A stretch of DNA of 64,000 nt, taken from an uncultured Sphingomonadaceae bacterium. Its GTDB lineage: Bacteria; Pseudomonadota; Alphaproteobacteria; Sphingomonadales; Sphingomonadaceae. The notes under the pieces are model-generated. The model was not told the DNA's origin and did not search any database. It saw nothing but the letters and a program-made list of their open reading frames with translations. The stretch covers positions 434,001-498,000 of the forward strand of contig CANLSQ010000001.1 of assembly GCA_947493955.1 (NCBI GenBank). Direction: 5' to 3'. This document shows, piece after piece, positions 1 to 64,000 of this stretch (position 1 is its first letter; the number at the start of each line of letters is the position of its first letter). The position numbers and the translations under genes are program-made.

Positions 1-664
1 CCGGGATGCGGACCTGTTTGACGAATTGGGCGACTTCTTCGTCATAGCTGGTTCCATTGGCTTCGGCCTGGCTTTCGAACATGTCCCTGATCCCGTCCGT
101 ATGGTGCATGCCTGGCAGGATTGTGTTGATCATGACACCATGTTTGGCGACCTGTTTCGCAACCGCCACGCTATAGTTGACCAGCGCGGATCGCGGCGGT
201 CCTGAAAGAACGCGCATGGCAGCGGGATATTTGGCGGCGCCGGTTGCGATGTTGACAATGCGTCCCCATTTGCGCTCGATCATTCCGTCAATCACCGCTT
301 TGATGAAGTCAACCGGACTCAGCAGTGTGAGTGATAGCGCTTTCTCCCAATCTTCGCGATCAACGGTACGGAAGTCTCCTGTGAAAGGCGGAGGCGAGCA
401 GGTTGCGACGAGAATATCGGGGTCGGGGCAGATATTGAGAATCTTTTCTCGCCCTTCATCGCTGCTGTGATCCGCGACAATGGGGGTTATATTGGCACCG
501 GTTTCTTTTGTCATTTGCTCGCAGCTTTTGAATAATCTCTCTTCCCCGCGGGCCGTGACGAACAGTTCAGTCTTTTCCCGAGCCAATGCCAATGCTGCAC
601 CGCGCCCCAATCCAGCGCTGCCGCCGTTGACCAGAGCCACTTTTCCTGAAATGCCCAAATCCAT
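1..664 (-). CDS. SDR family oxidoreductase, C-terminus cut off by window edge
   Basis: Reading from an ATG at 664 to the window edge gives 221 residues of a Rossmann-fold short-chain dehydrogenase/reductase. Residues about 8-22 carry the nucleotide-binding loop KVALVNGGSAGLGRG (the usual form is TGxxxGxG). A beta strand GRIVNIAT and a late ILPGMHHTDG segment also fit the fold. The catalytic positions are odd. The NNAG motif is replaced by ATCSPPPF, and where YxxxK is expected there is ALVNYSVAVAKQ, with no clear Tyr-x3-Lys. It resembles the 3-oxoacyl-reductase-like SDRs that lack a canonical active site, so the substrate is unknown. The family call is sure; catalytic activity is not. Confidence 0.85.
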   Translation of the reverse strand, partial: MDLGISGKVALVNGGSAGLGRGAALALAREKTELFVTARGEERLFKSCEQMTKETGANITPIVADHSSDEGREKILNICPDPDILVATCSPPPFTGDFRTVDREDWEKALSLTLLSPVDFIKAVIDGMIERKWGRIVNIATGAAKYPAAMRVLSGPPRSALVNYSVAVAKQVAKHGVMINTILPGMHHTDGIRDMFESQAEANGTSYDEEVAQFVKQVRIP

Positions 665-854
665 ATCAACATCCTTTCGTATCGCCCGATCGTTTAGGCC
701 TTTTGCATCTGATGGTAACAGCCAGCGGGCCCGATGCCGACTAGCCAATATGGGATAAATGATGGCGCAAAGGTCGCGTTATAGAAATTCACCCATTCAA
801 ATCAGGGCCTTGTAAGATTTTCATCCGTCATCTCTTGCATAAAGATTATAAAGA

Positions 855-880
855 TATATCTTAGAAACAGCTTAGATATA
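855..880. promoter_or_regulatory. Imperfect inverted repeat before padR-like gene, likely autoregulatory operator
   Basis: TATATCTTAG and CTTAGATATA form 10-base arms with one mismatch, separated by AAACAG, in an AT-rich stretch ending 15 bases before the start codon. PadR regulators commonly bind AT-rich palindromes in their own promoters. The role as operator is inferred from position and symmetry. Confidence 0.45.
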
Positions 881-895
881 AAAGAAGGACATATC

Positions 896-1489
896 ATGCG
901 ATATTCAAACTATAATGATTGCGGATCAGGCGGCCGGCGCGGTAAGCGCTGGGGGGCTATGAATGGACAGAAATTTGCTCGTGCCTTTGCTGCTGCCGCT
1001 TTTGAAGGAGCGAAAGCCAAACGCCGTGCGCGGGTTTTCCAGCGCGGGGAATTGCGGCTGGTATTGTTGCACCTGATTTCACAGGAACCGCGCCATGGCT
1101 ATGACCTGATCCAGCAAATTGAAGAGCTGACCGGCGGTCACTATGCACCGAGCCCCGGTATTGTTTATCCCACTCTAACGCTGATGGCCGAAATGGACCT
1201 TATTGACGAGAAAGTCGATGATGGTGGCAAGAAAATCTACTCGATCACCGATGCGGGAACCGCGTTGCTGGCCGAGGAAGAAAAGCATGTTGCCAATATT
1301 CTCTCCCGGCTAGAGGGCATTGCGCAGATGGATCAGGCCGTCGATGGCGCTTCCATCCGCCGCGCTATGAGCAATATGAAAAGCGCTATCCGCATCCGGC
1401 TTGCCGATGAGGAAAAGGGGTCTGAGAAGATTCTCGACGTCGCAGCGATAATTGACGAGGCGGCGAGCAAGATCGAACGGCTCAAATAA
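896..1489 (+). CDS. PadR family transcriptional regulator
   Basis: This 197-residue protein has a flexible N-terminus of about 50 residues. A PadR winged helix follows at about 50-125: RGELRLVLLHLISQEPRHGYDLIQ, then the SPGIVYPTLTLMAEMDLI recognition segment and the GKKIYSIT wing. A C-terminal helical part for dimerisation ends the protein. PadR proteins are ligand-responsive repressors of efflux or detoxification genes. AAGAAGGA lies 7 bases before the chosen ATG; an internal ATG at 960 also fits the domain. It converges with the acetyltransferase gene, overlapping it by 8 bases at the 3' end. The target gene is not evident here; autoregulation is suggested by the inverted repeat just upstream. 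Confidence 0.9.
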   Translation: MRYSNYNDCGSGGRRGKRWGAMNGQKFARAFAAAAFEGAKAKRRARVFQRGELRLVLLHLISQEPRHGYDLIQQIEELTGGHYAPSPGIVYPTLTLMAEMDLIDEKVDDGGKKIYSITDAGTALLAEEEKHVANILSRLEGIAQMDQAVDGASIRRAMSNMKSAIRIRLADEEKGSEKILDVAAIIDEAASKIERLK

Positions 1490-1976
1490 GACTAAGCTCC
1501 AGCACCATCTGCACATTGCAGCGGGCATAGGGAGTTGGCCACAAATCATCACCAGACAAATGCTGAAAGCCGCACCGCTCATAAAGGCGGATCGCGGCTT
1601 TCAGATCATTATTGGTCTCCAACCAGATGGCATCGGCTGCCATTGACCGGCCTTCGGCAATCAGCGCTTCCAGCACCGCCCGACCAATGCCTTGCCCGCG
1701 CAAATCTTTCCGGGCCGCCATTTTTACGATTTCCATCCATTTTCGGCCATCTTGCGGCTCATGATGTGGTGGTAAAATCGCGCCGGTACCGACCACTTGT
1801 CCGTCGAGTTCTGCAACAATGATCTGCCCACCTGGCGCAAGGATGGTGGTCTCCAGATTTTCCAACTGGTCGCGGTCGCTCTGCTCCAGCGTGAAGGATT
1901 CCTCAATCCAGTCGAGATTCAAGGCAATATAGGCCTGCTTATCTGCAGCAGTATATCGGCGGGTTGTTAAGGTCAT
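1482..1976 (-). CDS. GNAT family N-acetyltransferase
   Basis: The 164-residue protein has the GNAT fold. A central GTGAILPPHH strand comes before the acetyl-CoA pyrophosphate loop RKDLRGQGIGRAVLEALI (about 93-110, motif A R/Q-x-x-G-x-G/A). It ends with the typical WLETNNDLKAAIRLYERCGFQ segment, in which a conserved Tyr lies near the thioester. The acceptor substrate cannot be told from sequence. The start lies 13 bases after the stop of the GntP-type permease gene on the same strand, so the two are probably co-transcribed. Its 3' end overlaps that of the padR-like gene by 8 bases. Confidence 0.9.
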   Translation of the reverse strand: MTLTTRRYTAADKQAYIALNLDWIEESFTLEQSDRDQLENLETTILAPGGQIIVAELDGQVVGTGAILPPHHEPQDGRKWMEIVKMAARKDLRGQGIGRAVLEALIAEGRSMAADAIWLETNNDLKAAIRLYERCGFQHLSGDDLWPTPYARCNVQMVLELSLI

Positions 1977-1989
1977 GATCTCCCTGACA

Positions 1990-3345
1990 TCAGAACATCG
2001 TGAACAGCGCCACTGCCATTATCGTGCCGATCACCGGTATCACCACGGTAAGTGCTCCGACCGCTCCATAGGCATCCTTGTGCGTCTCGCCGCACACCGC
2101 CCGGATGGTGGTTACAACATAACCGTTATGCGGCAGGCTATCGAGCGCGCCGGAGGAAATGGCGACCACCCGGTGCAGCTCATCCGGTTGTGCGCCGACG
2201 TCGAGATAATGTGGTGCGATCAAGGGCAGGGCGATTGTCTGGCCGCCCGAGGCCGAGCCAGTCAGGCCTGCGATTACCGTGACGGCAATGGCGGCACCGA
2301 TCAACGGGCTGCCGGGGATATTCTGGACCATTATCAGTGCTTCCTGAAAAGCGGGTGACAGTTTTGCTACCGCGCCAAAACCGACGACTGCACAGGTATT
2401 AGTAATCGCGACCACTGCGCTCGTCGCACCGCGCGAAAAGGCTTCCGGCATCGCTTTAAGCTTACGATAGCCGACGGCCAGAGCAACAATGGCACCGGAA
2501 CCAAGAGCTGCCACCAGCGCCCATTTGTCGAGCGAGTTTTGCGGCAAGATGGCCGAAAGCGGGCCCATTTCTTGCGGATATTGGAAGATCAGGAAGATGC
2601 CGAGCACGGCAACCAAGGGCAGCAGACACAAAAGCGGGCCGGGCAGGGCGCCATAGTCGGTATTGGTATCATCCGTCTCGCGGCCTACAAATGTTTCGCC
2701 TCTGGCGACCGCGCGCTTCACCATCCAGTTGAGCCAGAAATGGCCGGAAATCGCCATGAAGACCGCGACGACCAGGCTGACTTCCCAGCCAGCATAAGCA
2801 GTGGTGCCCAGAAACTCCATCGGGATCAGGTTCTGGATTTCCGGGCTTCCCGCCGTGGTCATCGTGAAGGTGACGGACCCGAACGCCAGAGCAGCGGGAA
2901 TGAACCGCCGCGGCAAATTGGCTTCACGAAACAGGTGCACCGCCAGCGAATAGACCGAAAAAGCAACGATAAAGACGCTGACCCCGCCATAGGTCAGAAC
3001 CGCACAGGCGGCGACCACCGCGAGTACGGCGTGTTTGATACCGATTTTTTCGATGATCCAGTGGGCGACGCTGGCAGCAGCACCCGATGCGCCCATTATC
3101 TCACCAAATATCGCGCCCAGCAGGAACATGAAAAACCAACTTTTGAAGAAGCTGACAAAGCCATCCATATAGGCGGTCGCGAAATCCGGCGCGCCCTCTG
3201 CGGCTAAGGGCGGCAACCATGCCAGCCCGCTGGTCATCGCAACAATCGCGGCGGCAATCGGCCCGGCGATCAATATGTTTACGCCTTTCACCGTCATATA
3301 GATGAGCAGCGCGAGGCCCCCGATTAATCCGATTGCTGATAGCAT
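1990..3345 (-). CDS. GntP family permease (gluconate/organic acid:H+ symporter type)
   Basis: This is a 451-residue polytopic inner-membrane protein with many hydrophobic segments from residue 3 to the C-terminus. It has the GntP/CitMHS-like layout, including a glycine-rich GLTGSASGGQTIALPLIAPHYL stretch in two halves around residues 358-378 and a GALDSLPHNGYVVTTI segment near 400. Such carriers import gluconate or other hydroxy acids with protons; here the substrate is not predictable and no gluconate kinase lies beside it. The length matches the family (about 440-460). It precedes the GNAT gene by 13 bases, as if in one operon. Confidence 0.88.
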   Translation of the reverse strand: MLSAIGLIGGLALLIYMTVKGVNILIAGPIAAAIVAMTSGLAWLPPLAAEGAPDFATAYMDGFVSFFKSWFFMFLLGAIFGEIMGASGAAASVAHWIIEKIGIKHAVLAVVAACAVLTYGGVSVFIVAFSVYSLAVHLFREANLPRRFIPAALAFGSVTFTMTTAGSPEIQNLIPMEFLGTTAYAGWEVSLVVAVFMAISGHFWLNWMVKRAVARGETFVGRETDDTNTDYGALPGPLLCLLPLVAVLGIFLIFQYPQEMGPLSAILPQNSLDKWALVAALGSGAIVALAVGYRKLKAMPEAFSRGATSAVVAITNTCAVVGFGAVAKLSPAFQEALIMVQNIPGSPLIGAAIAVTVIAGLTGSASGGQTIALPLIAPHYLDVGAQPDELHRVVAISSGALDSLPHNGYVVTTIRAVCGETHKDAYGAVGALTVVIPVIGTIMAVALFTMF

Positions 3346-3849
3346 TATGCCGATCCCCTTTATCCTCGTCGCCTATTGGCAGAGGAAGGGAAGCGGCGGC
3401 AAGGATCAATTTGGATGAGGATCATTTTTAATAGGCTTCCCGAATTACCGCCTGGATCGGTTCAGGAGAACCTGGCTTCCAGCGAAGTTTACAATCTTTA
3501 CACAGTCCTTTTGGGCCATTGCCACAACACTTCTGGCGTTGTTCCGAAGGTCAAAGTTCACACAAGTCTCACAGGCCTGGATATTGACGAACACAGCAAG
3601 ACTGAGGGATCGGCGCCGGTGATCCGGGCATATTCAAAGCTTGGAAGAAGTCATCGAGTGCTGCTGCCCGGCAATATCACAGCCAAGCTCTTGTAGGAAA
3701 GGCCAGATCGGTCCGTCGGATCCATTTGTGTTCGTCATCGCAACATCAATTCCACTCGTCCGAAAAATTGGGAATGTTCAGGAAGCAGATCAACATTTGC
3801 AGGTTAAACTGGCACTATATGGGGGCAGAAAATGTCAGGAGTTTTGGCG
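3346..3849. other. Gene-free stretch between permease and lipoprotein genes
   Basis: About 500 bases separate these two divergent genes and must hold both promoters. One open frame of about 100 codons (3376-3696) crosses it, but it has no ribosome-binding site, no recognisable domain and no typical codon pattern, so I do not call it a gene. No strong hairpin, repeat or known binding motif was found. Confidence 0.5.
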
Positions 3850-4146
3850 ATGCGACTATTTGCGAAAAAATTATCAATCCTATCGGTCACGGCGGTATCG
3901 GCCCTGTCCCTGTCGGCCTGTGCCGGCAACTATGCAGGTGAAGGCGCTGCGGCAGGCGCAGCAACCGGAGCCATTATCGGCGCGGTAACCGGTGATACCG
4001 ACGACGCCCTGAAAGGCGCGGCCATCGGCGCCGCTGCCGGAGCAGCCGCTGGTTATTTCATCGATAAGAATGATCGCTGTGATGGCTATAATGACGATGG
4101 CGAACTGGATGACGATTGCCGCGGCGAGCCGGGCTATCCTGATTAG
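3850..4146 (+). CDS. Glycine-zipper lipoprotein (YMGG-like)
   Basis: This small protein of 98 residues begins with a lipoprotein signal ending in LSLSAC, so lipidation of the cysteine near residue 23 is expected. A glycine-zipper region follows (EGAAAGAATGAIIGAVTGD and AAIGAAAGAAAGYFID), typical of YMGG/17-kDa-antigen-like outer-membrane lipoproteins. The tail is acidic. I chose the ATG at 3850 because AGGAG sits 8 bases upstream; an ATG at 3832 in the same frame would spoil the signal peptide's N-terminus. It is probably an envelope protein of unknown exact role, transcribed alone. Confidence 0.8.
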   Translation: MRLFAKKLSILSVTAVSALSLSACAGNYAGEGAAAGAATGAIIGAVTGDTDDALKGAAIGAAAGAAAGYFIDKNDRCDGYNDDGELDDDCRGEPGYPD

Positions 4147-4246
4147 GGGTAGCTGCGGGCAGGTTACGACGTGGTTTGATGTCTGCTTTGAGCGCAAAAG
4201 CGGACGTCAAAATTCAAGTGCTAATGTACTGGGTGTCTGCAATCGT

Positions 4247-4993
4247 CTATATGGACGCGCCGCCGTTTACGAGGATTTGTTGTCCTGACACCCAACGCGC
4301 ATCATCGCTGGCTAGAAAGCTGATAACGCCTGAAATATCATCTGGCGTTCCGAGACGATTGAACGGTGAGGATGCAGCCGCCTCCGAACGCAATTCTTCT
4401 GGCGCCCATTCAAACATGCCTGGCACGGTGGGCCCAGGCGAAACGGTGTTTACTGTAATATCTCGCGAACCAATTTCCTTGGCCAGAACCTCCGTGTAGG
4501 TTTTAAGAGCCGCCTTGCTTGCCGTATAAACCGCCAGATTGGCCGTCGGAAAATATGTAGTACTGGATGACATATTGATTATGCGCCCGCCATCGCTCAA
4601 CAAATTGGCAGCTTCACTGAGCGCAAAGAACGTGCCTTTGGTATTCGTCGCAAAAACTCGGTCGAAGATTTCCTCATCTGTTTCAGACATAGGCACGCCT
4701 TGTGCCGGCACCCCGGCGTTGTTTATAAACGCATCCAGTCTTTGGCTGATTTTCTTGATGGTCGCGAACATGGCCCTGATTTCTTCAACTGAAGACAAGT
4801 CTGCCTGAACTGCATAAGCAGCCCTCCCGAGGCTTTGAATTTCACTAACAACGGCTTGAGCTGTGCTTTCATTTGTATTGTAATGGACCACGAGATTATA
4901 ACCATCTTCAGCGAGTCTCAGTGCGATGTGTCTGCCGATACCTCCACTGGCACCAGTTACTAGAGCGACTTTCGTTGCTTCTGAGTTTTCCAT
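4247..4993 (-). CDS. SDR family NAD(P)-dependent oxidoreductase
   Basis: This classical short-chain dehydrogenase of 248 residues has cofactor loop TGASGGIGRHIA at about 14-25, INNAGVP near 89-95, a catalytic Ser in INMSSSTTY near 140, and YTASKAALKTY giving the Tyr-x3-Lys pair. The C-terminus WVSGQQILVNGGAS is typical of FabG-like enzymes. It probably reduces or oxidises a small carbonyl or alcohol. It follows a SnoaL-like gene by 42 bases on the same strand, and both are divergent from a LysR-type regulator, so they may form a regulated two-gene operon. The substrate is unknown. Confidence 0.92.
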   Translation of the reverse strand: MENSEATKVALVTGASGGIGRHIALRLAEDGYNLVVHYNTNESTAQAVVSEIQSLGRAAYAVQADLSSVEEIRAMFATIKKISQRLDAFINNAGVPAQGVPMSETDEEIFDRVFATNTKGTFFALSEAANLLSDGGRIINMSSSTTYFPTANLAVYTASKAALKTYTEVLAKEIGSRDITVNTVSPGPTVPGMFEWAPEELRSEAAASSPFNRLGTPDDISGVISFLASDDARWVSGQQILVNGGASI

Positions 4994-5035
4994 CGTTCTT
5001 CTCCTGTATTTTCAAAAAATCTCGGCGTTGTCAGT

Positions 5036-5467
5036 TTAAACTTCCAACAGACCAAGCTGCTTCAGCATCGCCATGTCATCGGTCAGCCCCCAACGTTCGA
5101 TCAGTTTGCCATCTTGAACCCGGTAGAGATGGAACACCTGGAATTTGACGCGCTTGCCTGTCGCCGGTGCGCCTATAGGTAAAGCGCCCTCGTTTGTGCC
5201 GCTGATCGTGTCACGAGCCATCACCAGATCGCCTTCTGCAATGATGTTGTGATAGTCAGCCCGGATATCGGGAAAGGCTTCAAAGAACTTTGAATAGAGT
5301 TCCTCAAAAACAGCAGGACCCCTTTTCGCTTCAAGCGGAAAGACTTCCTGATGGTTCACAAAATCAGGATGGAGAACATCTGGCAATATGCTCAGTTCCC
5401 GATTGTTGAATGCACCGTCAATCAGGCGGCGAAGCAATGCTTTGTTTTCTTCAGCTAAGGTGGTCAT
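5036..5467 (-). CDS. SnoaL-like / NTF2-fold polyketide cyclase family protein
   Basis: The protein has 143 residues from the chosen start. It fits the SnoaL ester-cyclase family: an N-terminal helix ENKALLRRLIDGAFNN, HPDFVNHQ near 38-45, FPDIRADYHNIIAEGDLVMARDT in the middle and a VFHLYRVQDGKLIERWGLTD ending, all typical of the NTF2-like cone fold. An upstream ATG at 5497 is in frame, but GGAG 8 bases before the ATG at 5467 supports the shorter form. These proteins often help in small-molecule turnover without cofactors. It is the first gene of a likely operon with the SDR enzyme, facing the LysR gene. Confidence 0.85.
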   Translation of the reverse strand: MTTLAEENKALLRRLIDGAFNNRELSILPDVLHPDFVNHQEVFPLEAKRGPAVFEELYSKFFEAFPDIRADYHNIIAEGDLVMARDTISGTNEGALPIGAPATGKRVKFQVFHLYRVQDGKLIERWGLTDDMAMLKQLGLLEV

Positions 5468-5558
5468 GATCTTGTCTCCATTTCTCAGGCCAGACAACTT
5501 GTCTGGCGATGGATGAAAATTACCTATTCTACAGTGTGGATAAATATGCTATTTAGAA

Positions 5559-5588
5559 ACTTATTATTCATCTGAGTGCATAATAAGT
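5559..5588. promoter_or_regulatory. Perfect inverted repeat abutting lysR start, likely LysR-type operator
   Basis: ACTTATTAT (5559-5567) and ATAATAAGT (5580-5588) are exact reverse complements, 12 bases apart. The second arm ends directly before the ATG of the LysR-type gene. The site lies between the divergent genes and matches the dyad architecture of LTTR recognition sites. Binding here would cover the regulator's own translation start. Confidence 0.5.
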
Positions 5589-6521
5589 ATGGATCGATTT
5601 CGAGCACTTGAAGTGTTTTGCCGAATTGTAGACGCCGGGTCTTTTTCCAAGGCGGGCCTGGATCTCGGTGTACCGCCTGCGACTGTTTCGAAAATGATAA
5701 AGGATTTGGAGACTGGATTAGGCGTGCGTTTGCTGGAGCGGACCACCCGGCGGGTGTCGGTCACTGATGAGGGCCGGGCATATTATGTCCGGGCCACTGA
5801 CATTCTCCAAAATTTGGCAGAGGCGGATGACGAGATCAGAGCAAATAATGCAGAATTGCAAGGGCGCGTTCGAATAGCCGCCCCACGGCATCTTGCAAGC
5901 GCAATACTTGTCCCAGCTATTCATGATTTTGTTGAGGAGCACCCGAATCTCGAAATCGAATTTGTTCTGGCCGATCGGCGTGTCGATATGATCGAGGATG
6001 GAATAGATATTGCGATAAGAATTGGGCCCTTAGCCGATAGTGGTCACATGGTTCGCAAGCTGGGAGAATTTCCAAGGGTTACATGCGCTTCTCCCAAGTT
6101 TCTCGAAACTGTTACGCTGGGAGCCGATCCGACCGAACTCACAGAGCTGAATAACCTTGCCTATCATTTTCCAAGTGCGATGACCGGTTATCCGTGGGAA
6201 TTTTCAAAAGATGAGAAAAGTCTCAGCTTTGTTCCTTCAGGTCGGGTTATTTTTGATGATCTTGACGCATATGTAGATGCAGCCTGTGAGGGGCTGGGCG
6301 TTATTCAAGTGCTCTGGTTCCAAGCCAAGAGATCGCTGGATCATTCCCGCTTGATTCCTTTGTTCGCCGATTGGAGTGGCGCCACCGTTCCTGTATGGGC
6401 ACTGGTATCTGAGCGTCGCCATATTCCAAAACGCACCAGAGGGGTATTGGACTGGCTCAGATTGATCATCTCAGATGCAGAAGCCAAAGCAAAGAACGAT
6501 GTCGCTACGTGGCAAACCTAA
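5589..6521 (+). CDS. LysR family transcriptional regulator
   Basis: The 310-residue protein is a LysR-type regulator. The winged HTH spans about 1-60: MDRFRALEVFCRIVDAGSFS, then PPATVSKMIKDLETGLGVRLLERTTRRVSVTDEG. A linker helix follows, then the periplasmic-binding-protein-like effector domain (about 90-295) beginning GRVRIAAPRHLA. It resembles the group of LysR proteins in proteobacteria that control a neighbouring divergent oxidoreductase gene. No clear Shine-Dalgarno precedes the ATG; the preceding bases are the second arm of an inverted repeat. It probably controls the divergent SnoaL/SDR genes in response to an unknown ligand. Confidence 0.93.
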   Translation: MDRFRALEVFCRIVDAGSFSKAGLDLGVPPATVSKMIKDLETGLGVRLLERTTRRVSVTDEGRAYYVRATDILQNLAEADDEIRANNAELQGRVRIAAPRHLASAILVPAIHDFVEEHPNLEIEFVLADRRVDMIEDGIDIAIRIGPLADSGHMVRKLGEFPRVTCASPKFLETVTLGADPTELTELNNLAYHFPSAMTGYPWEFSKDEKSLSFVPSGRVIFDDLDAYVDAACEGLGVIQVLWFQAKRSLDHSRLIPLFADWSGATVPVWALVSERRHIPKRTRGVLDWLRLIISDAEAKAKNDVATWQT

Positions 6522-6669
6522 TGTTCGCTTTCGGGATAGTGTCGACACAATGTCAGCAGATGATGAAGACCATCATAGCTTTGCATCAATTCCCGGCACC
6601 GATGTTCCCGCACCTATTTCTTGCAGAGTTTCGCTAGCGCCTCCCGCTTTGCTCGGCTAACGGGCTTTT

Positions 6670-8058
6670 ATGGTTAGTGCAGCGCAATCTTTTTCAGCAG
6701 CAAATCCGTGGCGTCATGAGGCGAGCACGACGCTGAAACTCGCCTGGCCGCTTATCCTGTCCAATCTCACCATGGCTCTGATTGGAGCGACGGATGTTTT
6801 GATGATCGGCTGGCTCGGTGCGCGTGAACTGGCGGCGGCGACGCTGGGTTTCAATCTCGCCATGAGCTGCGCGATTTTCTGTATGGGTCTGGTGACCGCG
6901 TCCGCGCCGATGATGGCGAGCGAAATTGGCCGGATGAGCCATAGTGTGCGCGATGTGCGCCGGACATTCCGGCAGGCAATCTGGACCGCTATCACGGTCA
7001 TCATACCTTTCTGGATATTGCTTTGGAACACCGAGAGCATATTGGTATATTTCGGCCAGCAACCCGATCTGGCGCACAATGCCGGTTTATATATTTCAGC
7101 CTATATGTGGTCGATATTACCGTTTCTGTGCTTCATTATTCTGCGGAATTTTGTGTCGGCGCTGGAGCAACCGGTCTGGGCGTTGATTATCAGCGTGATT
7201 GCGGTTCTGGCCAATGCCCTGTTTAATTATGCCCTTATCTTCGGGAAATTTGGTGTTCCCGCTTTTGGCGTGATTGGCGCTGGTATTGGCAGCGTGATGA
7301 CGAACCTGTTGATGTTCGGCGGCATGGCTTTGGTGGTCATTCTTCACAAACGCTTTCGCCGCTACCATCTGTTCGGGCGGTTCTGGGGAGCGGATTGGCA
7401 GCGTTATCGTGCGCTGTGGAAACTCGGCCTGCCGATTGGCGTGACCATGGGGCTGGAAGGGTCCGTCTTTGGCATAGCTGCTTTGCTGATGGGTCTCATC
7501 AATGCTGAATCTGTGGCGGCCCATGCCATCGCGCTGCAACTCGCGTCGCTGACCTTCATGGTGCCGATGGGATTGGGACAGGCGGCCACGGTGCGTGTGG
7601 GCATCCAATATGGTCGCCGCGATCATGCCGGGATCACGCGGGCCGGTTGGGTCAGTTTTGTGCTGGGGACATCGTTCATGGCGGCGATGGCGCTCGTCTT
7701 TGTGCTTGCGCCGAATTTCCTGATTTCAATTTTCATCGATGCCAGTGCTCCCGGCAATGAAAAGGTCGCAGCGCTGGCTGTCAGTTTTCTGGCGATTGCG
7801 GCGATCTTCCAGATTGTCGATGGAGCGCAGGTGGTCGGGGCAGGGATGCTGCGCGGGCTTCATGACACGACTGTTCCGATGGTCTTTGCGCTGATGGGCT
7901 ATTGGTTCATCGGTATCGGGGTCGGTGCCGGTCTGGCCTTCTGGCAGGGCTGGGAAGGCATTGGCGTCTGGACGGGACTTGCCAGTGGCTTGGGTATTGT
8001 TGCCGTGCTGATGCTGGCACGCTGGATGATGCGAAAGCGGATCGGGTTGTTGCCCTAA
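6670..8058 (+). CDS. MATE family multidrug/sodium efflux transporter
   Basis: The 462-residue inner-membrane protein has twelve likely membrane segments in two homologous halves. The N-terminal half starts with TLKLAWPLILSNLTMALIGATDVLMIGWLG, given here in its two parts, TLKLAWPLILSN and LIGATDVLMIGWLG, which is a MATE signature. The second half begins KLGLPIGVTMGLEGS and contains DGAQVVGAGMLRGLHDTTVPM, a strong MATE hallmark. It exports cationic compounds in exchange for Na+ or H+. The length is normal for NorM-type proteins. Its start is weakly supported because no strong ribosome-binding site precedes it. It appears to be transcribed alone. Confidence 0.93.
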   Translation: MVSAAQSFSAANPWRHEASTTLKLAWPLILSNLTMALIGATDVLMIGWLGARELAAATLGFNLAMSCAIFCMGLVTASAPMMASEIGRMSHSVRDVRRTFRQAIWTAITVIIPFWILLWNTESILVYFGQQPDLAHNAGLYISAYMWSILPFLCFIILRNFVSALEQPVWALIISVIAVLANALFNYALIFGKFGVPAFGVIGAGIGSVMTNLLMFGGMALVVILHKRFRRYHLFGRFWGADWQRYRALWKLGLPIGVTMGLEGSVFGIAALLMGLINAESVAAHAIALQLASLTFMVPMGLGQAATVRVGIQYGRRDHAGITRAGWVSFVLGTSFMAAMALVFVLAPNFLISIFIDASAPGNEKVAALAVSFLAIAAIFQIVDGAQVVGAGMLRGLHDTTVPMVFALMGYWFIGIGVGAGLAFWQGWEGIGVWTGLASGLGIVAVLMLARWMMRKRIGLLP

Positions 8059-8070
8059 ATCTGATGGCTT

Positions 8071-8091
8071 AACCGCCTCGTATGGGCGGTT
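8071..8091 (+). terminator. Possible terminator hairpin after MATE gene
   Basis: AACCGCC and GGCGGTT form a 7-bp stem with a 7-base loop, starting 12 bases after the MATE stop. There is no run of T after it, so intrinsic termination is uncertain. Confidence 0.3.
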
Positions 8092-8215
8092 CGTATCTCC
8101 GTCAAATTTCTTCCATAGTAAAAAACTATGAATGGTGCGCAGTCGTTTCGATTGGATCAATCGGCTCATCCTTGGCACATATTGATCAAGCAGTTTAACC
8201 CCCAGGAGGTCGCCC

Positions 8216-8389
8216 ATGAAAAACTACGTCAACGAGCTGGTAAAACGCCACCGCCGACTTAACCGCTTGATCGACAATTGCCGCGCCGCTGGCCGGCAAC
8301 AGGAAATGCAGCAGCTGAAGCGCATTCGCCTAAAGATCAAGGACAAGATCGCTGCTGCAAAGCGCGAACTGGATCCTGTTACAACCTAA
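8216..8389 (+). CDS. YdcH-like DUF465 small protein
   Basis: This 57-residue, highly basic helical protein starts MKNYVNELVKRHRRLNRLID and goes on with a QQLKRIRLKIKDKIAA stretch. That pattern (RHRRLDxxID, then L-K-x-R-L-x-L-K-D-x-I) is the DUF465/YdcH family, short helical-hairpin proteins of unknown function common in proteobacteria. A perfect AGGAGGT lies before the ATG, which strongly supports translation. It stands between the MATE gene and the zinc-finger gene with its own leader, so it is probably a separate transcription unit. Confidence 0.8.
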   Translation: MKNYVNELVKRHRRLNRLIDNCRAAGRQQEMQQLKRIRLKIKDKIAAAKRELDPVTT

Positions 8390-8515
8390 CAGGCCAGATG
8401 GTCGGGCGGCATGTTCCGTGTTTCACTCCCCGGTCCCCACCGGAAACCTATGCATGCCGCCCGCCATGAATTTCTCCAAGTTTCCGTCGCTCCCAAACCC
8501 AATGCAGGAAATGTT

Positions 8516-8824
8516 ATGAACTCTCACTCGCCCGATGGGTCTCCCGCCCGGCAAACGGGGCCAGCTATGCCCTGTCCGGTTTGTCATGTCAGTCTAACGA
8601 TCAGTGAAAGGCAAGGGGTGGAAATAGATTTCTGCCCTCAATGCCGCGGCGTGTGGCTCGACCGCGGCGAAATCGACAAGATTATCGAAAGGTCACGGCC
8701 TGCTGAAATATCGCGACATCAGCAGACCTACCGGCCCGATCGCACGATTTACAGCGACAGCTATGACCACAGGAAATATAAGAAGAAGCGCCGGAAGTCT
8801 TTCCTGGAAGACTTGTTTGATTAG
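8516..8824 (+). CDS. zf-TFIIB domain protein
   Basis: This 102-residue protein has two CxxC knuckles, CPVC near 20 and CPQC near 40, followed by RGVWLDRGEIDKIIE. Together these are the zf-TFIIB zinc-ribbon signature. The C-terminal half is very basic (RKYKKKRRKS) and may contact nucleic acid or protein. I chose the ATG at 8516, with GGAA five bases upstream, because the zinc ribbon normally lies near the N-terminus; the frame is open further upstream. The function of the family is not established. Confidence 0.82.
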   Translation: MNSHSPDGSPARQTGPAMPCPVCHVSLTISERQGVEIDFCPQCRGVWLDRGEIDKIIERSRPAEISRHQQTYRPDRTIYSDSYDHRKYKKKRRKSFLEDLFD

Positions 8825-8844
8825 GAGAGATTTTCAGGAAATTT

Positions 8845-8875
8845 GTGTTCCGCACTTGATGCGGAACAAGGGGTG
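8845..8875. repeat. Left copy of inverted repeat flanking GIY-YIG remnant
   Basis: A 31-base element whose core (8846-8868) is itself partly palindromic, GTTCCGCA/TGCGGAAC. It recurs in reverse orientation at 9028-9058 with one mismatch. The two copies bracket the broken GIY-YIG fragment. Confidence 0.8.
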
Positions 8876-8878
8876 TCT

Positions 8879-9043
8879 TCAAGCTAGGCTATCGTATAAA
8901 TATAACCATTGTGGATTGTCTTTTTCTATCAGATCAAGTTTCCAGGCCCTTTTCCACTTTTTGAGCTTCCATTCATATGCTCTGGCACCTTCGATATCAT
9001 CAAAAGCTTCAAACCAGACGAGCAGCTCACCCCCTGTTCCGCA
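8879..9043 (-). pseudogene. C-terminal remnant of GIY-YIG family endonuclease
   Basis: The minus strand encodes about 49 residues matching the end of small GIY-YIG nucleases: ELLVWFEAFDDIEGA, then a YEWKLKKWKRAWKLDLIE block and DNPQWLYL before a TGA at 8879. The N-terminal half with the GIY and YIG motifs and the catalytic Arg and Tyr is missing. In its place the frame runs into the repeat at 9028-9058 and meets a stop at 9044-9046. It cannot be an active nuclease. The match is recognised from the characteristic W-K-x-x-W-K...NPxW pattern; the loss looks linked to the flanking repeats. Confidence 0.7.
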
Positions 9044-9058
9044 TCAAGTGCGGAACAC
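9028..9058. repeat. Right copy of inverted repeat flanking GIY-YIG remnant
   Basis: Reverse complement of 8845-8875 with one mismatch. It lies exactly where the nuclease reading frame is broken, so it probably marks the truncation point. It is short and palindromic like REP elements; no transposase is nearby. Confidence 0.8.
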
Positions 9059-9079
9059 ACGAATAGTCATTGGTCACAA

Positions 9080-9544
9080 TCAGAACGGGATCAATCCAAC
9101 AAACTGTTCGGGCTGAAACCCATTTTTTAGCCGCGCGCCTTGCTTGAGCAGAAAATCATGCCGGACAATCTCGGCCTGTTGCTCAATGCCATAGTCTTCA
9201 AACGGCTTGCCGGGAACCAGCTCGTAGTCGTAGCGACAAAACGGATGCCGGGCGATGGGGAGAAATACGCCCTGCTGATGTTGCCACACATGCACCATCT
9301 CATGAATGAAAAGTCCCTGCAAATTCAGATCGGTTTGAGCATAGTCATCCCGGAACAAGCCGCCCTTGGGATGAAACCAGAGGTTCCCATCCGGTGCCAT
9401 GGTCACGCGTCTCGGGTGAAACGGCCACCATTTACGGTTGAATATTTGAACGGTGCGATAGTCGATTGCGTCGCGAAAAACTGATCGGCACAAATTGATC
9501 TCTGCTCCGGTAAGCAGGCGCCCTGATCTGGCCGCGACGGTCAC
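9080..9544 (-). CDS. Vgr-related zinc metallopeptidase-like protein
   Basis: The 154-residue protein has a HEMVHVWQHQ motif (HExxH) at about 81-90 and a downstream IEQQAEIVRHDF segment whose Glu may be the third zinc ligand, as in gluzincins. The N-terminal part contains FNRKWWPFHPRR and APDGNLWFHP. Sphingomonad genomes usually carry this gene under the name 'vgr related protein'. No signal peptide is seen. The start is a GTG 13 bases after the stop of the PCu(A)C gene, so the two are probably co-transcribed. The substrate is unknown; the metallopeptidase assignment rests on the motif. Confidence 0.75.
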   Translation of the reverse strand: MTVAARSGRLLTGAEINLCRSVFRDAIDYRTVQIFNRKWWPFHPRRVTMAPDGNLWFHPKGGLFRDDYAQTDLNLQGLFIHEMVHVWQHQQGVFLPIARHPFCRYDYELVPGKPFEDYGIEQQAEIVRHDFLLKQGARLKNGFQPEQFVGLIPF

Positions 9545-9556
9545 TTAAATTATCAC

Positions 9557-10027
9557 TTATTCTGTGCTGTCCGCTTTTTCATCATCGACAGCAGGAGCGC
9601 CTGCTTTCTTGATGGTGGCATCGACCTGGATGCGATCATCGTTGGAAAATATGAAGATCATTCTCAATGAGCCCTGTGCGACAGAGCCGCCGCCGACACC
9701 CCATATCATAAGATGCTTTCCGCCGGGTTCAAACTTTACGGTTTCTCCTGCAGGCACCGGCACGTTGTCCAGTGTCTTCATCATTGCCATGCCGTTTTCT
9801 TCAACGGTTTCATGCATTTCCATGCGCATAACGTCATCTGCGGTCACGCTGACCAGAGAAACATCCTCCGGCCCGCCTTCAATGGTGGCATAGCCAGCCG
9901 AAGGATTACCCTCCACTGGTGACAGGTTGACCACAACATCCTTCACAAGCAGGACATCACCCTGACCGCAGGAAGTCAAAAAAACCGCAGCAAGGCCAGC
10001 AAAAAATATCGAAAGATGTTTTGTCAT
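9557..10027 (-). CDS. PCu(A)C-type copper chaperone lipoprotein
   Basis: This 156-residue exported protein begins with a signal ending in VFLTSCGQG, a lipobox, so it is probably anchored in the membrane facing the periplasm. The PCu(A)C fold carries the copper ligands in MRMEMHETV (about 76) and GGKHLMIWG (about 113), the H-x10-M-x21-H-x-M pattern of this family. The domain delivers Cu(I) to cytochrome oxidase CuA assembly. Although the frame is open far upstream, the signal peptide fixes the start at the ATG ending at 10027. It is followed by the peptidase gene in the same direction. Confidence 0.85.
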   Translation of the reverse strand: MTKHLSIFFAGLAAVFLTSCGQGDVLLVKDVVVNLSPVEGNPSAGYATIEGGPEDVSLVSVTADDVMRMEMHETVEENGMAMMKTLDNVPVPAGETVKFEPGGKHLMIWGVGGGSVAQGSLRMIFIFSNDDRIQVDATIKKAGAPAVDDEKADSTE

Positions 10028-10106
10028 GATTGGCTGAAAACTCCAGAATTTTGGCACGAAGACAATGTTTATACCTATGTATGGTCTCGGCATCCCGATG
10101 CCAAGA

Positions 10107-10134
10107 CTTGTGCGCAAGAAAATGCCTCCTATAT
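10107..10134 (+). promoter_or_regulatory. Sigma-32-type heat-shock promoter for dnaK
   Basis: CTTG (10107-10110) and CCTATAT (10128-10134) are separated by 17 bases, matching the alphaproteobacterial heat-shock consensus CTTG-N17-CYTATNT. The predicted start of transcription is about 85 bases before the dnaK ATG. Confidence 0.65.
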
Positions 10135-10226
10135 CCCATTCCGAAGCTGTAACGGTGCCAAATGAAAAGGGCCGGGCGGCTATTTTGCTAATTTTAGAAA
10201 ATATTTGAAATTGAATTGAGGGAAAA

Positions 10227-12173
10227 ATGGCTAAAGTAATCGGTATTGATCTAGGCACCACCAACAGCTGTGTTGCCGTTATGGACGGCGGCAAGCCGAA
10301 GGTTATTGAAAATGCAGAAGGTGCGCGCACCACGCCATCAGTTGTGGCTTTCACAAAAGATGGCGAGCGCCTGATCGGACAACCGGCCAAGCGTCAGGCT
10401 GTGACCAATCCGGAAAGCACCATTTTTGCAGTAAAGCGCCTGATCGGCCGCCGGTTTGATGATCCGATGACCAAGAAAGACATGGAATTGGTGCCTTATG
10501 AAATCGTCAAAGGCTCCAATGGCGATGCGTGGGTGAAAGCCGGTGGCGAAGATTATTCGCCTGCTCAGATTTCCGCTTTCACATTGCAGAAGATGAAAGA
10601 AACCGCCGAGAGTTATCTTGGTGAGACGGTGACGCAGGCTGTTATCACGGTTCCCGCCTATTTTAACGATGCCCAGCGTCAGGCAACAAAGGATGCCGGT
10701 AAAATTGCCGGTCTTGAAGTCCTGCGGATTATCAACGAGCCTACTGCTGCCGCTCTGGCCTATGGTCTGGAGAAAAATGACGGTAAAACCATTGCTGTCT
10801 ACGACCTTGGTGGTGGTACGTTTGATATTTCCATCCTTGAAATCGGCGACGGCGTCTTTGAAGTGAAATCAACCAACGGTGATACGTTCCTGGGCGGTGA
10901 AGATTTCGACGCCAAGCTGGTCGAGTTTCTTGCCGATGATTTCAAAAAGGCGGAAAGCATTGACCTCACCAAGGACAAGCTTGCCCTGCAACGTTTGAAA
11001 GAAGCAGCGGAAAAAGCGAAGATCGAACTGTCTTCGGCGCAGACCACAGAGGTCAACCTGCCGTTCATCACTGCCGACCAAAATGGTCCGAAGCATCTGG
11101 TGAAATCGATCACCCGCTCTGATCTTGAAAAGCTGGTTGGCGATTTGATCAAGCGGACGCTCGATCCTTGCAAGAAGGCATTGAAAGACGCTGGCATCAG
11201 CGCATCAGAAATTGACGATGTTGTGATGGTCGGTGGCATGACCCGTATGCCAAAGGTCCGCGAAACCGTGCAGGAATTCTTTGGTAAAGAACCGCATACT
11301 GGTGTGAACCCGGATGAGGTTGTAGCCATGGGCGCCGCCATTCAGGCGGGCGTTCTGCAGGGCGATGTCAAAGACGTTCTTCTGCTCGACGTGACGCCTT
11401 TGTCATTGGGTATCGAAACCCTTGGCGGTGTCTTCACGCGCATGATTGATCGCAACACGACCATCCCGACGAAGAAATCGCAGGTTTATTCGACTGCTGA
11501 CGACAATCAGCAGGCTGTAACCATCCGCGTATTCCAGGGCGAACGCGAAATGGCTGCAGATAATAAAATGCTCGGCAATTTCGATCTGGTTGGCATTCCA
11601 CCAGCACCGCGCGGTGTACCGCAGATTGACGTGACGTTTGACATTGATGCCAACGGTATCGTGAACGTTTCCGCCAAGGATAAGGGCACCGGCAAAGAAC
11701 AGCAGATCAAGATCCAGGCTTCTGGCGGTCTGACCGATACTGATATCGATCAGATGGTTGAAGATGCCGAGAAATTTGCTGAAGAAGACAAGAAGCGGCG
11801 GGAAGAGGCGGAAGCCAAGAACAACGCGGAAAGCCTTGTCCACACGACCGAGAAGCAATTGTCCGAACATGGTGACAAGATTGATGCCGATCTGAAAGGT
11901 CAGATCGAAGAAGCGGTCAAGGAAACCAAGGAAGCCATTGAAAGCGGTGATCCGGAAGCAATGAAGACCAAGTCAGAAGCACTGGCACAAGTTTCCATGC
12001 AAATGGGCCAGAAAATCTATGAAGCCGAGCAGGCGGCTGGCGGAGATGCGGCTGATGCAGCAGCGGCTGATGCAGCTGCCAAGGCAGATGATGACGTCGT
12101 CGATGCGGAATTTTCCGAGGTGGATGATAGCGACGACGCAGATTCTGACAAAAAAGAAAAAGCGGCTGAGTAA
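10227..12173 (+). CDS. dnaK: Molecular chaperone DnaK (Hsp70)
   Basis: This full-length Hsp70 of 648 residues works in the cytoplasm. The ATPase domain shows [16 protein letters not shown] near 5-20, [17 protein letters not shown] near 140, [12 protein letters not shown] near 194 and a VGGMTRMP segment near 338. The substrate-binding domain and an alpha-helical lid follow, ending in an acidic, Ala- and Asp-rich tail. It folds and disaggregates proteins with DnaJ and GrpE. GAGGGAAA precedes the ATG. dnaJ follows 127 bases later with a REPIN-like repeat pair in the gap. A sigma-32-type promoter lies upstream. Confidence 0.99.
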
Positions 12174-12188
12174 TGCGACATATGGTGT

Positions 12189-12258
12189 ATTCCCGCGCAG
12201 GCGGGAATCTCCTCTGGCAAGCGCCATTGGTTGAGGAGGCCCCCGCCTGCGCGGGGGC
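12189..12258. repeat. REPIN-like pair of palindromic repeats between dnaK and dnaJ
   Basis: ATTCCCGC-GCAG-GCGGGAAT (12189-12208) and GCCCCCGC-CTGC-GCGGGGGC (12239-12258) are two GC-rich hairpins in opposite orientation. Their flanking bases also pair (TCTCCT with AGGAGG). This is the architecture of paired REP elements. On the dnaK transcript they could stabilise the 3' end or reduce read-through into dnaJ. Confidence 0.75.
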
Positions 12259-12300
12259 ACAGCTTTTGAGTATATGTAAAGCTTCGGGGGAAGCAGAGTA

Positions 12301-13452
12301 ATGGCAACCGAAATGGATTATTATGAGCAGCTTCAGGTCGATCGTGGCTGCGATGGCGCGACGCTGAAATCATCTTATCGCAAACTGGCGATGAAATATC
12401 ACCCCGACAAAAATCCGGGTGATGCCGAAGCAGAGGCGAAATTCAAATCCATCAGCGAAGCTTATGACGTCCTGAAGGACCCCCAAAAGCGAGCGGCTTA
12501 TGACCAATATGGCCACGCGGCTTTTACCAATGGCGGCGGCAATAATGCTGGCGGTGGCGGTTTTGGTGGAGCCGCTTTCAATGATATTGGCGATATTTTC
12601 GAAACAATTTTCGGTGGCGGTGCTGGCGGCGGCTTTGGCGGACAGCAGCAACAGCGCGGTCCGGCACGTGGTGCAGATTTGCGCTATGATATGGAAATTT
12701 CGCTGGAAGACGCATTCCATGGCAAGCAAACAGAGATTGAAATAGATGTTTCAGTCGGTTGTGATGAATGTGATGGATCAGGTGCGGAGCCCGGAACTGG
12801 TGTCAAAACTTGCCCAACCTGCCACGGCCATGGGAAAGTAAGAGCACAACAAGGCTTTTTCGTGGTAGAACGTACCTGTGCAAGCTGCCAGGGACGCGGC
12901 GAGGTGATCGAGAGCCCATGCCATGTCTGTTATGGCGAGGGCCGGGTCGATAAGCCGCAGGCTCTGGAAGTCGAAATCCCGGCTGGTGTGGATAGCGGAA
13001 CCCGTATCCGCTTGTCCGGCAAGGGTGAGGCGGGTGCTCGAGGTGCCCCTCCTGGTGATCTCTATATTTTCATTCATCTGGCACGCCATGATATTTTTGA
13101 GCGCGAAGGCACGACGCTGTTTACGCGCGCGCCGATCAGTTTCTCGGTAGCAGCTCTCGGCGGGGAGATTGTGATCCCGGGCCTTGATGGTACCAAACAT
13201 GAAATCCGCATCCCTGCGGGCATACAGTCCGGTAAGCAAATCAGACAACGTGGTGCGGGCATGCCTGTTCTACGTGGCCGCGGTCATGGTGATATGGTTG
13301 TGCAGATAGAGGTGGAGACGCCAACCAAGCTGTCGGCGCGACAAAAAGAGCTGCTGCGTGAATTTCAGGAAACCGAAACGGGCGACGAAAGTCCAAATAG
13401 CAGCGGTTTCTTTTCAAAAATCAAGGAGGCCTGGGACGGCCTTGCCGACTAG
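12301..13452 (+). CDS. dnaJ: Co-chaperone DnaJ (Hsp40)
   Basis: The type I DnaJ of 383 residues has a J domain at about 5-72 with the essential HPD in KYHPDKNPGD, a Gly/Phe-rich linker at about 78-118, and four CxxCxGxG zinc-binding repeats (CDECDGSG, CPTCHGHG, CASCQGRG, CHVCYGEG). The C-terminal substrate-binding domains complete it. It delivers unfolded clients to DnaK and stimulates its ATPase. GGGGAAGCAGAG lies before the ATG. It lies downstream of dnaK in the usual order and is probably partly co-transcribed with it. Confidence 0.98.
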   Translation: MATEMDYYEQLQVDRGCDGATLKSSYRKLAMKYHPDKNPGDAEAEAKFKSISEAYDVLKDPQKRAAYDQYGHAAFTNGGGNNAGGGGFGGAAFNDIGDIFETIFGGGAGGGFGGQQQQRGPARGADLRYDMEISLEDAFHGKQTEIEIDVSVGCDECDGSGAEPGTGVKTCPTCHGHGKVRAQQGFFVVERTCASCQGRGEVIESPCHVCYGEGRVDKPQALEVEIPAGVDSGTRIRLSGKGEAGARGAPPGDLYIFIHLARHDIFEREGTTLFTRAPISFSVAALGGEIVIPGLDGTKHEIRIPAGIQSGKQIRQRGAGMPVLRGRGHGDMVVQIEVETPTKLSARQKELLREFQETETGDESPNSSGFFSKIKEAWDGLAD

Positions 13453-13528
13453 GCATAGCTGCTGTAATCAAATCGCCGGCAATATTGACCACGCGACGAG
13501 CAGGATATCAACACTTTTGGAGATTGAA

Positions 13529-13573
13529 AAAGGGGCGATCCAGTAAGGACCAGCAAACAAAAATCGCCCCTTT
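13529..13573. terminator. Terminator between dnaJ and small minus-strand gene
   Basis: AAAGGGGCGAT and ATCGCCCCTTT form an 11-bp stem around a loop of about 23 bases. On the minus strand the stem is followed by TTTTTC, and on the plus strand by TTTCC. It could therefore end transcription from both sides, more convincingly for the minus strand. Confidence 0.6.
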
Positions 13574-13642
13574 CCAATTCGTGTTAAAGCAACCGCTCAT
13601 TGTGGGGATGATTAATGCGGCGCCCAACAAGTTTTAGGCAGC

Positions 13643-13675
13643 TGAAAGTGCCTGAATAAGTTAACGGCACTTTCA
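13643..13675. other. Ten-base-pair hairpin in gene-free stretch
   Basis: TGAAAGTGCC and GGCACTTTCA are perfect reverse complements separated by 13 bases. No T run follows on either strand, so it is not a standard terminator. It lies in the 3' region of the 52-residue minus-strand gene; its function is unknown. Confidence 0.5.
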
Positions 13676-13751
13676 AATCCCGATTAACAGTCATCGCAAC
13701 TTTTTAGTTTTGGATATTGCTCAGTGGCTGAATGAAGCAGAGAAGATGGGA

Positions 13752-13910
13752 TTACATCTGTTTTAGACAATCAATAGCTTCGGCAATTTTTATGGCGGGC
13801 ACTGTAAGCTCCATGGCGTCAAACTCGGCTAATATCTGCTCCAGCAGGGTTACGATTTCGGTCGTTTGAGATGCGCCATCTTCGAAATTTATGTGTTCTG
13901 AACTGCTCAT
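13752..13910 (-). CDS. Small conserved-type protein, paralogue of the 17.3-kb minus-strand gene
   Basis: This 52-residue acidic protein consists mainly of one long helix pair: EIVTLLEQILAEFD, then LTVPAIKIAEAIDCLK. It matches the small protein encoded at 17296-17463 on the same strand, sharing VT-LE-IL-D-AIK-EAI-L (14 of 34 aligned positions by hand count), so both are probably real genes. No known domain is recognised. The two copies bracket the plus-strand HTH/RadC cluster. The conserved amphipathic pattern suggests a small binding protein or regulator, but this is inference. Confidence 0.6.
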   Translation of the reverse strand: MSSSEHINFEDGASQTTEIVTLLEQILAEFDAMELTVPAIKIAEAIDCLKQM

Positions 13911-14253
13911 CACATATCATCCCCTGCTTTGAAGGCCCTCATGAAATGTCCCGAAATCAAAGGCTCATTGCTCGCCGGCATCTTGATAGCGGTTTAAACA
14001 TGAACGTAGACTGTCAAAAAATTTGTCCCCGAAGAACAATATTCCATAATGTTATCAAACTGTAACGCTGGCATGTACTTTCAGCATCGTTGAGATCGGT
14101 CCATCAGTATTTCCCTTCGCGAACCTTGTCTTTGGGGCAATTTGCTATTGGTTGAAGCTAATGGCGGGTTTGTCGAAATTATATATAGTCTTTTAGCCAG
14201 TTGCCTATCTTCGAATGTGAATCTATATTCGCCTTAGTTCGTGGGGGTAACCA
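13911..14253. other. Gene-free stretch before HTH membrane protein gene
   Basis: About 340 bases between the divergent small gene and the HTH gene. It is AT-rich near 14170-14230 and presumably holds both promoters. No convincing gene, strong hairpin or recognised regulator motif was found. Confidence 0.4.
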
Positions 14254-14769
14254 GTGGACCAGTTTGAAATCGAAGCCGAGCGTGTTGCAAAACTGACTGA
14301 GAAGCAGCGTGAATGTCTGCACCTTGTTGTCTTACGAAAATCATCAAAAGAAATCGCCCGGATCTTGAACATATCCAAACCAGCTGTTGATCAGCGGCTG
14401 GATAGCGCCCGACGGACGCTAGACGTGGCAACGCGTGATCAGGCCGCAATCGTCTTTGCACGGGCCGCTGGCGACTATGATCGGATCATATATGATCCGG
14501 CCTATCTTCCATCCGAACCCGATCTGGCTGCAAAAGCAAGTCAGGGCGAACAAGCAGAGTCGTTCATGTTGGAAGAAGCAGCCGTACCATACGACTTCAA
14601 TTCCACACATGAATCGAACCTTTGGTTGCAAGCCCTGAAGGAACCGAGCGGCGATCTTGGAACCGTTCAAAGACTGGCCATCATTGTGGGCATGACTGTC
14701 GGCATTTTGGCAATTGTCTTGATCGGACTAGCCGTCTCTCAGTCTCTTTCAGGTCTGCTGGCCGCGTAA
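14254..14769 (+). CDS. LuxR-type HTH protein with C-terminal membrane anchor
   Basis: This 171-residue protein begins with a LuxR/GerE-type helix-turn-helix at about 12-60: LTEKQRECLHLVVLRKSSKEIAR, given here as LTEKQRECLHLV and SSKEIARILNISKPAVDQRL. An unstructured acidic middle follows, and a single membrane helix near 145-168 (IIVGMTVGILAIVLIGLAVS). The DNA-binding domain would lie in the cytoplasm, held at the inner membrane. The start is GTG with GGGGGTAA upstream. This HTH/TM protein next to a RadC-like gene recurs in sphingomonads. Its signal and targets are unknown. Confidence 0.8.
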   Translation: MDQFEIEAERVAKLTEKQRECLHLVVLRKSSKEIARILNISKPAVDQRLDSARRTLDVATRDQAAIVFARAAGDYDRIIYDPAYLPSEPDLAAKASQGEQAESFMLEEAAVPYDFNSTHESNLWLQALKEPSGDLGTVQRLAIIVGMTVGILAIVLIGLAVSQSLSGLLAA

Positions 14770-14833
14770 GCCGACACCAGACCTAACCTGAAATTTAATT
14801 TTTGGAATTCGCGCTTCGCGGAAAGGGAATGTT

Positions 14834-15169
14834 ATGTCTTACGAAATCAAAAAAGCCAAAGACCAAATCGGCCAAGATATGCCGCACACGGAATATAGTA
14901 TTGATCAGGCACTGGTCTCTGTTTCAGACCTTATGTCGACATTAGTTAAAGCCCGCTTGAGCACAGGTGTTCCTGCGTCCACGGGCCAGGCTGCCATTCT
15001 GCGCCTCGCCAAAGCACAAATGGCTCTTGTGGATGCGAGCAGCGACGTGTTGCGCGTGCATGGCGAGCTGAAGAAAATCGGTAAAGAATATGCTGGTTAT
15101 GGTGATGAAACCTGCCCTCCTGCCCAAGCAGCCAAGAAAGATGACGCTCACCTTTCAATTGTCGCTTGA
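14834..15169 (+). CDS. Hypothetical small helical protein
   Basis: This 111-residue protein has no recognised domain. The body looks alpha-helical: SIDQALVSVSDLMSTLVKAR at about 22-41, then QAAILRLAKAQMALVDASSD and VLRVHGELKKIGKEY. Together these suggest two or three amphipathic helices. It ends in a short polar tail. AAAGGGAATGTT precedes the ATG. It follows the HTH/membrane gene by 64 bases on the same strand and is probably in the same transcription unit. Its helical pattern may mean a partner-binding role, but nothing more can be said from sequence. Confidence 0.65.
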   Translation: MSYEIKKAKDQIGQDMPHTEYSIDQALVSVSDLMSTLVKARLSTGVPASTGQAAILRLAKAQMALVDASSDVLRVHGELKKIGKEYAGYGDETCPPAQAAKKDDAHLSIVA

Positions 15170-15216
15170 TCGACCGAGAAGTTGACTAAAATGCGCCATC
15201 ATGTTCCTTGTGGAAA

Positions 15217-15657
15217 ATGCGAATTGCAATTTTCTATGTCTTGTTCGTTTCGTGCACACTCTACGCTCTCTGGCGTGGAGGTGCACCGGAACGTGCCGTC
15301 GCAGGTTCATATTTTGCAATTTGGTTATTGGATGGGACCCTCAATCTTGCCTATCCGGCAGATTTTGCGGACATGGATCCGATCCACCTGGCTATTGATA
15401 TCCTCATTTGGTTATCATTTTTTGCGGTGGCAATGCGAGCGAAAAGGTTTTGGCCGCTATGTTTAGTGTCATTGCAAACAATAGCACTGGTGGCGCATTC
15501 GGCGAAATTCATGGATGTATCTATTGCTCCCAGAGCATATCTCACGATGCAGATTGCTTCTTCTTTTCCGGTGCTGATTCTAATGGCTATCGGTACTTAC
15601 TGCCATCAGCGCAGATTGAAGGCCAATGGCTCCGATCCAGCTTGGCGCGGCAAGTAG
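15217..15657 (+). CDS. Conserved sphingomonad inner-membrane protein
   Basis: This membrane protein of 146 residues has about four hydrophobic helices (near 3-20, 28-45, 58-75 and 118-135). It starts MRIAIFYVLFVSCTLYALWR and ends with a charged tail that includes CHQRRLKANGSDPAW. That tail pattern, RRL-K-x-x-G-x-DP-x-W, is one I associate with a conserved sphingomonad family of unknown function. The ATG at 15217 is chosen because the sequence before it is not typical of the family. Its 3' 225 bases are half of a tandem duplication; a dead second copy lies at 15713-15940. Confidence 0.7.
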   Translation: MRIAIFYVLFVSCTLYALWRGGAPERAVAGSYFAIWLLDGTLNLAYPADFADMDPIHLAIDILIWLSFFAVAMRAKRFWPLCLVSLQTIALVAHSAKFMDVSIAPRAYLTMQIASSFPVLILMAIGTYCHQRRLKANGSDPAWRGK

Positions 15658-15996
15658 CATCGGCTTTTTCGGGAAAGACGAAGTCATTAATTTTAACGGG
15701 TGACCTTCAATGGCTCTCCAAGCCAAGGAAGTCAGACCTTAATGTCTAGTCTCACAGCAAATAACGGCGCGGATCGCGCGTTTGGCAAAACCGATGGATG
15801 TGTCAACACACCTGCAGGTATATTTCACAATGCAGGCCGCCTTTTCCTGTCCCTTGCTGACAACGTTAGCGATCGGAGCCTGCTGCCGTCAGCTGAGATT
15901 GAAGACATACGGGACCGATCCATTCTGGCTGAGCTCATAAAGTCGGTCGCTCCTGAGAAGGCTGTCGTGCTGTCTGATGCACTGTTGACCGAGTTT
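15430..15996 (+). repeat. Diverged tandem duplication, unit about 283 bp
   Basis: Bases 15474-15646 align without gaps to 15757-15929 at an offset of 283, about 65% identical by hand count. Longest runs include CAGATTGAAG versus GAGATTGAAG and CCGATCCA in both. Protein-level similarity in the membrane-protein frame extends the match left to about 15430/15713. The offset is not a multiple of three, so the two copies present different frames to the two real genes. Confidence 0.8.
15713..15940 (+). pseudogene. Remnant of membrane-protein C-terminus under the RadC gene start
   Basis: Read in the frame of 15713, the second duplicate copy gives ALQAKEVRP, a stop, CLVSQQ, then QITARIARLAKPMDVS and AIGACCRQLRLKTYGTDPFW before a TAA at 15938-15940. 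This matches the end of the membrane protein at 15217-15657 (AMRAKRFWP, CLVSLQ, AKFMDVS, AIGTYCHQRRLKANGSDPAW). The internal stop and missing upstream part make it a pseudogene. It lies wholly under the first 66 codons of the RadC-like gene, in a different frame. Confidence 0.75.
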
Positions 15997-16509
15997 GGTT
16001 CAATTGGCCGGATATTATCGGAATCAGAAGAAGCTTTACGGCGTGTACTAGGGTCGCATGACGCCGTGATCAATTTGCTGATGGCTGCTGAAAAGCTATT
16101 CACAGCGCAATTGCAAAATGGCCTGCCGAAAAAGCTGGTCTCGGCAACCGACAGCAAATTGATCAACTATCTGCAAGGCAGCATGGGATCGCTGGCAAAT
16201 GAAACCATGCGGGTCTTGTTTCTGGATAATGCCAATCATCTGCTAAAGGATGAGGAGCTGGGGACCGGTTCGCCGAACAAGATTATTGTGCCGCCGCGGT
16301 CCATATTGAAACGGGCTCTGGAACTGAACGCCTGCGCGATAATTTTAGTGCATAACCATCCCGCTGGTGATCTCAAGCCTAGCCAATCCGATATAAAATT
16401 CACCATGCTGATCAAAACCATATGCCGAGAATTGGAAATCAAATTGCACGATCATATCATTATTGCGGGCAATCAGTGGTCAAGTTTTCGCAAGATGAGG
16501 TTGCTATGA
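15742..16509 (+). CDS. RadC-like JAB/MPN domain protein
   Basis: This 255-residue protein has a RadC-type layout. A helical (UPF0758-like) N-terminal part runs from about residue 60: SILAELIKSV, then SDALLTEFGSIGRIL. The JAB metalloprotease-like domain follows, with HNHPAGDLKPSQSD at about 204-217, the HxHP...SxxD zinc-binding motif. Despite the name, RadC's role in repair is unproven. AAGGAAG lies about 10 bases before the ATG. The first 60 or so residues do not look like RadC and are read from DNA derived from the neighbouring membrane-protein gene in another frame. It overlaps the next gene by ATGA. Confidence 0.85.
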   Translation: MSSLTANNGADRAFGKTDGCVNTPAGIFHNAGRLFLSLADNVSDRSLLPSAEIEDIRDRSILAELIKSVAPEKAVVLSDALLTEFGSIGRILSESEEALRRVLGSHDAVINLLMAAEKLFTAQLQNGLPKKLVSATDSKLINYLQGSMGSLANETMRVLFLDNANHLLKDEELGTGSPNKIIVPPRSILKRALELNACAIILVHNHPAGDLKPSQSDIKFTMLIKTICRELEIKLHDHIIIAGNQWSSFRKMRLL

Positions 16510-16850
16510 CCGATCCCATATTGGATAATCACGTAACCCGGGCCCAGCGGTTTTTGGCCATGCAGCGAGAGAGAAGCCTGTTCTTTTCCAATGATGGGAT
16601 ATTTGGTGATCCCGCTTGGGAGCTTTTGCTCGAAATATATATTGCGACAGAAAAGCAGGAGTGCATTTCCAGGGACGAATTGTTCGCTGAACTATCAACC
16701 ACGCCTGCCATAGCATCGCGCTGGATTTCGGTATTTTTTGACCGTCAATATGTGGCCGAGTGTGAAGGGCAGGGAGCTGACAATATCCGCATGACAGACA
16801 GTGCGAGAAAGGCTTGTGTCGCCTATCTCGATTCTGTGATGAATCTTTAG
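16506..16850 (+). CDS. Small winged-helix-like protein coupled to RadC-like gene
   Basis: This 114-residue protein starts at an ATG overlapping the RadC-like stop codon (ATGA), so translation is probably coupled. It looks helical, with PAWELLLEIYIATEKQECIS, then RDELFAELSTTPAIASRWIS and a DSARKACVAYLDSV end. The layout resembles a MarR-like winged helix in which ISRDELFAEL...ATASRWI would be the HTH, although the recognition helix is degenerate. A DNA-binding role is possible. It is the last member of the plus-strand HTH/RadC cluster. Confidence 0.65.
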   Translation: MTDPILDNHVTRAQRFLAMQRERSLFFSNDGIFGDPAWELLLEIYIATEKQECISRDELFAELSTTPAIASRWISVFFDRQYVAECEGQGADNIRMTDSARKACVAYLDSVMNL

Positions 16851-16974
16851 TACCTGCATATTCACACCTGATGTTTGCGGACAGGAAATCTGACGGGTTT
16901 TTCGCCGCGACTTAAGATAGCGCTACAATTGCCGTTACTGACTCTGAACTTATTTGGTATCAGAGAGAGGCAGC

Positions 16975-17286
16975 ATGCTCGACACTGGCCCACCCAAGGC
17001 GTCGTCAAGCTTGGCTAAACTAAAGCTGGCAGCCATTCCCATATTCATCCTTACATTGTTCCTGCCGGTAAAAGCGGAAGAAGGCAAAGTTCGTAAAGCG
17101 GGCGCATCCGCAACAGCCTATGCCAGCGCAAAAATCCATAGGCGGATCGAGATCCGATCGAGCGGCTATACTGAAGGTGGAAATGACAGGGATGAATGGC
17201 TGCAGGACATTAGTCGCCGGGATTGTGATGATGAAACAAGGAAGCGGATTAAAAACTGTGTGCTGATGATATATGAGATTCAGTAG
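16975..17286 (+). CDS. Hypothetical exported small protein
   Basis: This 103-residue protein has a long charged N-terminus, then a hydrophobic stretch LAAIPIFILTLFLPVKA near 25-41, as in a signal peptide or anchor. The mature part is polar and ends in a possible disulfide pair (RRDCDDETRKRIKNCVLM). GAGAGG lies before the chosen ATG. No family is recognised. It follows the winged-helix gene by 124 bases on the same strand and converges with the small minus-strand gene, whose stop lies 9 bases away. It is probably periplasmic; function unknown. Confidence 0.5.
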   Translation: MLDTGPPKASSSLAKLKLAAIPIFILTLFLPVKAEEGKVRKAGASATAYASAKIHRRIEIRSSGYTEGGNDRDEWLQDISRRDCDDETRKRIKNCVLMIYEIQ

Positions 17287-17295
17287 AAGCGAAGA

Positions 17296-17463
17296 TTAGG
17301 AATTTTCTTCGTTTTGTTCCTCAGCTTCCTGGGCCCGCTCAAGAGCATTTATCGCTTCTTCGACTTTTATCGCTGCGATCGAATATCCGTTTTCATCTAG
17401 AGCAGAAAGAATTTTTTCGAGCCGTGTCACTAAACTGAGCATGTCGATTTCGCGGTTACTCAT
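17296..17463 (-). CDS. Small protein, paralogue of the 13.8-kb minus-strand gene
   Basis: This 55-residue acidic protein contains SLVTRLEKILSALDENGYSI, then AAIKVEEAINALERA and an EEQNEENS tail. The core aligns with the 52-residue protein at 13752-13910 (VT-LE-IL-D-AIK-EAI-L), supporting both. I prefer the ATG at 17463 because the alignment begins there; a TTG at 17544 would add 27 basic residues with no counterpart. No domain is recognised. It closes the right side of the HTH/RadC cluster in the same orientation as its paralogue on the left. Confidence 0.6.
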   Translation of the reverse strand: MSNREIDMLSLVTRLEKILSALDENGYSIAAIKVEEAINALERAQEAEEQNEENS

Positions 17464-17789
17464 GTTGATCGACAGCGCCTTTCCTTGGCGATAAAAATGG
17501 TGCTTTTTAAAGACCTGTTTCCTAATTCGCACGAATGCCGACAAAGGTTACAGCCGTTAAATCAAAGTCCAATAATCACAACTGGTTGCAGTTTCAACAA
17601 AAATTACAGACTTATGACACAGGCGTGTAAATTGTCAGGATATGTCCCAAATTGATGCATCATTCCCGCGGATCGCTCACCAGCTGACAAACCTGCGCAT
17701 ATGCGTTTTTCAATAACATCACTGATATTACCCCTTGGGGTTTAATGTTTCTCTTTGTCACCGTTAACCATGACACGAAAGGGAAATAG

Positions 17790-19211
17790 ATGACCAATTT
17801 TGACTATGATTTCGTGGTAATCGGGGGTGGTCCGGCCGGGCGCAGGGCAGCAATCCAGGCGTCCAAGCTGGGAAAATCAGTTGCCATAGTAGATGATCAA
17901 AAGAAGATTGGCGGGGTGTCTGTTCACACAGGGACGTTGCCGTCGAAAACAATCCGGGAGTCGGTTCTGTCGGTTACCGGATGGCGCGATCAATATTTTA
18001 AATCGGGCCGTCAGCGGAACGGTCCGGATGTAACGCGTAAATCCATTGCTTCACGGTTGTCGACAACCTTGGGTGATGAAGTCGAGGTGATCGACAGTCA
18101 GCTATCCCGCAACAACATTGAAACGCTGAACGGTCGTGCAAAATTTACCGGCCCTCACAAACTGGCAGTATCGCAGTCGGTTCAGGGAAAGCGAACAAGC
18201 TTTTCGGTCACTGCCGAAAAATTTCTTATCGCAGTGGGAACGAAACCGTTCCGACCGAAGCACATTCCTTTCAATGGCTCTAGCGTCGTTGACAGCGATT
18301 CCATTGCTGCAAACATGCCGATGCCAAAATCCATTATTGTTGTCGGCGGCGGGGTCATTGGGCTTGAATATGCAACCATATTCTCGACGTTGGAAATTCC
18401 GGTCACTGTTGTAGAAGCGCGTGAAAACATACTGGAATTTATTGATCGCGATATCATCTCCAATTTCACTCATCAGCTCTCAGAGCGGGGTATCAGCCTC
18501 CGTTTGGGCAGGTCGATCAAGAATATCGAACTGGATGAAAATGATAATCCACATGTAGAGCTTGATGACGGTAGACGGCTTCGTTCGGAAATGTTGCTTT
18601 TCACCGCTGGCCGCGTTGGCGCTGTAGACAAGCTTGGGCTGGAAAAAATTGGAGTGGAAGCTGATGGCCGCGGCCGATTGACGGTAGATGCAAAAACACT
18701 GCAAACGTCTCGGCCCCATATCTATGCAGCCGGCGACATAATCGGTTTTCCGGCACTGGCATCAACATCGATGGAACAGGGCCGGCTGGCCGCTTGCCAT
18801 GCGTTCAATCATCCAATCCATTGTTCGGAACATAGCTTTCCGCTCGGCATCTATTCTATCCCGGAGATCGCCAGTATCGGTCTTTCCGAAGATGAGGCGC
18901 GCGCCAAGGGTCTGCAGGTTGAAATCGGCATAGCCCGATTCCAGGAAACATCACGCGGACATATATTGGGCGATTGCAAAGGTCTGTTGAAATGTATTTT
19001 CGACCTGAACAACCGCAAGCTATTGGGCGTACATATAGTCGGTGAAGGCGCGACAGAGTTAATCCACATCGGTCAAGCCGTCCTGAACCTGGACGGCGGC
19101 ATCGACTATCTGTCCGACACCGTTTTTAATTTTCCAACACTAGCCGAGGCCTACAAGGTTGCCGCACTGGATGCGTACAACCGGATGCCACAACCAAGAT
19201 TGAGAGCATAA
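17790..19211 (+). CDS. sthA: Soluble (Si-specific) pyridine nucleotide transhydrogenase-like flavoprotein
   Basis: The 473-residue protein is of the pyridine-nucleotide disulfide oxidoreductase fold. It has an N-terminal FAD loop VVIGGGPAGRRAA (about 9-21), a second nucleotide loop IIVVGGGVIGLEYA near 178-191, the flavin motif HIYAAGDIIG near 310 and a dimerisation domain. The best match is soluble transhydrogenase, which exchanges hydride between NADPH and NAD+. At the usual redox site it reads GGVSVHTGTLPSKT, without either cysteine, which fits a non-disulfide enzyme. The diguanylate cyclase gene starts two bases after its stop, so they are co-transcribed. Confidence 0.88.
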   Translation: MTNFDYDFVVIGGGPAGRRAAIQASKLGKSVAIVDDQKKIGGVSVHTGTLPSKTIRESVLSVTGWRDQYFKSGRQRNGPDVTRKSIASRLSTTLGDEVEVIDSQLSRNNIETLNGRAKFTGPHKLAVSQSVQGKRTSFSVTAEKFLIAVGTKPFRPKHIPFNGSSVVDSDSIAANMPMPKSIIVVGGGVIGLEYATIFSTLEIPVTVVEARENILEFIDRDIISNFTHQLSERGISLRLGRSIKNIELDENDNPHVELDDGRRLRSEMLLFTAGRVGAVDKLGLEKIGVEADGRGRLTVDAKTLQTSRPHIYAAGDIIGFPALASTSMEQGRLAACHAFNHPIHCSEHSFPLGIYSIPEIASIGLSEDEARAKGLQVEIGIARFQETSRGHILGDCKGLLKCIFDLNNRKLLGVHIVGEGATELIHIGQAVLNLDGGIDYLSDTVFNFPTLAEAYKVAALDAYNRMPQPRLRA

Positions 19212-19212
19212 C

Positions 19213-20298
19213 GTGAAACTAGATATCAAAAATATATTGGACAGCTATTTCCGCGACAATGATGGCGATGATACATGCCCGGTTTGCATAGAAGATAATG
19301 GCGAGCGGCCACCACTTTACGCGATCGCTAGTTTCATCCGGCAGCATAATCTTACATTGTCTTCCTCCAATTTGGAATTGGCATGGGAGTATATTTGCGG
19401 CGGTAATACCAGCCTGAAAAACGAAATTGTCGGCCTGTCTTCTGCGGGGCGTCTTGACAACGCCGCAGCTCAGGAACTGCATGACAAACACTTGCGATCC
19501 GATATCGGGGTGCAGATTGACAAGATCCTCATGGAAGCGATTCAACATATTCGCGCGACGACGCAGACCATTGACGATGGTAATAAAAACGCGATCGAAT
19601 GTGAGAATAACATGATCGAGCAGGCGGACAGTATCCGGTCACGCTCGGGCGATGTTGATATTGCCATTCAAAAGCTACTGGATCTATCGAAGTTGATGGT
19701 TGAATCCACGCGGGAAAACCGTGAGCAGATCACCGAAACGAACAAAAAACTGGCCAGTTTGCAGACTGAACTGGAGCAGGCCAGAAACGAGGCTGACTTT
19801 GATCAGCTGACAAAACTTCCAAACCGCCGGAAGTTTGAACGGACGTTGGATGAAGTATTGGAAAAGCTGATAGAAGACGGACAACCATTGGTTTTGGCTT
19901 TTATCGACATTGATCACTTCAAGAAGATAAACGATGCTTTTGGTCATGAATGCGGCGATCGCGTGCTGAAGCTGGTAGCGGATGAATTGTCATCTCTTAC
20001 AAACAGCAAATGTCATACATCTCGTTATGGCGGTGAAGAGTTCGCTGTTATCTTCGAAGACCATAACATTGAAGAGGTATGCAAGCTGGTCGATGCGTGC
20101 CGTGAAGGATTGGCGCGCCGTGAGCTGGTCGATCTGGAGTCCGGAAATGCTCTGGGTAAGGTTACTTTTTCCGCTGGCGTGGCGCAGTGTCTGGACTCAG
20201 ACACAAAGCGTTCGATCCTCAGAAAAGCCGATCTGGCGCTTTATGAAGCCAAATCGCGCGGTCGTAACAACGTCCTGACATATGCCAATGATCTGTAG
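19213..20298 (+). CDS. Diguanylate cyclase (GGDEF domain)
   Basis: The 361-residue cytoplasmic protein has a C-terminal GGDEF domain from about residue 195: DQLTKLPNRRKFERTL, then FIDIDHFKKINDAFGHECGD and RYGGEEF at residues 271-277, the active-site signature that makes cyclic di-GMP. The inhibitory I-site RxxD is absent; the corresponding residues read NSKC. The N-terminal 190 residues are helical with a predicted coiled coil just before the GGDEF domain (NKKLASLQTELEQARNEA), and carry CPVC near 22-25. The start is GTG. It is directly downstream of sthA. An effect on motility is plausible but unproven. Confidence 0.9.
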   Translation: MKLDIKNILDSYFRDNDGDDTCPVCIEDNGERPPLYAIASFIRQHNLTLSSSNLELAWEYICGGNTSLKNEIVGLSSAGRLDNAAAQELHDKHLRSDIGVQIDKILMEAIQHIRATTQTIDDGNKNAIECENNMIEQADSIRSRSGDVDIAIQKLLDLSKLMVESTRENREQITETNKKLASLQTELEQARNEADFDQLTKLPNRRKFERTLDEVLEKLIEDGQPLVLAFIDIDHFKKINDAFGHECGDRVLKLVADELSSLTNSKCHTSRYGGEEFAVIFEDHNIEEVCKLVDACREGLARRELVDLESGNALGKVTFSAGVAQCLDSDTKRSILRKADLALYEAKSRGRNNVLTYANDL

Positions 20299-20430
20299 TC
20301 TTGTGGAGCTTCGGGGCGTAGTGATTTCAACTGCGTCTCGGCTTTGCAGTGCTGGCGCCGGGTAATAGCTCGTAGATCAGGAAGAGCTTTCATGACTCTA
20401 TCAACATGACACTGGAAATATTTGGGGCAG

Positions 20431-20463
20431 GGGGCCAAGCGTGAAGCTTGGTCCCCTTTTTTG
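20431..20463 (+). terminator. Intrinsic terminator after diguanylate cyclase gene
   Basis: GGGGCCAAGC, loop GTGAA, GCTTGGTCCCC, then TTTTTT. This strong stem with a T tract is about 130 bases after the stop codon and would end the sthA/cyclase transcript. Confidence 0.85.
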
Positions 20464-20793
20464 TTTGCGGTGCTGGTTAACGGCAGGGGTGTGTAAAGGG
20501 CAGATGTTTTCATGACTGTCGCCATGGGATGGTTGCTGGGCAGAGTGTCCAGTTCCATAAGTGCAGAACACTTTTGAGAGCCTCTAAACGACGATTGGGT
20601 AGAGTGGTATAGACCACTCTACCCAAACTATAACGCAGACCAGGTGCGCTACGTTTATCAAAGTCGCAACCTGCGGGGGCTGAGATGACCTTGAGAGAAA
20701 GGTTTTACACTTTCAATCACTTGTATCTTCAGCCAGAACCTGAATAGCAATTCATTTTCGGACCAATCTGAGAAGATTGGTCCATTTTATTTC
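20464..20793 (+). ncRNA. Candidate small RNA region between two terminators
   Basis: No gene is seen in the 540 bases between the cyclase and motB. After the first terminator (20431-20463) the plus strand holds a perfect 14-bp hairpin at 20595-20626 (TTGGGTAGAGTGGT, loop ATAG). A second intrinsic terminator at 20760-20792 follows, although no coding sequence comes before it. A terminator without a gene implies a short transcript ending there. No known RNA family is recognised, and I see no clear promoter. Read-through control is an alternative. Confidence 0.3.
20760..20792 (+). terminator. Intrinsic terminator with no upstream coding gene
   Basis: GGACCAATCT, loop GAGA, AGATTGGTCC, followed by ATTTTATTT on the plus strand. 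On the minus strand the bases after the stem are not T-rich, so it is not the motB terminator. Confidence 0.75.
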
Positions 20794-20837
20794 CAAATTG
20801 GTTGTAATTGGTTGAGGCCGCTAAACTGACAACAGTT

Positions 20838-21707
20838 TTATTTGGTCTTCATTGTTATCGATATCCGCCTGTTCCGGTCATCCATAGGCTCTGCCGGATT
20901 ATAGGGTTCGGTATCCGCAACGCCCTCGATACGGGCCATACGACTCATCGCCACGCCTCTTTTGACCAGTTCCTGTCGGGTGGCTTCTGCCCTGGCTGAC
21001 GACAACAGCCAGTTATTCATGCTTTGTCCACTGGCATAGGGCAGACTGTCTGTATGCCCCCTGATGATCAGTTCGTTATCGACAGTATCGATTATCTTTG
21101 CGACTTCCCCGATGAGATCTGCCGCCTTCGATTTCAGATTATCGGTTGCCAGCGCAAACATGCTGAAATCAGCTTCATCGATAATATCGATGCGCAGCCC
21201 TTCTGCGGTATCGGTAAATCGAACGTTTGACAGAAGCTTCAGATTCCCCGGATCGTTCTTCAACTGCTCACGGATGCGCTTTTCAAATTCTCTTGCAGTG
21301 AGGGATTTAGCCTCAGATTTCGCGCCTTCAAACTTGCCCTTGGTGTCAGACGGATTGTCAGCAGGCGGGCGCGGAATTGCGACTGACTGGTCTCCGACGT
21401 TTTTCGCTTTCTTATGAGGATATTTGTCAGGATCAGTAACGGAAGAGCCGCCAAACATTCCTTTGCCGCCCGCGCTATCGCGCTTTACCTGGGCAAGCGT
21501 TGGCGCGAAATAATCAGCAATACCCTTGCGTTGTTTCTCCTCGGTCGCACCAAGCAACCACATTAACAGAAAGAATGCCATCATCGCCGTCACAAAGTCG
21601 GCATAGGCAACTTTCCATGCGCCGCCGTGATGGCCGCCATGGTCTTCCATAATGATCTTTTTGACGATGATCGGTTGAACCGGTTCCGGAGCTGCTTTTT
21701 TCGCCAT
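20838..21707 (-). CDS. motB: Flagellar motor stator protein MotB
   Basis: The 289-residue stator subunit has a short cytoplasmic N-terminus, one membrane helix (YADFVTAMMAFFLLMWLLGA, about 35-54) with the proton-binding Asp at residue 37, and a plug region after it. A C-terminal OmpA-like peptidoglycan-binding domain follows at about 165-285 (IIRGHTDSLPYASGQSMN, then NWLLSSARAEATRQEL and NRRISITM). It anchors the stator to the cell wall while protons flow through MotA/MotB. It follows motA by 3 bases and converges on the preceding gene-free stretch. Confidence 0.96.
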   Translation of the reverse strand: MAKKAAPEPVQPIIVKKIIMEDHGGHHGGAWKVAYADFVTAMMAFFLLMWLLGATEEKQRKGIADYFAPTLAQVKRDSAGGKGMFGGSSVTDPDKYPHKKAKNVGDQSVAIPRPPADNPSDTKGKFEGAKSEAKSLTAREFEKRIREQLKNDPGNLKLLSNVRFTDTAEGLRIDIIDEADFSMFALATDNLKSKAADLIGEVAKIIDTVDNELIIRGHTDSLPYASGQSMNNWLLSSARAEATRQELVKRGVAMSRMARIEGVADTEPYNPAEPMDDRNRRISITMKTK

Positions 21708-21710
21708 GGT

Positions 21711-22574
21711 TTATTTTGCCCTTATGGCATCAAATACATCGGAGAAACTCGGCTGGTTTTCATGCTGCAGGCTGGTCCGGGCCGCTTCGATGATCAACGG
21801 CTGCGGATGGCCATGCAGACTGGCAATGATCAGCTGTTTGGCGACATGATAAATACTCGCATCGCTTTCGATGACCGAGCGTGCTCGATTGGCCATCGGA
21901 CCAACCAGACCATAAGCCAGCAAAACACCAAGGAAGGTTCCGACAAGCGCAGAACCGATCATACCGCCCAATATGGTCGGCGGTTTATCGATCGAGCCCA
22001 TGACTTTGATAATGCCCAAAACAGCGGCGACAATGCCCAGCGCAGGCAAGGCATCGGCCAGTCCCTGAAGATTGTCAGCCGGCGCAATCGCTTCGTGATG
22101 GTGTGTTTTGATGGCCTGATCCATGACGTCTTCGACGGCATGCGGGTCGAGCGTACCGGAAGACACGACAACAAGCCTGAGGCTGTCAGCGATCAGGTGG
22201 ATAAGTGTGTCGTCCTTCAGCAGCTTGGGATATTCGCTGAATATTGGTGACGCTTTGGGATCCTCGATATGCGGTTCCAGAGCAACTGGGCCTTCACTTT
22301 TGAGGATTTTTGTCAGCTTGGAGACCAACAAGATACAGTCCATGAAGTCCTGTTTGACATAAGTCGGGCCCTTAAAGACTTTTCCAAAGCCGCCCATCAG
22401 TGCCTTGAGTTGCGCGCCGCTATTGCCGATGATGAGCGCGCCAACCGCGGCACCGCCGATAATGCCCATTTCGACTGGCAAAGCGGCGACAACCACGCCC
22501 AGGTCACCACCGGACACCAGGAACACGCCAAATACCATGACAAGCAGTACAACAATACCAATTCCAGCGAACAT
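21711..22574 (-). CDS. motA: Flagellar motor stator protein MotA
   Basis: The 287-residue inner-membrane protein is the MotA channel subunit. The first two helices lie at about 3-22 and 33-50 (GIIGGAAVGALIIGNSGAQL). A large cytoplasmic domain and the MotA/TolQ/ExbB-type helices follow: LADALPALGIVAAVLGIIKVM near 165-185 and MIGSALVGTFLGVLLAYGLV near 200-219. With MotB it converts proton flow into torque against FliG. It is the first gene of a motA-motB pair. No sigma-54 or FliA-type promoter could be recognised in its 129-base leader. Confidence 0.96.
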   Translation of the reverse strand: MFAGIGIVVLLVMVFGVFLVSGGDLGVVVAALPVEMGIIGGAAVGALIIGNSGAQLKALMGGFGKVFKGPTYVKQDFMDCILLVSKLTKILKSEGPVALEPHIEDPKASPIFSEYPKLLKDDTLIHLIADSLRLVVVSSGTLDPHAVEDVMDQAIKTHHHEAIAPADNLQGLADALPALGIVAAVLGIIKVMGSIDKPPTILGGMIGSALVGTFLGVLLAYGLVGPMANRARSVIESDASIYHVAKQLIIASLHGHPQPLIIEAARTSLQHENQPSFSDVFDAIRAK

Positions 22575-22659
22575 AACGTTATTTCCAATCCACAGGTCCG
22601 TTTAAATTTGTCCGCAAGCCCATGGGCAAAGGGACGATCATCATATTGATGGACGGTCG

Positions 22660-22679
22660 AAAACCCTTATGGTTAAGGG
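22660..22679 (-). terminator. Terminator of the flgB-flgL operon
   Basis: On the minus strand CCCTTA, ACCA, TAAGGG is followed by TTTTCG, 25 bases after the flgL stop. It would separate the flg operon from motAB. Confidence 0.65.
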
Positions 22680-22703
22680 CGTGATAGTGATGATTTGGGC
22701 CGG

Positions 22704-23552
22704 TTAGCCAATAAGCTGAATCAAGGAATTATTAGCTGTCTGGGCATAGACCCGTTGCGCGGCTTCCAAGTTGATCAGTAGTGATTGCGCCTGGGATATG
22801 GCCTCGGCAATGTCGGTATTTTCAAGCGCCTTGCGCCGCTCCGATGTATTGATTCCAGATTCCTGTAGCCTCAAATCCTGTTCATCCAGCCGATTGATGG
22901 TCAGACCCTGACGACCGAGCAGCGCAGAGAAATGATCAGTCAGCGATTTGGCACGATCCAGCTGTTCACCGCGTTCTGTGGGCGTTCCGCTGCGAACCGC
23001 GTCAATCATGTTTGTCAATATCGTGTCCAGGCTTTCGGTCGCGCCGCCGCCAATATCAACACTGCCGGACACATCATCCAGCGTCGGCGTTGGCGTGACC
23101 AGAACATTGGCATCAATACGCATCTGAATCGGATTACCCGAGTAGAACAGGTCGCCGCCATAATTGTCTTTAACCTGCGTCAGCTGGTTAAACTGTTCCC
23201 GAAAACTTTCCAGCTCCAGAGCGATTATTTCACGGTCTTGCGGTGCCAGCGTATCATTGTTGGCAAGGACCATCAGCTCCCTGATACGGGCCGTACCGTT
23301 GGACATGGTATCGATGGTCGATTCTGCTTGCTGTGCCAATATGCGTGCACGGCCAATATTGCTCGACCAGCTATCCTCGATTGTGGATTGTCTGCTGATG
23401 CTGGATATTTCCAACCAGCTGGAGGGTGCCTGGGACGGCCGGTTGAATTTAATACCTGTCGCAATTGAATCCTGTGTCCGGGCAATCAATTCAGATAGGT
23501 CAGCCTGTTTTTGAATGGCATCCGCTGGTCTGGTGCGGTTGATAGATTCCAT
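22704..23552 (-). CDS. flgL: Flagellar hook-filament junction protein FlgL (HAP3)
   Basis: This 282-residue flagellin-like protein has an N-terminal helix region with IATGIKFNRPSQAPSSWLEI, a variable middle (about 135-180), and a C-terminal helix NTDIAEAISQAQSLLINLEA, then AAQRVYAQTANNSLIQLIG. FlgL joins hook (via FlgK) to filament. Its position directly after flgK fits FlgL and not a second flagellin; the filament flagellin is encoded elsewhere in the island. It is the last gene of the flgB-flgL operon, 36 bases after flgK. Confidence 0.88.
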   Translation of the reverse strand: MESINRTRPADAIQKQADLSELIARTQDSIATGIKFNRPSQAPSSWLEISSISRQSTIEDSWSSNIGRARILAQQAESTIDTMSNGTARIRELMVLANNDTLAPQDREIIALELESFREQFNQLTQVKDNYGGDLFYSGNPIQMRIDANVLVTPTPTLDDVSGSVDIGGGATESLDTILTNMIDAVRSGTPTERGEQLDRAKSLTDHFSALLGRQGLTINRLDEQDLRLQESGINTSERRKALENTDIAEAISQAQSLLINLEAAQRVYAQTANNSLIQLIG

Positions 23553-23588
23553 TATATACCCCCTGGGCGCGCCTGGTTCAGCGCCTCA

Positions 23589-24920
23589 TTAAAAAATTGC
23601 CAATACGGATTGAACGGTCTCACGAGCGACCTGGATAATCCGGGCCGATGCCTCATAAGATTGTTGCAGCCGGATAAGATCCGCCGCTTCACGGTCCAGA
23701 TCTACGCTGGAAACCCGGTTGCGTGACTCGCGCGTCGCCTGGTCAAAGGCCGTCGCCGCGTCACTTTCGCTGCGCGCGGACAACAGGTTTTGGGCCTGTC
23801 CGAGGACAAGTCCCTCATATTGCTGTTCTGTGCCGGTCGGTGTGCGTAAGTCTACAAAGGCCAATATGTTGCCATTGGCCACTCCGGCGGGCGATGCCAG
23901 GGCCAGATCATTGGCAGTCAATCCTGTAGTGGAGAGGCTTGCAGCAGTGCCGCCATGTGAAACAATGGCTGCACCAACCGCTCCGGCATCGGTCCGGCCA
24001 TTGGCATGCCAGCCGTTAAGTTCATTGGCAAATTGCACAGCCAGCGCGTCGAGGCTGGTCGATACCGCCGCGATGTCGGTTTGCGCACGGTGGAGGCCGC
24101 CCAATGTTCCATTGGTTGGCGGCGGCTGGATGGCTCCGCCGACCTCAATGTCAAATGCACCGCCCGCATTGGCGACGAATGTCACGGGACTGACGTTATC
24201 ATAGTCCACCAGGCTCGTGCCGCCTCGCGTAATGTCAACGAGCCCATTTTCACCGAAGCTAATCTCGACATCCAGCTTCTCGGTGATGACGGTTAAGGCG
24301 GCATCACGCTGATCCAGAAGAGCGACCTGCTGTGATGTGCCCGGCTCGGTGGGGCGCAATTTCTCGTTGACCTCGGCAAGCTCGGCCAAGGCTGCATTCA
24401 GCTCGGATGTTTCCTGCGCTGCCGCACCGTTCATCAATGTCGTGGTGGTGGAAAGGTTCGACGCAGTCTGGTTGAACCGGGCTACCGTATCTTCGATATC
24501 GCCCAGAAGCTGACCCCGAAGTGCGGGTTCGAATGGAACTGCGGACAGCTCTTCGGCACTGCCAAAGAGCTCGGTCAGCTGGCTACCGATATCCGACTGG
24601 TTATTGGCCAGCGCGATCTCACCCTGGTCAAGCCATTGTACCGTGACTTCGGTCCTGACACGGTCTGCGCCGGTTTGCCGGGTGGCCGCTTCCAGAAACT
24701 GGTCGCTGGCGCGGACAACGCCATTTATGGCGACGCCGCCAACGCCGGTATAGTTGGTATATATCGGATTGGTGTTTCCATAGTTGGTGGTGTCACCGAC
24801 ATTTAACGACCGGCGTACATAGTCAGGGTTTTCGGCATTGGCGATGTTGGATCCAACCACTTCCAGCGCCCGGCTGTTAACGCGCAGTGCAGAACGTCCA
24901 ATAGACAGCAGATCAGACAT
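23589..24920 (-). CDS. flgK: Flagellar hook-associated protein FlgK (HAP1)
   Basis: The 443-residue rod/hook family protein starts with SIGRSALRVNSRALEVVGSN, then IANAENPDYVRRSLNV, the FlgK-type N-terminal D0 motif. It ends with LDREAADLIRLQQSYEASAR and IIQVARETVQSVLAIF, the flg_bbr_C-type helix. It is shorter than enterobacterial FlgK (about 545), with a reduced middle domain. It connects hook and filament junction. Its start overlaps the rod-binding protein gene by 8 bases. Confidence 0.95.
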   Translation of the reverse strand: MSDLLSIGRSALRVNSRALEVVGSNIANAENPDYVRRSLNVGDTTNYGNTNPIYTNYTGVGGVAINGVVRASDQFLEAATRQTGADRVRTEVTVQWLDQGEIALANNQSDIGSQLTELFGSAEELSAVPFEPALRGQLLGDIEDTVARFNQTASNLSTTTTLMNGAAAQETSELNAALAELAEVNEKLRPTEPGTSQQVALLDQRDAALTVITEKLDVEISFGENGLVDITRGGTSLVDYDNVSPVTFVANAGGAFDIEVGGAIQPPPTNGTLGGLHRAQTDIAAVSTSLDALAVQFANELNGWHANGRTDAGAVGAAIVSHGGTAASLSTTGLTANDLALASPAGVANGNILAFVDLRTPTGTEQQYEGLVLGQAQNLLSARSESDAATAFDQATRESRNRVSSVDLDREAADLIRLQQSYEASARIIQVARETVQSVLAIF

Positions 24921-25230
24921 TATTTTTCTCCGATCCGTTATTTTGGACGTGGCGTGTCAGCAATTCGGCGACGCCGAAAACGCCTTTGTCGGCCATGTTC
25001 TTGGCGAGCATGCTATCCTGCATGTCTCGGAATTGTTCCGTGCCCTGACCATCAAACAGGCCTTCGCCCAACGAAGCCGTACGCATTGTCGACAGCATTT
25101 GGCGGACAAATATCGCTTCGAAATTAGCTGCCATCTCTGCTGTTTCGGTTTTTGCGCGGTTCGCGGCGGGTTTCGTGGCATTTGTTGCCGAACCAGCGAG
25201 AGGCTTCCCTGTAGGATTAATAATGGTCAT
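24913..25230 (-). CDS. flgJ: FlgJ-type rod-binding protein without muramidase domain
   Basis: This short 105-residue protein matches only the N-terminal rod-binding domain of FlgJ: EMAANFEAIFVRQMLSTMRT at about 32-51, then TEQFRDMQDSMLAKNMADKG. The peptidoglycan-hydrolase domain found in gammaproteobacterial FlgJ is missing; a separate lytic transglycosylase gene lies in the plus-strand part of the island. It is thought to act as a scaffold for rod assembly in the periplasm. It overlaps flgI by 4 bases and flgK by 8. Confidence 0.9.
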   Translation of the reverse strand: MTIINPTGKPLAGSATNATKPAANRAKTETAEMAANFEAIFVRQMLSTMRTASLGEGLFDGQGTEQFRDMQDSMLAKNMADKGVFGVAELLTRHVQNNGSEKNNV

Positions 25231-26351
25231 ATAATGATCAACTCCGCTTTCAGGGCCCCCGCCTGTTTCAATCCTTCGAGGATCGCTGTTAGATCAGACG
25301 GTGAAACTCCGATGGAATTAATAGTTTCGACAATTTCGGACAAAGAAGCACGGCGACCAATTTCAAATGCCGGGGCACCTTCATCTTCCAGAGCGATATC
25401 ACTATTTGGCTCGGTTGTGGTGCGTCCGCGACTAAACGGTGCAGGTTGCACAACCGTCGGATTTTCTTCGACCCGCACGGTCAGTTTTCCATGCGTCACC
25501 GCCGCAGGACCCAGACGAACGGCTCCGTTGATCACGACGGTTCCAGTCCTCGCATTTACAATGATACGAGCGCGGGCCTCTGCAGGCTTGACTATCAAAT
25601 TTTCGATTTTACCCATCAACATCACGCGTTCCTGTGCGCCAACGGGGGCAGCGATCCGCACGGTGACGGCATCTGCCGCAATAGCCTGATCCGTTCCCAA
25701 TGCTTCATTGATCGCATCCGCCACACGCAGGGAGGTGGTCAGATCGGCATCGGACAGATTGAAGCTAAGAAAAGGCTCGCTTTCGAAACCGGTTGCGACA
25801 GTTCTTTCAATGGTTGCGCCGCCTGAAATCCGCCCCACAGAGGGAATGTTGACAGTAAGCTGTGACCCGTCGGTTGCGGAAATACCCAAACCACCGACGG
25901 CGAGGTTACCCTGCGCCATCGCATAGATTTGTTGATCGGCACCATAGAGCGGCATCAAAATCAATGTACCGCCACGCAGCGATTTGGCTTTGCCCAAGGC
26001 TGAAACGGTTACGTCCATCCGCTGTCCAGGTTTGGCAAAGGCCGGCATTTCGGCCGTGACCATTACCGCCGCTGCATTTTTGGTAGCGGGATTGACGCCG
26101 GGAGGCAGGGCCAGGCCAAAACGGCTGGTCATGCCTTTCACGCCCAACGTCGCATATTCCAGACTGTCATCGCCGGTTCCGGCAAGCCCGACCACAACGC
26201 CATAGCCAACCAGCTGGTTGGTTCGCAGGCCAGCAAAATGACCAAGGTCTTTGATCCGTTCTGCCTGCGCCGGTTGCATCGCAATCAACAGGGTGATTAC
26301 CAATGCTGCGAACGCATGGATGAAGCGGGTTATTTTAGGAGATAGGGTCAT
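25227..26351 (-). CDS. flgI: Flagellar P-ring protein FlgI
   Basis: The 374-residue exported protein has a hydrophobic signal at about 11-30 ending AQA. The mature part begins RIKDLGHFAGLRTNQLVGYG, then VVVGLAGTGD, the FlgI signature. It has conserved MTSRFGL and IVETINSIGVSPSDLTAILE near the C-terminus. It forms the ring around the rod in the peptidoglycan layer with help from FlgA. The length matches the family (about 365-375). It lies between flgH and flgJ in the usual order. Confidence 0.97.
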   Translation of the reverse strand: MTLSPKITRFIHAFAALVITLLIAMQPAQAERIKDLGHFAGLRTNQLVGYGVVVGLAGTGDDSLEYATLGVKGMTSRFGLALPPGVNPATKNAAAVMVTAEMPAFAKPGQRMDVTVSALGKAKSLRGGTLILMPLYGADQQIYAMAQGNLAVGGLGISATDGSQLTVNIPSVGRISGGATIERTVATGFESEPFLSFNLSDADLTTSLRVADAINEALGTDQAIAADAVTVRIAAPVGAQERVMLMGKIENLIVKPAEARARIIVNARTGTVVINGAVRLGPAAVTHGKLTVRVEENPTVVQPAPFSRGRTTTEPNSDIALEDEGAPAFEIGRRASLSEIVETINSIGVSPSDLTAILEGLKQAGALKAELIII

Positions 26352-26372
26352 ATTGTCTCGCCTGATCGGGGA

Positions 26373-27062
26373 CTAAAAGGGGGAAATGAAAGAGAAGAAT
26401 TTTTGCAGCCAGCCTTGCTTGCTGGCGGATGCAATTTCGCCGGTGCCGCCGTAAATAATGCGGGCATTGGCGACCTTGGTGGACGGGATAGTATTGTCGG
26501 AAGAAATATCTATCGCACGGATGAGGCCGCTAAACTGCGTATGTTCGTCGCCGCGATTGAGCGATGTCAGTTTTTGACCGCGCACCAGCATCGTGCCGTT
26601 GGCATAGCTTTCCGCGACCGTCACGCTAATCCGTCCTTGCAGTGAATTGGACTGGGCGGCATTTCCGCTGCCGTTGAAATTCTGTGAACCGCTGGATGCG
26701 ACATCGCTGGGCGAGAATAAAGAGAACAGGCCTGTGGTGGGCGGCGTCAATGAAATCCCGCCAGTACGGTCTTTGGATGCACTATTTGATTTGGCTGCCC
26801 TGGTATCTTCGACAAGCAGTATGGTGATGATATCACCCTTCCTGCTGGCGCGCATACCGCTGGTTAGTGCAGCATAGCCGGAGGCTTGCTGAAAAATCGC
26901 ACCATTGGCAGCTGCGGGAGCAGGGGCTGGCAATGGCGGTGCGATCGCGGCTGCGAAACCCCGCTCCGCATTGGACCCACCGGAGCCCATGCAGCTAATC
27001 AGCAGAAAGGGAGCCACAGTAACGGACAGTGCCGTCTTCGAAAAATGGGATATGCGCATCAT
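26373..27062 (-). CDS. flgH: Flagellar L-ring lipoprotein FlgH
   Basis: This 229-residue lipoprotein has a signal ending in APFLLISCMGSG, so the Cys near residue 24 is probably lipidated. The L-ring domain has SGMRASRKGDIITILLVEDT, NSLQGRISVTVAESYANGTM and GDEHTQFSGLIRAIDIS, then a DNTIPSTKVANARIIYGGTG ending typical of FlgH. It forms the outer-membrane ring around the flagellar rod. It lies 26 bases after flgG and 21 bases before flgI. Confidence 0.96.
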   Translation of the reverse strand: MMRISHFSKTALSVTVAPFLLISCMGSGGSNAERGFAAAIAPPLPAPAPAAANGAIFQQASGYAALTSGMRASRKGDIITILLVEDTRAAKSNSASKDRTGGISLTPPTTGLFSLFSPSDVASSGSQNFNGSGNAAQSNSLQGRISVTVAESYANGTMLVRGQKLTSLNRGDEHTQFSGLIRAIDISSDNTIPSTKVANARIIYGGTGEIASASKQGWLQKFFSFISPF

Positions 27063-27088
27063 ATTAGTGCCTCTTGCTCAAATGGAGG

Positions 27089-27877
27089 TTAAATTTGTTG
27101 ATTGACGAACTGCAGCATCTCGTCGGTGGCCGAGATCATTTTGGAATTGACCTCATAGGCGCGCTGCGTCTCGATCATGTTCACCAACTCTTCGACGATA
27201 TTGACGTTGGATTGTTCCAGCGCCCCTTGGCGAATGCTGCCTATTCCCTCGGTGCCCGCTTCGCCGACCTGGGGCGGCCCGCTGGCCGGTGTTTCAATGA
27301 GAATATTGTTGCCGACAGACATCAGCCCGGACGGATTGGTGAAATTGGCAAGCTCTATCTGACCAAGCTCGCTAACGTCGGTTTGGCCGGCAAGATTTGC
27401 CGTGACCGTCCCGTTATTGCCAATAGTCAAAGAGGTTGCGCCTTGTGGTACCTGAATGGCCGGTACCAGCGGCAGACCATCACTTGTGACCATATTCCCT
27501 TCGGCGGTCAGGCTGAAGTTACCGGCGCGGGTATAGCCTGTCGTGCCATCGGGTCTCTCAACCTGAAAAAAGCCGGAACCTTCAATCGCCATGTCGAGCG
27601 CATTTTCGCTGTTTTGCAGCGTTCCTTGCGTACTGATCTTGCCAATACCGGATAGCTTGACGCCGGTGCCGAGTTGCAGACCACTGGCAAACCGGTTTTG
27701 TGCATCCGATGGCGCGCCTGGCGTGACAATATTCTGATAGGCAAGCGTCTCGAAATCCGCACGGTCCCGTTTGAAACCCGTGGTGTTCACGTTCGCCAGG
27801 TTATTGGCGATGACGCGCATTTTTGTATTTTGCGCATCCAGACCGGTACGCGCGACTTGCAGGGCTGCATTGGTCAT
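27089..27877 (-). CDS. flgG: Flagellar distal rod protein FlgG
   Basis: The 262-residue rod protein has the flg_bb_rod N-terminus ARTGLDAQNTKMRVIANNLA, then NVNTTGFKRDRADFE. The middle has GSGFFQVERPDGTTGYTRAG. The C-terminal EELVNMIETQRAYEVNSKMI, then SATDEMLQFVNQQI, is nearly identical in pattern to FlgG proteins generally. FlgG makes the distal rod crossing to the L-ring. It lies 33 bases after flgF and 26 bases before flgH. Confidence 0.97.
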   Translation of the reverse strand: MTNAALQVARTGLDAQNTKMRVIANNLANVNTTGFKRDRADFETLAYQNIVTPGAPSDAQNRFASGLQLGTGVKLSGIGKISTQGTLQNSENALDMAIEGSGFFQVERPDGTTGYTRAGNFSLTAEGNMVTSDGLPLVPAIQVPQGATSLTIGNNGTVTANLAGQTDVSELGQIELANFTNPSGLMSVGNNILIETPASGPPQVGEAGTEGIGSIRQGALEQSNVNIVEELVNMIETQRAYEVNSKMISATDEMLQFVNQQI

Positions 27878-27910
27878 TTCAAAATCTCCTTCGTGCGACT
27901 ATCGCACCCA

Positions 27911-28657
27911 TTATCCTTGCGGCATGTTCATGATGGCAGAGCTGCTTTCGTCCAGTTCTTCGGCCGTGCGCAGCAGTTTCGCTTGTGTTTCCCATGCGCG
28001 ACTGGTCTCAATCATATCGACAAGAGCAGCGGTCATGTTGACGTTGGATTCCTCCAGAGCGCCAGAGATAACCCGCGCATTGTCATCAACCGGTAAAACC
28101 CCATTATTGGCAGCACGAAACAATGCGTCCGGCCCTTTGGAAATGGCGCTGCCCGTCATGCTGACAAGCTTAATCCGGTCGAGTTCCTGTGGCTGTGTTG
28201 GATCACCGCCCTGTGGTACAAAGAACACCGTGCCGTCGGCACCGATATCTATGCGCTCCGCCGGAGGCATTGTGATCGGGCCGCCTTCACCAATAACGGG
28301 AAAACCGTCACCGGTGACCATGGCACCCGATGCGGCGATCCGAAAATCGCCGCGCCGGGAATAGGCTTCCTTGCCATCCGCGGCCTGAACCGCGATCATG
28401 GCATCGCCTTCCAGGGCAATATCCAGGGAACGGCCGGTTTGGGTTACCGAACCGGCGTTCATATCGGCCTGCATATCCCGCTCAACCGCCATTGCACGGC
28501 TGTCATGGCCGGGGCCGACCAGATATTTGGCCTCGGCTGACACCATGTCGGCTTTGAAACCGACAGTATTGGAGTTCGCCATGTTGTTGGCGATAGCCGT
28601 CTGTCGGTTCATCAACGATTTCATTGCGTTGATGCTGGTATATGCAAGCTTATCCAT
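27911..28657 (-). CDS. flgF: Flagellar proximal rod protein FlgF
   Basis: The 248-residue protein starts MDKLAYTSINAMKSLMNRQT, then AIANNMANSNTVGFKAD, the rod/hook N-terminal motif. It ends LEESNVNMTAALVDMIETSR, then AWETQAKLLRTAEE, as in FlgF. The usual DGFF motif of this group is replaced by GDAMIAVQ. It forms part of the proximal rod. It lies between flgE and flgG with about 33-base gaps. Confidence 0.95.
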   Translation of the reverse strand: MDKLAYTSINAMKSLMNRQTAIANNMANSNTVGFKADMVSAEAKYLVGPGHDSRAMAVERDMQADMNAGSVTQTGRSLDIALEGDAMIAVQAADGKEAYSRRGDFRIAASGAMVTGDGFPVIGEGGPITMPPAERIDIGADGTVFFVPQGGDPTQPQELDRIKLVSMTGSAISKGPDALFRAANNGVLPVDDNARVISGALEESNVNMTAALVDMIETSRAWETQAKLLRTAEELDESSSAIMNMPQG

Positions 28658-28690
28658 AGATTATTCCTGGATTGATATGACCATCAGATC

Positions 28691-29521
28691 CTAGACCTGA
28701 AGGTTGATGACCGTCTGGCTGAGGGTGTTGGCGGTCTCGATAGCCTGGGCGTTGGCCTGGAAATTCCGCTGGGCTGAAATCAGAGAGACCAACTCTTCGG
28801 TAATATCGACATTGGCCAGTTCCAGTGAACCAGAACGAACCTGACCAAGTGGTCCGTTCGCAGCCTGGTTGACCTGTGCTGGTCCGGAATCTCCGGTCGC
28901 AACCCAGTGGGCATCGCCAACCGGACGCAAGCCTTCGATAGCGGTAAAGCTGGCCATGGCCATCGCTCCGAGCGCAATCTGGTTTCCGTTGGAGAAGGTC
29001 GCGTTCACAACGCCTTCGCCGTTGATGGAAATGTTGGTCAGCAGTTCTGTTGGATCGGCGGGATCGAATTCCGGTACAATGAAATCGAACATGTCCGCAG
29101 CGTTGGTTGATGTCGCCACGCCATTGGCATCAACCGGTAAAAGCTGAGCCTTCGCACCTGTCGTATCGACAACTTCGCGATCGACATTGACCGAGAAAGA
29201 ACCGTTGCGGGTAAAAGACAGGCCCTGCCGCGGAGGTTGACCTCGGACGGAGAAAAATCCGTCACCGGCAATTGCAAGATCCAGCGTTTTGTCGGTGGCC
29301 TGCAATGTGCCCTGCGTGAATTGCTGTGTAATACCGCTCAACCGGACGCCTTGACCGGCAACGGTCTTGGTTGTCTGGGTCGGTGACGCGGCAAACAGGT
29401 CGCCAAATTGCGCACGGCTTTTCTTAAAACCGGTCGAACTCGTGTTCGCGACGTTGTTTGAAATAACGTTCAAATCGGTTTGTGCGGCCTTCAGGCCACT
29501 AAGGGATGTAAAGAAAGACAT
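28691..29521 (-). CDS. flgE: Flagellar hook protein FlgE, short form
   Basis: The 276-residue protein starts MSFFTSLSGLKAAQTDLNVI, then SNNVANTSSTGFKKSRAQFG. It contains IAGDGFFSVRG and ends LANVDITEELVSLISAQRNF, then QANAQAIETANTLSQTVIN. Its place after flgD and before flgF identifies it as the hook protein. It is much shorter than enterobacterial FlgE (about 400), so the outer hook domains must be reduced. Secreted by the flagellar export machine and polymerised under the FlgD cap. Confidence 0.92.
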   Translation of the reverse strand: MSFFTSLSGLKAAQTDLNVISNNVANTSSTGFKKSRAQFGDLFAASPTQTTKTVAGQGVRLSGITQQFTQGTLQATDKTLDLAIAGDGFFSVRGQPPRQGLSFTRNGSFSVNVDREVVDTTGAKAQLLPVDANGVATSTNAADMFDFIVPEFDPADPTELLTNISINGEGVVNATFSNGNQIALGAMAMASFTAIEGLRPVGDAHWVATGDSGPAQVNQAANGPLGQVRSGSLELANVDITEELVSLISAQRNFQANAQAIETANTLSQTVINLQV

Positions 29522-29564
29522 TAGTTCTTCTCCTGGTTAAAATCTTTTTGAGGGACGTTCCCGA

Positions 29565-30233
29565 CTATCCGATGCGCAGCGCTTCAGCTGGCAGGACGTT
29601 ACCAATCGGGGTTACAAGAATGGGTGGGCCGTTCCCTTCGGACGTCTGCACCGATGCAACCGGAACCCATGTCGCAAGATCCGACACAGAGCCACCATTT
29701 ACTCGCACTCGCAGTCGACCTACGTCTTGCGGCTGGCCAGCGGCATTCTTGCTATCAAAGTTAAACTGGATTGGTCCGGCTTCCTGACTGCCAAGCTCGG
29801 CGAACATCACGATCTCACCAGCTTCGTTAAGCAGATCGATAGACAGATTTTCGCTTGCCTGGTTAAGTTCAAACTCGCCGGTATATTCGCCGTCCTTGTT
29901 GGCCACTGCAAAATTGCCGGGAACCAGAACAGAATGACCGATCCATTCCTTGGCATCGGACAGGCGGTTGTTGCCGAGCATCGATGCAATGTCGGTAAGC
30001 GACTGGTTCATCTCGGAGATGCCGGCAACGCTTGAAAATTGTGCGAGCTGTGCAACCATGGCCTGGTTGTCCAGCGGATCAAAAGGGTCCTGGAATTTGA
30101 GCTGTGTCGTCATCAAACGCAGAAAGGATTCCTGACCCAAGCTGTTATCGCCTTTGGCGTTGGCAGGCTGTGCCTCCGCAAGACCAGCGATATTTGATCT
30201 GTTATTTTCAAAAACTTGTGGTGCAATTTCCAT
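29565..30233 (-). CDS. flgD: Flagellar hook-capping protein FlgD
   Basis: The 222-residue protein carries the FlgD N-terminal scaffold motif QESFLRLMTTQLKFQDPFDP, then LDNQAMVAQLAQFSSVAGIS, at about 33-75. A beta-rich FLIG-like/tudor part follows (VPGNFAVANKDGEYTGEFEL, GRLRVRVNGG). FlgD caps the growing hook and is lost when it is complete. The start overlaps the last base of flgC. Confidence 0.95.
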   Translation of the reverse strand: MEIAPQVFENNRSNIAGLAEAQPANAKGDNSLGQESFLRLMTTQLKFQDPFDPLDNQAMVAQLAQFSSVAGISEMNQSLTDIASMLGNNRLSDAKEWIGHSVLVPGNFAVANKDGEYTGEFELNQASENLSIDLLNEAGEIVMFAELGSQEAGPIQFNFDSKNAAGQPQDVGRLRVRVNGGSVSDLATWVPVASVQTSEGNGPPILVTPIGNVLPAEALRIG

Positions 30234-30631
30234 TATTGGTTCCTTACCGTTTCTAGAATGAGTGATTTTGCGGTCTGTAAAACTTGTACGTTATTCTTAT
30301 AATTTCGGGCGGTCTCGAGCATGTCGATCATCTCTGCTGTCTCATCGACAGCCGCTTCCCAGACATAGCCTTCCTTGTCGGCGATGGGATTTGATGGATC
30401 GTACCGTTTTTGCGGTTCGGCATCGGTTTGAACGACGCGTTCGACATCAATCGTCGCCATATTATCTTCCATGACCGAACGAAAAACCGGACGCATGGCG
30501 CGATAGGCTTCGTCCTTGCTGGCATAGTCCGTGCGGGCATTTGCCAGATTGGAAGCCGTGGTGTTGAGCCGCACCATCTGGGCCGACATGGCCCGGCTGG
30601 CGACATCAAATACATTCATGCTACCGCTCAT
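30233..30631 (-). CDS. flgC: Flagellar proximal rod protein FlgC
   Basis: The 132-residue protein has FDVASRAMSAQMVRLNTTAS, then NLANARTDYASKDEAYRAMR near the N-terminus and ends AEMIDMLETARNYKNNVQVL, then QTAKSLILETVRN, the classical FlgC end motif. It is a component of the proximal rod. Its stop overlaps flgD by one base, and it begins two bases after flgB, fitting a tightly packed operon. Confidence 0.96.
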   Translation of the reverse strand: MSGSMNVFDVASRAMSAQMVRLNTTASNLANARTDYASKDEAYRAMRPVFRSVMEDNMATIDVERVVQTDAEPQKRYDPSNPIADKEGYVWEAAVDETAEMIDMLETARNYKNNVQVLQTAKSLILETVRNQ

Positions 30632-30633
30632 TA

Positions 30634-30987
30634 TTATTCCCCTTTCAAGGCGCGTTTGATCGACGACACCTGCACATTCAGAAAGGATAGGGTGGTGCGA
30701 TATTGAATGGCGTTCTCAGCAAACAGGGTCTGCTCCACCGCCAGTTCGACGGTGTTGCCGTCAAGCGAAGGTTGCAGCGGTACGCGAAAACCGGTGTGAT
30801 CGCTCATCGCTTTGTCGATGGAACTGCCTTTTTGTGCCTGCTGCATCGCCCGATCAAAATCGAGATCCTTTGCCTTATATCCAGGCGTGGATGCATTCGC
30901 GATGTTAGAGGCAAGCATGTTCAAACGCTGCGAACGCAATTTTAGCGCCCCACCGTTTAATGCTAATACTTGGTCTAAACTCGGCAT
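30634..30987 (-). CDS. flgB: Flagellar proximal rod protein FlgB
   Basis: The 117-residue protein starts MPSLDQVLALNGGALKLRSQ, then RLNMLASNIANASTPGYKAK, the FlgB signature, and ends AENAIQYRTTLSFLNVQVSS, then IKRALKGE. The frame is open far upstream, but the family length and the N-terminal pattern fix the ATG ending at 30987. It is the first gene of the flgBCDEFGHIJKL operon, with a sigma-54 promoter 90 bases upstream. Confidence 0.95.
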   Translation of the reverse strand: MPSLDQVLALNGGALKLRSQRLNMLASNIANASTPGYKAKDLDFDRAMQQAQKGSSIDKAMSDHTGFRVPLQPSLDGNTVELAVEQTLFAENAIQYRTTLSFLNVQVSSIKRALKGE

Positions 30988-31076
30988 CGAAACAAAATCC
31001 TGTCTTAACTGTGCGGCCTTTCGACCGTCACTTGGGCATGAGAAACACCGGGATCGGTAATCTCGAACAGTACTTC

Positions 31077-31091
31077 GCAAAGGGCGTGCCA
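31077..31091 (-). promoter_or_regulatory. Sigma-54 promoter of the flgB operon
   Basis: On the minus strand TGGCACGCCCTTTGC matches the -24/-12 consensus TGGCACG-N4-TTGC exactly. It lies 90 bases before flgB, with palindromic candidate enhancer sites 85-135 bases further upstream. Confidence 0.85.
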
Positions 31092-31174
31092 GTTTTGGGT
31101 CGCCAAGCGATAATTGACGGTTTTTGGGGATTTTATGCCGGTGGCAATCATGATATTTTTTAAGCACGGCCCGC

Positions 31175-31194
31175 ACCGGCAAGTTTTTGCCGGT
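31175..31194. promoter_or_regulatory. Palindromic enhancer-like site upstream of flgB promoter (ftr-like)
   Basis: ACCGGCAAGTTTTTGCCGGT has perfect 8-base arms with a 4-base centre. It resembles the ftr enhancers bound by FlbD in Caulobacter and is correctly placed for a sigma-54 activator. A second, imperfect palindrome, TTTTGCCGCTTGCGGGAAAA, lies at 31206-31225. Confidence 0.6.
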
Positions 31195-31235
31195 TACCGG
31201 AAAAATTTTGCCGCTTGCGGGAAAAGCGCGATCTG

Positions 31236-31931
31236 ATGGATATTATCCTCAGTAATATCGAACGGTTTTTTGACCCGCTATTGTTCGGCATGGTGCTTGG
31301 CAGCGTGTTGATCATGGCCTGGATCCAGAACGGCCGTGCATCTTTCGCTCTGGCCTTCGCCGCGCTGCTCAACAGCGGCCGGGATCCTTTTGCAGAAAGC
31401 GGAGAGAATGCCACTTTCATGTGCCGCCGCATTGATTTTGTACTGCGGGAACAAGGGCTTGTCGGACTGGAGAAAGTGCGTAGCGAAGACGCATTTGTCA
31501 CCCGTGTGATTGCCGAACTACTCAACGCCAAGGATGCCAAAACCTTTGAGGAGTGGGCCCGGTTACAACAGAGTATCGTCCAAAAGAAGCAGGATATTAC
31601 CGCAACTTATTGGAGCGCCGCATCTGAAATAGCGCCGGCGATCGGACTGATCGGAACGATTCTGGGCCTAATCCAGCTATTTGCGACCGGCATTGATCCG
31701 ATGAAAATGGGCCCCGCGATGAGCTTCACACTGCTCACTAGCCTCTATGGGCTGTTCGTGTCTCACATTATCGCTTTTCCCATCTATGTGCGTTTGCATG
31801 CCAGGGCAGAGATACTGAACAACTATCGGGCTGCGGTAGTGCAGCATGCGATTGCGATTGCCAAACGGGAGCTTGTTATATTGGGCCCGGTTCATTTTTC
31901 CCCGGCAAAACCGTTGAAGGCGGCGGGTTGA
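31236..31931 (+). CDS. MotA/TolQ/ExbB-type proton channel protein, second stator-like pair
   Basis: This 231-residue membrane protein has a first helix near 12-30 (LLFGMVLGSVLIMAWIQNG), a cytoplasmic middle, and two late helices: EIAPAIGLIGTILGLIQLFA near 132-151 and FTLLTSLYGLFVSHIIAFPI near 166-185. This is the MotA/TolQ/ExbB pore pattern with the TILG/GL motif. It is divergent from the flgB operon and followed 3 bases later by a MotB-like gene. A true motA is present elsewhere in the island, so this is a second, different proton-channel set. Its role in motility is inferred from location. The ATG at 31236 is chosen over a TTG at 31215. Confidence 0.85.
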   Translation: MDIILSNIERFFDPLLFGMVLGSVLIMAWIQNGRASFALAFAALLNSGRDPFAESGENATFMCRRIDFVLREQGLVGLEKVRSEDAFVTRVIAELLNAKDAKTFEEWARLQQSIVQKKQDITATYWSAASEIAPAIGLIGTILGLIQLFATGIDPMKMGPAMSFTLLTSLYGLFVSHIIAFPIYVRLHARAEILNNYRAAVVQHAIAIAKRELVILGPVHFSPAKPLKAAG

Positions 31932-31934
31932 GCG

Positions 31935-32420
31935 GTGAACGCAGGACGCACCACCTTGTCCTTTCTCGATCTGGCGCTGATGTTACTCAGTGCATTTGCC
32001 TATGCGCATTTTGTGAATATTGCAGATCCGGAAACGCGTGCAAAATTGGCTGAAGATGCAGCTAAAGCCCCCAAGATACTTGGTGCCTATGATTATAAGG
32101 CAGATGCGTTCTTTGAAGATAGTAACGCCATGTTGACGGAATTTGCCCGGGGGGAAATCTCCGAAATCGTTGCTCTCCAGCAGAACCAGTTGCTTACCAT
32201 ATATGTTCCTCCGGTCGCTGAAAGCAGGGAAGGGCAAAGGCTGCGGCAGTGGGAAAAAGTGGCCGCTCGCTCAGCAGCGATCGCGGATGCTTTTGAAAAG
32301 GCGGGCCAGGACGGTGAGATGATAATATTGAAAATGCCGGATAAGCTGGTGTCCAAGGCCAAAGAGAAACAGGATATCAGGCTGGTATTTCTGCGTCCGG
32401 GAACCAATGTCTCAGAATAA
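31935..32420 (+). CDS. Divergent MotB-like partner of the second proton channel
   Basis: This 161-residue protein has one N-terminal membrane helix TTLSFLDLALMLLSAFAYAH with an Asp at residue 12, the position of the proton-carrying Asp in MotB/ExbD. A periplasmic part of about 130 residues follows. It has an OmpA-like rhythm (FEDSNAMLTEF, LLTIYVPP, WEKVAARSAAIADAFEKAGQ, DIRLVFL), but the TDxxG segment of the peptidoglycan-binding site is not seen; only an Arg within AARSAAIA corresponds to the second binding residue. The start is GTG. It probably pairs with the preceding protein. Whether it anchors to the cell wall is doubtful. Confidence 0.65.
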   Translation: MNAGRTTLSFLDLALMLLSAFAYAHFVNIADPETRAKLAEDAAKAPKILGAYDYKADAFFEDSNAMLTEFARGEISEIVALQQNQLLTIYVPPVAESREGQRLRQWEKVAARSAAIADAFEKAGQDGEMIILKMPDKLVSKAKEKQDIRLVFLRPGTNVSE

Positions 32421-32492
32421 GTATATGACGAACGGCTAAATTGGCATGAAACCTGCTTTGTTTTTCCCGAACAGAGTGCACAGGAAAAAATC

Positions 32493-32990
32493 ATGCCCCA
32501 TTTTCGTCTAGCCATTCCCCTATTGTCCGTTTTTGCAATGGGCGCGGCCTCGTCCTTTGAAGATACAGATCATCTGGATCGTCAGGTGGCAGTATATCTT
32601 AATGCAGATATTGGTGATGCAGGAGGCGCCCGTGCTCCGATAGACAAAAAGCTGCGATTGAAGCGTTGCCCAAATCGCGTCCGCTTTTCAGAAACTAATA
32701 ACAACGCCGTCATGGTCAGCTGCCCTGATCTTGGATGGAGGGTGTTTGTGCCCCTGTGGCGCGGACAGGGACGTGCGACTGCTCAAAACAACCGCGCAGA
32801 GGAATTTGCAGTTCGCCGGAACCAGCCGCTAAACCTTGTGGTCAGGCGACCTAGTTTCAGTATCAGCTACAAGGTCGTGGCGCAGAAAAACGGAAGAATA
32901 GGGGATTACATTCCCGTTCGCTCCAGCCGCAAATCCAAAATATTAATGGCCCGTGTATCCGGGTCGGGTGAAGTGGAACTGGCTCAATAA
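32493..32990 (+). CDS. flgA: Flagellar basal-body P-ring formation chaperone FlgA
   Basis: This 165-residue exported protein has a short signal peptide (FRLAIPLLSVFAMGAASS). The C-terminal SAF-type domain ends with VVAQKNGRIGDYIPVRSSRK, then SKILMARVSGSGEVEL, which is the FlgA signature. FlgA helps FlgI assemble into the periplasmic P ring. The N-terminal part has two cysteines (RCPNRVRF and VSCPDLGW), perhaps a disulfide. It follows the MotB-like gene by 72 bases on the same strand. Confidence 0.88.
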   Translation: MPHFRLAIPLLSVFAMGAASSFEDTDHLDRQVAVYLNADIGDAGGARAPIDKKLRLKRCPNRVRFSETNNNAVMVSCPDLGWRVFVPLWRGQGRATAQNNRAEEFAVRRNQPLNLVVRRPSFSISYKVVAQKNGRIGDYIPVRSSRKSKILMARVSGSGEVELAQ

Positions 32991-33006
32991 TTTTTTTGTA
33001 AAGATA

Positions 33007-33032
33007 TTAATTTTTTCACAACGTGCCGTAAA
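33007..33032 (+). promoter_or_regulatory. Candidate FliA (sigma-28) promoter for flgM
   Basis: TTAA (33007-33010), 14 bases, then GCCGTAAA (33025-33032), close to the sigma-28 consensus TAAA-N15-GCCGATAA. It lies 78 bases before flgM. The same -10 form recurs before fliD and fliC. Confidence 0.55.
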
Positions 33033-33110
33033 TTGTTGTGAAAGAAGTTGTCGGTGTTTCGACTGAGATGAAAAAGATCAATAAGTTGAACACATTAAGG
33101 ATGAATTGAA

Positions 33111-33401
33111 ATGAAACCTGTTGAAAGCTACTCAGCGATTAATACGCGCCTTGACCGGCCGGTTTTGCAAGAAGGCGCCACAACGAAACTTGGTGCTGGT
33201 GCAGATTCCGGTCAGGCAAAAGAAACGCCGTCAATCACCACCACGGCTTCTATACTGGCTGCGCAAACGCCGCCATTTGATGCTCAGAAAGTGGCCGATG
33301 TGCGACAGAAAATTGCGTCGGGAATTTACAGTGTGGATACAGCCGCACTGGCACAAAAGATGCTCGATATGGGCGTATTCGGAGTGGAAACCACCAAATG
33401 A
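33111..33401 (+). CDS. flgM: Anti-sigma-28 factor FlgM
   Basis: The 96-residue protein has a flexible N-terminal half and a C-terminal helical region PFDAQKVADVRQKIASGIYS, then VDTAALAQKMLDMGVF. This is the sigma-28-binding part of FlgM. It holds FliA inactive until the hook is complete and FlgM is secreted. Its stop overlaps the start of the next gene by 4 bases. A FliA-type promoter upstream would allow the usual autoregulatory loop. Confidence 0.9.
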   Translation: MKPVESYSAINTRLDRPVLQEGATTKLGAGADSGQAKETPSITTTASILAAQTPPFDAQKVADVRQKIASGIYSVDTAALAQKMLDMGVFGVETTK

Positions 33402-33709
33402 AACAGATGGTAGAATCTTTTCGCCACTCTCAGGATATTCTCTTCTCGGCTCTTGAAGGCCATGACAGTGATGCGATTTTTCAAGCCAGTAAACAATTGG
33501 GTGAAGCGGCGGCGCAATTGGGGGCAATTGAACCCAGGAATATTGATCGCAGTCTGGAACCAATGATGAACGAGGCGGATCAATTGATCCAGGCTTCGAT
33601 CTATCGGCTGCGTTTCTTGCGTGACCATAGTTCCACACGACTTCAACTTCTGGCGGGCTTTCGGGACAGTCAGGCCAACACCTATTCCGGTGCCGGACGG
33701 GGTAGATAA
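33398..33709 (+). CDS. FlgN-like flagellar chaperone (by context)
   Basis: This 103-residue helical protein overlaps flgM by ATGA. The order flgA-flgM-flgN is usual and the protein has the size and heptad-like helices (SRQDILFSALEG-type start ESFRHSQDILFSALEGHDSD, then EADQLIQASIYRLRFLRDHS) of FlgN, the export chaperone for FlgK and FlgL. Sequence similarity alone is weak, so the assignment leans on position. Export partners flgK and flgL are in the same island. Confidence 0.55.
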   Translation: MKQMVESFRHSQDILFSALEGHDSDAIFQASKQLGEAAAQLGAIEPRNIDRSLEPMMNEADQLIQASIYRLRFLRDHSSTRLQLLAGFRDSQANTYSGAGRGR

Positions 33710-33843
33710 ACCCAAAAGCCGTCACATTAAAATCTTTGAATTTGTGAAAGTCCACGCGGTTTCGCGATGGATGAATCGCGTTTAAAATACACGTGTTCGG
33801 GTGCACTAGAAACAGCCCGGAAAAACCCCAAAAAATAGCAACT

Positions 33844-33858
33844 TGGCATGATCATTGC
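33844..33858 (+). promoter_or_regulatory. Sigma-54 promoter before lytic transglycosylase-flhA-fliA
   Basis: TGGCATGATCATTGC matches TGGCAYG-N4-TTGC. It lies 33 bases before the transglycosylase ATG. Confidence 0.75.
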
Positions 33859-33890
33859 TTCTCTCTTCTAAAGGAGACTTTGATACAGCC

Positions 33891-34733
33891 ATGTCCAATT
33901 TATCGATCACCAATCTGCACCAGCAGCACAATCTGAAAAGCGTCATCGCGCAAAGTGCGCAGCGGACGGGTGTCGATTTCCAATATCTGATCGCTCAAGC
34001 CCAGCTCGAAAGCGGGATGCGCGCTGATGCCAAGGCAAAAACATCTTCAGCAACCGGTCTCTACCAGTTTATCGATCAAACCTGGCTTGGTTTGGTCAAG
34101 GACAAGGGCGACCAATATGGGCTTGGCTGGGCGCAGAATGCCATTTCGAGACGCTCGAACGGACAGCTGACTGTCACCGATAAGGCCCAGAAATCCAGCA
34201 TATTGGCGCTGCGCAATAATCCAGAGATTTCCGCACACCTGGCCGGAGAATTCGCAAGAGACAATAGCGCCTATCTGCAACAGCAAACAGGTCGCGAGCC
34301 GGAATCAGTAGACCTCTATCTCGCGCATTTCCTGGGCCCCGCAGGTGCCGGCAAGTTTCTCAATCGCATGGATAGCAACCCATCTGCTTCTGCCGCATCG
34401 GTCTTTCCGAAAGCTGCCCGGGCCAATCACAATATATTTTTCGACAAAAAGGGGCAGGCCCGCAGTTTTGAGGATATTCGGGGACGTTTCGAACAGAAAC
34501 TGGCCAATGCGGTTGATCTGGTCGGTGCCGGCAAGGGTTTGCCGATGAACGGAAATATCTTGCCGCCGTCCGAAAATACAAGGCGGACAGTGCAGCCTGA
34601 GGACTATCTGCGCATCGCGCAGGCGCACGTTACCGATGCCAACGCCGTTGGCGAAAACCATTCAAACTCACCGAAGCCTTTTAGCGAGCCCGCACGTGCC
34701 GCCTATCTTATGCTCGCTACCTTGGGGATGTAA
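33891..34733 (+). CDS. Flagellar-locus lytic transglycosylase (SLT domain)
   Basis: This 280-residue protein starts with MSNLSITNLHQQHNLKSVIA. A transglycosylase SLT domain follows at about 20-170: FQYLIAQAQLESGMRADAKA, then SSATGLYQFIDQTWLGLV. The catalytic Glu is in AQLESGM and the GLYQF motif is conserved. AAGGAGAC is before the ATG. It probably opens peptidoglycan for the rod, supplying the enzyme activity missing from the short FlgJ. It has its own sigma-54 promoter and is followed six bases later by flhA. Confidence 0.88.
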   Translation: MSNLSITNLHQQHNLKSVIAQSAQRTGVDFQYLIAQAQLESGMRADAKAKTSSATGLYQFIDQTWLGLVKDKGDQYGLGWAQNAISRRSNGQLTVTDKAQKSSILALRNNPEISAHLAGEFARDNSAYLQQQTGREPESVDLYLAHFLGPAGAGKFLNRMDSNPSASAASVFPKAARANHNIFFDKKGQARSFEDIRGRFEQKLANAVDLVGAGKGLPMNGNILPPSENTRRTVQPEDYLRIAQAHVTDANAVGENHSNSPKPFSEPARAAYLMLATLGM

Positions 34734-34739
34734 ATCATA

Positions 34740-36851
34740 ATGAACCGACAAGCTTTTTCCATGGACCGGATGGCCAACAACCTGAAATCCGGTTTGCTAC
34801 CGATGGCAACCCTGTTGCTCGTCATCTTTCTGGTGTTACCGCTTCCTACGATCATGCTGGATATTGGGTTCATTACCAACATCATGATCTCGCTCGCGAT
34901 ACTTATGGTCGCATTGAACGCAACCAAACCACTCGACTTTTCGAGTTTCCCGACAGTCCTGTTATTCGCGACATTGATGCGCCTCGGCCTTAATGTCGCT
35001 TCGACACGGGTGGTATTGGTGCAGGGCCATGAAGGCGGTGATTCCGCTGGGCAGGTTATCGAAGCCTTTGGCAGCTTGCTGCTTGGCGGAAATTATGTGG
35101 TCGGGATATTCGTCTTCTCAATCCTGATGATCATTAACCTGATTGTTATCACCAAAGGTGCGGGCCGGGTGTCCGAAGTATCCGCTCGTTTCACTCTGGA
35201 TGCCTTGCCCGGCAAACAAATGGCGATTGATGCTGATCTGAACGCCGGATTGATTGCGCCAGAGGAAGCTAAGGAACGGCGTTCTGAGGTTGCGACCGAA
35301 GCAGATTTTTATGGCTCCATGGATGGTGCGTCGAAGTTTGTGAAAGGTGACGCAGTCGCCGGCATATTGATTTTGGCAGTTAATATTATCGGCGGCATTG
35401 TGCTTGGCACCGCCGTACACGGGCTGCCGTTTGCTGAAGCGGCCAGCACCTACTCGATGCTCGCCATTGGTGATGCGCTGGTCGCTCAAGTGCCAGCGTT
35501 GATACTGTCCATTGCTGCGGCCGCGATTGTGACGCGGGTTGCATCCAGTAAAAACCTGCCGGACCAGATTACCTCGCAATTCGGATCCGGCGGCGCCTGG
35601 ATACCGGTTGCTGCCATCCTCACTATTTTGGGTGTGCTGCCTGGTATGCCGCATATGATTGTGCTGCCTGCAGCTGCCGTCGCGGGCGGCTTTGCATTCT
35701 ATCTGATCCGCAAACCAAAGCCTGTCGAAGCTCCTCCCGAGCCAGTTCAGGAAAAACAGCCGGAACAGATTGATTGGGAGGATGTATCGGAAAAAGCACG
35801 GCTTGGAATCGAGATTGGCTATGGTCTCGTCTCGATGGTCGAAGACCGCAAAGGTGCGCCGCTGATGAAACGGATCACCGGCATCCGTCGTCAGATTTCC
35901 AAGGAACTCGGTTTTGTGGTGCCGCTCGTCCGGATCAAGGATGATCTGGAACTGGAACCCAATAGCTACCGGATCATGATGGGCGGCATGGTGTTGGGTG
36001 AAGGCACCGTCTGGCCCAATGACTTTCTGGCACTGGATGATGGTCATGTGGATGCGGTTATCGAGGGGCGTCCTTGTAAAGACCCAACATTTGGCATGGA
36101 TGCCTTGTGGGTCGGTGCCGACAAAAAATCACACGCTGTTGCGGAAGGTTATACGGTTGTCGATGCACCCACGGTTGTCGCAACCCATCTCAACGATGTC
36201 GTTCGCCGAAACGCAACCCAGTTGTTCAGCATGGATGAGGCGCAGAAACTGCTCGACCTGCTGAAGGAAACATCGCCGCAACTGGTCGACAGCCTTACGC
36301 CGCAACCGCTCTCGTTATTTGCGATCACCGCAATTTGCCGAGAACTGCTGGCGGAGAAAGTGCCAGTCAAAGATTTTCAGAAAATCTGCCTGGCAATGCT
36401 TGAGGCATCGAACCATCATACTGAAACCGAACAGATTGTTGATATGATCCGTCAGAAAATCGGCAACCTGATCGTTCAGACAATGGTCCCGATCAATCTG
36501 CCATTGCCAGTGGTGACGCTCGATGCGGAACTGGAAAGTCTGCTCGTTAAAGCGCTGAAGGTCGGAGAAGACGCAAGCTATCCGATAGAGCCGCAACTCG
36601 CGCAGCAGCTGGTCGAAGCAGTCGATGAAACAGCGCGCACGCTGCCAATGGAAGCGCGGAATATCGCTCTCATCACTTCTCCGATTGTGCGGCGCCCCCT
36701 TGGCGGGTTGCTGAAGAACCGCTTCCCGGATTTGACGGTGCTTTCCTATCACGAGTTGCCGGAAGACAAATCCATCGAAGTATTGGCGAAAATTGGCGTC
36801 CCTTCACCTCGGCCTGATGCGCCGCGGGTCGAAGCAAATCAGACATTTTAA
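34740..36851 (+). CDS. flhA: Flagellar export apparatus protein FlhA
   Basis: This 703-residue export-gate protein has about eight membrane helices in the first 330 residues, including the FHIPEP-family signature RLGLNVASTRVVLVQGH near 81-97, and a large cytoplasmic domain from about 350 on. FlhA forms the nonameric gate ring that receives substrates with their chaperones and uses proton motive force. The length and layout fit the family (about 690-700). It sits between the lytic transglycosylase and fliA in one operon. Confidence 0.98.
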   Translation: MNRQAFSMDRMANNLKSGLLPMATLLLVIFLVLPLPTIMLDIGFITNIMISLAILMVALNATKPLDFSSFPTVLLFATLMRLGLNVASTRVVLVQGHEGGDSAGQVIEAFGSLLLGGNYVVGIFVFSILMIINLIVITKGAGRVSEVSARFTLDALPGKQMAIDADLNAGLIAPEEAKERRSEVATEADFYGSMDGASKFVKGDAVAGILILAVNIIGGIVLGTAVHGLPFAEAASTYSMLAIGDALVAQVPALILSIAAAAIVTRVASSKNLPDQITSQFGSGGAWIPVAAILTILGVLPGMPHMIVLPAAAVAGGFAFYLIRKPKPVEAPPEPVQEKQPEQIDWEDVSEKARLGIEIGYGLVSMVEDRKGAPLMKRITGIRRQISKELGFVVPLVRIKDDLELEPNSYRIMMGGMVLGEGTVWPNDFLALDDGHVDAVIEGRPCKDPTFGMDALWVGADKKSHAVAEGYTVVDAPTVVATHLNDVVRRNATQLFSMDEAQKLLDLLKETSPQLVDSLTPQPLSLFAITAICRELLAEKVPVKDFQKICLAMLEASNHHTETEQIVDMIRQKIGNLIVQTMVPINLPLPVVTLDAELESLLVKALKVGEDASYPIEPQLAQQLVEAVDETARTLPMEARNIALITSPIVRRPLGGLLKNRFPDLTVLSYHELPEDKSIEVLAKIGVPSPRPDAPRVEANQTF

Positions 36852-36868
36852 TCGAGTGGAATAGACTT

Positions 36869-37588
36869 ATGTTTCAATCAAAAATCAAAGCATCTCAGGC
36901 CTATGGTGCCATGCAGATTGACGAGACCAAATTGGTCCAGGATCATCAAGGCCTGGTGACCAAAATTGCATGGCAGATTAAATCCTTCTCGCCCGATCAA
37001 ATTGAGGTAGAGGATCTGATCCAGGTCGGTCTGGTTGCTATGGTCGAGGCCGCTGCGAAATATGTCGATCAGGGGCATAACTTCAGTACCTATCTATACG
37101 TTCGCGTTCGCGGCGCGATGATTGACTATCTGCGGAACACCTGCAGCCTTCGGCGAAGTGCGGTTGAGTGGAATAAAAAGCTTCGCCGGATTAGTGATCA
37201 GCTTGCCCAGGAAAATGGCCGCGAACCGAATGAAGTCGAACTGGCTGAAGCGATGGGCATGGACCAGGCGGAGTTTCGCAAGAATGCCGATCGCGCCATC
37301 GACGTCCACGTTGATTCCCTTGATGAAGTCTATTGCGATTCCAGCAGCTGGTTTACCAACGATGATGATGACCAGCACGAGATACTGGAAAAAAGCCAGA
37401 TGGTTGAACTGCTGTCGGCAAATCTGAAGAAACTGAATGAGCGGGAGCAGCTTGTCCTGAACTGCTATTTCATAGAAGAGATGCAGCTTGATGAAATAGG
37501 CGCTGTGCTTGACGTATCCTCTGTCCGGGTTTGCCAGATCAAAAAACGTGCCTTGGAAAAACTGCAAGCCGCGATGAGTTCAGACTAA
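36869..37588 (+). CDS. fliA: Flagellar sigma factor FliA (sigma-28)
   Basis: This 239-residue sigma factor has sigma region 2 at about 26-95 (DLIQVGLVAMVEAAAKYVDQ, then FSTYLYVRVRGAMIDYLRN), region 3 following, and region 4 at about 180-235 (LNEREQLVLNCYFIEEMQLD, then EIGAVLDVSSVRVCQIKKRA). It directs late flagellar genes such as fliC and is held by FlgM. The last gene of the transglycosylase-flhA-fliA unit, it starts 17 bases after flhA and is followed by a terminator. Confidence 0.96.
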   Translation: MFQSKIKASQAYGAMQIDETKLVQDHQGLVTKIAWQIKSFSPDQIEVEDLIQVGLVAMVEAAAKYVDQGHNFSTYLYVRVRGAMIDYLRNTCSLRRSAVEWNKKLRRISDQLAQENGREPNEVELAEAMGMDQAEFRKNADRAIDVHVDSLDEVYCDSSSWFTNDDDDQHEILEKSQMVELLSANLKKLNEREQLVLNCYFIEEMQLDEIGAVLDVSSVRVCQIKKRALEKLQAAMSSD

Positions 37589-37629
37589 ACCGGCGCGGTA
37601 TATTTTTTTGAATAATTTAGGCAAAGAAA

Positions 37630-37658
37630 AAGCCTCCTCCCGTTCGGGGAAGAGGCTT
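37630..37658. terminator. Bidirectional terminator between fliA and fliC
   Basis: A 12-bp stem with one mismatch runs from AAGCCTC to GAGGCTT around a GTTC loop. CTCTTT follows on the plus strand and TTTTTCTTT on the minus. It can stop both convergent transcripts. Confidence 0.8.
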
Positions 37659-37683
37659 CTCTTTAGTATTGGTCTGAACGAAC

Positions 37684-38499
37684 TTACCTGATCAGGCTCA
37701 ATACCGACTGCTGAGACTGGTTAGCCTGTGCGAGCATCGCTGTGGACGCCTGGCTCAGGATCTGGTTCTTGGCCAGCTCTGTGGTTTCAGCAGAAAAGTC
37801 TACATCCACGATGCGTGAACGAGATTCTGTGATGTTGGCCACTCGGTCGGACAAGTTGGATACGGTGGTCTGCAGACGGTTCTGCGAGGCACCCAAATTA
37901 GCCTGTGCGGTTGTGACCGTGTCCAGAGCAGTATCCAGAGCGGTCAGTGCGGCGGTCGCACCAGCTTCGGTGCTGATATCAACTGCGTTGACTGCAAGGG
38001 CGGTAGCGTCGACATCGGTCAGAGCGATCGATACTGTCTGGCTGGCGTCGCTGCCGGTCTGAATGCTGATCGATGCGTTGGTGCCGTCCAGCAATGCCAC
38101 GTCGTTGAAGGTTGTGCGTGATGCCACATCACCAATCTGTCCGATAAGCTGTGTTACCTCAGCCTGAAGGTTGGTGCGGTCACCGCCAGAAAGCGTGCCG
38201 TTGGCAGATTGAACAGACAGTTCACGCATACGTTGCAACATGCTCGTAATTTCGTTCATGCCGCCTTCTGCGGTCTGGGCAGCAGAAATGCCATCATTGG
38301 CATTACGGATAGCCATATTCAGGCCGCGGACTTCAGAGGTCATGCGGGTTGCGATGGCGTTACCGGCAGCATCGTCCGCCGCAGAGTTGATCCGGCGGCC
38401 GGTTGACAGGCGTTCGATAGATTTTGCGAGACCCATTTCAGCTTGGCTAGAAGCGAAGCTGGCCCGCAGTGACGTTACGTTGGTTCCTATTACAGTCAT
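37684..38499 (-). CDS. fliC: Flagellin FliC
   Basis: The 271-residue filament protein starts with [20 protein letters not shown] and has [20 protein letters not shown] at about 26-45, the universal N-terminal flagellin motif. The conserved C-terminus ends with [20 protein letters not shown], then [16 protein letters not shown]. The hypervariable middle is only about 60 residues, making a short, compact flagellin, as in many alphaproteobacteria. It is transcribed alone towards fliA and has a FliA-type promoter candidate upstream. Confidence 0.97.
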
Positions 38500-38577
38500 G
38501 GTGACTTCCTTTTCACAATTTACTTAACTTGATTGATACTATGGGTCACCTCGTCTGCTGAAGCGGCCTCAAAGGAG

Positions 38578-38603
38578 TTAACGGCGGACCCCAAAATAAT
38601 TAA
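38578..38603 (-). promoter_or_regulatory. Candidate FliA (sigma-28) promoter for fliC
   Basis: On the minus strand TTAA, 14 bases, then GCCGTTAA resembles the sigma-28 consensus and shares the GCCGTWAA -10 with the flgM and fliD sites. It lies 79 bases before the fliC start codon. Confidence 0.5.
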
Positions 38604-38614
38604 TCAAAAAAAAT

Positions 38615-38680
38615 TGTCGGTTCTCCGACAGGTGCTTCTCAAAGGTGTCTGCTTTCCGACAGAAATGTCGGGAAACCGAC
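38615..38680. promoter_or_regulatory. Cluster of palindromic enhancer-like sites before sigma-54 activator
   Basis: Three dyads share TGTCGG/CCGACA arms around a 4-base centre: TGTCGGTTCTCCGACA (38615-38630), CCGACAGAAATGTCGG (38656-38671) and the overlapping GTCGGGAAACCGAC (38667-38680). They lie 45-110 bases before the sigma-54 promoter at 38725, where an activator of the FlbD/FleQ type would bind. Confidence 0.6.
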
Positions 38681-38724
38681 GGTTTTAGAACAAAAAAAGC
38701 TGATTTTCAGCCAATTCCCAAAAC

Positions 38725-38739
38725 TGGCACGCGGATTGC
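38725..38739 (+). promoter_or_regulatory. Sigma-54 promoter of the activator/fliE operon
   Basis: TGGCACGCGGATTGC matches TGGCACG-N4-TTGC exactly, 60 bases before the ATG at 38799. No other strong promoter was seen until fliD, so it may drive the whole fliE-flhB operon. Confidence 0.85.
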
Positions 38740-38798
38740 GAGGTGTCGGATGAGCACAACTACGATCCCGTGTTCAGAGTAAAACGTGAGGGAATGAG

Positions 38799-40070
38799 AT
38801 GATCAACAACGCCACAAAATCTAGCCTGGTCTCTAGGTTTCCAGAGCTTGTTGATATGCTCGAGAGTGTAGAAACGTTCCACTCCGACCGCACATTGTCA
38901 TCCACCGCTGCGCAACTACCCCACATTGATGGTGCAGCGAAAAAAGATGCTAATGGTGGTACAAAAGATCCCATCGTAATTTATCGCGATGGACCATTCC
39001 GTTTCGTTCCGGCTACCCTCAGCCAGCCCCCACGCATTGAATTTGGTGAGGCAGACAAAGTATTTGGTCTGTCGTGTATCATCGAGTCCATGCGCGGGGG
39101 CAAAGGGCCCGCCTTTGCCGATCCGAAATCTGTTGCCTTATATAAATATGCCGCCCGGGTGGCGAGCAGTGATGCCAATGTTATGATTACCGGCGAAACC
39201 GGTACCGGCAAAGAAGGCGTCGCAAGATATATTCACGAACATAGTACGCGCGCTGACAAACAGCTTGTCACCATCAACTGCGCAGCGATTACCGAAACAA
39301 TGATCGAGTCCATTTTATTCGGTCACAAAAAAGGTGCCTTTACAGGCGCCTATGCCAATGCCGTTGGTTTGTTCAAAGAAGCCGACGGCGGTACGATTTT
39401 CCTCGACGAGATTACCGAGATGCCGCTGGAGAGCCAGTCCAAGCTTTTGCGCGTTCTGCAAGAAGGTGAAATTCTTCCCGTCGGCGCAACGCGTCATGAG
39501 AAAATCGATGTTCGCGTCATTTGTGCGGCCAACCGCAATTTTGCTGAAGAAGTTAAAGCCGGAAAATTCCGCGAAGATCTTTACTGGCGTTTGAATGTGA
39601 TGCCGGTTGAACTGGAACCGCTTGCGGCTCGCCCGGCTGATATTGTTGCAATAGCAACATTCATGATGATGGACTTTCAAAAAGGTCGCGACAAATTCAT
39701 CGCACTGTCACCTTCCTGCATTGATCGGCTTAAAGCGCATCACTGGCCGGGTAATGTCCGCGAGCTTGCCAATGTACTGCAACGCGCATTGGTCATGTGT
39801 GACGGTGATCGTCTTGAAGCCAAAGATCTGATGTTCTCTGGTGAAAGCCTTTCAGCCCAGCCGAAGCAAGATGCAGTGCAGCCTGGCAGTTCTGCCCGCT
39901 TCGTCCGCGGCCGCGACCTCCACTCCATTTCCAAAAGCGTTGAATATGACGCGATAACCAAAACGCTCGAACAAACCAACGGTAACCGCCGTGAGGCTGC
40001 GAAAGAGCTTGGTATTTCAGAACGGACGCTACGCTATCGGATGGCCGATATGCGAGCGCTCGCGGCTTGA
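38799..40070 (+). CDS. Sigma-54-dependent flagellar activator (FlbD/FleQ class)
   Basis: The 423-residue AAA+ enhancer-binding protein has an N-terminal region of about 100 residues that lacks a recognisable receiver Asp. The AAA+ domain follows, with Walker A GETGTGKE near 131, GAFTGA near 178 for contact with sigma-54, and Walker B GGTIFLDEI. The C-terminal Fis-type HTH is NRREAAKELGISERTLRYRM near 395-414. It likely activates class II flagellar operons through the palindromes upstream of itself and flgB. fliE follows 14 bases later, so it heads its own long operon. Confidence 0.9.
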   Translation: MINNATKSSLVSRFPELVDMLESVETFHSDRTLSSTAAQLPHIDGAAKKDANGGTKDPIVIYRDGPFRFVPATLSQPPRIEFGEADKVFGLSCIIESMRGGKGPAFADPKSVALYKYAARVASSDANVMITGETGTGKEGVARYIHEHSTRADKQLVTINCAAITETMIESILFGHKKGAFTGAYANAVGLFKEADGGTIFLDEITEMPLESQSKLLRVLQEGEILPVGATRHEKIDVRVICAANRNFAEEVKAGKFREDLYWRLNVMPVELEPLAARPADIVAIATFMMMDFQKGRDKFIALSPSCIDRLKAHHWPGNVRELANVLQRALVMCDGDRLEAKDLMFSGESLSAQPKQDAVQPGSSARFVRGRDLHSISKSVEYDAITKTLEQTNGNRREAAKELGISERTLRYRMADMRALAA

Positions 40071-40084
40071 GCAGGAGATAGATT

Positions 40085-40447
40085 ATGTCTTCCGTCAATA
40101 TGAATAGCCTGATGGCTGCACGCAATGCGATCTTGAACCGCAACAATGCGCTGCAGGATATCGCCAGCAAGACAAGCAATCTGGCTGGTCCAGGTCAGGT
40201 GCGCCAAACTGAACAGGTAAGCGACCCAAAAGGTTTCGCTGCGCAGTTGACCAATGCAATTCAGGAAGTGAATCAGCTACAGGCCACCGCCAAAGCCGAT
40301 ACGGCTGCTTATCAAATGGGCGAAACCAACGATGTGGCGGCAGTCATGCTGTCCAAACATAAAGCCTCCATCGGCTTTGAATCCACTTTGCAGGTTCGGA
40401 ACAAACTCTTGTCCGCCTACAAAGACATAATGAACATGTCGGTATAA
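40085..40447 (+). CDS. fliE: Flagellar MS ring-rod junction protein FliE
   Basis: The 120-residue protein has a variable N-terminus and the conserved C-terminal helices FAAQLTNAIQEVNQLQATAK, then NDVAAVMLSKHKASIGFEST and LQVRNKLLSAYKDIMNMSV, the FliE signature. It links the MS ring to the rod. Its start lies 14 bases after the activator gene and it ends two bases before fliF, fitting a single operon. Confidence 0.95.
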   Translation: MSSVNMNSLMAARNAILNRNNALQDIASKTSNLAGPGQVRQTEQVSDPKGFAAQLTNAIQEVNQLQATAKADTAAYQMGETNDVAAVMLSKHKASIGFESTLQVRNKLLSAYKDIMNMSV

Positions 40448-40448
40448 G

Positions 40449-42200
40449 ATGGCTGAAGAAACTTCCATCAACCAGAACCTCACGCCCGTCGCGCCGACGG
40501 GCATGAACGCGTCTGGCGTCAGTGGGTTCATGGGCTCAATCCAATCCTTTGTGCAGCAGCCTGCCATTGCGCGGGCCATGCCTTTGATCATATTGTCCGC
40601 AGTCATAATCGCCGCTCTTTCGGCCTGGCTGGTCTTGCGTGAACCCGCGCAACGGGACTTGTTCCGCGGTCTGCCCGACAATGACAAGTCGGCGGTTATG
40701 CAAGCGCTGCAAAGCGCCAATATTCCCTATCAGGTTGATGAAACCAGCGGCACTTTGACGGTTAGCAATGAAGATTATCACGCTGCAAAAATCGAACTGG
40801 CGGGGCAGGGGCTGCCGCGCACCGCGCCCAGCGGCGACACTGTTATGTCGAGCATGCCCATGGGGGCTAGTCGTGCAGTTGAGTCTGAAAAGCTGCGCAC
40901 GGCCCGGGAAATGGATTTGGCGCGATCGATAGAGGCACTGGATAATGTGATCTCTGCGCGGGTGCACTTGGCTGTCGAGCAGCCAAGTATATTTCTGCGT
41001 GATCGAAATGAGCCGGCTGCATCGGTCATTTTGCAATTAAGCGGCGCCACTAAATTGGACGAGCGCCAGACGACAGCGATATTGAATCTGGTCGCCAGCT
41101 CCGTACCGGGTTTGGACGCTTCCAATGTATCGGTCATTGATCAAAATGGTAGATTATTGTCTAGCCGTGACGATGAAAACTCAAAGAACAATGATACCCA
41201 GTTAAAAATCAAAGCGGCGATAGAAGATCGCTATCGTCAATCACTGGCGAGCCTTTTGACGCCGATTGTCGGCCCCGGAAACTTCGTTGCCGAGGTCACC
41301 GCCGATGTCAATTTTGACGAGAAACAGGCGACCAGTGAGATTTATCCTGCCGATGGTTCGGTCCTGCGCTCTGAACAAGGTATGCGCTCGGAAGAACCGG
41401 TCGGTGGGCCGCAAGTTGGCGGTATACCTGGAGCACTGGCCAACAGGCCCCCTGCTGCTGCTGAATTTGAAGATCAACCTGGCGGTGAGGAAGAGCAAGC
41501 TGCTCAGCAAACCGAGCCACGGAAAACTAGCGAAGAATATCAGCGCAATTTCGAACTGGCTCGTGAAATTGCAATAACAAACCAAGCCACTGGTCAGGTT
41601 TCTCGTCTTTCGGTCGCGGTAGCCATTGATGACAAGGCGCTGAAAGATACCAAGTCACCCAAAGAGATCCAGGAAATAGAAAAGCTGGTCAAGGGAACCA
41701 TTGGCTTTAATGCCGAGCGCGGTGACCAGATTGCCGTATCTGCCCGTCAATTCCGGCCAGTAACGGAAAAAGAAGCCGAAGAAGCTTTTTATGAATCCCC
41801 CTGGTTTGCGATTATCGCTCGAAATGTGACGGCGCTGGTTGTCGCCTTGCTGATCATATTCCTCATCGCTCGCCCGATATTGAAAAAATGGCTGAGTGCG
41901 GAGAAAAATCTGAAAGCCAATATGGCTGCCAACAGCGCGGCTATTCCTGCTGACCTTATGATGCAAAACCGCAGCCTGCCAAGCGCAGCGCCGACAAACG
42001 CTGATGCGGGAGGCAGTGCGGGGCAGGCAGCCCAGATCAATGGTTCACAGGTCACAATCGATATGATCCAGGCGGCACCAAGCTATCAGGAACGAGCGCT
42101 GTTGACGCAGAGTTTTGTCAAACAAAATCCTGATCACGCTGCTCTGGTGGTGAAAGAGCTTTTGAAAGAATCGGATGAGCTGGAGGAAGCTGATGGCTGA
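40449..42200 (+). CDS. fliF: Flagellar MS-ring protein FliF
   Basis: This 583-residue protein has a first membrane helix near 37-58 (LIILSAVIIAALSAWLVLRE). Large YscJ-like ring-building modules follow (GLPDNDKSAVMQALQSANIP, then ISARVHLAVEQPSIFLRDRN). A second helix lies near 454-474 (FAIIARNVTALVVALLIIFL), and the C-terminal tail binds FliG. It forms the MS ring, the assembly base of the flagellum. Length matches the family (about 550-580). It overlaps fliG by 8 bases. Confidence 0.96.
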   Translation: MAEETSINQNLTPVAPTGMNASGVSGFMGSIQSFVQQPAIARAMPLIILSAVIIAALSAWLVLREPAQRDLFRGLPDNDKSAVMQALQSANIPYQVDETSGTLTVSNEDYHAAKIELAGQGLPRTAPSGDTVMSSMPMGASRAVESEKLRTAREMDLARSIEALDNVISARVHLAVEQPSIFLRDRNEPAASVILQLSGATKLDERQTTAILNLVASSVPGLDASNVSVIDQNGRLLSSRDDENSKNNDTQLKIKAAIEDRYRQSLASLLTPIVGPGNFVAEVTADVNFDEKQATSEIYPADGSVLRSEQGMRSEEPVGGPQVGGIPGALANRPPAAAEFEDQPGGEEEQAAQQTEPRKTSEEYQRNFELAREIAITNQATGQVSRLSVAVAIDDKALKDTKSPKEIQEIEKLVKGTIGFNAERGDQIAVSARQFRPVTEKEAEEAFYESPWFAIIARNVTALVVALLIIFLIARPILKKWLSAEKNLKANMAANSAAIPADLMMQNRSLPSAAPTNADAGGSAGQAAQINGSQVTIDMIQAAPSYQERALLTQSFVKQNPDHAALVVKELLKESDELEEADG

Positions 42201-43245
42201 CGCTGCATCTAAGGATGATAAAACAGAAAAAGAAGACGGCCAGCAGCTTGAGTTGATTACCGGACGTCAGACGGCCGCAATCCTCATGCTTTTGTTTGAT
42301 GATGATGAGGCTGCTAAAATTCTGGAGCGCCTCGAACCGCAGGAAGCTGAACTTCTGGGAGAGGCGATGTTCAGTGTTGCTGACGTCGATGCCATTCAAA
42401 TTGACGGGTCGCTCGACCGGTTTTTGCAACTGACCAGAAATCAGACCATGCTTGCCTATAAGTCGGATGAAAAAGTCGGCCGCGTTTTTCGGGCTGCACT
42501 GGGAACACCCCGTGCGGAAACGATGATGAACCGCTTTGCCCCGAAGAGGCCCACCAATATCGCGGAGCTACTCAAGTGGGTCGAGATTAAAGACCTGGCC
42601 GAATTGGTTCAGAACGAACCGCCACAAATTGCTGCGGTCTTAATCTCATTTATGACACCTGAAGCAGCAGCAGAAATGTTGCAGCTGGTAGAGCCTGCAT
42701 TGCAGGAAGAACTGATTTACCGCGTTGCGACCTTGGGGCCAGTTAGCGCCCACGCACTGGCACAAATTCACGCACTTCTGGAAAGCAATGGCCCGTCGGC
42801 AGAAGAGATTGCGCCACCGATGGAAATTGGCGGGTTGATGGATAGTGCGTCGATTATCAACGGCTTGCCCAAGCAGGCCAGTCAGGCGATTTTGAAAGGT
42901 GTGGCAAAACGCGACCGTAAGATCGCAAAGCAGATCGAAGATGAGATGTTCGTGTTTGCCGACCTGATGAACCTGTCGAAAAAGGATATCGGTACGGTCG
43001 TTCGCAAGGTGGATTCTGCCATATTGGTGCCTGCTTTGCGCGGTGCTTCCAGCGAACTCAAAGCAAAAATATTCGAAGCTATGTCACAGCGGGCGGCGGA
43101 GACTATTCAGGATGAAATGGATGAGTCCCCACCACAACCTATGGAAGCTGTGATCAGTGCACAAAAAGGCGTTATCGCTATCGCGAAGCTGATGATCGAT
43201 AATGGAGAAATCAGCATGTCGACCGGCGGTGCTGATTATGTCTGA
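42193..43245 (+). CDS. fliG: Flagellar motor switch protein FliG
   Basis: The 350-residue switch protein has the N-terminal FliF-binding domain (ITGRQTAAILMLLFDDDEAA), a middle domain with NEPPQIAAVLISFMTPEAAA (EHPQ-like region) and the C-terminal torque domain MFVFADLMNLSKKDIGTVVR, then ALRGASSELKAKIFEAMSQR, which contacts MotA. It has GGAGGAAG just before the ATG, chosen over an in-frame codon 18 bases upstream. It overlaps fliF and fliH by 8 bases each. Confidence 0.95.
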   Translation: MADAASKDDKTEKEDGQQLELITGRQTAAILMLLFDDDEAAKILERLEPQEAELLGEAMFSVADVDAIQIDGSLDRFLQLTRNQTMLAYKSDEKVGRVFRAALGTPRAETMMNRFAPKRPTNIAELLKWVEIKDLAELVQNEPPQIAAVLISFMTPEAAAEMLQLVEPALQEELIYRVATLGPVSAHALAQIHALLESNGPSAEEIAPPMEIGGLMDSASIINGLPKQASQAILKGVAKRDRKIAKQIEDEMFVFADLMNLSKKDIGTVVRKVDSAILVPALRGASSELKAKIFEAMSQRAAETIQDEMDESPPQPMEAVISAQKGVIAIAKLMIDNGEISMSTGGADYV

Positions 43246-43930
43246 CCTGCGTTCGGAAAAAAATCTCCACAGTGCCATGGACAATGATGAGGTTGTTCCG
43301 CTGTGGCGCATGCCGATGGAACAGAAAGAGTTTTCTGCCTGGTCAGGCAGCCTCCCGAAAAATAGTGGATCGGGTTCTGACCATCAGTTTCCGAGTTTTG
43401 ATGGATCGGAAACAGGTATGAACGGTGCCTCCGGCGGCGAGGAAGAAGACATATTTGAAGCGGCCTATCGCAAAGGCTGGGAAGACGGGCAGGCGGCTTT
43501 GGCTGCAGAGCAGGAAGCGAATGATCAGGCCTCTGCCACCTTGGCCGACGCAATCAGTCATCTGAATGATCTATATTCGACTGGCAGCTTTTCCTTGATC
43601 CTGAACGCGATTGAATCGCTTTTTCGCCGTTGCTCGGAACTTGCCGTACCAGATAAAGTCCTGCTGGAGGCCTGGGCAACGCAATTGGCAGACAGAATTG
43701 ACCAGGATCAAAAGGGTGCAAGCCTGCTTTTGCACCCCGATGATCTGGCATTGCTTGATCAGGAAAAGTGCAAGCTGCCTATGCGCGCCGACCCATCCAT
43801 GCTGCGCGGTAACCTGAAACTTAATCACGCCGGCGGCTGGATCGAAAAAGGGTCGGAAGTCGTACTGGATGAATTGCGCGATCTGATAGATGAATTAAGC
43901 GGCCAGCAATCGGAATCCGGTCATGAGTGA
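43238..43930 (+). CDS. fliH: Flagellar export regulator FliH
   Basis: The 230-residue protein has a variable N-terminus, the segment EAAYRKGWEDGQAALAAEQE near 75-94 (helical, with the small-residue repeats seen in FliH), and a C-terminal domain EKCKLPMRADPSMLRGNLKL, then NHAGGWIEKGSE, similar to V-type ATPase E subunits. FliH holds the FliI ATPase at the export gate. It overlaps fliG and fliI by 8 bases each. Similarity is modest but position is decisive. Confidence 0.88.
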   Translation: MSDLRSEKNLHSAMDNDEVVPLWRMPMEQKEFSAWSGSLPKNSGSGSDHQFPSFDGSETGMNGASGGEEEDIFEAAYRKGWEDGQAALAAEQEANDQASATLADAISHLNDLYSTGSFSLILNAIESLFRRCSELAVPDKVLLEAWATQLADRIDQDQKGASLLLHPDDLALLDQEKCKLPMRADPSMLRGNLKLNHAGGWIEKGSEVVLDELRDLIDELSGQQSESGHE

Positions 43931-45281
43931 AACGGCCCAAACGTTCGTTAGCGACCATAATAGCGGCAAGGGAATTCGGGGTCTTTTGGCCCGCATTGAA
44001 CATATCGGCAATGAACCGCGCCAGGTCGGCAAGTTATCTGCGCATGACAATGGCATGCTGGAAGTCACAGGTTTTCCATATCCTTTGGGATATTCCGGCC
44101 GTGTGATAGCGACCGACGGCCGGGAGATTACGGCCGAAGTTGTCGGATTCAAGGGATCACGCACCCTGATGATTCCGATGGTGCAGGATGCGCCGCTGCG
44201 AAGCGGCAGCCGGGTACTACCCTTTGCCAAATCGAATGAAGCCGCAGTTGGTGACGCACTATTTGGCCGGATCATTGGCCCGATGGGAGAGCCCATTGAC
44301 GGCAAGGGACCGATATTGGCCACCGAGAGTATCCCGCTATCGGGGCTTGAAGGTAATGTGATGCGCCGAGCCAGTGTAACCAAGCCTATCGATATGGGCA
44401 TAAGGGCATTGAACGGTTTGCTGACATTTGGTCAGGGTCAACGGGTTGCCGTCATTGCCGGATCGGGTGTTGGCAAATCAATGCTGATCAATCAAATTTT
44501 GGACGGCGTCGTTGCCGACGTTGTTGTTGTTGGCCTGATCGGGGAACGCGGCCGTGAAGTGAACGACTTCGTAAACCGCCGCAATGAGAAAAAAGATGCA
44601 GTGCCTACAATCACGGTTGCTGTGCCTGCGGATCACTCGCCTTCCTCGCGGTTAAAGGCAGCCCATCGGGCTACCGCGATTGCCGAACATTTTCGGTCGC
44701 AAGGCAAATCGGTTGTGCTGGTTATCGACAGCCTGACGCGGGTTGCCCATGCCCAACGTGAAATCGGTCTGGCTGCCGGCGAACCGCCCACGATGAAAGG
44801 TTATCCACCCTCGGCCCTGTCGATGATTCCGCGTCTGATTGAAAGGGCAGGGAATGACAATAAGACTGGCGGCTCGATAACCGCCATTTACACCGTTCTT
44901 GCTGATGGTGATGATCTTGATGATCCGGTTGTCGACAATGCGCGGGCTATTGCTGACGGCCATATAATATTATCTCGCTCGCTGGCGGAGCAGGGCATTT
45001 TTCCAGCCATTGATATCGGGAAATCAATCAGCCGGGTTGCGGTGGACATTATCGATGATGCGCATCATGCGGCGCAAACCCATTTCAAGCGTCTCTGGTC
45101 CATCTACGAGGAAAACCGGGATCTGGTTTTAATGGGAGCATACCAAGCCGGTAATGATCCCAATATTGACGAAGCGCTCGCACAGTGGCCGATCATGGTC
45201 GAGTATCTGAAGCAGAAACCTCGCGAACTTGTGAACTTCCGGCAAAGCATCAGTGATCTGTTTGGTCTGTTCGAGCCATGA
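43923..45281 (+). CDS. fliI: Flagellum-specific ATPase FliI
   Basis: The 452-residue ATPase is an F1-beta-like protein with Walker A GSGVGKSML near 180, Walker B SVVLVIDSLTR near 260, and an N-terminal beta-barrel. Family landmarks are VVVGLIGERGREVNDFV and the SRSLAEQGIFPAIDI segment. It powers unfolding and loading of export substrates with FliH and FliJ. Length is as expected (about 440-455). fliJ overlaps its end by 4 bases. Confidence 0.97.
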   Translation: MSETAQTFVSDHNSGKGIRGLLARIEHIGNEPRQVGKLSAHDNGMLEVTGFPYPLGYSGRVIATDGREITAEVVGFKGSRTLMIPMVQDAPLRSGSRVLPFAKSNEAAVGDALFGRIIGPMGEPIDGKGPILATESIPLSGLEGNVMRRASVTKPIDMGIRALNGLLTFGQGQRVAVIAGSGVGKSMLINQILDGVVADVVVVGLIGERGREVNDFVNRRNEKKDAVPTITVAVPADHSPSSRLKAAHRATAIAEHFRSQGKSVVLVIDSLTRVAHAQREIGLAAGEPPTMKGYPPSALSMIPRLIERAGNDNKTGGSITAIYTVLADGDDLDDPVVDNARAIADGHIILSRSLAEQGIFPAIDIGKSISRVAVDIIDDAHHAAQTHFKRLWSIYEENRDLVLMGAYQAGNDPNIDEALAQWPIMVEYLKQKPRELVNFRQSISDLFGLFEP

Positions 45282-45724
45282 AACGGAAGGTGAAGGGGCT
45301 GCAGCGCATATTGAAAGTGCGTGATACCCAGAAGAAATTAAAGGAAATGGCGCTTGCAAAAGCTGGCAATCATTGCGCGGCATTGGAGCATAACGCGGAC
45401 AGGATCAGAAAACTTCAGATTGAATCACTGTCCGATGTTCAGGCGGTGAACGCCGATATGTTGTCCGCCAGAATGGAACTTTCCGGGCGCCTGGTTGATG
45501 CCGAGCGCTCGATAGAAGCGTCTATGGAGAAAGCCCGGCAAGACTTTGCCCATGCAGAGCGGCAAAACCTTGCCGCCCGGACCACCTATGAGGGTACCGA
45601 AAAACTCCTCCATTCCAACCTTCGCAAGGCTCGCAAGGCGGAAATATTTAAAACCGATGTTCGTCATAACATATTGTATAATATAGGAAATAATAGGAAA
45701 AAGGATCGCCGTGATGATGGGTAA
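45278..45724 (+). CDS. fliJ: Flagellar export protein FliJ
   Basis: This 148-residue protein is nearly all coiled coil: GLQRILKVRDTQKKLKEMAL, then AKAGNHCAALEHNADRIRKL and SMEKARQDFAHAERQNLAAR. It is highly basic at both ends, as in FliJ, which couples the FliI ring to FlhA. Sequence conservation is always low in this family, so the call rests on coiled coil, size and place between fliI and fliK. It overlaps fliK by 11 bases. Confidence 0.85.
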   Translation: MKRKVKGLQRILKVRDTQKKLKEMALAKAGNHCAALEHNADRIRKLQIESLSDVQAVNADMLSARMELSGRLVDAERSIEASMEKARQDFAHAERQNLAARTTYEGTEKLLHSNLRKARKAEIFKTDVRHNILYNIGNNRKKDRRDDG

Positions 45725-47402
45725 AATCTTGTCTGAGGCCTCTCAATCCATAATTGGCATGCTTTCTGCAAAGCCTGTCGGCATGGAAACACGCACTGCA
45801 AATAACGAGTTCAGCTCCCTTCTGGCCGCCGGTGAGGACCGGTCGCGTTCGGCATTGGATAAAGACGGAGCAGAAACGGCAGAAGGCAATGACGCTGAGC
45901 AGTTTCTGGCGCAGTTGATCGGTAATGATGATCAGTCCGTTACACCTTCAGAAAAGCGTGAGATGGTAAAAACCGTCACAATGAAGATCGTGGGTGATGA
46001 CGGTGTCGACAGTGCCCAGACCGATGCTTCCTTTTCTCCAGAAGCTGCTTCGGAAATGCAGCGTTTCGTATCGGTTCTTCAACCATCCTCCGGCGATTCA
46101 ACACAGATCGGCAAGAGCATATCTGACATTGAACCGAAGCGAGCATCAAATGGTTTTAGTGTAACGGTCCAGAGCACCAAAGAGCAGAACCCTGGCGCTG
46201 GCAAAGATACCAAACAGGCCTCCATGTTGGCAGAAAAGCAGCCGGTCACGCCGGTCGATGTGCATGCTCCAGGTGATATCAAGCCTGCTCCTAGCGACAT
46301 CAATATAGCGACGCCGGAAAACAGCAATGTGTTGAGGGAAGGTGCCAAAACTTTCTCTGCGCCCAAGATGGAAAATGATCCTGTCGGACAAAGTAAAACC
46401 CCACTCGATGGTAGGATATTGGCAGAGACCAAACCAGTTTCCGAAAATGGTGTAAAAGCCAAAGTCCCATCTGCTTCGTTGAGCAATGCAGACAAATCCT
46501 CACCTGAAATCAGTGTGCAGAAGCCCGCTCTGGCGCAGACCACTGCAACGGAAACGTCACAAACCACCAATAAATCAACGGCTCCCATCCTGGCAGCACC
46601 ATATACTGACTTTGCAATACGCAATCGCTCGAAAACCGATAATGTGGATGGCAAACGCCCTGCGGCACTTTCCTCGCCAAGTAATATTGGATCGGAGCAA
46701 CCGGTGCTGGACTCTCTTGATTTGCGGTTGGCCAGTAATCGAAATTTGGCAGGCACCAAATCTGTACAAGCCCCTGAAATTGACGCCCGGGTTTCTAAGG
46801 CGCCTACAGATGCTTCGATGAAAATCGAGACAAAATCGTCTTTCATGGAAATGCAAAAGCTTTCCACTGGGCATGATCTGGAAACCACCATTGAACTGTC
46901 GGCGCCAGCCCCTGTTGCCCAACCGACCAGCACTCAAACTGCTACACAAAAGACTGTTGGTTTCGACTGGAACGCGCCGCAATTTGCCGAGCGCTTTGCC
47001 TCTGAAATCAGTGATATGCGGATCAACGGCGATCTGAAGAAATTTGAGATCAACCCACGAAATATGGGGCGTCTGGAAGTGTCTTTCCTTTCGCGCGGCG
47101 GCGTGGAAGTACTTCAAATTGAAGCAGAAAGTGACGCAGCTCGTGAGGTGATAGTACAACACAGCCAGGCGATTCAGGATATTTTGAAGGCACAGGGACG
47201 GTCTGATCTGACCCTGCGCGTGGATGTACGGGACAATATGTTCGCTGCATCTCAAAATGACAGCATGGATTTCAGCCATCAAAACGGCGCAGGCGAACAG
47301 GAAGAACACACCGCTTCGCCTTCCCAAAATGGCAGCGCAGCTATGACGACCGAGGGTGATGTCGATCCACCGGCACCGTCCGATAACAGCCGCTACGCCT
47401 GA
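45714..47402 (+). CDS. fliK: Flagellar hook-length control protein FliK
   Basis: The 562-residue protein has a long, low-complexity, Ser/Thr/Lys-rich N-terminal part that acts as the hook ruler, and a conserved C-terminal Flg_hook domain at about 420-510: APQFAERFASEISDMRINGD, then LKKFEINPRNMGRLEVSFLS and AREVIVQHSQAIQDILKAQG. It switches export from hook to filament proteins through FlhB. The ATG at 45714 (a second is at 45717) is preferred over a GTG at 45711. Downstream is fliL after 45 bases. Confidence 0.92.
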   Translation: MMGKILSEASQSIIGMLSAKPVGMETRTANNEFSSLLAAGEDRSRSALDKDGAETAEGNDAEQFLAQLIGNDDQSVTPSEKREMVKTVTMKIVGDDGVDSAQTDASFSPEAASEMQRFVSVLQPSSGDSTQIGKSISDIEPKRASNGFSVTVQSTKEQNPGAGKDTKQASMLAEKQPVTPVDVHAPGDIKPAPSDINIATPENSNVLREGAKTFSAPKMENDPVGQSKTPLDGRILAETKPVSENGVKAKVPSASLSNADKSSPEISVQKPALAQTTATETSQTTNKSTAPILAAPYTDFAIRNRSKTDNVDGKRPAALSSPSNIGSEQPVLDSLDLRLASNRNLAGTKSVQAPEIDARVSKAPTDASMKIETKSSFMEMQKLSTGHDLETTIELSAPAPVAQPTSTQTATQKTVGFDWNAPQFAERFASEISDMRINGDLKKFEINPRNMGRLEVSFLSRGGVEVLQIEAESDAAREVIVQHSQAIQDILKAQGRSDLTLRVDVRDNMFAASQNDSMDFSHQNGAGEQEEHTASPSQNGSAAMTTEGDVDPPAPSDNSRYA

Positions 47403-47447
47403 GCCTGAAATCACCCATTAAAACGAATAGAAACTTCAGAGGTCAAA

Positions 47448-48020
47448 ATGTCAGATACCAATCCGGAAGAAGAAAAGCCCAAAAAGAAAAAAGGCAAGAT
47501 GAAAGGCATCATCATTGGGCTTGCTGCAGTTGCTGTTCTCGGCGGCGGCGGCGCGGCTGGCGGATTTTATGTCGCCGGTACGATGAACAGTGAAGGTGGT
47601 GAACCTGAAGACCCGAACAAGCCCAAGATAATTTTGAAAGACGGCACAGCCGTTAGCGAACGGGAAGCCAAGACCGCAATATCGGAGCCGAATGATAGTA
47701 ATTTCAAAATTACTTATCATCAGATCGAGCAGCCGTTTACATCGAATCTCTCCAATTCTGAGAGCTTTGCGCAATTGTCGCTCGCTATCTCAACCTATTA
47801 TGACGAGCGTGTCTTTGAGCATGTGACCGAGCATGAGATTGCCATCCGTTCCGCTATCCTGATGGAACTTGGGCAACAAGATCCGTTCGAGCTGGACACG
47901 TCCGAAGGCAAACGCGAGCTGAAGAAAAAGCTCCGCGATGTCATCAACGCCACCCTGAAAGAAAAATCGGGATTTGGCGGAATTGAGGACGTCTATTTCA
48001 CCAGCATGGTCATCCAGTAA
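47448..48020 (+). CDS. fliL: Flagellar basal body-associated protein FliL
   Basis: The 190-residue protein has a Lys-rich cytoplasmic N-terminus, one membrane helix near 21-44 (IIIGLAAVAVLGGGGAAGGF), and a periplasmic stomatin-like domain with FTSNLSNSESFAQLSLAIST and DERVFEHVTEHEIAIRSAIL. It ends IEDVYFTSMVIQ, the FliL end motif. It associates with the stator and rotor and stabilises torque generation. It lies 22 bases before fliM. Confidence 0.94.
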   Translation: MSDTNPEEEKPKKKKGKMKGIIIGLAAVAVLGGGGAAGGFYVAGTMNSEGGEPEDPNKPKIILKDGTAVSEREAKTAISEPNDSNFKITYHQIEQPFTSNLSNSESFAQLSLAISTYYDERVFEHVTEHEIAIRSAILMELGQQDPFELDTSEGKRELKKKLRDVINATLKEKSGFGGIEDVYFTSMVIQ

Positions 48021-48042
48021 GATTTTAGAAGGCGATAAACCA

Positions 48043-48957
48043 ATGTCCGAGCCTACCACAGAAAACGCCTCCGCCAGCGCCTCAACTGACCGCGCGCCAG
48101 CCGAGCACAGTCTGCTGAAAAAAGGCGGACCTGACGATATGCTTTTGACAGTATATCGGAAGGTCGAGAAAAAACTGGCCAGTCGGATCAAAGCCCATCT
48201 GACGGGCATTGTCAGTTGTGAGTTGGGCGTCGAAATGGCCAGCAGCGACACATTGCAATTCCCCAAATGGCATCAGGCACTGGAGGGTGACGCAGTCTAT
48301 CTGGAATATCATTCCGGCACGTCGGGACCTCCTATGTGGGTCCGGGTTTCGCGTTTGTTTCTGACGGGGTGTGTAGACTGTTTTTTTGGCGGGCAATTTG
48401 ATGGTGAAACCTGCGCAGAAGGAAAGCTTTCGCGGTCCGAAAAGGCGATGATTGATCGTCTGGGAAAAGCCATAGCCGATAGCCTCGCCGAGAGTTGGTC
48501 GGTGGTTTATGAAACAACGTTTCGTTATGCCGGATATATTCATGACAAGGATGATCTCGAGATGGATCTCGAAGATCCGAATATTCTTGTCAGTTCTGCC
48601 CGGATCGCGCTTTCGGGTCATGCGGTGGAAGCAATTGATTTTGCCCAGCCGATTGATGGACTCACCGCTATCGAACCACAGTTGCATCGCCCGGTAAGCC
48701 GGGAAACCAATGCTATTGATCCGGCCTGGCAAAGATCGCTGAAAGAATCTTTTGATCAGGTTTATATGCCTGTTCGCTCCGTCCTGGCGCGTCCGACAAT
48801 GGACTTGTCCAAACTGTCCCGGCTTGCCGTCGGTGACATATTGCCAGTTTCTCCAACCGATAACGTACCACTTATCGTCGGTGACCGCGTCTTCGCACGC
48901 GGCAGCATCGGCGAGCAAAATGGCGGTGTCGCATTCAAAATCAAACAGTTTCTATAG
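48043..48957 (+). CDS. fliM: Flagellar motor switch protein FliM, divergent N-terminus
   Basis: The 304-residue protein has a CheC-like middle domain (FGGQFDGETCAEGKLSRSEK, then AMIDRLGKAIADSLAESWSV) and a C-terminal SpoA domain LSRLAVGDILPVSPTDNVPL, then IVGDRVFARGSIGEQNGGVA. It forms the C-ring with FliG and FliN. The N-terminal CheY-P-binding peptide (consensus LSQxEIDALL) is not present; the first 35 residues are Ser/Thr/Ala-rich. AGAAGGC precedes the chosen ATG. Position between fliL and fliN is decisive. Confidence 0.9.
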   Translation: MSEPTTENASASASTDRAPAEHSLLKKGGPDDMLLTVYRKVEKKLASRIKAHLTGIVSCELGVEMASSDTLQFPKWHQALEGDAVYLEYHSGTSGPPMWVRVSRLFLTGCVDCFFGGQFDGETCAEGKLSRSEKAMIDRLGKAIADSLAESWSVVYETTFRYAGYIHDKDDLEMDLEDPNILVSSARIALSGHAVEAIDFAQPIDGLTAIEPQLHRPVSRETNAIDPAWQRSLKESFDQVYMPVRSVLARPTMDLSKLSRLAVGDILPVSPTDNVPLIVGDRVFARGSIGEQNGGVAFKIKQFL

Positions 48958-48966
48958 GACCAGAAA

Positions 48967-49320
48967 ATGAACGATATGACCCATGATAGCGAGGCTCTTG
49001 GAGCCGCAGAACCTGCCGACGTAAACGGTGGTGTAAATATCAGCCAGCCGCAGGACCATTATGCCTTTCTGGCCGATATCAAGGTTCGCCTGTCGGTCGA
49101 AGTTGGCAGCGTGTCGATGACGGTATCCGACATTATGGACCTGCGCGAAGGTTCGGTCGTCGAACTCGACCGTCAGGTCGATCAGCTGATCGACATTAAC
49201 GTCAACGGTACCCTGGTGGCCCGCGGCGAGGTCGTGCCGGTCAAGAATAAATTCGGCGTAAGGATCGCGGAGATCGTGTCGAATGGCATGGCACGGGCGC
49301 GCGTGGAAAGGCGCACCTGA
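48967..49320 (+). CDS. fliN: Flagellar motor switch protein FliN
   Basis: The 117-residue protein has a variable acidic N-terminus and the SpoA domain DIKVRLSVEVGSVSMTVSDI, then MDLREGSVVELDRQVDQLID and VNGTLVARGEVVPVKNKFGV, typical of FliN. It forms the bottom of the C-ring and docks FliH. It begins nine bases after fliM and its last base is the first of fliO. Confidence 0.96.
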   Translation: MNDMTHDSEALGAAEPADVNGGVNISQPQDHYAFLADIKVRLSVEVGSVSMTVSDIMDLREGSVVELDRQVDQLIDINVNGTLVARGEVVPVKNKFGVRIAEIVSNGMARARVERRT

Positions 49321-49574
49321 TGACCTTTTACATTCTCAAACTCGCAATCATGCTGCCGCTAATCGGCTTGCTGATTTACGGGACGCTCTGGCTTTATCGC
49401 AAATATCAACCGCAGACGATGATGCGTCAGAAATCAACCAGCCTCAATATCGTCGAAGTCATGCCGATTGGTGTGAACAACAAACTGGCCGTCGTTGATT
49501 TTGAAGGACGCAAGATCCTGCTCTCTGTCACTCGCAATGGTGTTGCAAAAGTTGATGAGAAAAATGCAGATTAA
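49320..49574 (+). CDS. fliO: Flagellar biosynthesis protein FliO
   Basis: This short 84-residue protein has one membrane helix ([20 protein letters not shown]) near 6-25 followed by a small cytoplasmic beta domain [20 protein letters not shown], then [16 protein letters not shown], as in FliO/FliZ. FliO helps FliP rings assemble in the export gate. It overlaps fliN by one base and fliP by 11. Confidence 0.88.
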
Positions 49575-50340
49575 TCTAAAAACCATCTGGATCATTGTCG
49601 CGATCATCGCATCCGCATTCATTGCGGGTCCGGCCTTCGCACAGGATGCCGCGCCGGGTGCATCTGCTGCGCTGGAACGGGCGCTGGACGATGTGTCGGG
49701 AGACGGGCAACCGTTGAGCACGACATTGCAAATCCTCATCGTCATGGGGTTGCTGACGATATTGCCGTCAATAGTCCTGATGATGACCAGCTTTACACGG
49801 ATCATCATAGTCCTGTCGATCTTGCGTCATGCACTGGGCCTGCAGCAAACACCACCCAATCAGGTGTTGATTGGACTGTCACTGTTTCTCTCGCTGTTTG
49901 TCATGGCGCCGAGTATTGAAAAGATAAACGAACAGGCGATTACGCCCTATTCGGCGGACGAGATCACGTTGACCGAAGCCATTGATCGGTCTGGCAAGGT
50001 CATGCATAAATTTATGGCGAAACAGACGCGCCAAAGCGATCTTCGCCTGTTCATGGATCTTGCCAATGAAGACGGTTTTGAATCGACTGAAGATATTCCT
50101 TTCTCGATCATGCTGCCGGCCTTTGTCACCAGCGAACTGAAAACCGCTTTTCAGATCGGCTTTCTCATATTCCTGCCTTTCCTGATCATCGATCTGGTCG
50201 TGGCCGCCGTGTTGATGTCGCTTGGTATGATGATGTTGTCGCCGGTGATTATATCGATGCCTTTTAAACTGCTACTTTTCGTCCTTGTGGATGGCTGGGC
50301 TCTTACTATGGGCTCTCTAGCGGCCTCGTTTGCGAGTTAG
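49564..50340 (+). CDS. fliP: Flagellar export gate protein FliP
   Basis: The 258-residue protein has a cleavable signal ([20 protein letters not shown]) and four membrane helices. Signatures are [20 protein letters not shown], then [20 protein letters not shown] and [20 protein letters not shown]. It forms the core export pore with FliQ and FliR. The frame is open upstream, but the signal peptide fixes the ATG at 49564. It lies two bases before fliQ. Confidence 0.97.
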
Positions 50341-50342
50341 CG

Positions 50343-50618
50343 ATGACCGATAATGCAGATTTCTTCGTCGGTATCGCGCAGCAAGCCTTGTGGGTCACCG
50401 CTCTCGCCGCCGCCCCGTTTTTGATCCCTGCTTTGCTGGTCGGGCTCGTCCTGGGCATGGTTCAGGCAGCAACATCGGTCAACGAACAAACGCTTACCTT
50501 CGTGCCCAAGCTAGTTATTGTTGCCATTGTTGCTGCAATTTTCGGTGGCTCAATCCTTGTTCTGATTGTCGATTTCACGCGTGAAATTTACACCAGGATT
50601 CCGGATTTGCTCTTATGA
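50343..50618 (+). CDS. fliQ: Flagellar export gate protein FliQ
   Basis: The 91-residue protein has two membrane helices, near 14-38 (LWVTALAAAPFLIPALLVGL) and 52-76, with the FliQ motif MVQAATSVNEQTLTFVPKLV between them. It is part of the FliPQR export pore. It overlaps fliR by 4 bases. Confidence 0.97.
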   Translation: MTDNADFFVGIAQQALWVTALAAAPFLIPALLVGLVLGMVQAATSVNEQTLTFVPKLVIVAIVAAIFGGSILVLIVDFTREIYTRIPDLLL

Positions 50619-51397
50619 TTTTGGCCGGTTTTGCTGATGTAGAAAGCCAGATCTGGATGTGGATGATGGCGATGATCCGTCCCGGCGCGGCGATGGTTGT
50701 GACGCCGGTTTTCGGCGCGGCTAATGTGCCCGTCCAGATCCGCATCATCCTGGCGTTCATGATCGGTATGGTCGCAACCAACAGCGTAAGTTTCGACTTG
50801 CCGACCGATTCAGCGATCACCCTGAACAACATGATTTTCGTAATGGGAGAAGTGCTACTCGGCCTCGCTATCGGTTTTGCATTACAACTGGGCTTTGCCA
50901 GCGTGCTTATAGCAGGTGAAACGATCAGTAACGCCATGGGCCTGGGCTTTGCCAGCATGGCGGACCCGCAAACAGGGCAATCTACTCCGGTTATTGGTCA
51001 GTTTTTAATGATCGTCGCGACGCTGTTGCTGCTCGCCATCGATGGCCATTTGATGCTGATCGCGGCGATTGTCGAAAGCTATTCCGCTTTGCCGCCGGGC
51101 TTTGCATTTCTGGGTCCCGAATTGCTGCTAGGCATGGTGAAATTTGGCGGCACGTTATTTTCCATGGGGCTGCTTATTGCTCTGCCTGTTGGCGGTGCGC
51201 TCATCCTCATTCAATTTGTTATGGGCTTCCTGGCCCGAACGGCACCAGCGCTTAATCTGTTCGCTGTCGGTATTCCGGTCACAATTACAGCTGGCCTCGT
51301 AATGCTGGCAATAACTGCGCCGATCATGGCCGACACGATTGTCCAGTCTTTGGGCATGGGCCTCAATCAGGCTGTCTTCATTGCGGGAGGCGGATAG
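50615..51397 (+). CDS. fliR: Flagellar export gate protein FliR
   Basis: The 260-residue protein has five to six membrane helices: IWMWMMAMIRPGAAMVVTPV at the N-terminus, then GFASMADPQTGQSTPVIGQF in the middle, a FliR signature, and LNLFAVGIPVTITAGLVMLA near the end. It completes the FliPQR pore. Its last base is the first base of flhB (GTG start). Confidence 0.97.
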   Translation: MILAGFADVESQIWMWMMAMIRPGAAMVVTPVFGAANVPVQIRIILAFMIGMVATNSVSFDLPTDSAITLNNMIFVMGEVLLGLAIGFALQLGFASVLIAGETISNAMGLGFASMADPQTGQSTPVIGQFLMIVATLLLLAIDGHLMLIAAIVESYSALPPGFAFLGPELLLGMVKFGGTLFSMGLLIALPVGGALILIQFVMGFLARTAPALNLFAVGIPVTITAGLVMLAITAPIMADTIVQSLGMGLNQAVFIAGGG

Positions 51398-52539
51398 TGG
51401 CACAGGAATCCCCAACCGGCGGCGAAAAGACCGAAGCACCAACCCCCAAGAAACTGAAAGACAGCGCCGAGAAAGGTGATGTCCTCAAGTCCCAGGACCT
51501 TGGCGGTGCGATGGTTATTTTCTTTGGCACCGTGGCGGTCGTGATTTTTGGTGGAACGCTGTATCAGGCGCTTGCCGATATGCTCGCCAGCGCGCTTATT
51601 TTCGATCATCGTGATGTTGAGATATTCGACATAGAAGGGCGCAGTTTCTCACTCGTTTCCGGTATCGTACCGGAATTTATGAGCCTGTTCGCCATGTTGC
51701 TGGTCGCCGCAATAGCAACACCAGCATTGCTGGGATCACTGGGCTTTCGCTGGTCTGCGATGAAGCCCAAACCATCAAAGCTGGACCCGATAAAGGGCAT
51801 GGGGAAAATATTCGGAACCAATGGTCTGATGGAGCTTGGCAAGTCGATTATGAAAGTCTTGCTGCTTGGAGTGGTCGGCGGATCCATCTTATCCATACAT
51901 TTTGGCGATCTTGCACAGCTGGGTGCGCAGGATTTGGATATGGCGGTTGCCAGTTACACATCGCTTTTTCTGAAACTGTTGGTCGGTATCACCGTAAGCC
52001 TGATGCTGATCGCGATGATCGATGTGCCAATCCAGTTGTTCCAGCGGACGAAGCGCCTGAAAATGACCAAGCAAGAGGTCAAGGACGAGTATAAACAAAC
52101 CGAAGGTTCACCTGACACCAGGGCTATCCAGCGTCAGCGTCGCAGCGAGATGCTCAGTGACTCAACCCGCAAAGCTGTCGCGGAAGCCACCGTTCTTCTG
52201 GTTAATCCAACCCACTTTGCCGTCGCGCTGCGCTATGACCGGGAACAGGATTATGCGCCAGTGGTATTGGGTAAAGGCTGTGACGCGATAGCTCTGGCCA
52301 TGCGTGAAATGGCGGCAGAAGTTGGTACGCCGATTATGGAATATCAGGATTTGACCCGCTCCATCTACTACACATCGGAGGTAGGAGAGGTCATTGATGA
52401 TCGCCTCTATGCAGTGGTCGCTGCCATACTGAGCTTCCTCATTCAGTTGGACGAAAAACTGGTCAGCCCTCTTCATAAACCCAAAATCAGCTTGCCGGAG
52501 GACATGCAATATAGTGCCGACGGTAGCAGGATGGCCTGA
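51397..52539 (+). CDS. flhB: Flagellar export switch protein FlhB
   Basis: The 380-residue protein starts with a GTG and a basic segment EKTEAPTPKKLKDSAEKGDV, typical of FlhB. Four membrane helices follow and a cytoplasmic domain whose autocleavage site NPTH is at residues 270-273 (LLVNPTHFAVALRYD). Cleavage there switches export specificity from hook to filament. The C-terminal tail is longer than in many homologues. It ends the tightly packed fliE-flhB operon. Confidence 0.97.
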   Translation: MAQESPTGGEKTEAPTPKKLKDSAEKGDVLKSQDLGGAMVIFFGTVAVVIFGGTLYQALADMLASALIFDHRDVEIFDIEGRSFSLVSGIVPEFMSLFAMLLVAAIATPALLGSLGFRWSAMKPKPSKLDPIKGMGKIFGTNGLMELGKSIMKVLLLGVVGGSILSIHFGDLAQLGAQDLDMAVASYTSLFLKLLVGITVSLMLIAMIDVPIQLFQRTKRLKMTKQEVKDEYKQTEGSPDTRAIQRQRRSEMLSDSTRKAVAEATVLLVNPTHFAVALRYDREQDYAPVVLGKGCDAIALAMREMAAEVGTPIMEYQDLTRSIYYTSEVGEVIDDRLYAVVAAILSFLIQLDEKLVSPLHKPKISLPEDMQYSADGSRMA

Positions 52540-52560
52540 TCTGAAATGAAAAACTGTGTC

Positions 52561-52587
52561 TTAATCGGCCCCGAAATGTGCCGTAAA
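52561..52587 (+). promoter_or_regulatory. Candidate FliA (sigma-28) promoter for fliD-fliS
   Basis: TTAA (52561-52564), 15 bases, then GCCGTAAA (52580-52587) fits TAAA-N15-GCCGATAA well. It lies between flhB and fliD, only 22 bases before the fliD ATG, so the mRNA leader would be very short. Confidence 0.5.
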
Positions 52588-52609
52588 TCACCAGGAAGGT
52601 GAAAGAATA

Positions 52610-53962
52610 ATGTTTGGTAATGTCATAAACAGTATCGGCGCTGGTTCCGGTATCAACTCTGCCCAATTGGTGTCCGACCTCGTCGCGGCATCAACGGGTG
52701 TCAAGTTGAGCCAGCTCAATGAACGAAGCCAGCTTAACAGCACACGGATATCGGCAATGGCCGCCACCGCTTCGGCGCTGACTACCTTTTCCGACGCAGT
52801 GAAAGAAACTCTTGATGGTCAGGGATTTGTCGGTGAGCTGATATCCAGCCGCACCGAACTGGCCAACGCAACCGTGCTTGAAGATGCGCGACCGGAAGGA
52901 CTGCCAGCCTCCGTAGAGGTTGTGCAAATAGCGGCCGCTCAGCGTGAAATGACCGACGTTTTTGCCAGCGCTTCTGACCCGATTGGGGAGCGCACCCTTA
53001 CCATTACCAACAGCGGGGGCAATTTCGATATTGTCATCGACAATACCAATAACAGTCTGGCTGGTTTGAAAGATGCGATCAATGCCAGCAATAGCGGTGT
53101 CACAGCCTCTATATTGACTGACAATGCCGGGTCTCGTCTGGTATTTGAAGCGCAGGAAGGTGTCGAAAACGCTTTTACAATTGGTCAGAGCGGGCCTTCG
53201 GCAGCCTTGAATCTGTCAAATATCGGAGCCGCTGCAGATAGTATTATTCGGGTTGACGGCATAGAGCTGACCAACAGCAGCAATGCGGTTACCGGCGCTA
53301 TTCCCGGAGTGCAGCTATCTCTACTGGCGGCTGAACCCGGCACAGTTTTTTCGATTAGCGGTGATTCAGAACCACTCGATGTTCGCAGTCTCGTGACGGA
53401 ATTCGTTACCGCCTATAACGAACTGCGCAGTTCTTTAAATGATGCAACCGCGCCCGGCCTGGCGGGCGGAAGCGGCGGTCCGCTGGCCGGCGACCGCGGC
53501 GCGCGTGAAGTCATCCGACAGCTTAGCCAGTTGACATCAACGCAATTGGCGGACAGCGGCGATTTCCGGACTCTCGCCGATATCGGTGTGCGCACCGAAA
53601 GCGATGGAACCTTGAGTATCGATAATGTTCGTCTTGATGCTGCGCTGGAACTGGACAGCGGCGGAGTTAAGTTGATGCTCGAGCCAGTCACCGTGAGCGA
53701 GACCAATGTGGGCTTGAGCGGAGCGCTTGATGCAATTTCTTCCCGCTTACAGGACGAGAATGGCGCTTTGGCACAGGCACAAGAGCGACTTGATGCGATC
53801 CGGGAATCTATTGAGGAACGCCGGGTGAAAATAAATGACGAGGGCGATCGCCTGCGTGAACAATTGCAAACTACTTTTGCTGGCTTGGAACGGCAGTTGT
53901 CCGTTCTTCGGGCCACGCAATCCTATGTCGAACAACAATTCGCATCTTTTGATGATAACTGA
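52610..53962 (+). CDS. fliD: Flagellar filament cap protein FliD (HAP2)
   Basis: The 450-residue protein starts with the FliD-like INSIGAGSGINSAQLVSDLV, and the C-terminal region has coiled-coil helices LTSTQLADSGDFRTLADIGV, then GALAQAQERLDAIRESIEER and LSVLRATQSYVEQQFASFDD, the FliD end motif. It caps the growing filament and folds incoming flagellin. CCAGGAAGGTG precedes the ATG. fliS follows 19 bases later. Confidence 0.94.
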   Translation: MFGNVINSIGAGSGINSAQLVSDLVAASTGVKLSQLNERSQLNSTRISAMAATASALTTFSDAVKETLDGQGFVGELISSRTELANATVLEDARPEGLPASVEVVQIAAAQREMTDVFASASDPIGERTLTITNSGGNFDIVIDNTNNSLAGLKDAINASNSGVTASILTDNAGSRLVFEAQEGVENAFTIGQSGPSAALNLSNIGAAADSIIRVDGIELTNSSNAVTGAIPGVQLSLLAAEPGTVFSISGDSEPLDVRSLVTEFVTAYNELRSSLNDATAPGLAGGSGGPLAGDRGAREVIRQLSQLTSTQLADSGDFRTLADIGVRTESDGTLSIDNVRLDAALELDSGGVKLMLEPVTVSETNVGLSGALDAISSRLQDENGALAQAQERLDAIRESIEERRVKINDEGDRLREQLQTTFAGLERQLSVLRATQSYVEQQFASFDDN

Positions 53963-53981
53963 CGTTAGAAAGAAATAAAGA

Positions 53982-54377
53982 ATGACATTCCAATCCAATA
54001 TTCGCCGTGCATCGAGCTATCAATCGGTTCAGAAGAACAGCCACGTATTGTCGGCCAACCCTTATGATCTGGTGTCGATATTATTCGCTGAACTGCGTGA
54101 CAGTCTGGACGCGATGATCGAAAGTGCAAAGCGCAATGATCATGGAAAAATGTTTGAATTTCGGGCCAAAGCACTTGGTATTCTAAATGGATTGGATGAG
54201 TCGTTGGATTTTGAAGCTGCTGGTGAACTCGCCCAAACGCTGCATACCATCTACCGGGAAGCGGGTCGTCGGATCCAGGCGGAAGTTGGCGTCTCATTTA
54301 TTGAAAAAGCAGAGTCCGCCCGGGAAATGTTGCATGAAATAGAAAAATCATGGCTAGCAATCGCTCCGGGACGATAA
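53982..54377 (+). CDS. fliS: Flagellin export chaperone FliS
   Basis: The 131-residue four-helix protein has NPYDLVSILFAELRDSLDAM at about 27-46, the FliS signature, then LGILNGLDESLDFEAAGELA and ESAREMLHEIEKSWLAIAPG. It binds the C-terminus of flagellin in the cytoplasm and delivers it to FlhA. It is the last gene of the fliD-fliS pair and converges with a sigma-54 activator gene 33 bases away. Confidence 0.94.
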   Translation: MTFQSNIRRASSYQSVQKNSHVLSANPYDLVSILFAELRDSLDAMIESAKRNDHGKMFEFRAKALGILNGLDESLDFEAAGELAQTLHTIYREAGRRIQAEVGVSFIEKAESAREMLHEIEKSWLAIAPGR

Positions 54378-54410
54378 AACGCTGAAGAGACGATACCAAT
54401 AGCGCTGGCG

Positions 54411-55514
54411 CTAAAAACCGGCGGCTAATGCTACGCTATCTTGCAGCTGTTTATCGATACTATGTTTGCGCATCTTGTCGATAAAGGTGGTCCGTTTGAT
54501 ATTGATCGACCGTGCGGCTTTCGAAACAACGCCGTGTGAGGCTTCCAAAGCATGCATTATGATGCGGCGCTCTTCATTTTTGAGATGGGTGTTAAGGTCG
54601 ATGACATTGTTCGATTGTGGTGCAGCAAACATTGGTGAGGTAGGCGCAAAATCTTCCTCGCTGTCTCTGCCCGGGGTGCTCTCAGCGAACTGAGGTTGTG
54701 CTTCCACTTGCCGATCATGGATTGCCGGTATGATGTCGGATTGAACTAAAGTCGCGATATCATGGGCATGGACCTGCTGGCCGGAAAAGAACACCGTAGC
54801 GCGTTCAACGACGTTGCGTAGTTCACGCACGTTGCCTGGCCAATTATAGTTTTGAAGCGCCGCGTAGGCCTCCGCGGTAAAAATCGGCAGAGGGTTGCTA
54901 TCTGATTGATTATTTAGAAAATGTTCAACCAATGCAGGAATGTCTTCGGTCCGTTCGCTCAGAGCAGGGACTTCGATGGGTACAACACAAAGCCGATAGA
55001 ACAGGTCTTCGCGGAAAGATCCGCGTTGAATAGCGGTGCCCAGATTTTTGTGGGTCGCAGCGATTACTCTGACATTGATCGGAATATTCTGGTTGCCGCC
55101 AACACGGTTGACTATTCGCGATTCCAGAACCCGTAGCAATTTAACTTGCATGTTAAGGGGCATATCGCCGATTTCGTCGAGAAAAATAGTGCCTTCGTTA
55201 GACTGTTCAAACAAACCGACATGTTTGTTGACTGCGCCGGTAAAACTGCCTTTTTCATGACCGAATAATTCGGACTCAATCAACTGTTCCGGCAGCGCGC
55301 CACAATTGACAGTAATGTTGGGAGCTGCGGCCCGTTGTGAAATGCTGTGGATCGCTTCAGCTACAACTTCTTTACCGCTTCCGGAAGGGCCGGTGATCAT
55401 GATGGAGCTGTTGCAACGACCGGCGAACTTTACCAGCATTCGCAGTTGCTGCATTTTGGGACTGCTGCCAATCAGCTTTGATGCTAGGAGCGTCTCTAAA
55501 TTTGCGTCACTCAT
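54411..55514 (-). CDS. Second sigma-54-dependent activator, GSFTGA variant
   Basis: This 367-residue enhancer-binding protein lacks a receiver domain and starts almost at the AAA+ domain: KLIGSSPKMQQLRMLVKFAG, Walker A GPSGSGKE at 42-49, and GSFTGA at 89-94 in place of the normal GAFTGA. Walker B is GTIFLDEIGDMP and the C-terminal Fis HTH is GVVSKAARSINIKRTTFIDK near 335-354. Other members of the family with a changed loop can have weak or altered activation. The ATG at 55514 is preferred to one at 55550. A CtrA-type box lies 113 bases upstream. Confidence 0.88.
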   Translation of the reverse strand: MSDANLETLLASKLIGSSPKMQQLRMLVKFAGRCNSSIMITGPSGSGKEVVAEAIHSISQRAAAPNITVNCGALPEQLIESELFGHEKGSFTGAVNKHVGLFEQSNEGTIFLDEIGDMPLNMQVKLLRVLESRIVNRVGGNQNIPINVRVIAATHKNLGTAIQRGSFREDLFYRLCVVPIEVPALSERTEDIPALVEHFLNNQSDSNPLPIFTAEAYAALQNYNWPGNVRELRNVVERATVFFSGQQVHAHDIATLVQSDIIPAIHDRQVEAQPQFAESTPGRDSEEDFAPTSPMFAAPQSNNVIDLNTHLKNEERRIIMHALEASHGVVSKAARSINIKRTTFIDKMRKHSIDKQLQDSVALAAGF

Positions 55515-55626
55515 TAAACTACCCAGATAACAAACCACAATATCCGGCATCGCCGGGGAGAGGTGGTTCGAAGATCCCGCAATCTCCGAACCGTCACCTG
55601 GTAAAAACGTAAATGAACAAAGATGG

Positions 55627-55642
55627 TTAAATAGAAGTTAAC
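55627..55642. promoter_or_regulatory. CtrA-type binding site before the GSFTGA activator gene
   Basis: TTAAATAGAAGTTAAC is an exact TTAA-N7-TTAAC CtrA box. It lies 113 bases before the activator's start, between it and the winged-helix gene. CtrA is the master cell-cycle and motility regulator in alphaproteobacteria, so this may be the entry point of the flagellar cascade. Confidence 0.6.
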
Positions 55643-55675
55643 TGGATCAGACCGATTTGCTTCTTGGTGGTCAGA

Positions 55676-56155
55676 TCACTTGAAATGAGACAATATGGTA
55701 GAGATCTTGTCTTTGCAGGTTTCAGAAGTGGATATGAAAACCATGCGATTGTCAGAAGGATTGGGTGATTTCTCGAGGAGGCCTTCTTCTGCCATCACGT
55801 TGATATATCGCATGGCCGTTGTCATGGGTATCCCGGAACTATGTGCGATTGACGAAACGGTTATCTTCTGGCCCTTGAGATCGCAAATATAAGTGTCAAG
55901 GCACATGTTCCAACAGGAATCAGCAAATAACCCGGAACCGAGATTAAGCGTATCGGCTTTGAGCCGGCTCCATTTCAACAGTCTTTCCGCGCGATGTATC
56001 AACTCTGCCGCAGTGATATCTTCAACGGCTGGGTCGGTGGTATCAGTCTCGTCATTTTCGGAGGATACAACCAGCCCGTTCAGCGCTTCGATCTTTTCGG
56101 TGGCTTCAGCCAGCGCTGACCTGATCGCGGCGATTTCAACGCTGACTGGGTCCAT
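55676..56155 (-). CDS. Winged-helix (MarR-like) DNA-binding protein
   Basis: The 159-residue protein has an N-terminal helical region with a coiled-coil feel (SVEIAAIRSALAEATEKIEA), then LKWSRLKADTLNLGSGLFAD, and a C-terminal winged helix: YICDLKGQKITVSSIAHSSG, then IPMTTAMRYINVMAEEGLLE and SDNRMVFISTSE (wing). It is like MarR-type proteins but lacks a known ligand site. It lies upstream of the GSFTGA activator gene, 161 bases away and on the same strand, so a role in flagellar or cell-cycle control is possible but not shown. Confidence 0.8.
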   Translation of the reverse strand: MDPVSVEIAAIRSALAEATEKIEALNGLVVSSENDETDTTDPAVEDITAAELIHRAERLLKWSRLKADTLNLGSGLFADSCWNMCLDTYICDLKGQKITVSSIAHSSGIPMTTAMRYINVMAEEGLLEKSPNPSDNRMVFISTSETCKDKISTILSHFK

Positions 56156-56323
56156 ATTTAAAAGCCGTGCTTCATCATAAACTTTCTAACTAACCCAATT
56201 TCTATCGAATGGCCATACTGTTACTTAGGCATCTTTACGTATTGAGACTTCACTCTATACGGCCCATTTCTTTGTTTCGAGCATGGTTATCAAGTGTAGA
56301 GTGCCTGATCACTGTTTCTATCG

Positions 56324-58135
56324 CTATCCTTTTAGCTGTTCGACCTGCTCTGCCAATTCTAGCCAACGCATCTCGGCCTCATCCTTTTCGTCAATGAGAG
56401 CCGCATTTTCTTCCGTAAGTTGTTCGAATTGGGTGAAATTTTTGGTGTACAAGTCGGCGTCGGACAGAGCTTCGGCAATTTGCTCCATACGTTTGTCAAT
56501 TGCTTCGATCCGACCGGGCAGCATGTCATAGTCCCGCTGGTCCTTGTAACTCAGCTTCTTCGACGGACTGCTTGATTTTGTAGTAGCTTTTGTCGGTGCC
56601 GCTTTGCCGGTTTTCCTGGACTTTGATCCTTTGCTATCGGATTTGCGCTTGGCTTCCCATTCTGCATAGCCGCCTGCGACAATATCTACGCTGCCGCTGC
56701 CATCCAGTCCCAAAGTCACGGTAACCGTGCGGTCCAGGAAGTCGCGGTCATGACTGACGAGTAATACTGTGCCTTCATAGTCCGCAATCACTTCCTGAAG
56801 AAGATCGAGCGTTTCAAGATCGAGATCATTGGTCGGCTCGTCCAGTACGAGCAAATTTGACATACGCGCAAATTCCCGGGCGAGGAGCAGCCGGGACTGC
56901 TCGCCGCCTGACAAAGTGCCTACTCTGGCGTCAATGAGGCTGGGGGCGAACAGGAAGTCTTTAAGATAGCCCTGCACATGTTTCTTGTTGCCGCGCACCT
57001 CCACCCAGTCGCTGCCATCGGCAAGCACGTCGCGGACGGTCTTGTTTCCTTCCAAAAGGCTGCGCTGCTGGTCAATGAAGACACCGTTCAGCGTTTTGGC
57101 CAGATCAACCGATCCGGTGTCCGGTTCCAGTTCGCCGGTCAGCATCTTGAGCAAAGTCGTCTTGCCGGCTCCGTTGGCCCCGACAATACCAATCCGGTCT
57201 CCCCGCTGAATGCGCAGGGAGAAATCCCGAATGATTGTGCGTTTGGTGTCGCCTTCACCAAAGGCCTTGGAGATATTTTCGGCCATGATGACGGACTTTG
57301 TGCGGACATCATCGCTTTGGGCTTTCAGGTTGGCCGTTCCGGCCGGACCAATCATGGCTGCACGCTGCGCCCGCATTTGATATAATTTCTCAAGCCGCCC
57401 CTGATTGCGTTTGCGCCTGGCAGTTACGCCGCGCTCCAGCCAGCGCGCTTCCAGTTTCAGCTTGGCGTCGATTTTGCTGGCTGCCTGAGCCTCGTCTGCA
57501 TGAACTTTTTCCATCCACGCGTCATAGCCACCAAATCCGACCTCCTGTCGGCGGATCGCACCGCGATCAAGCCAGATAGTCTGTTTGGTGAGACGGGTAA
57601 GAAAGGTCCGGTCATGGGAAATCGAAATGAAAGCGCCCTTGTACCGACGCAGCCAGTCTTCCAGCCAGTCAATCGCGCCTAGATCGAGATGGTTGGTCGG
57701 TTCGTCAAGCAACAACAGATCCGGTTCCAAAGCCAGCGCCCGGCAAATCGCTGCCCGTCGTTTTTCACCGCCACTGGCCTTGTCCGCACGGATTGCAAGG
57801 TCTGTAGACAGCTGGTCAGCGATGGACTGAACTTCATGTGCAGCTGGTCCGGGGCTTCCGGCGACCGCAAAATCAAGCAGTGTTTCGAATGGAGAGAAAT
57901 CCGGTTCCTGCTCCAGCATCACGATATTGGTGCCGGGTTGGATCATTCGTTTGCCTTTATCCGGCTCAATCTGATCGGCAATCAGCCGCAACAATGTCGT
58001 TTTTCCCGCACCGTTACGACCAATTAATGCCAAACGGTCGCGCGGGCCGACGTGCAGATCAAGGTCACGGAACAACCATCCTTCGCCTTGATGGAGAGAT
58101 AGGTTTTCATAAGAGAAAATCGGTGGCTGAGACAT
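56324..58135 (-). CDS. ABC-F family ATPase (Uup-like)
   Basis: The 603-residue soluble protein has two ABC ATPase domains joined by a linker. Domain 1 has Walker A GRNGAGKTTLL near 38 and SGGEKRR near 120; domain 2 has GANGAGKTTLL near 320 and LSGGEQSRLLLARE near 420 with LVLDEPTNDLD after it. There are no membrane segments. The C-terminus is a basic linker and coiled coil (KKLSYKDQRDYDMLPGRIEA), the Uup-type extension. ABC-F proteins act on ribosomes or DNA branch structures. Transcribed alone. Confidence 0.94.
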   Translation of the reverse strand: MSQPPIFSYENLSLHQGEGWLFRDLDLHVGPRDRLALIGRNGAGKTTLLRLIADQIEPDKGKRMIQPGTNIVMLEQEPDFSPFETLLDFAVAGSPGPAAHEVQSIADQLSTDLAIRADKASGGEKRRAAICRALALEPDLLLLDEPTNHLDLGAIDWLEDWLRRYKGAFISISHDRTFLTRLTKQTIWLDRGAIRRQEVGFGGYDAWMEKVHADEAQAASKIDAKLKLEARWLERGVTARRKRNQGRLEKLYQMRAQRAAMIGPAGTANLKAQSDDVRTKSVIMAENISKAFGEGDTKRTIIRDFSLRIQRGDRIGIVGANGAGKTTLLKMLTGELEPDTGSVDLAKTLNGVFIDQQRSLLEGNKTVRDVLADGSDWVEVRGNKKHVQGYLKDFLFAPSLIDARVGTLSGGEQSRLLLAREFARMSNLLVLDEPTNDLDLETLDLLQEVIADYEGTVLLVSHDRDFLDRTVTVTLGLDGSGSVDIVAGGYAEWEAKRKSDSKGSKSRKTGKAAPTKATTKSSSPSKKLSYKDQRDYDMLPGRIEAIDKRMEQIAEALSDADLYTKNFTQFEQLTEENAALIDEKDEAEMRWLELAEQVEQLKG

Positions 58136-58281
58136 TGTCCTTGCGCGTTATAGGCAAGTGGCGCTTTGCTCAAGTTACGTTTTGGCAAAATCAGGCTATA
58201 AGGAACCAACTGATGACTATGGGGTGGTCACATTTGATGAAAGCAGGGTTCTCAACTTTTGATTTTCTTGGAAGGAACGAC

Positions 58282-59001
58282 ATGAGGTATCTCGCAATTA
58301 TTACTTTCGCTGCTGCGATTTTGGGAAGCGGTCAAATGGCTGAAGCCGCCAATGTCCAGATTAGCGCACAAAACCCCGTGATTGAGCTCACCATATCTGA
58401 GCAGGTCGATAGCCGTCCGGATACGGCGACGTTCAGTACCGGAGTGGAAACAAAGGCTCCCACTGCAACGCAGGCGTTACGGGACAACTCTCGCCAAGCC
58501 AGAATGGTGATCGAAAAATTGAAATCACTCGGTGTTGCCGAAAACGACATTCAGACGACGGGTATTAACCTTAATGCCGATTACCAATATGATCGCGGGG
58601 GCAAGGTAAATCGTTTTGTCGGATATCGTGTTTCCAATCAGGTTCGTGCAAAAGTTCGCAATATTGATGATCTGGGCAAGATATTGGACGCGCTTGTCAG
58701 TGACGGCGGTGCAACCAATCTCAACGGTCCCTATTTTTCGATTGATGACGATAGCGAGGTCAAGAAACTGGCGCGCGAACGGGCTTTAGCCAACGGCAAG
58801 AGGCAGGCGGAAAATTATGCCAAGGCATCGGGATATACCGGCGTGCGGGTGCTTTCTATCGCGGAAGGATTTAGCAATGTTTCTTCTCGTCCTATGGGTG
58901 CGAAGCGGATGATGAGTGTTCAAGACGAGTCCGTCCCCGTCGCGCCGGGACAAGTCGGAACGACGGTTAGTCTCAATATTACCTATGAAATGATCCGTTA
59001 A
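58282..59001 (+). CDS. SIMPL domain periplasmic protein
   Basis: The 239-residue exported protein starts MRYLAIITFAAAILGSGQMA with a signal peptide. The SIMPL (DUF541) domain covers most of the rest: PDTATFSTGVETKAPTATQA, then LKSLGVAENDIQTTGINLNA and GGATNLNGPYFSIDDDSEVK, ending YEMIR. The frame runs back to 57838 across the ABC-F gene, but GGAAGGA before the ATG at 58282 and the signal peptide settle the start. The function of the family is unclear; it has been linked to stress defence. Confidence 0.88.
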   Translation: MRYLAIITFAAAILGSGQMAEAANVQISAQNPVIELTISEQVDSRPDTATFSTGVETKAPTATQALRDNSRQARMVIEKLKSLGVAENDIQTTGINLNADYQYDRGGKVNRFVGYRVSNQVRAKVRNIDDLGKILDALVSDGGATNLNGPYFSIDDDSEVKKLARERALANGKRQAENYAKASGYTGVRVLSIAEGFSNVSSRPMGAKRMMSVQDESVPVAPGQVGTTVSLNITYEMIR

Positions 59002-59069
59002 TCTTTAAAGATGTGAACTGAACTTGCCGTTCACGTGATGTTAAAAGCAGGAACGTTAAAAGCCTGACC

Positions 59070-59378
59070 ATGTTCAAGAAACCCATCTTTTCCGCGATAA
59101 TGGCTTGCGCTGCCTTGGCTGTGACGGCTGTCCCGGTTCAGGCTATGCAACGCGATAACGAGCAAAAAGCAGCCCGTGCGCAAATGATGGCAGGCAAGGG
59201 AAAGTCCCTGCGATCGATTGAAAATAAGGTTTTGCCAAGAATGGCGGGTAGCCAGTATCTGGGGCCGGAATATGATCCTTCAGCCCAGGTCTATCGATTG
59301 AAATTTATCCAGAAAGGCCATGTCATCTTTGTTGATGTCGATGGTCGGACTGGAGCCATCCTCCGTGAACGCCGCTAA
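59070..59378 (+). CDS. PepSY-type small periplasmic protein
   Basis: The 102-residue protein has a signal peptide (SAIMACAALAVTAVPVQAMQ). A PepSY-like end follows: YDPSAQVYRLKFIQKGHVIF, then VDVDGRTGAILRERR, the typical Y-x-V/L...VDxxTGxIL pattern. It lies 83 bases before the response regulator gene on the same strand. PepSY proteins upstream of such two-component systems are a recurring arrangement and may inhibit proteases or act in sensing; that is inferred. Confidence 0.8.
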   Translation: MFKKPIFSAIMACAALAVTAVPVQAMQRDNEQKAARAQMMAGKGKSLRSIENKVLPRMAGSQYLGPEYDPSAQVYRLKFIQKGHVIFVDVDGRTGAILRERR

Positions 59379-59461
59379 GTCGTTTTCTCTTTATCATTGT
59401 GGGATTTAATGATGGTGATATAGCTATATCATCTTGAAAACCGGTTTCCTGGAGTAACTTT

Positions 59462-60127
59462 ATGCGCGTGCTTATAGTCGAAGATGAACCCACATTGGGA
59501 CAACAGCTAAAATCGACTCTGGAAAGCAATGGCTATGCAATTGACCTGTCCACAGATGGTGAGGACGGCCATTTCATGGGCTCTACCGAAGAATATGACG
59601 CCGTTATCCTCGATCTGGGCTTACCAGAAATTGATGGTCTGACGGTACTGGACCGATGGCGCAAGGAAGAGCGCAATTTTCCGGTACTGGTGTTGACCGC
59701 TCGCGACAGCTGGTCGGACAAGGTTGCAGGACTGGATGCGGGGGCCGATGATTATCTCGCCAAGCCGTTCCAGACCGAAGAGCTAATTGCACGCCTTAGA
59801 GCGCTGATACGCCGCGCCTCCGGCAATGCGTCATCAGAGCTCACCGCAGGGGATGTCCGGCTGGATACGCGTTCCGGCAAGGTGACTTTGAATGGTGGAC
59901 CGGTGAAGCTGACCGCGCAGGAATATAAACTCTTGTCTTATCTCATGCACCACAAAGGCAAGGTTGTGTCCCGAACTGAACTGATCGAACATATTTATGA
60001 TCAGGATTTCGACCGTGATTCGAATACGATTGAAGTATTTGTAACCCGTATCCGGAAAAAATTGGGTGCCGATGTCATTTCGACAATCCGGGGGCTGGGT
60101 TACAGTCTAGAGGATCCTGACAGCTGA
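59462..60127 (+). CDS. OmpR/PhoP family response regulator
   Basis: The 221-residue protein has a receiver domain with acidic residues EDE at 7-9, phosphorylation Asp at 51 (VILDLGLPEIDG), Thr at 79 (LTARD) and Lys at 101 (LAKPF). A C-terminal winged helix follows (LTAQEYKLLSYLMHHKGKVV, then IEVFVTRIRKKLGADVIST and GLGYSLE). Phosphorylated by the kinase encoded next. It sits in a PepSY-regulator-kinase order. The kinase frame opens at its stop codon. Confidence 0.96.
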   Translation: MRVLIVEDEPTLGQQLKSTLESNGYAIDLSTDGEDGHFMGSTEEYDAVILDLGLPEIDGLTVLDRWRKEERNFPVLVLTARDSWSDKVAGLDAGADDYLAKPFQTEELIARLRALIRRASGNASSELTAGDVRLDTRSGKVTLNGGPVKLTAQEYKLLSYLMHHKGKVVSRTELIEHIYDQDFDRDSNTIEVFVTRIRKKLGADVISTIRGLGYSLEDPDS

Positions 60128-60222
60128 ATGAGACAAGCAAAATAGATCTTCCGATTGATGAAGCAGATGTCCAGCCGAAACCCCCATTAGGCACGCAAAC
60201 CACAGGGTCGCTGAGCCGCAGG

Positions 60223-61539
60223 ATGATCGGTATTGCGGCCGCATGGATCATTATATTGCTACTTGGCGGCGGCGTTGCGCTCGACCGGGTGCTCGTCAAC
60301 GCGGTCACCCGCAATTTTGACAATCAGCTTGAATATGCCCTGACGGCAATGATTGCTTCCGCAGAAATCGGACCTGACGGCGAGATATTGTTTAATCGGC
60401 CACTTGGCGAGCAACGGTTTCTGGAGCCCAATAGTGGTTCATATTGGCAGATTAGCGGTGCCGGGCATGATGATTGGGCTTCCCGTTCGCTATGGGATCG
60501 AACATTGGAGCAAACAGAACCGCATGAGGATCTGGAGACCCATCTCTATGAGAGTGACCAGTTCCCTGAGGAACCTTTGCGGATAGCAGAACGAAGCGTC
60601 GTTCTTCCCGATTCAGAGGTGAGATGGTCGTTTCAGGTCGCCCAGAGCCGAGATGGGTTGGACGCTCAGGTCAATGAAATACGGTCGATATTGATCAACA
60701 GCTTCCTGTTGCTCGCCCTTGGACTGATCGGCATGGCCGCGTTGCAAACTTTATATGGGCTTTGGCCTCTGCGAAAAATTCGCAAGGCGATCGGTGAGAT
60801 GCGAAACGGGCAGAAAAAGCGCGTTAGCGAACCGATGCCCAATGAGGTCACACCGATGGTTGATGAGTTGAACGAGCTGCTCGACCATAATGAAAAACAG
60901 GCGGAAGAAGCGCGCCGACATGCAGGTAATCTGGCTCATGCGCTGAAAACGCCGCTGACCGTCATCATGAACAGCGCCACGGCCAAGGCCGATGACCTTG
61001 CCGACACGGTGATCCGGGAATCAGGCGTGATGCGCCGTCAGGTGGACCACCACCTTGCCCGCGCCCGAGCGGTTGGTCGCCGCGGTCATGCGCACAGCCG
61101 TGCCCGTGTGTGGCCCAGCCTGCAGGCAGTCGAACGAGCTGTTGGACGGCTCTATAAGCATGTCCGGATCGATATCGATGGCGACAAGGATGCTGCGGTA
61201 TCCGTCGAACGTCAGGATCTTGACGAGATGATCGGCAATCTGGTTGAAAATGCTGCAAAATATGGCGGTGGCAGTGTTTTTGTCACAGTCGAACCGAATG
61301 ACGAGTTTGTCGAATTGCTGATCGAGGACGATGGCATGGGCATCCCTGCCGAAGAGCGTCAACGCATTTTCGATCGCGGTGCGCGTCTGGATACCGGCAA
61401 ACCGGGTACAGGCCTGGGGCTCGCCATTGTCCGGGATGTTGCGGAAATTTATCATGGCACAGTTTCTCTGGAAGAAAGCGAAGATCTTGGCGGTTTGATG
61501 GTCAGGCTCTGCTTACCGAAATCGATGGTAAATCAGTGA
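60223..61539 (+). CDS. Sensor histidine kinase, partner of preceding response regulator
   Basis: The 438-residue membrane kinase has helices near 3-20 and 150-170 enclosing a periplasmic sensor of about 130 residues. The phospho-accepting His is in LAHALKTPL near 239, and the ATPase domain has NLVENAAKYG, IEDDGMGIPAEERQRIFDRG and TGLGLAIVRDVAE. I give the first ATG. The frame is open back to 60121 and encodes a further 33 residues (LNETSKIDLPIDE...SLSRR) resembling the N-termini of homologues; a CTG at 60124 overlapping the regulator's TGA might be the true start. Confidence 0.9.
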   Translation: MIGIAAAWIIILLLGGGVALDRVLVNAVTRNFDNQLEYALTAMIASAEIGPDGEILFNRPLGEQRFLEPNSGSYWQISGAGHDDWASRSLWDRTLEQTEPHEDLETHLYESDQFPEEPLRIAERSVVLPDSEVRWSFQVAQSRDGLDAQVNEIRSILINSFLLLALGLIGMAALQTLYGLWPLRKIRKAIGEMRNGQKKRVSEPMPNEVTPMVDELNELLDHNEKQAEEARRHAGNLAHALKTPLTVIMNSATAKADDLADTVIRESGVMRRQVDHHLARARAVGRRGHAHSRARVWPSLQAVERAVGRLYKHVRIDIDGDKDAAVSVERQDLDEMIGNLVENAAKYGGGSVFVTVEPNDEFVELLIEDDGMGIPAEERQRIFDRGARLDTGKPGTGLGLAIVRDVAEIYHGTVSLEESEDLGGLMVRLCLPKSMVNQ

Positions 61540-61564
61540 CATAAAGTCAGTTTGTCGACAATAT

Positions 61565-62782
61565 TTGAGTATTACAACTTTGGGGCTAGTCGCACAGAAT
61601 ATTGTAATAATAGGATGCGGGCCGGGTGGTCTAGCATCTGCCTTGTTTCTTGCGCGGCAAGGGCATCAGATAACTTTGTTTGAGCGTTTTTCTGAACCCA
61701 GACCGCTTGGATCAGGCTTGCTCATTCAACCTTCTGGACAACAAGTTCTGGACTCATTGGGATTGCTGGATCGCATCCGGCAACTGGCTAGTCCCGTTCA
61801 CCAGCTGCACGGTATATCCGTGCACAATGGGCGCCGCGCGCTGGATATGAAATATCAAAATGCCCGCCATGCCGTTTCTGCTTTGGGCATTCACCGTGCC
61901 AGCCTTTTCGACACTTTGATGCAGGCGGTAAAAGAGGCTGGAATTCCGATAGAAACATGCAAGGAACTGGTTGGTGTATCGGAAAATGAATCTGCAATTG
62001 AGCCGGTTTTTGCTGACGGTATGCCAGCCGCGCAATTCGACCTGCTGGTGGATGCCAGCGGCGCTCGTAGCCCTCTGGCGACCGGACGCCTTAGAAAACT
62101 AAGTTATGGTGCATTCTGGGCTACTGTGGATATACCTGACAATCATGGAGTAATGCCCAACGCATTGGATCAGCGTTACTGGCACGCCAGAAAAATGGCG
62201 GGAATAATGCCGGTTGGCATCAATCCAGCCACCGGTAATCAGGGGGCAGCGATATTCTGGTCTGAAAAGCCGGAAAATGCTGCCGGTGTCATGGATGCGG
62301 GTATTGAGCAGTTCAGGACGGAATATTGCAAACTCTGGCCTGAAGCCGAACCCTTTATAGCCCAGATTGGTTCAATGGATGAGCTGACCATGGCCGTTTA
62401 TGGGCATCGTACCGGCCGCTCGCAGACGTCGAAAAGACTATATCATGTTGGCGACAGCTGGCACTGCACAAGCCCGCAATTGGGGCAGGGGGCCAACATG
62501 GCCCTTATCGATGCCAGCGCGCTTGCAACGGCTGTTGAAAACGCAGCCAGCATTGATGGCATATCGAAACGATATAGCCGGTTGCGGTCGTTTCATATCG
62601 AGCTTTATCAATTTCTCAGTGTCATGTTCACGCCGCTTTACCAGTCGAATGGCAAAATTTTACCGTTTGTCCGCGATCTTGCCATCCATCATTTTGCCCG
62701 ATGGCCAGTGGTGCGCAGCTTTATAACTCATATTGTGTCCGGTGTTTTGGGCCTAAAGCATATCAGGCAAAAGCAAGGTTAG
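61565..62782 (+). CDS. FAD-dependent monooxygenase-type oxidoreductase
   Basis: This 405-residue flavoprotein starts with the FAD-binding loop IVIIGCGPGGLASALFLARQ near 13-32 and LFERF, has LLVDASGARSPLA (the DG-type motif) near 160, and VGDSWHCTSPQLGQGANMAL near 299-318, the GD motif that closes on FAD. It is like UbiH/PHBH-class monooxygenases, perhaps acting on an aromatic or polyketide compound. No ATG fits; the start is a TTG (61565 or 61580). It follows the kinase by 26 bases, probably by chance and not function. Confidence 0.85.
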   Translation: MSITTLGLVAQNIVIIGCGPGGLASALFLARQGHQITLFERFSEPRPLGSGLLIQPSGQQVLDSLGLLDRIRQLASPVHQLHGISVHNGRRALDMKYQNARHAVSALGIHRASLFDTLMQAVKEAGIPIETCKELVGVSENESAIEPVFADGMPAAQFDLLVDASGARSPLATGRLRKLSYGAFWATVDIPDNHGVMPNALDQRYWHARKMAGIMPVGINPATGNQGAAIFWSEKPENAAGVMDAGIEQFRTEYCKLWPEAEPFIAQIGSMDELTMAVYGHRTGRSQTSKRLYHVGDSWHCTSPQLGQGANMALIDASALATAVENAASIDGISKRYSRLRSFHIELYQFLSVMFTPLYQSNGKILPFVRDLAIHHFARWPVVRSFITHIVSGVLGLKHIRQKQG

Positions 62783-63063
62783 GCGGACTCCTCTCGAATC
62801 TGCTCATGGTGGCGGATCACTTCATCGATAATGAAGCGCAAGAACTTTTCGGAAAATTCGGGATCAAGATCGGCGTCGCTGGCGAGTTGTCGCAGGCGGG
62901 CAATTTGTTCCTGTTCGCGGGAAGGATCGGCAGGGGGGAGCTTGTTCTTCGCCTTATATTCGCCAACGGCCTGCGTGACCTTGAACCGTTCTGCCAGCAT
63001 GAACACCAATGCGGCGTCGATATTATTGATGCTTTGGCGATATTGTTTGAGCTTGTCGTCCAT
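62779..63063 (-). CDS. Chorismate mutase (AroQ type)
   Basis: The 94-residue helical protein starts MDDKLKQYRQSINNIDAALV and continues FMLAERFKVTQAVGEYKAKN, the AroQ pattern with the active-site Arg, Lys and Glu spread over three helices; EFSEKFLRFIIDEVIRHHEQ is the third helix. It converts chorismate to prephenate in Phe and Tyr synthesis in the cytoplasm. The ATG ending at 63063 is chosen because helix 1 starts there; the frame is open upstream. It overlaps the flavoprotein gene's 3' end by 4 bases (convergent). Confidence 0.92.
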   Translation of the reverse strand: MDDKLKQYRQSINNIDAALVFMLAERFKVTQAVGEYKAKNKLPPADPSREQEQIARLRQLASDADLDPEFSEKFLRFIIDEVIRHHEQIREESA

Positions 63064-63192
63064 GAATAGCTGCCTGATTTCCTTAATTGATTCATAGCTT
63101 GATAGACTTGCCCGCAAGTTTTGCAAACTTCACCTGTGGATGCTTTGATTTCACTTGCCTTATCGCCTTTCCCTTGCCACATCGCAGGGAAT

Positions 63193-64000
63193 ATGTCTGC
63201 AACAGTGCATCATTTGGGGCGTGAAGCGACCCCGTCCTTAGAACCACTTATGGCACTGGTCGCCAGTGACATGAACCAGGTGAACAGCGTCATCCTTGAC
63301 CGGATGCAGTCTGAAATCCCTTTAATCCCTGAATTGGCAGGCCATCTGATTGCCGGTGGCGGCAAAAGAATGCGTCCCATGCTAACCTTGGCGGCTGCCA
63401 AATTGATTGGTTACGAAGGGGATCGCCATTTCAAATTGGCGGCAGCGGTTGAATTTATCCATACTGCTACGTTGTTGCATGACGATGTTGTAGATGGTTC
63501 TGACCTGCGGCGTGGAAAAACTACTGCCAATCTGGTTTTTGGCAACCCTGCGACCGTATTGGTGGGGGACTTTCTGTTCAGCCGATCCTTCGAACTGATG
63601 GTGGAAGACGGCTCTTTGAAAGTACTGAAAATTCTGTCCAGTGCGTCGGCCATCATCGCGGAAGGTGAAGTCAATCAGCTGACGGCTCAGCGCAAGATTG
63701 ATACCAGCGAAGACCGTTATCTCGATATTATCGGTTCCAAGACAGCGGCACTATTCGCCGCAGCCAGCCGGATTTCAGGCGTGGTTGCGGAACGGGGAGA
63801 AGAAACCGAGTTGGCACTCGATTCTTACGGTCGCAATTTGGGAATCGCATTTCAGCTGGTCGATGATGCGATTGATTATTCCTCTGACAGCGAAACAATG
63901 GGCAAAGATGCCGGTGATGATTTCCGCGAAGGCAAGGTAACCCTGCCAGTGATACTGGCTTATGCCCGTGGGAGTGATGAGGATCGGCAATTCTGGAAAG
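63193..64000 (+). CDS. Polyprenyl diphosphate synthase (ubiquinone side chain), 3' end cut off
   Basis: From the ATG at 63193, 269 codons run to the window edge. The trans-isoprenyl diphosphate synthase has GGGKRMRPML near 55, the first Asp-rich motif LLHDDVVDGSDLRRG near 95-109, and the second, FQLVDDAIDYSSD, near 219. It makes the long isoprenoid tail (probably octaprenyl to decaprenyl) for ubiquinone. It is divergent from the chorismate mutase gene. The last part of the protein lies outside the window. Chain length cannot be fixed from the visible sequence. Confidence 0.95.
   Translation, partial: MSATVHHLGREATPSLEPLMALVASDMNQVNSVILDRMQSEIPLIPELAGHLIAGGGKRMRPMLTLAAAKLIGYEGDRHFKLAAAVEFIHTATLLHDDVVDGSDLRRGKTTANLVFGNPATVLVGDFLFSRSFELMVEDGSLKVLKILSSASAIIAEGEVNQLTAQRKIDTSEDRYLDIIGSKTAALFAAASRISGVVAERGEETELALDSYGRNLGIAFQLVDDAIDYSSDSETMGKDAGDDFREGKVTLPVILAYARGSDEDRQFWK

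Follow-up and report, generated by a model that had tools for sequence, protein, structure and literature searches.

The locus described here lies in a window of 64,000 nucleotides, the whole stretch of DNA that was analysed, and all of the features given below are on its forward strand. I searched the 31 other genomes of the genus and found the locus in 20 of them, as the top RadC matches adjoining a membrane-protein gene; one of these 20 loci, that of genome G013, is further removed, with 38% in its membrane protein. The window's own type of locus is hereafter referred to as class 1. Paralogues were also compared, namely 12 paralogous membrane gene-RadC pairs (class 2), 18 stand-alone membrane genes without RadC nearby, and a class of four in which the RadC start is uncertain.

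The upstream member of the cluster (14254–14769) encodes a predicted helix-turn-helix protein of the sigma-70 region 4 or LuxR type (Pfam Sigma70_r4_2, 3.9e-9). A homologue is present in 19 of the 20 other loci (all except G013), in 6 of the 12 class-2 pairs and in 17 of the 18 stand-alone membrane genes. It is followed, directly 5′ of the membrane gene, by the gene for a 111-aa protein (14834–15169), for which no family match was found in Pfam, NCBIfam, PADLOC or PHROGs, and which has a homologue in 19 of the 20 other loci, although that of G029 is limited to residues 1–38.

The membrane-protein gene itself (15217–15657), referred to as copy 1, is a divergent allele; it is full-length, and encodes a protein of 146 amino acids with four hydrophobic peaks. 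Its homologues place the start at the ATG at 15217, not at the TTG at 15208. About 35 nt 5′ of this start, and also before orfX (see below), a TTGAC motif is found at 15182–15187. Of the 23 copies compared, 22 have it at the equivalent position and one, copy 2 of G006, has TTAAC instead; the motif might be a −35 promoter element or lie within a binding site.

Two further open reading frames cross this gene. The first, orfX (15191–15466), occupies the +1 frame of the membrane gene's 5′ half, and overlaps by 8 nt an internal ATG of copy 1 at 15459. This ATG opens the second, the relay ORF (15459–15749), which is in the frame equivalent to that of RadC, stays open for 96 codons, and in turn overlaps the RadC ATG by 8 nt. 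Between the stop of copy 1 and the RadC start is a spacer (15658–15741), with an AAGGA ribosome-binding-like site and few traces of the membrane gene. In what was once the membrane frame of copy 2, a TAA (15740–15742) overlaps the RadC ATG as TAATG, and next to it lies copy 2, a remnant of the 3′ end of a membrane gene (15743–15940), which is now read as the RadC N-terminus.

The RadC-like gene (15742–16509) encodes a JAB-domain protein of 255 amino acids, with canonical RadC homology from residue 53–55. Here the homologues point to the ATG at 15742 as the start, not the GTG at 15700. The protein matches PF04002 (2e-37, 128.3 bits, model positions 5–119 of 121) and the RadC family of NCBIfam, with 134.3 bits for TIGR00608 against a cut-off of 133.85, and by these matches it belongs to the RadC family (PF04002/TIGR00608). 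Its score for the equivalog model NF000642 is 152.6, under the cut-off of 180.

The last gene (16506–16850) overlaps the RadC stop by 4 nt (ATGA), and encodes a 114-aa protein with a homologue downstream in G013 and in 15 of the 19 closer loci (absent in G011, G006, G029 and G025). No family match was found in NCBIfam, PADLOC or PHROGs, and that it may be a helix-turn-helix protein is my own reading of it. The cluster of RadC-like JAB protein, membrane protein, sigma-like helix-turn-helix protein and two small proteins is kept in most loci. I considered a defence system, and rejected this reading: PADLOC gave no match for the RadC-like, membrane, 111-aa or 114-aa proteins, and PHROGs gave no support. 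For the sigma-like protein, PADLOC returned a single match, at the level of the helix-turn-helix (CARF3, E 5e-4).

Overlap of the membrane and RadC-like genes

In all 20 other loci, the RadC ATG is found at the same place within the membrane gene, on the same strand and in the +2 frame, and the membrane frame stops 196 or 199 nt past it. The overlapping membrane gene is full-length in 18 of these, and is a truncated second copy in G011 and G031. The 12 class-2 pairs fetched also overlap without exception, by 199–232 nt. Over the shared DNA, both frames are open and conserved in 20/20 other loci and 12/12 paralogous pairs. The RadC-equivalent frame is open throughout the classes that include RadC (21/21, 12/12, and 4/4 in the class whose RadC start is uncertain), and in 4 of the 18 membrane genes without RadC nearby. 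That the ancestral state was a same-strand overlapping gene pair, which the preliminary description had raised from the window alone, is now well supported by this comparison of the junction across genomes.

In other genera of the family, RadC homology begins before the membrane stop in 6 of the 11 best-scoring membrane loci that were fetched, so that the arrangement looks old.

Several loci stood out during this survey. In L103, L104 and L106, all from other genera, the RadC frame is open 508–520 nt back from the membrane stop, and apparently spans the membrane gene entirely, the RadC core homology entering it by 64–88 nt. Another genus of the family has four membrane-gene homologues in a row, about 0.5 kb apart (G168, contig 1, 2918061–2920112). 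The G029 locus (L047) combines a RadC gene with an internal TGA, the partial match to the 111-aa protein mentioned above and five stops in the +1 frame, and is perhaps a decaying version.

The membrane-gene leucine or isoleucine codon that supplies the RadC ATG is TTA or CTA in 20/20 loci, and TTA or ATA in 12/12 class-2 pairs; these are minor codons in the ORFs of the window, where TTA and CTA together account for 8.3% of leucine codons and ATA for 16.2% of isoleucine codons. An arginine codon ending 11 nt 5′ of the RadC ATG is AGA or AGG in 15 of the 20 loci and in all 12 class-2 pairs, against a usage of 11.5%, and I read it as Shine-Dalgarno-like, part of a putative ribosome-binding site. 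RadC codons 2–47 contain no in-frame ATG, GTG or TTG in any of 21 loci (class 1 and G013, the window included), and in five of these 21 this extends over codons 2–85. A TTG is present at codon 48 in 13 of the 20 other loci, and absent in the remaining seven and in the window. In the class-2 pairs there is a second start codon, at codon 3, and in two of the 12 another at codon 34.

The match to known RadC models sets in at residue 53–55. A profile of the first 53 residues, run against 249 genomes of the family, gave strong matches at this locus only: at the RadC start in the five sampled genomes of the genus that have it and, in the window genome, at copy 1 as well. A further ten matches were weak (E 0.002–0.009). 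Hence I read the first ∼53 residues as an overprinted extension, translated from DNA that also codes, or once coded, for the membrane protein. The preliminary description had arrived at a similar view. Its placing of the RadC start inside copy 2, in a different frame, holds, while the 60 or so overprinted residues that it gave are reduced to about 53.

The repeat and the origin of its two copies

A tandem unit of about 283 bp had been reported between 15430 and 15996. At an offset of 283, 156 of 283 positions are identical (55%), against 19–29% when 16 neighbouring offsets were tried. Aligned locally, 15459–15646 and 15742–15929 score 121, where the maximum was 37 in 2000 dinucleotide shuffles and 44 among 2965 random window pairs. 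The repeat at this offset is therefore real, but identity is weak beyond about 15440–15650, and the similar part covers ∼190–200 bp, not the whole 283. Tandem Repeats Finder made no call at the repeat, and a repeat-family search returned just short families of 21 and 32 nt; the repeat is too diverged for such programs, and was therefore aligned directly. The frames were as first described: in the equivalent frame, copy 2 still yields the membrane C-terminus, interrupted by one stop close to its beginning, and neither copy has a stop in the RadC-like frame.

I then asked which frame each copy obeys, by polarising derived changes against 12 close relatives, including the truncated second copies of G011 and G031 (and leaving out G013, G007, G029, G010, G016, G012, G025 and G003). 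Most of the tests in this work were devised post hoc, with the data already seen. In copy 2, derived changes at membrane codon positions 1/2/3 number 3/16/11, compared to 37/30/66 over the 12 relatives (Fisher P 0.0014). Of its 30 derived changes, 17 are synonymous for RadC (10.3 expected, P 0.004) and 10 for the membrane protein (8.0 expected, P 0.25), the membrane frame being unconstrained, and the RadC-frame excess holds within codons 2–33 alone (11/19, P 0.009). In the 3′ part of copy 1, 18 of 28 changes are synonymous for the membrane protein against a null of 6.3, indicating purifying selection on that frame, and 5 of 28 are synonymous in the RadC frame (null 8.1). Membrane third positions gave no significant sign that copy 1 had been released from the RadC frame (Fisher P 0.11).

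The identical test on six other overlapping copies gave no RadC-frame excess (among them 0/11 in G009, 2/15 in G028 and 5/12 in copy 2 of G017; G014 has zero changes by construction), so that amino-acid selection on the RadC N-terminus is seen in copy 2 of the window only. Selection on the second frame is otherwise visible in the conserved codons at the RadC start. Third-position constraint within the overlap is modest, with a 4-fold difference of 0.51 compared to 0.61, lower in 76 of 105 pairs. That the window species has escaped the overlap, copy 1 obeying the membrane frame and copy 2 the RadC frame, is well supported by the patterns of change in the two copies.

The 19 kb around the locus are mostly ∼95% identical to G024, G027 and G014 (0.83–0.99 per 500 nt aligned), but in the two bins spanning 15001–16000 identity to these genomes drops to 0.68–0.74. 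Copy 1 instead resembles the upstream copy of G011 (82% in the protein), with which it groups in the tree (support 97/91 for protein, 99/97 for DNA). A tree uniting copies 1 and 2 of the window, as expected from the simple tandem duplication of the preliminary description, is rejected by the AU test (P 0.00085); that part of the description is not sustained. A tree placing copy 2 with G024, G027 and G014 also fits worse, at a borderline level (P 0.054). The first bases of copy 2 are closer to G006 than to G024, and its later half is like G024; from this later-half likeness and from its place, copy 2 is probably the resident gene.

G024, G027 and G014 also differ from one another at this spot. 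In four consecutive 75-nt bins, covering the end of the 111-aa gene and most of the 5′ half of the membrane gene, they are mutually 0.51–0.63 identical (37–49% different), in flanks that are 0.84–1.00 identical and mostly above 0.92. The membrane gene thus appears to act as a hypervariable cassette open to exchange. My guess is that the hypervariability reflects an interaction that is under diversifying pressure. The corresponding hypervariable spot of the window is 15046–15720, the same place as in these three genomes. Duplicated forms of the locus are also found: G006 and G017 have two full membrane copies in one common arrangement, and G011 and G031 have one full and one truncated copy, with junctions that differ from each other and from that of the window.

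These observations suggest a model in which membrane alleles would be swapped by recombination at this spot, with new alleles arriving upstream. The resident membrane gene would then erode to the part pinned by RadC, its 3′ end having to stay because RadC starts inside it.

Three other explanations bear on the overlap and on the copies. In an ordinary local tandem duplication within the window lineage, the second copy would simply decay, and RadC would use the leftover DNA as its start. This would produce similarity at a fixed offset, and tandem full copies do occur in G006 and G017; the long, relaxed branch of copy 2 could moreover bias the AU test. It is however at odds with the finding that copies 1 and 2 are not sisters, copy 1 grouping with that of G011, and with the fact that the flanks match G024, G027 and G014 where copy 1 does not, and I consider such an origin quite improbable. 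An ancient origin at the base of the group, by tandem duplication with later differential loss and occasional gene conversion and no import of a divergent allele, has somewhat more in its favour, since upstream and downstream copies exist in five genomes and G006 and G017 share their arrangement. The copy 1s nonetheless do not form one clade, those of the window and G011 falling in a supported group with the single overlapping genes of G014 and G028 and with copy 2 of G006 and G017, and loss alone does not account for the divergence among G024, G027 and G014 inside such similar flanks; this scenario appears unlikely. The overlap might, lastly, be a start-codon misprediction, with RadC starting near residue 48–55 and little of it overprinted. 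In a published survey of bacteria, all 715 co-directional overlaps over 60 bp were judged to be annotation errors (PMC2478687), and the TTG at codon 48 would provide such a start in 13 of the 20 other loci. But this codon is missing in the other seven and in the window, five loci are startless over codons 2–85, the upstream ATG and AGR codon are conserved, and the RadC-frame selection in copy 2 is found within codons 2–33, all of which makes misprediction very improbable.

An open +1 frame and a proposed relay to RadC

The +1 frame of the 5′ half of the membrane gene contains no stop in any of 21 full-length class-1 copies, a count that sets aside G013 (3 stops), the truncated second copies of the window, G011 and G031, and G029, whose RadC carries a TGA and which is the exception among the closer genomes, with 5 stops. 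The same frame is open in none of the 34 paralogues (0/12, 0/18 and 0/4), with class averages of 4.4–5.2 stops, and in the class-1 3′ half, past the RadC start, it holds 6.9 stops on average. Permuting synonymous codons within each gene leads to an expectation of 2.3–4.3 stops, with a probability of 0.002–0.062 per gene of finding none; the genomes share descent, and these per-genome probabilities do not multiply. The amino acids of orfX are about as conserved as those of a control frame (mean z over 183 distant pairs of 1.65, against 1.33), and its start codons are mixed among copies.

In 21/21 loci, a stop in the third frame, at +5 to +7, makes for an overlap of 8 nt with the RadC ATG; this is the geometry of termination-reinitiation, an upstream stop overlapping a downstream start. 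The stop is also present in the copy 1s of the five duplicated genomes, and random synonymous choice yields it in 8–37%. A long ORF ends at this stop in the intact class-1 loci, and a short one in G029 and G013.

All five duplicated genomes have kept the internal ATG of copy 1. From there the RadC-like frame is open for 95–170 codons, through a spacer with no stop in this frame in any of the five, and it ends each time with the same 8-nt overlap at the true RadC ATG. The offsets between copies are 283, 292, 280, 505 and 505, all 1 mod 3. Such retention may reflect the youth of the copies: other leucine columns keep the relative's TTA or CTA in 33 of 107 comparisons, and AGR codons elsewhere are kept in 42 of 93. 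For the copy 1 stretch alone, the chance of staying open is 0.29–0.47 per genome.

This geometry fits a proposed second lane, in which ribosomes travelling on orfX would feed RadC: they would end at the 8-nt overlap, and restart at the RadC ATG. In the duplicated genomes, the internal ATG of copy 1 and the relay frame would carry the lane on to the real RadC start, in the order orfX, relay ORF, RadC, by termination-reinitiation. Together, orfX and the relay ORF, which the preliminary description had not noticed, would thereby offer a reason for the open RadC-like frame of copy 1. The membrane gene would be threaded over its full length by a second lane, whose +1 part has amino acids free to drift and hands ribosomes to RadC; an allele swap would split the overlap while the relay is kept, and this splitting upon arrival of a new allele would amount to subfunctionalization, with one frame per copy. 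I regard this proposal, subfunctionalization included, as plausible, if still a little short of probable.

The stop-free +1 frame could instead be a fast-evolving third gene, or a by-product of the composition of the membrane protein, and not a relay. Either would touch the lane only, and is compatible with the overlap and the escape from it. A third gene would be consistent with the start codon found at −268/−271 in 18 of 19 copies (ATG in 15, GTG in 2, TTG in 1; the count omits G029, G013 and the second copies of G006 and G017), but less so with amino acids whose conservation is close to that of the control frame. As for a by-product, the amino-acid make-up of class 1 does by itself reduce stops, yet permutation of each gene's own codons still gives 2.3–4.3 where the 21 copies have none. 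I find this alternative doubtful. Two other candidates were rejected. One was readthrough of the 111-aa stop into orfX. Many loci have this stop in frame with orfX, but the codon itself varies among TGA, TAA and TAG, and in other loci the frame is open past it. An antisense gene behind the open +1 frame was also considered; in the class-1 5′ half the three antisense frames contain 1.5, 1.6 and 4.1 stops on average, and are stop-free in 29%, 10% and 0% of copies, so that none of them accounts for it.

Taken as a whole, the explanation by a gene overlap, an escape from it, an exchange of membrane alleles and a second lane feeding RadC appears probable.

Relation to known overlaps and gene families

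Among the titles and opening lines of abstracts in the open PMC literature, I found no paper on this overlap, on an overlap split by a second copy, or on such a relay. The overlaps of the survey cited above are likewise formed by two same-strand genes in different frames, conserved across species; none of its 715 co-directional overlaps over 60 bp is accepted as real, and its longest real case under this limit is one of 56 bp (PMC2478687). The present overlap differs in its length, 196–199 nt (199–232 nt in the paralogues), and in the selection on the downstream frame that follows the escape. It is longer than the real cases of the survey, and has independent support from its position, from the choice of codons and above all from the natural experiment of the second copy, which frees each frame, selection switching with it. 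Since the locus offers a graded series, from overlapping genes through two full copies and a truncated second copy to separated genes, it would allow the cost of an overlap to be measured, and the way in which it gets undone to be followed.

Coupling by termination-reinitiation at short overlaps is known, and one account counts 8-nt overlaps among them (PMC10666635). The present locus is similar in the overlap between an upstream ORF's stop and the start that follows. Unlike the usual coupling, this upstream ORF would lie in the +1 frame of a third gene, its amino acids drifting, and would be relayed via a duplicate. A +1 frame that is stop-free and unconserved suggests that selection may act on the travel of ribosomes rather than on the protein made.

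The RadC-like protein shares with its family the RadC/JAB domain and canonical homology from residue 53–55, but differs by its ∼53 extra N-terminal residues, which have no strong match outside the genus among the 249 family genomes. In this respect the locus resembles known cases of overprinting and de novo coding, where a new coding sequence arises from an alternative frame of an older gene. It differs from these in that the new sequence would be a same-strand extension of a known enzyme family, later parted from its parent frame by a second copy.
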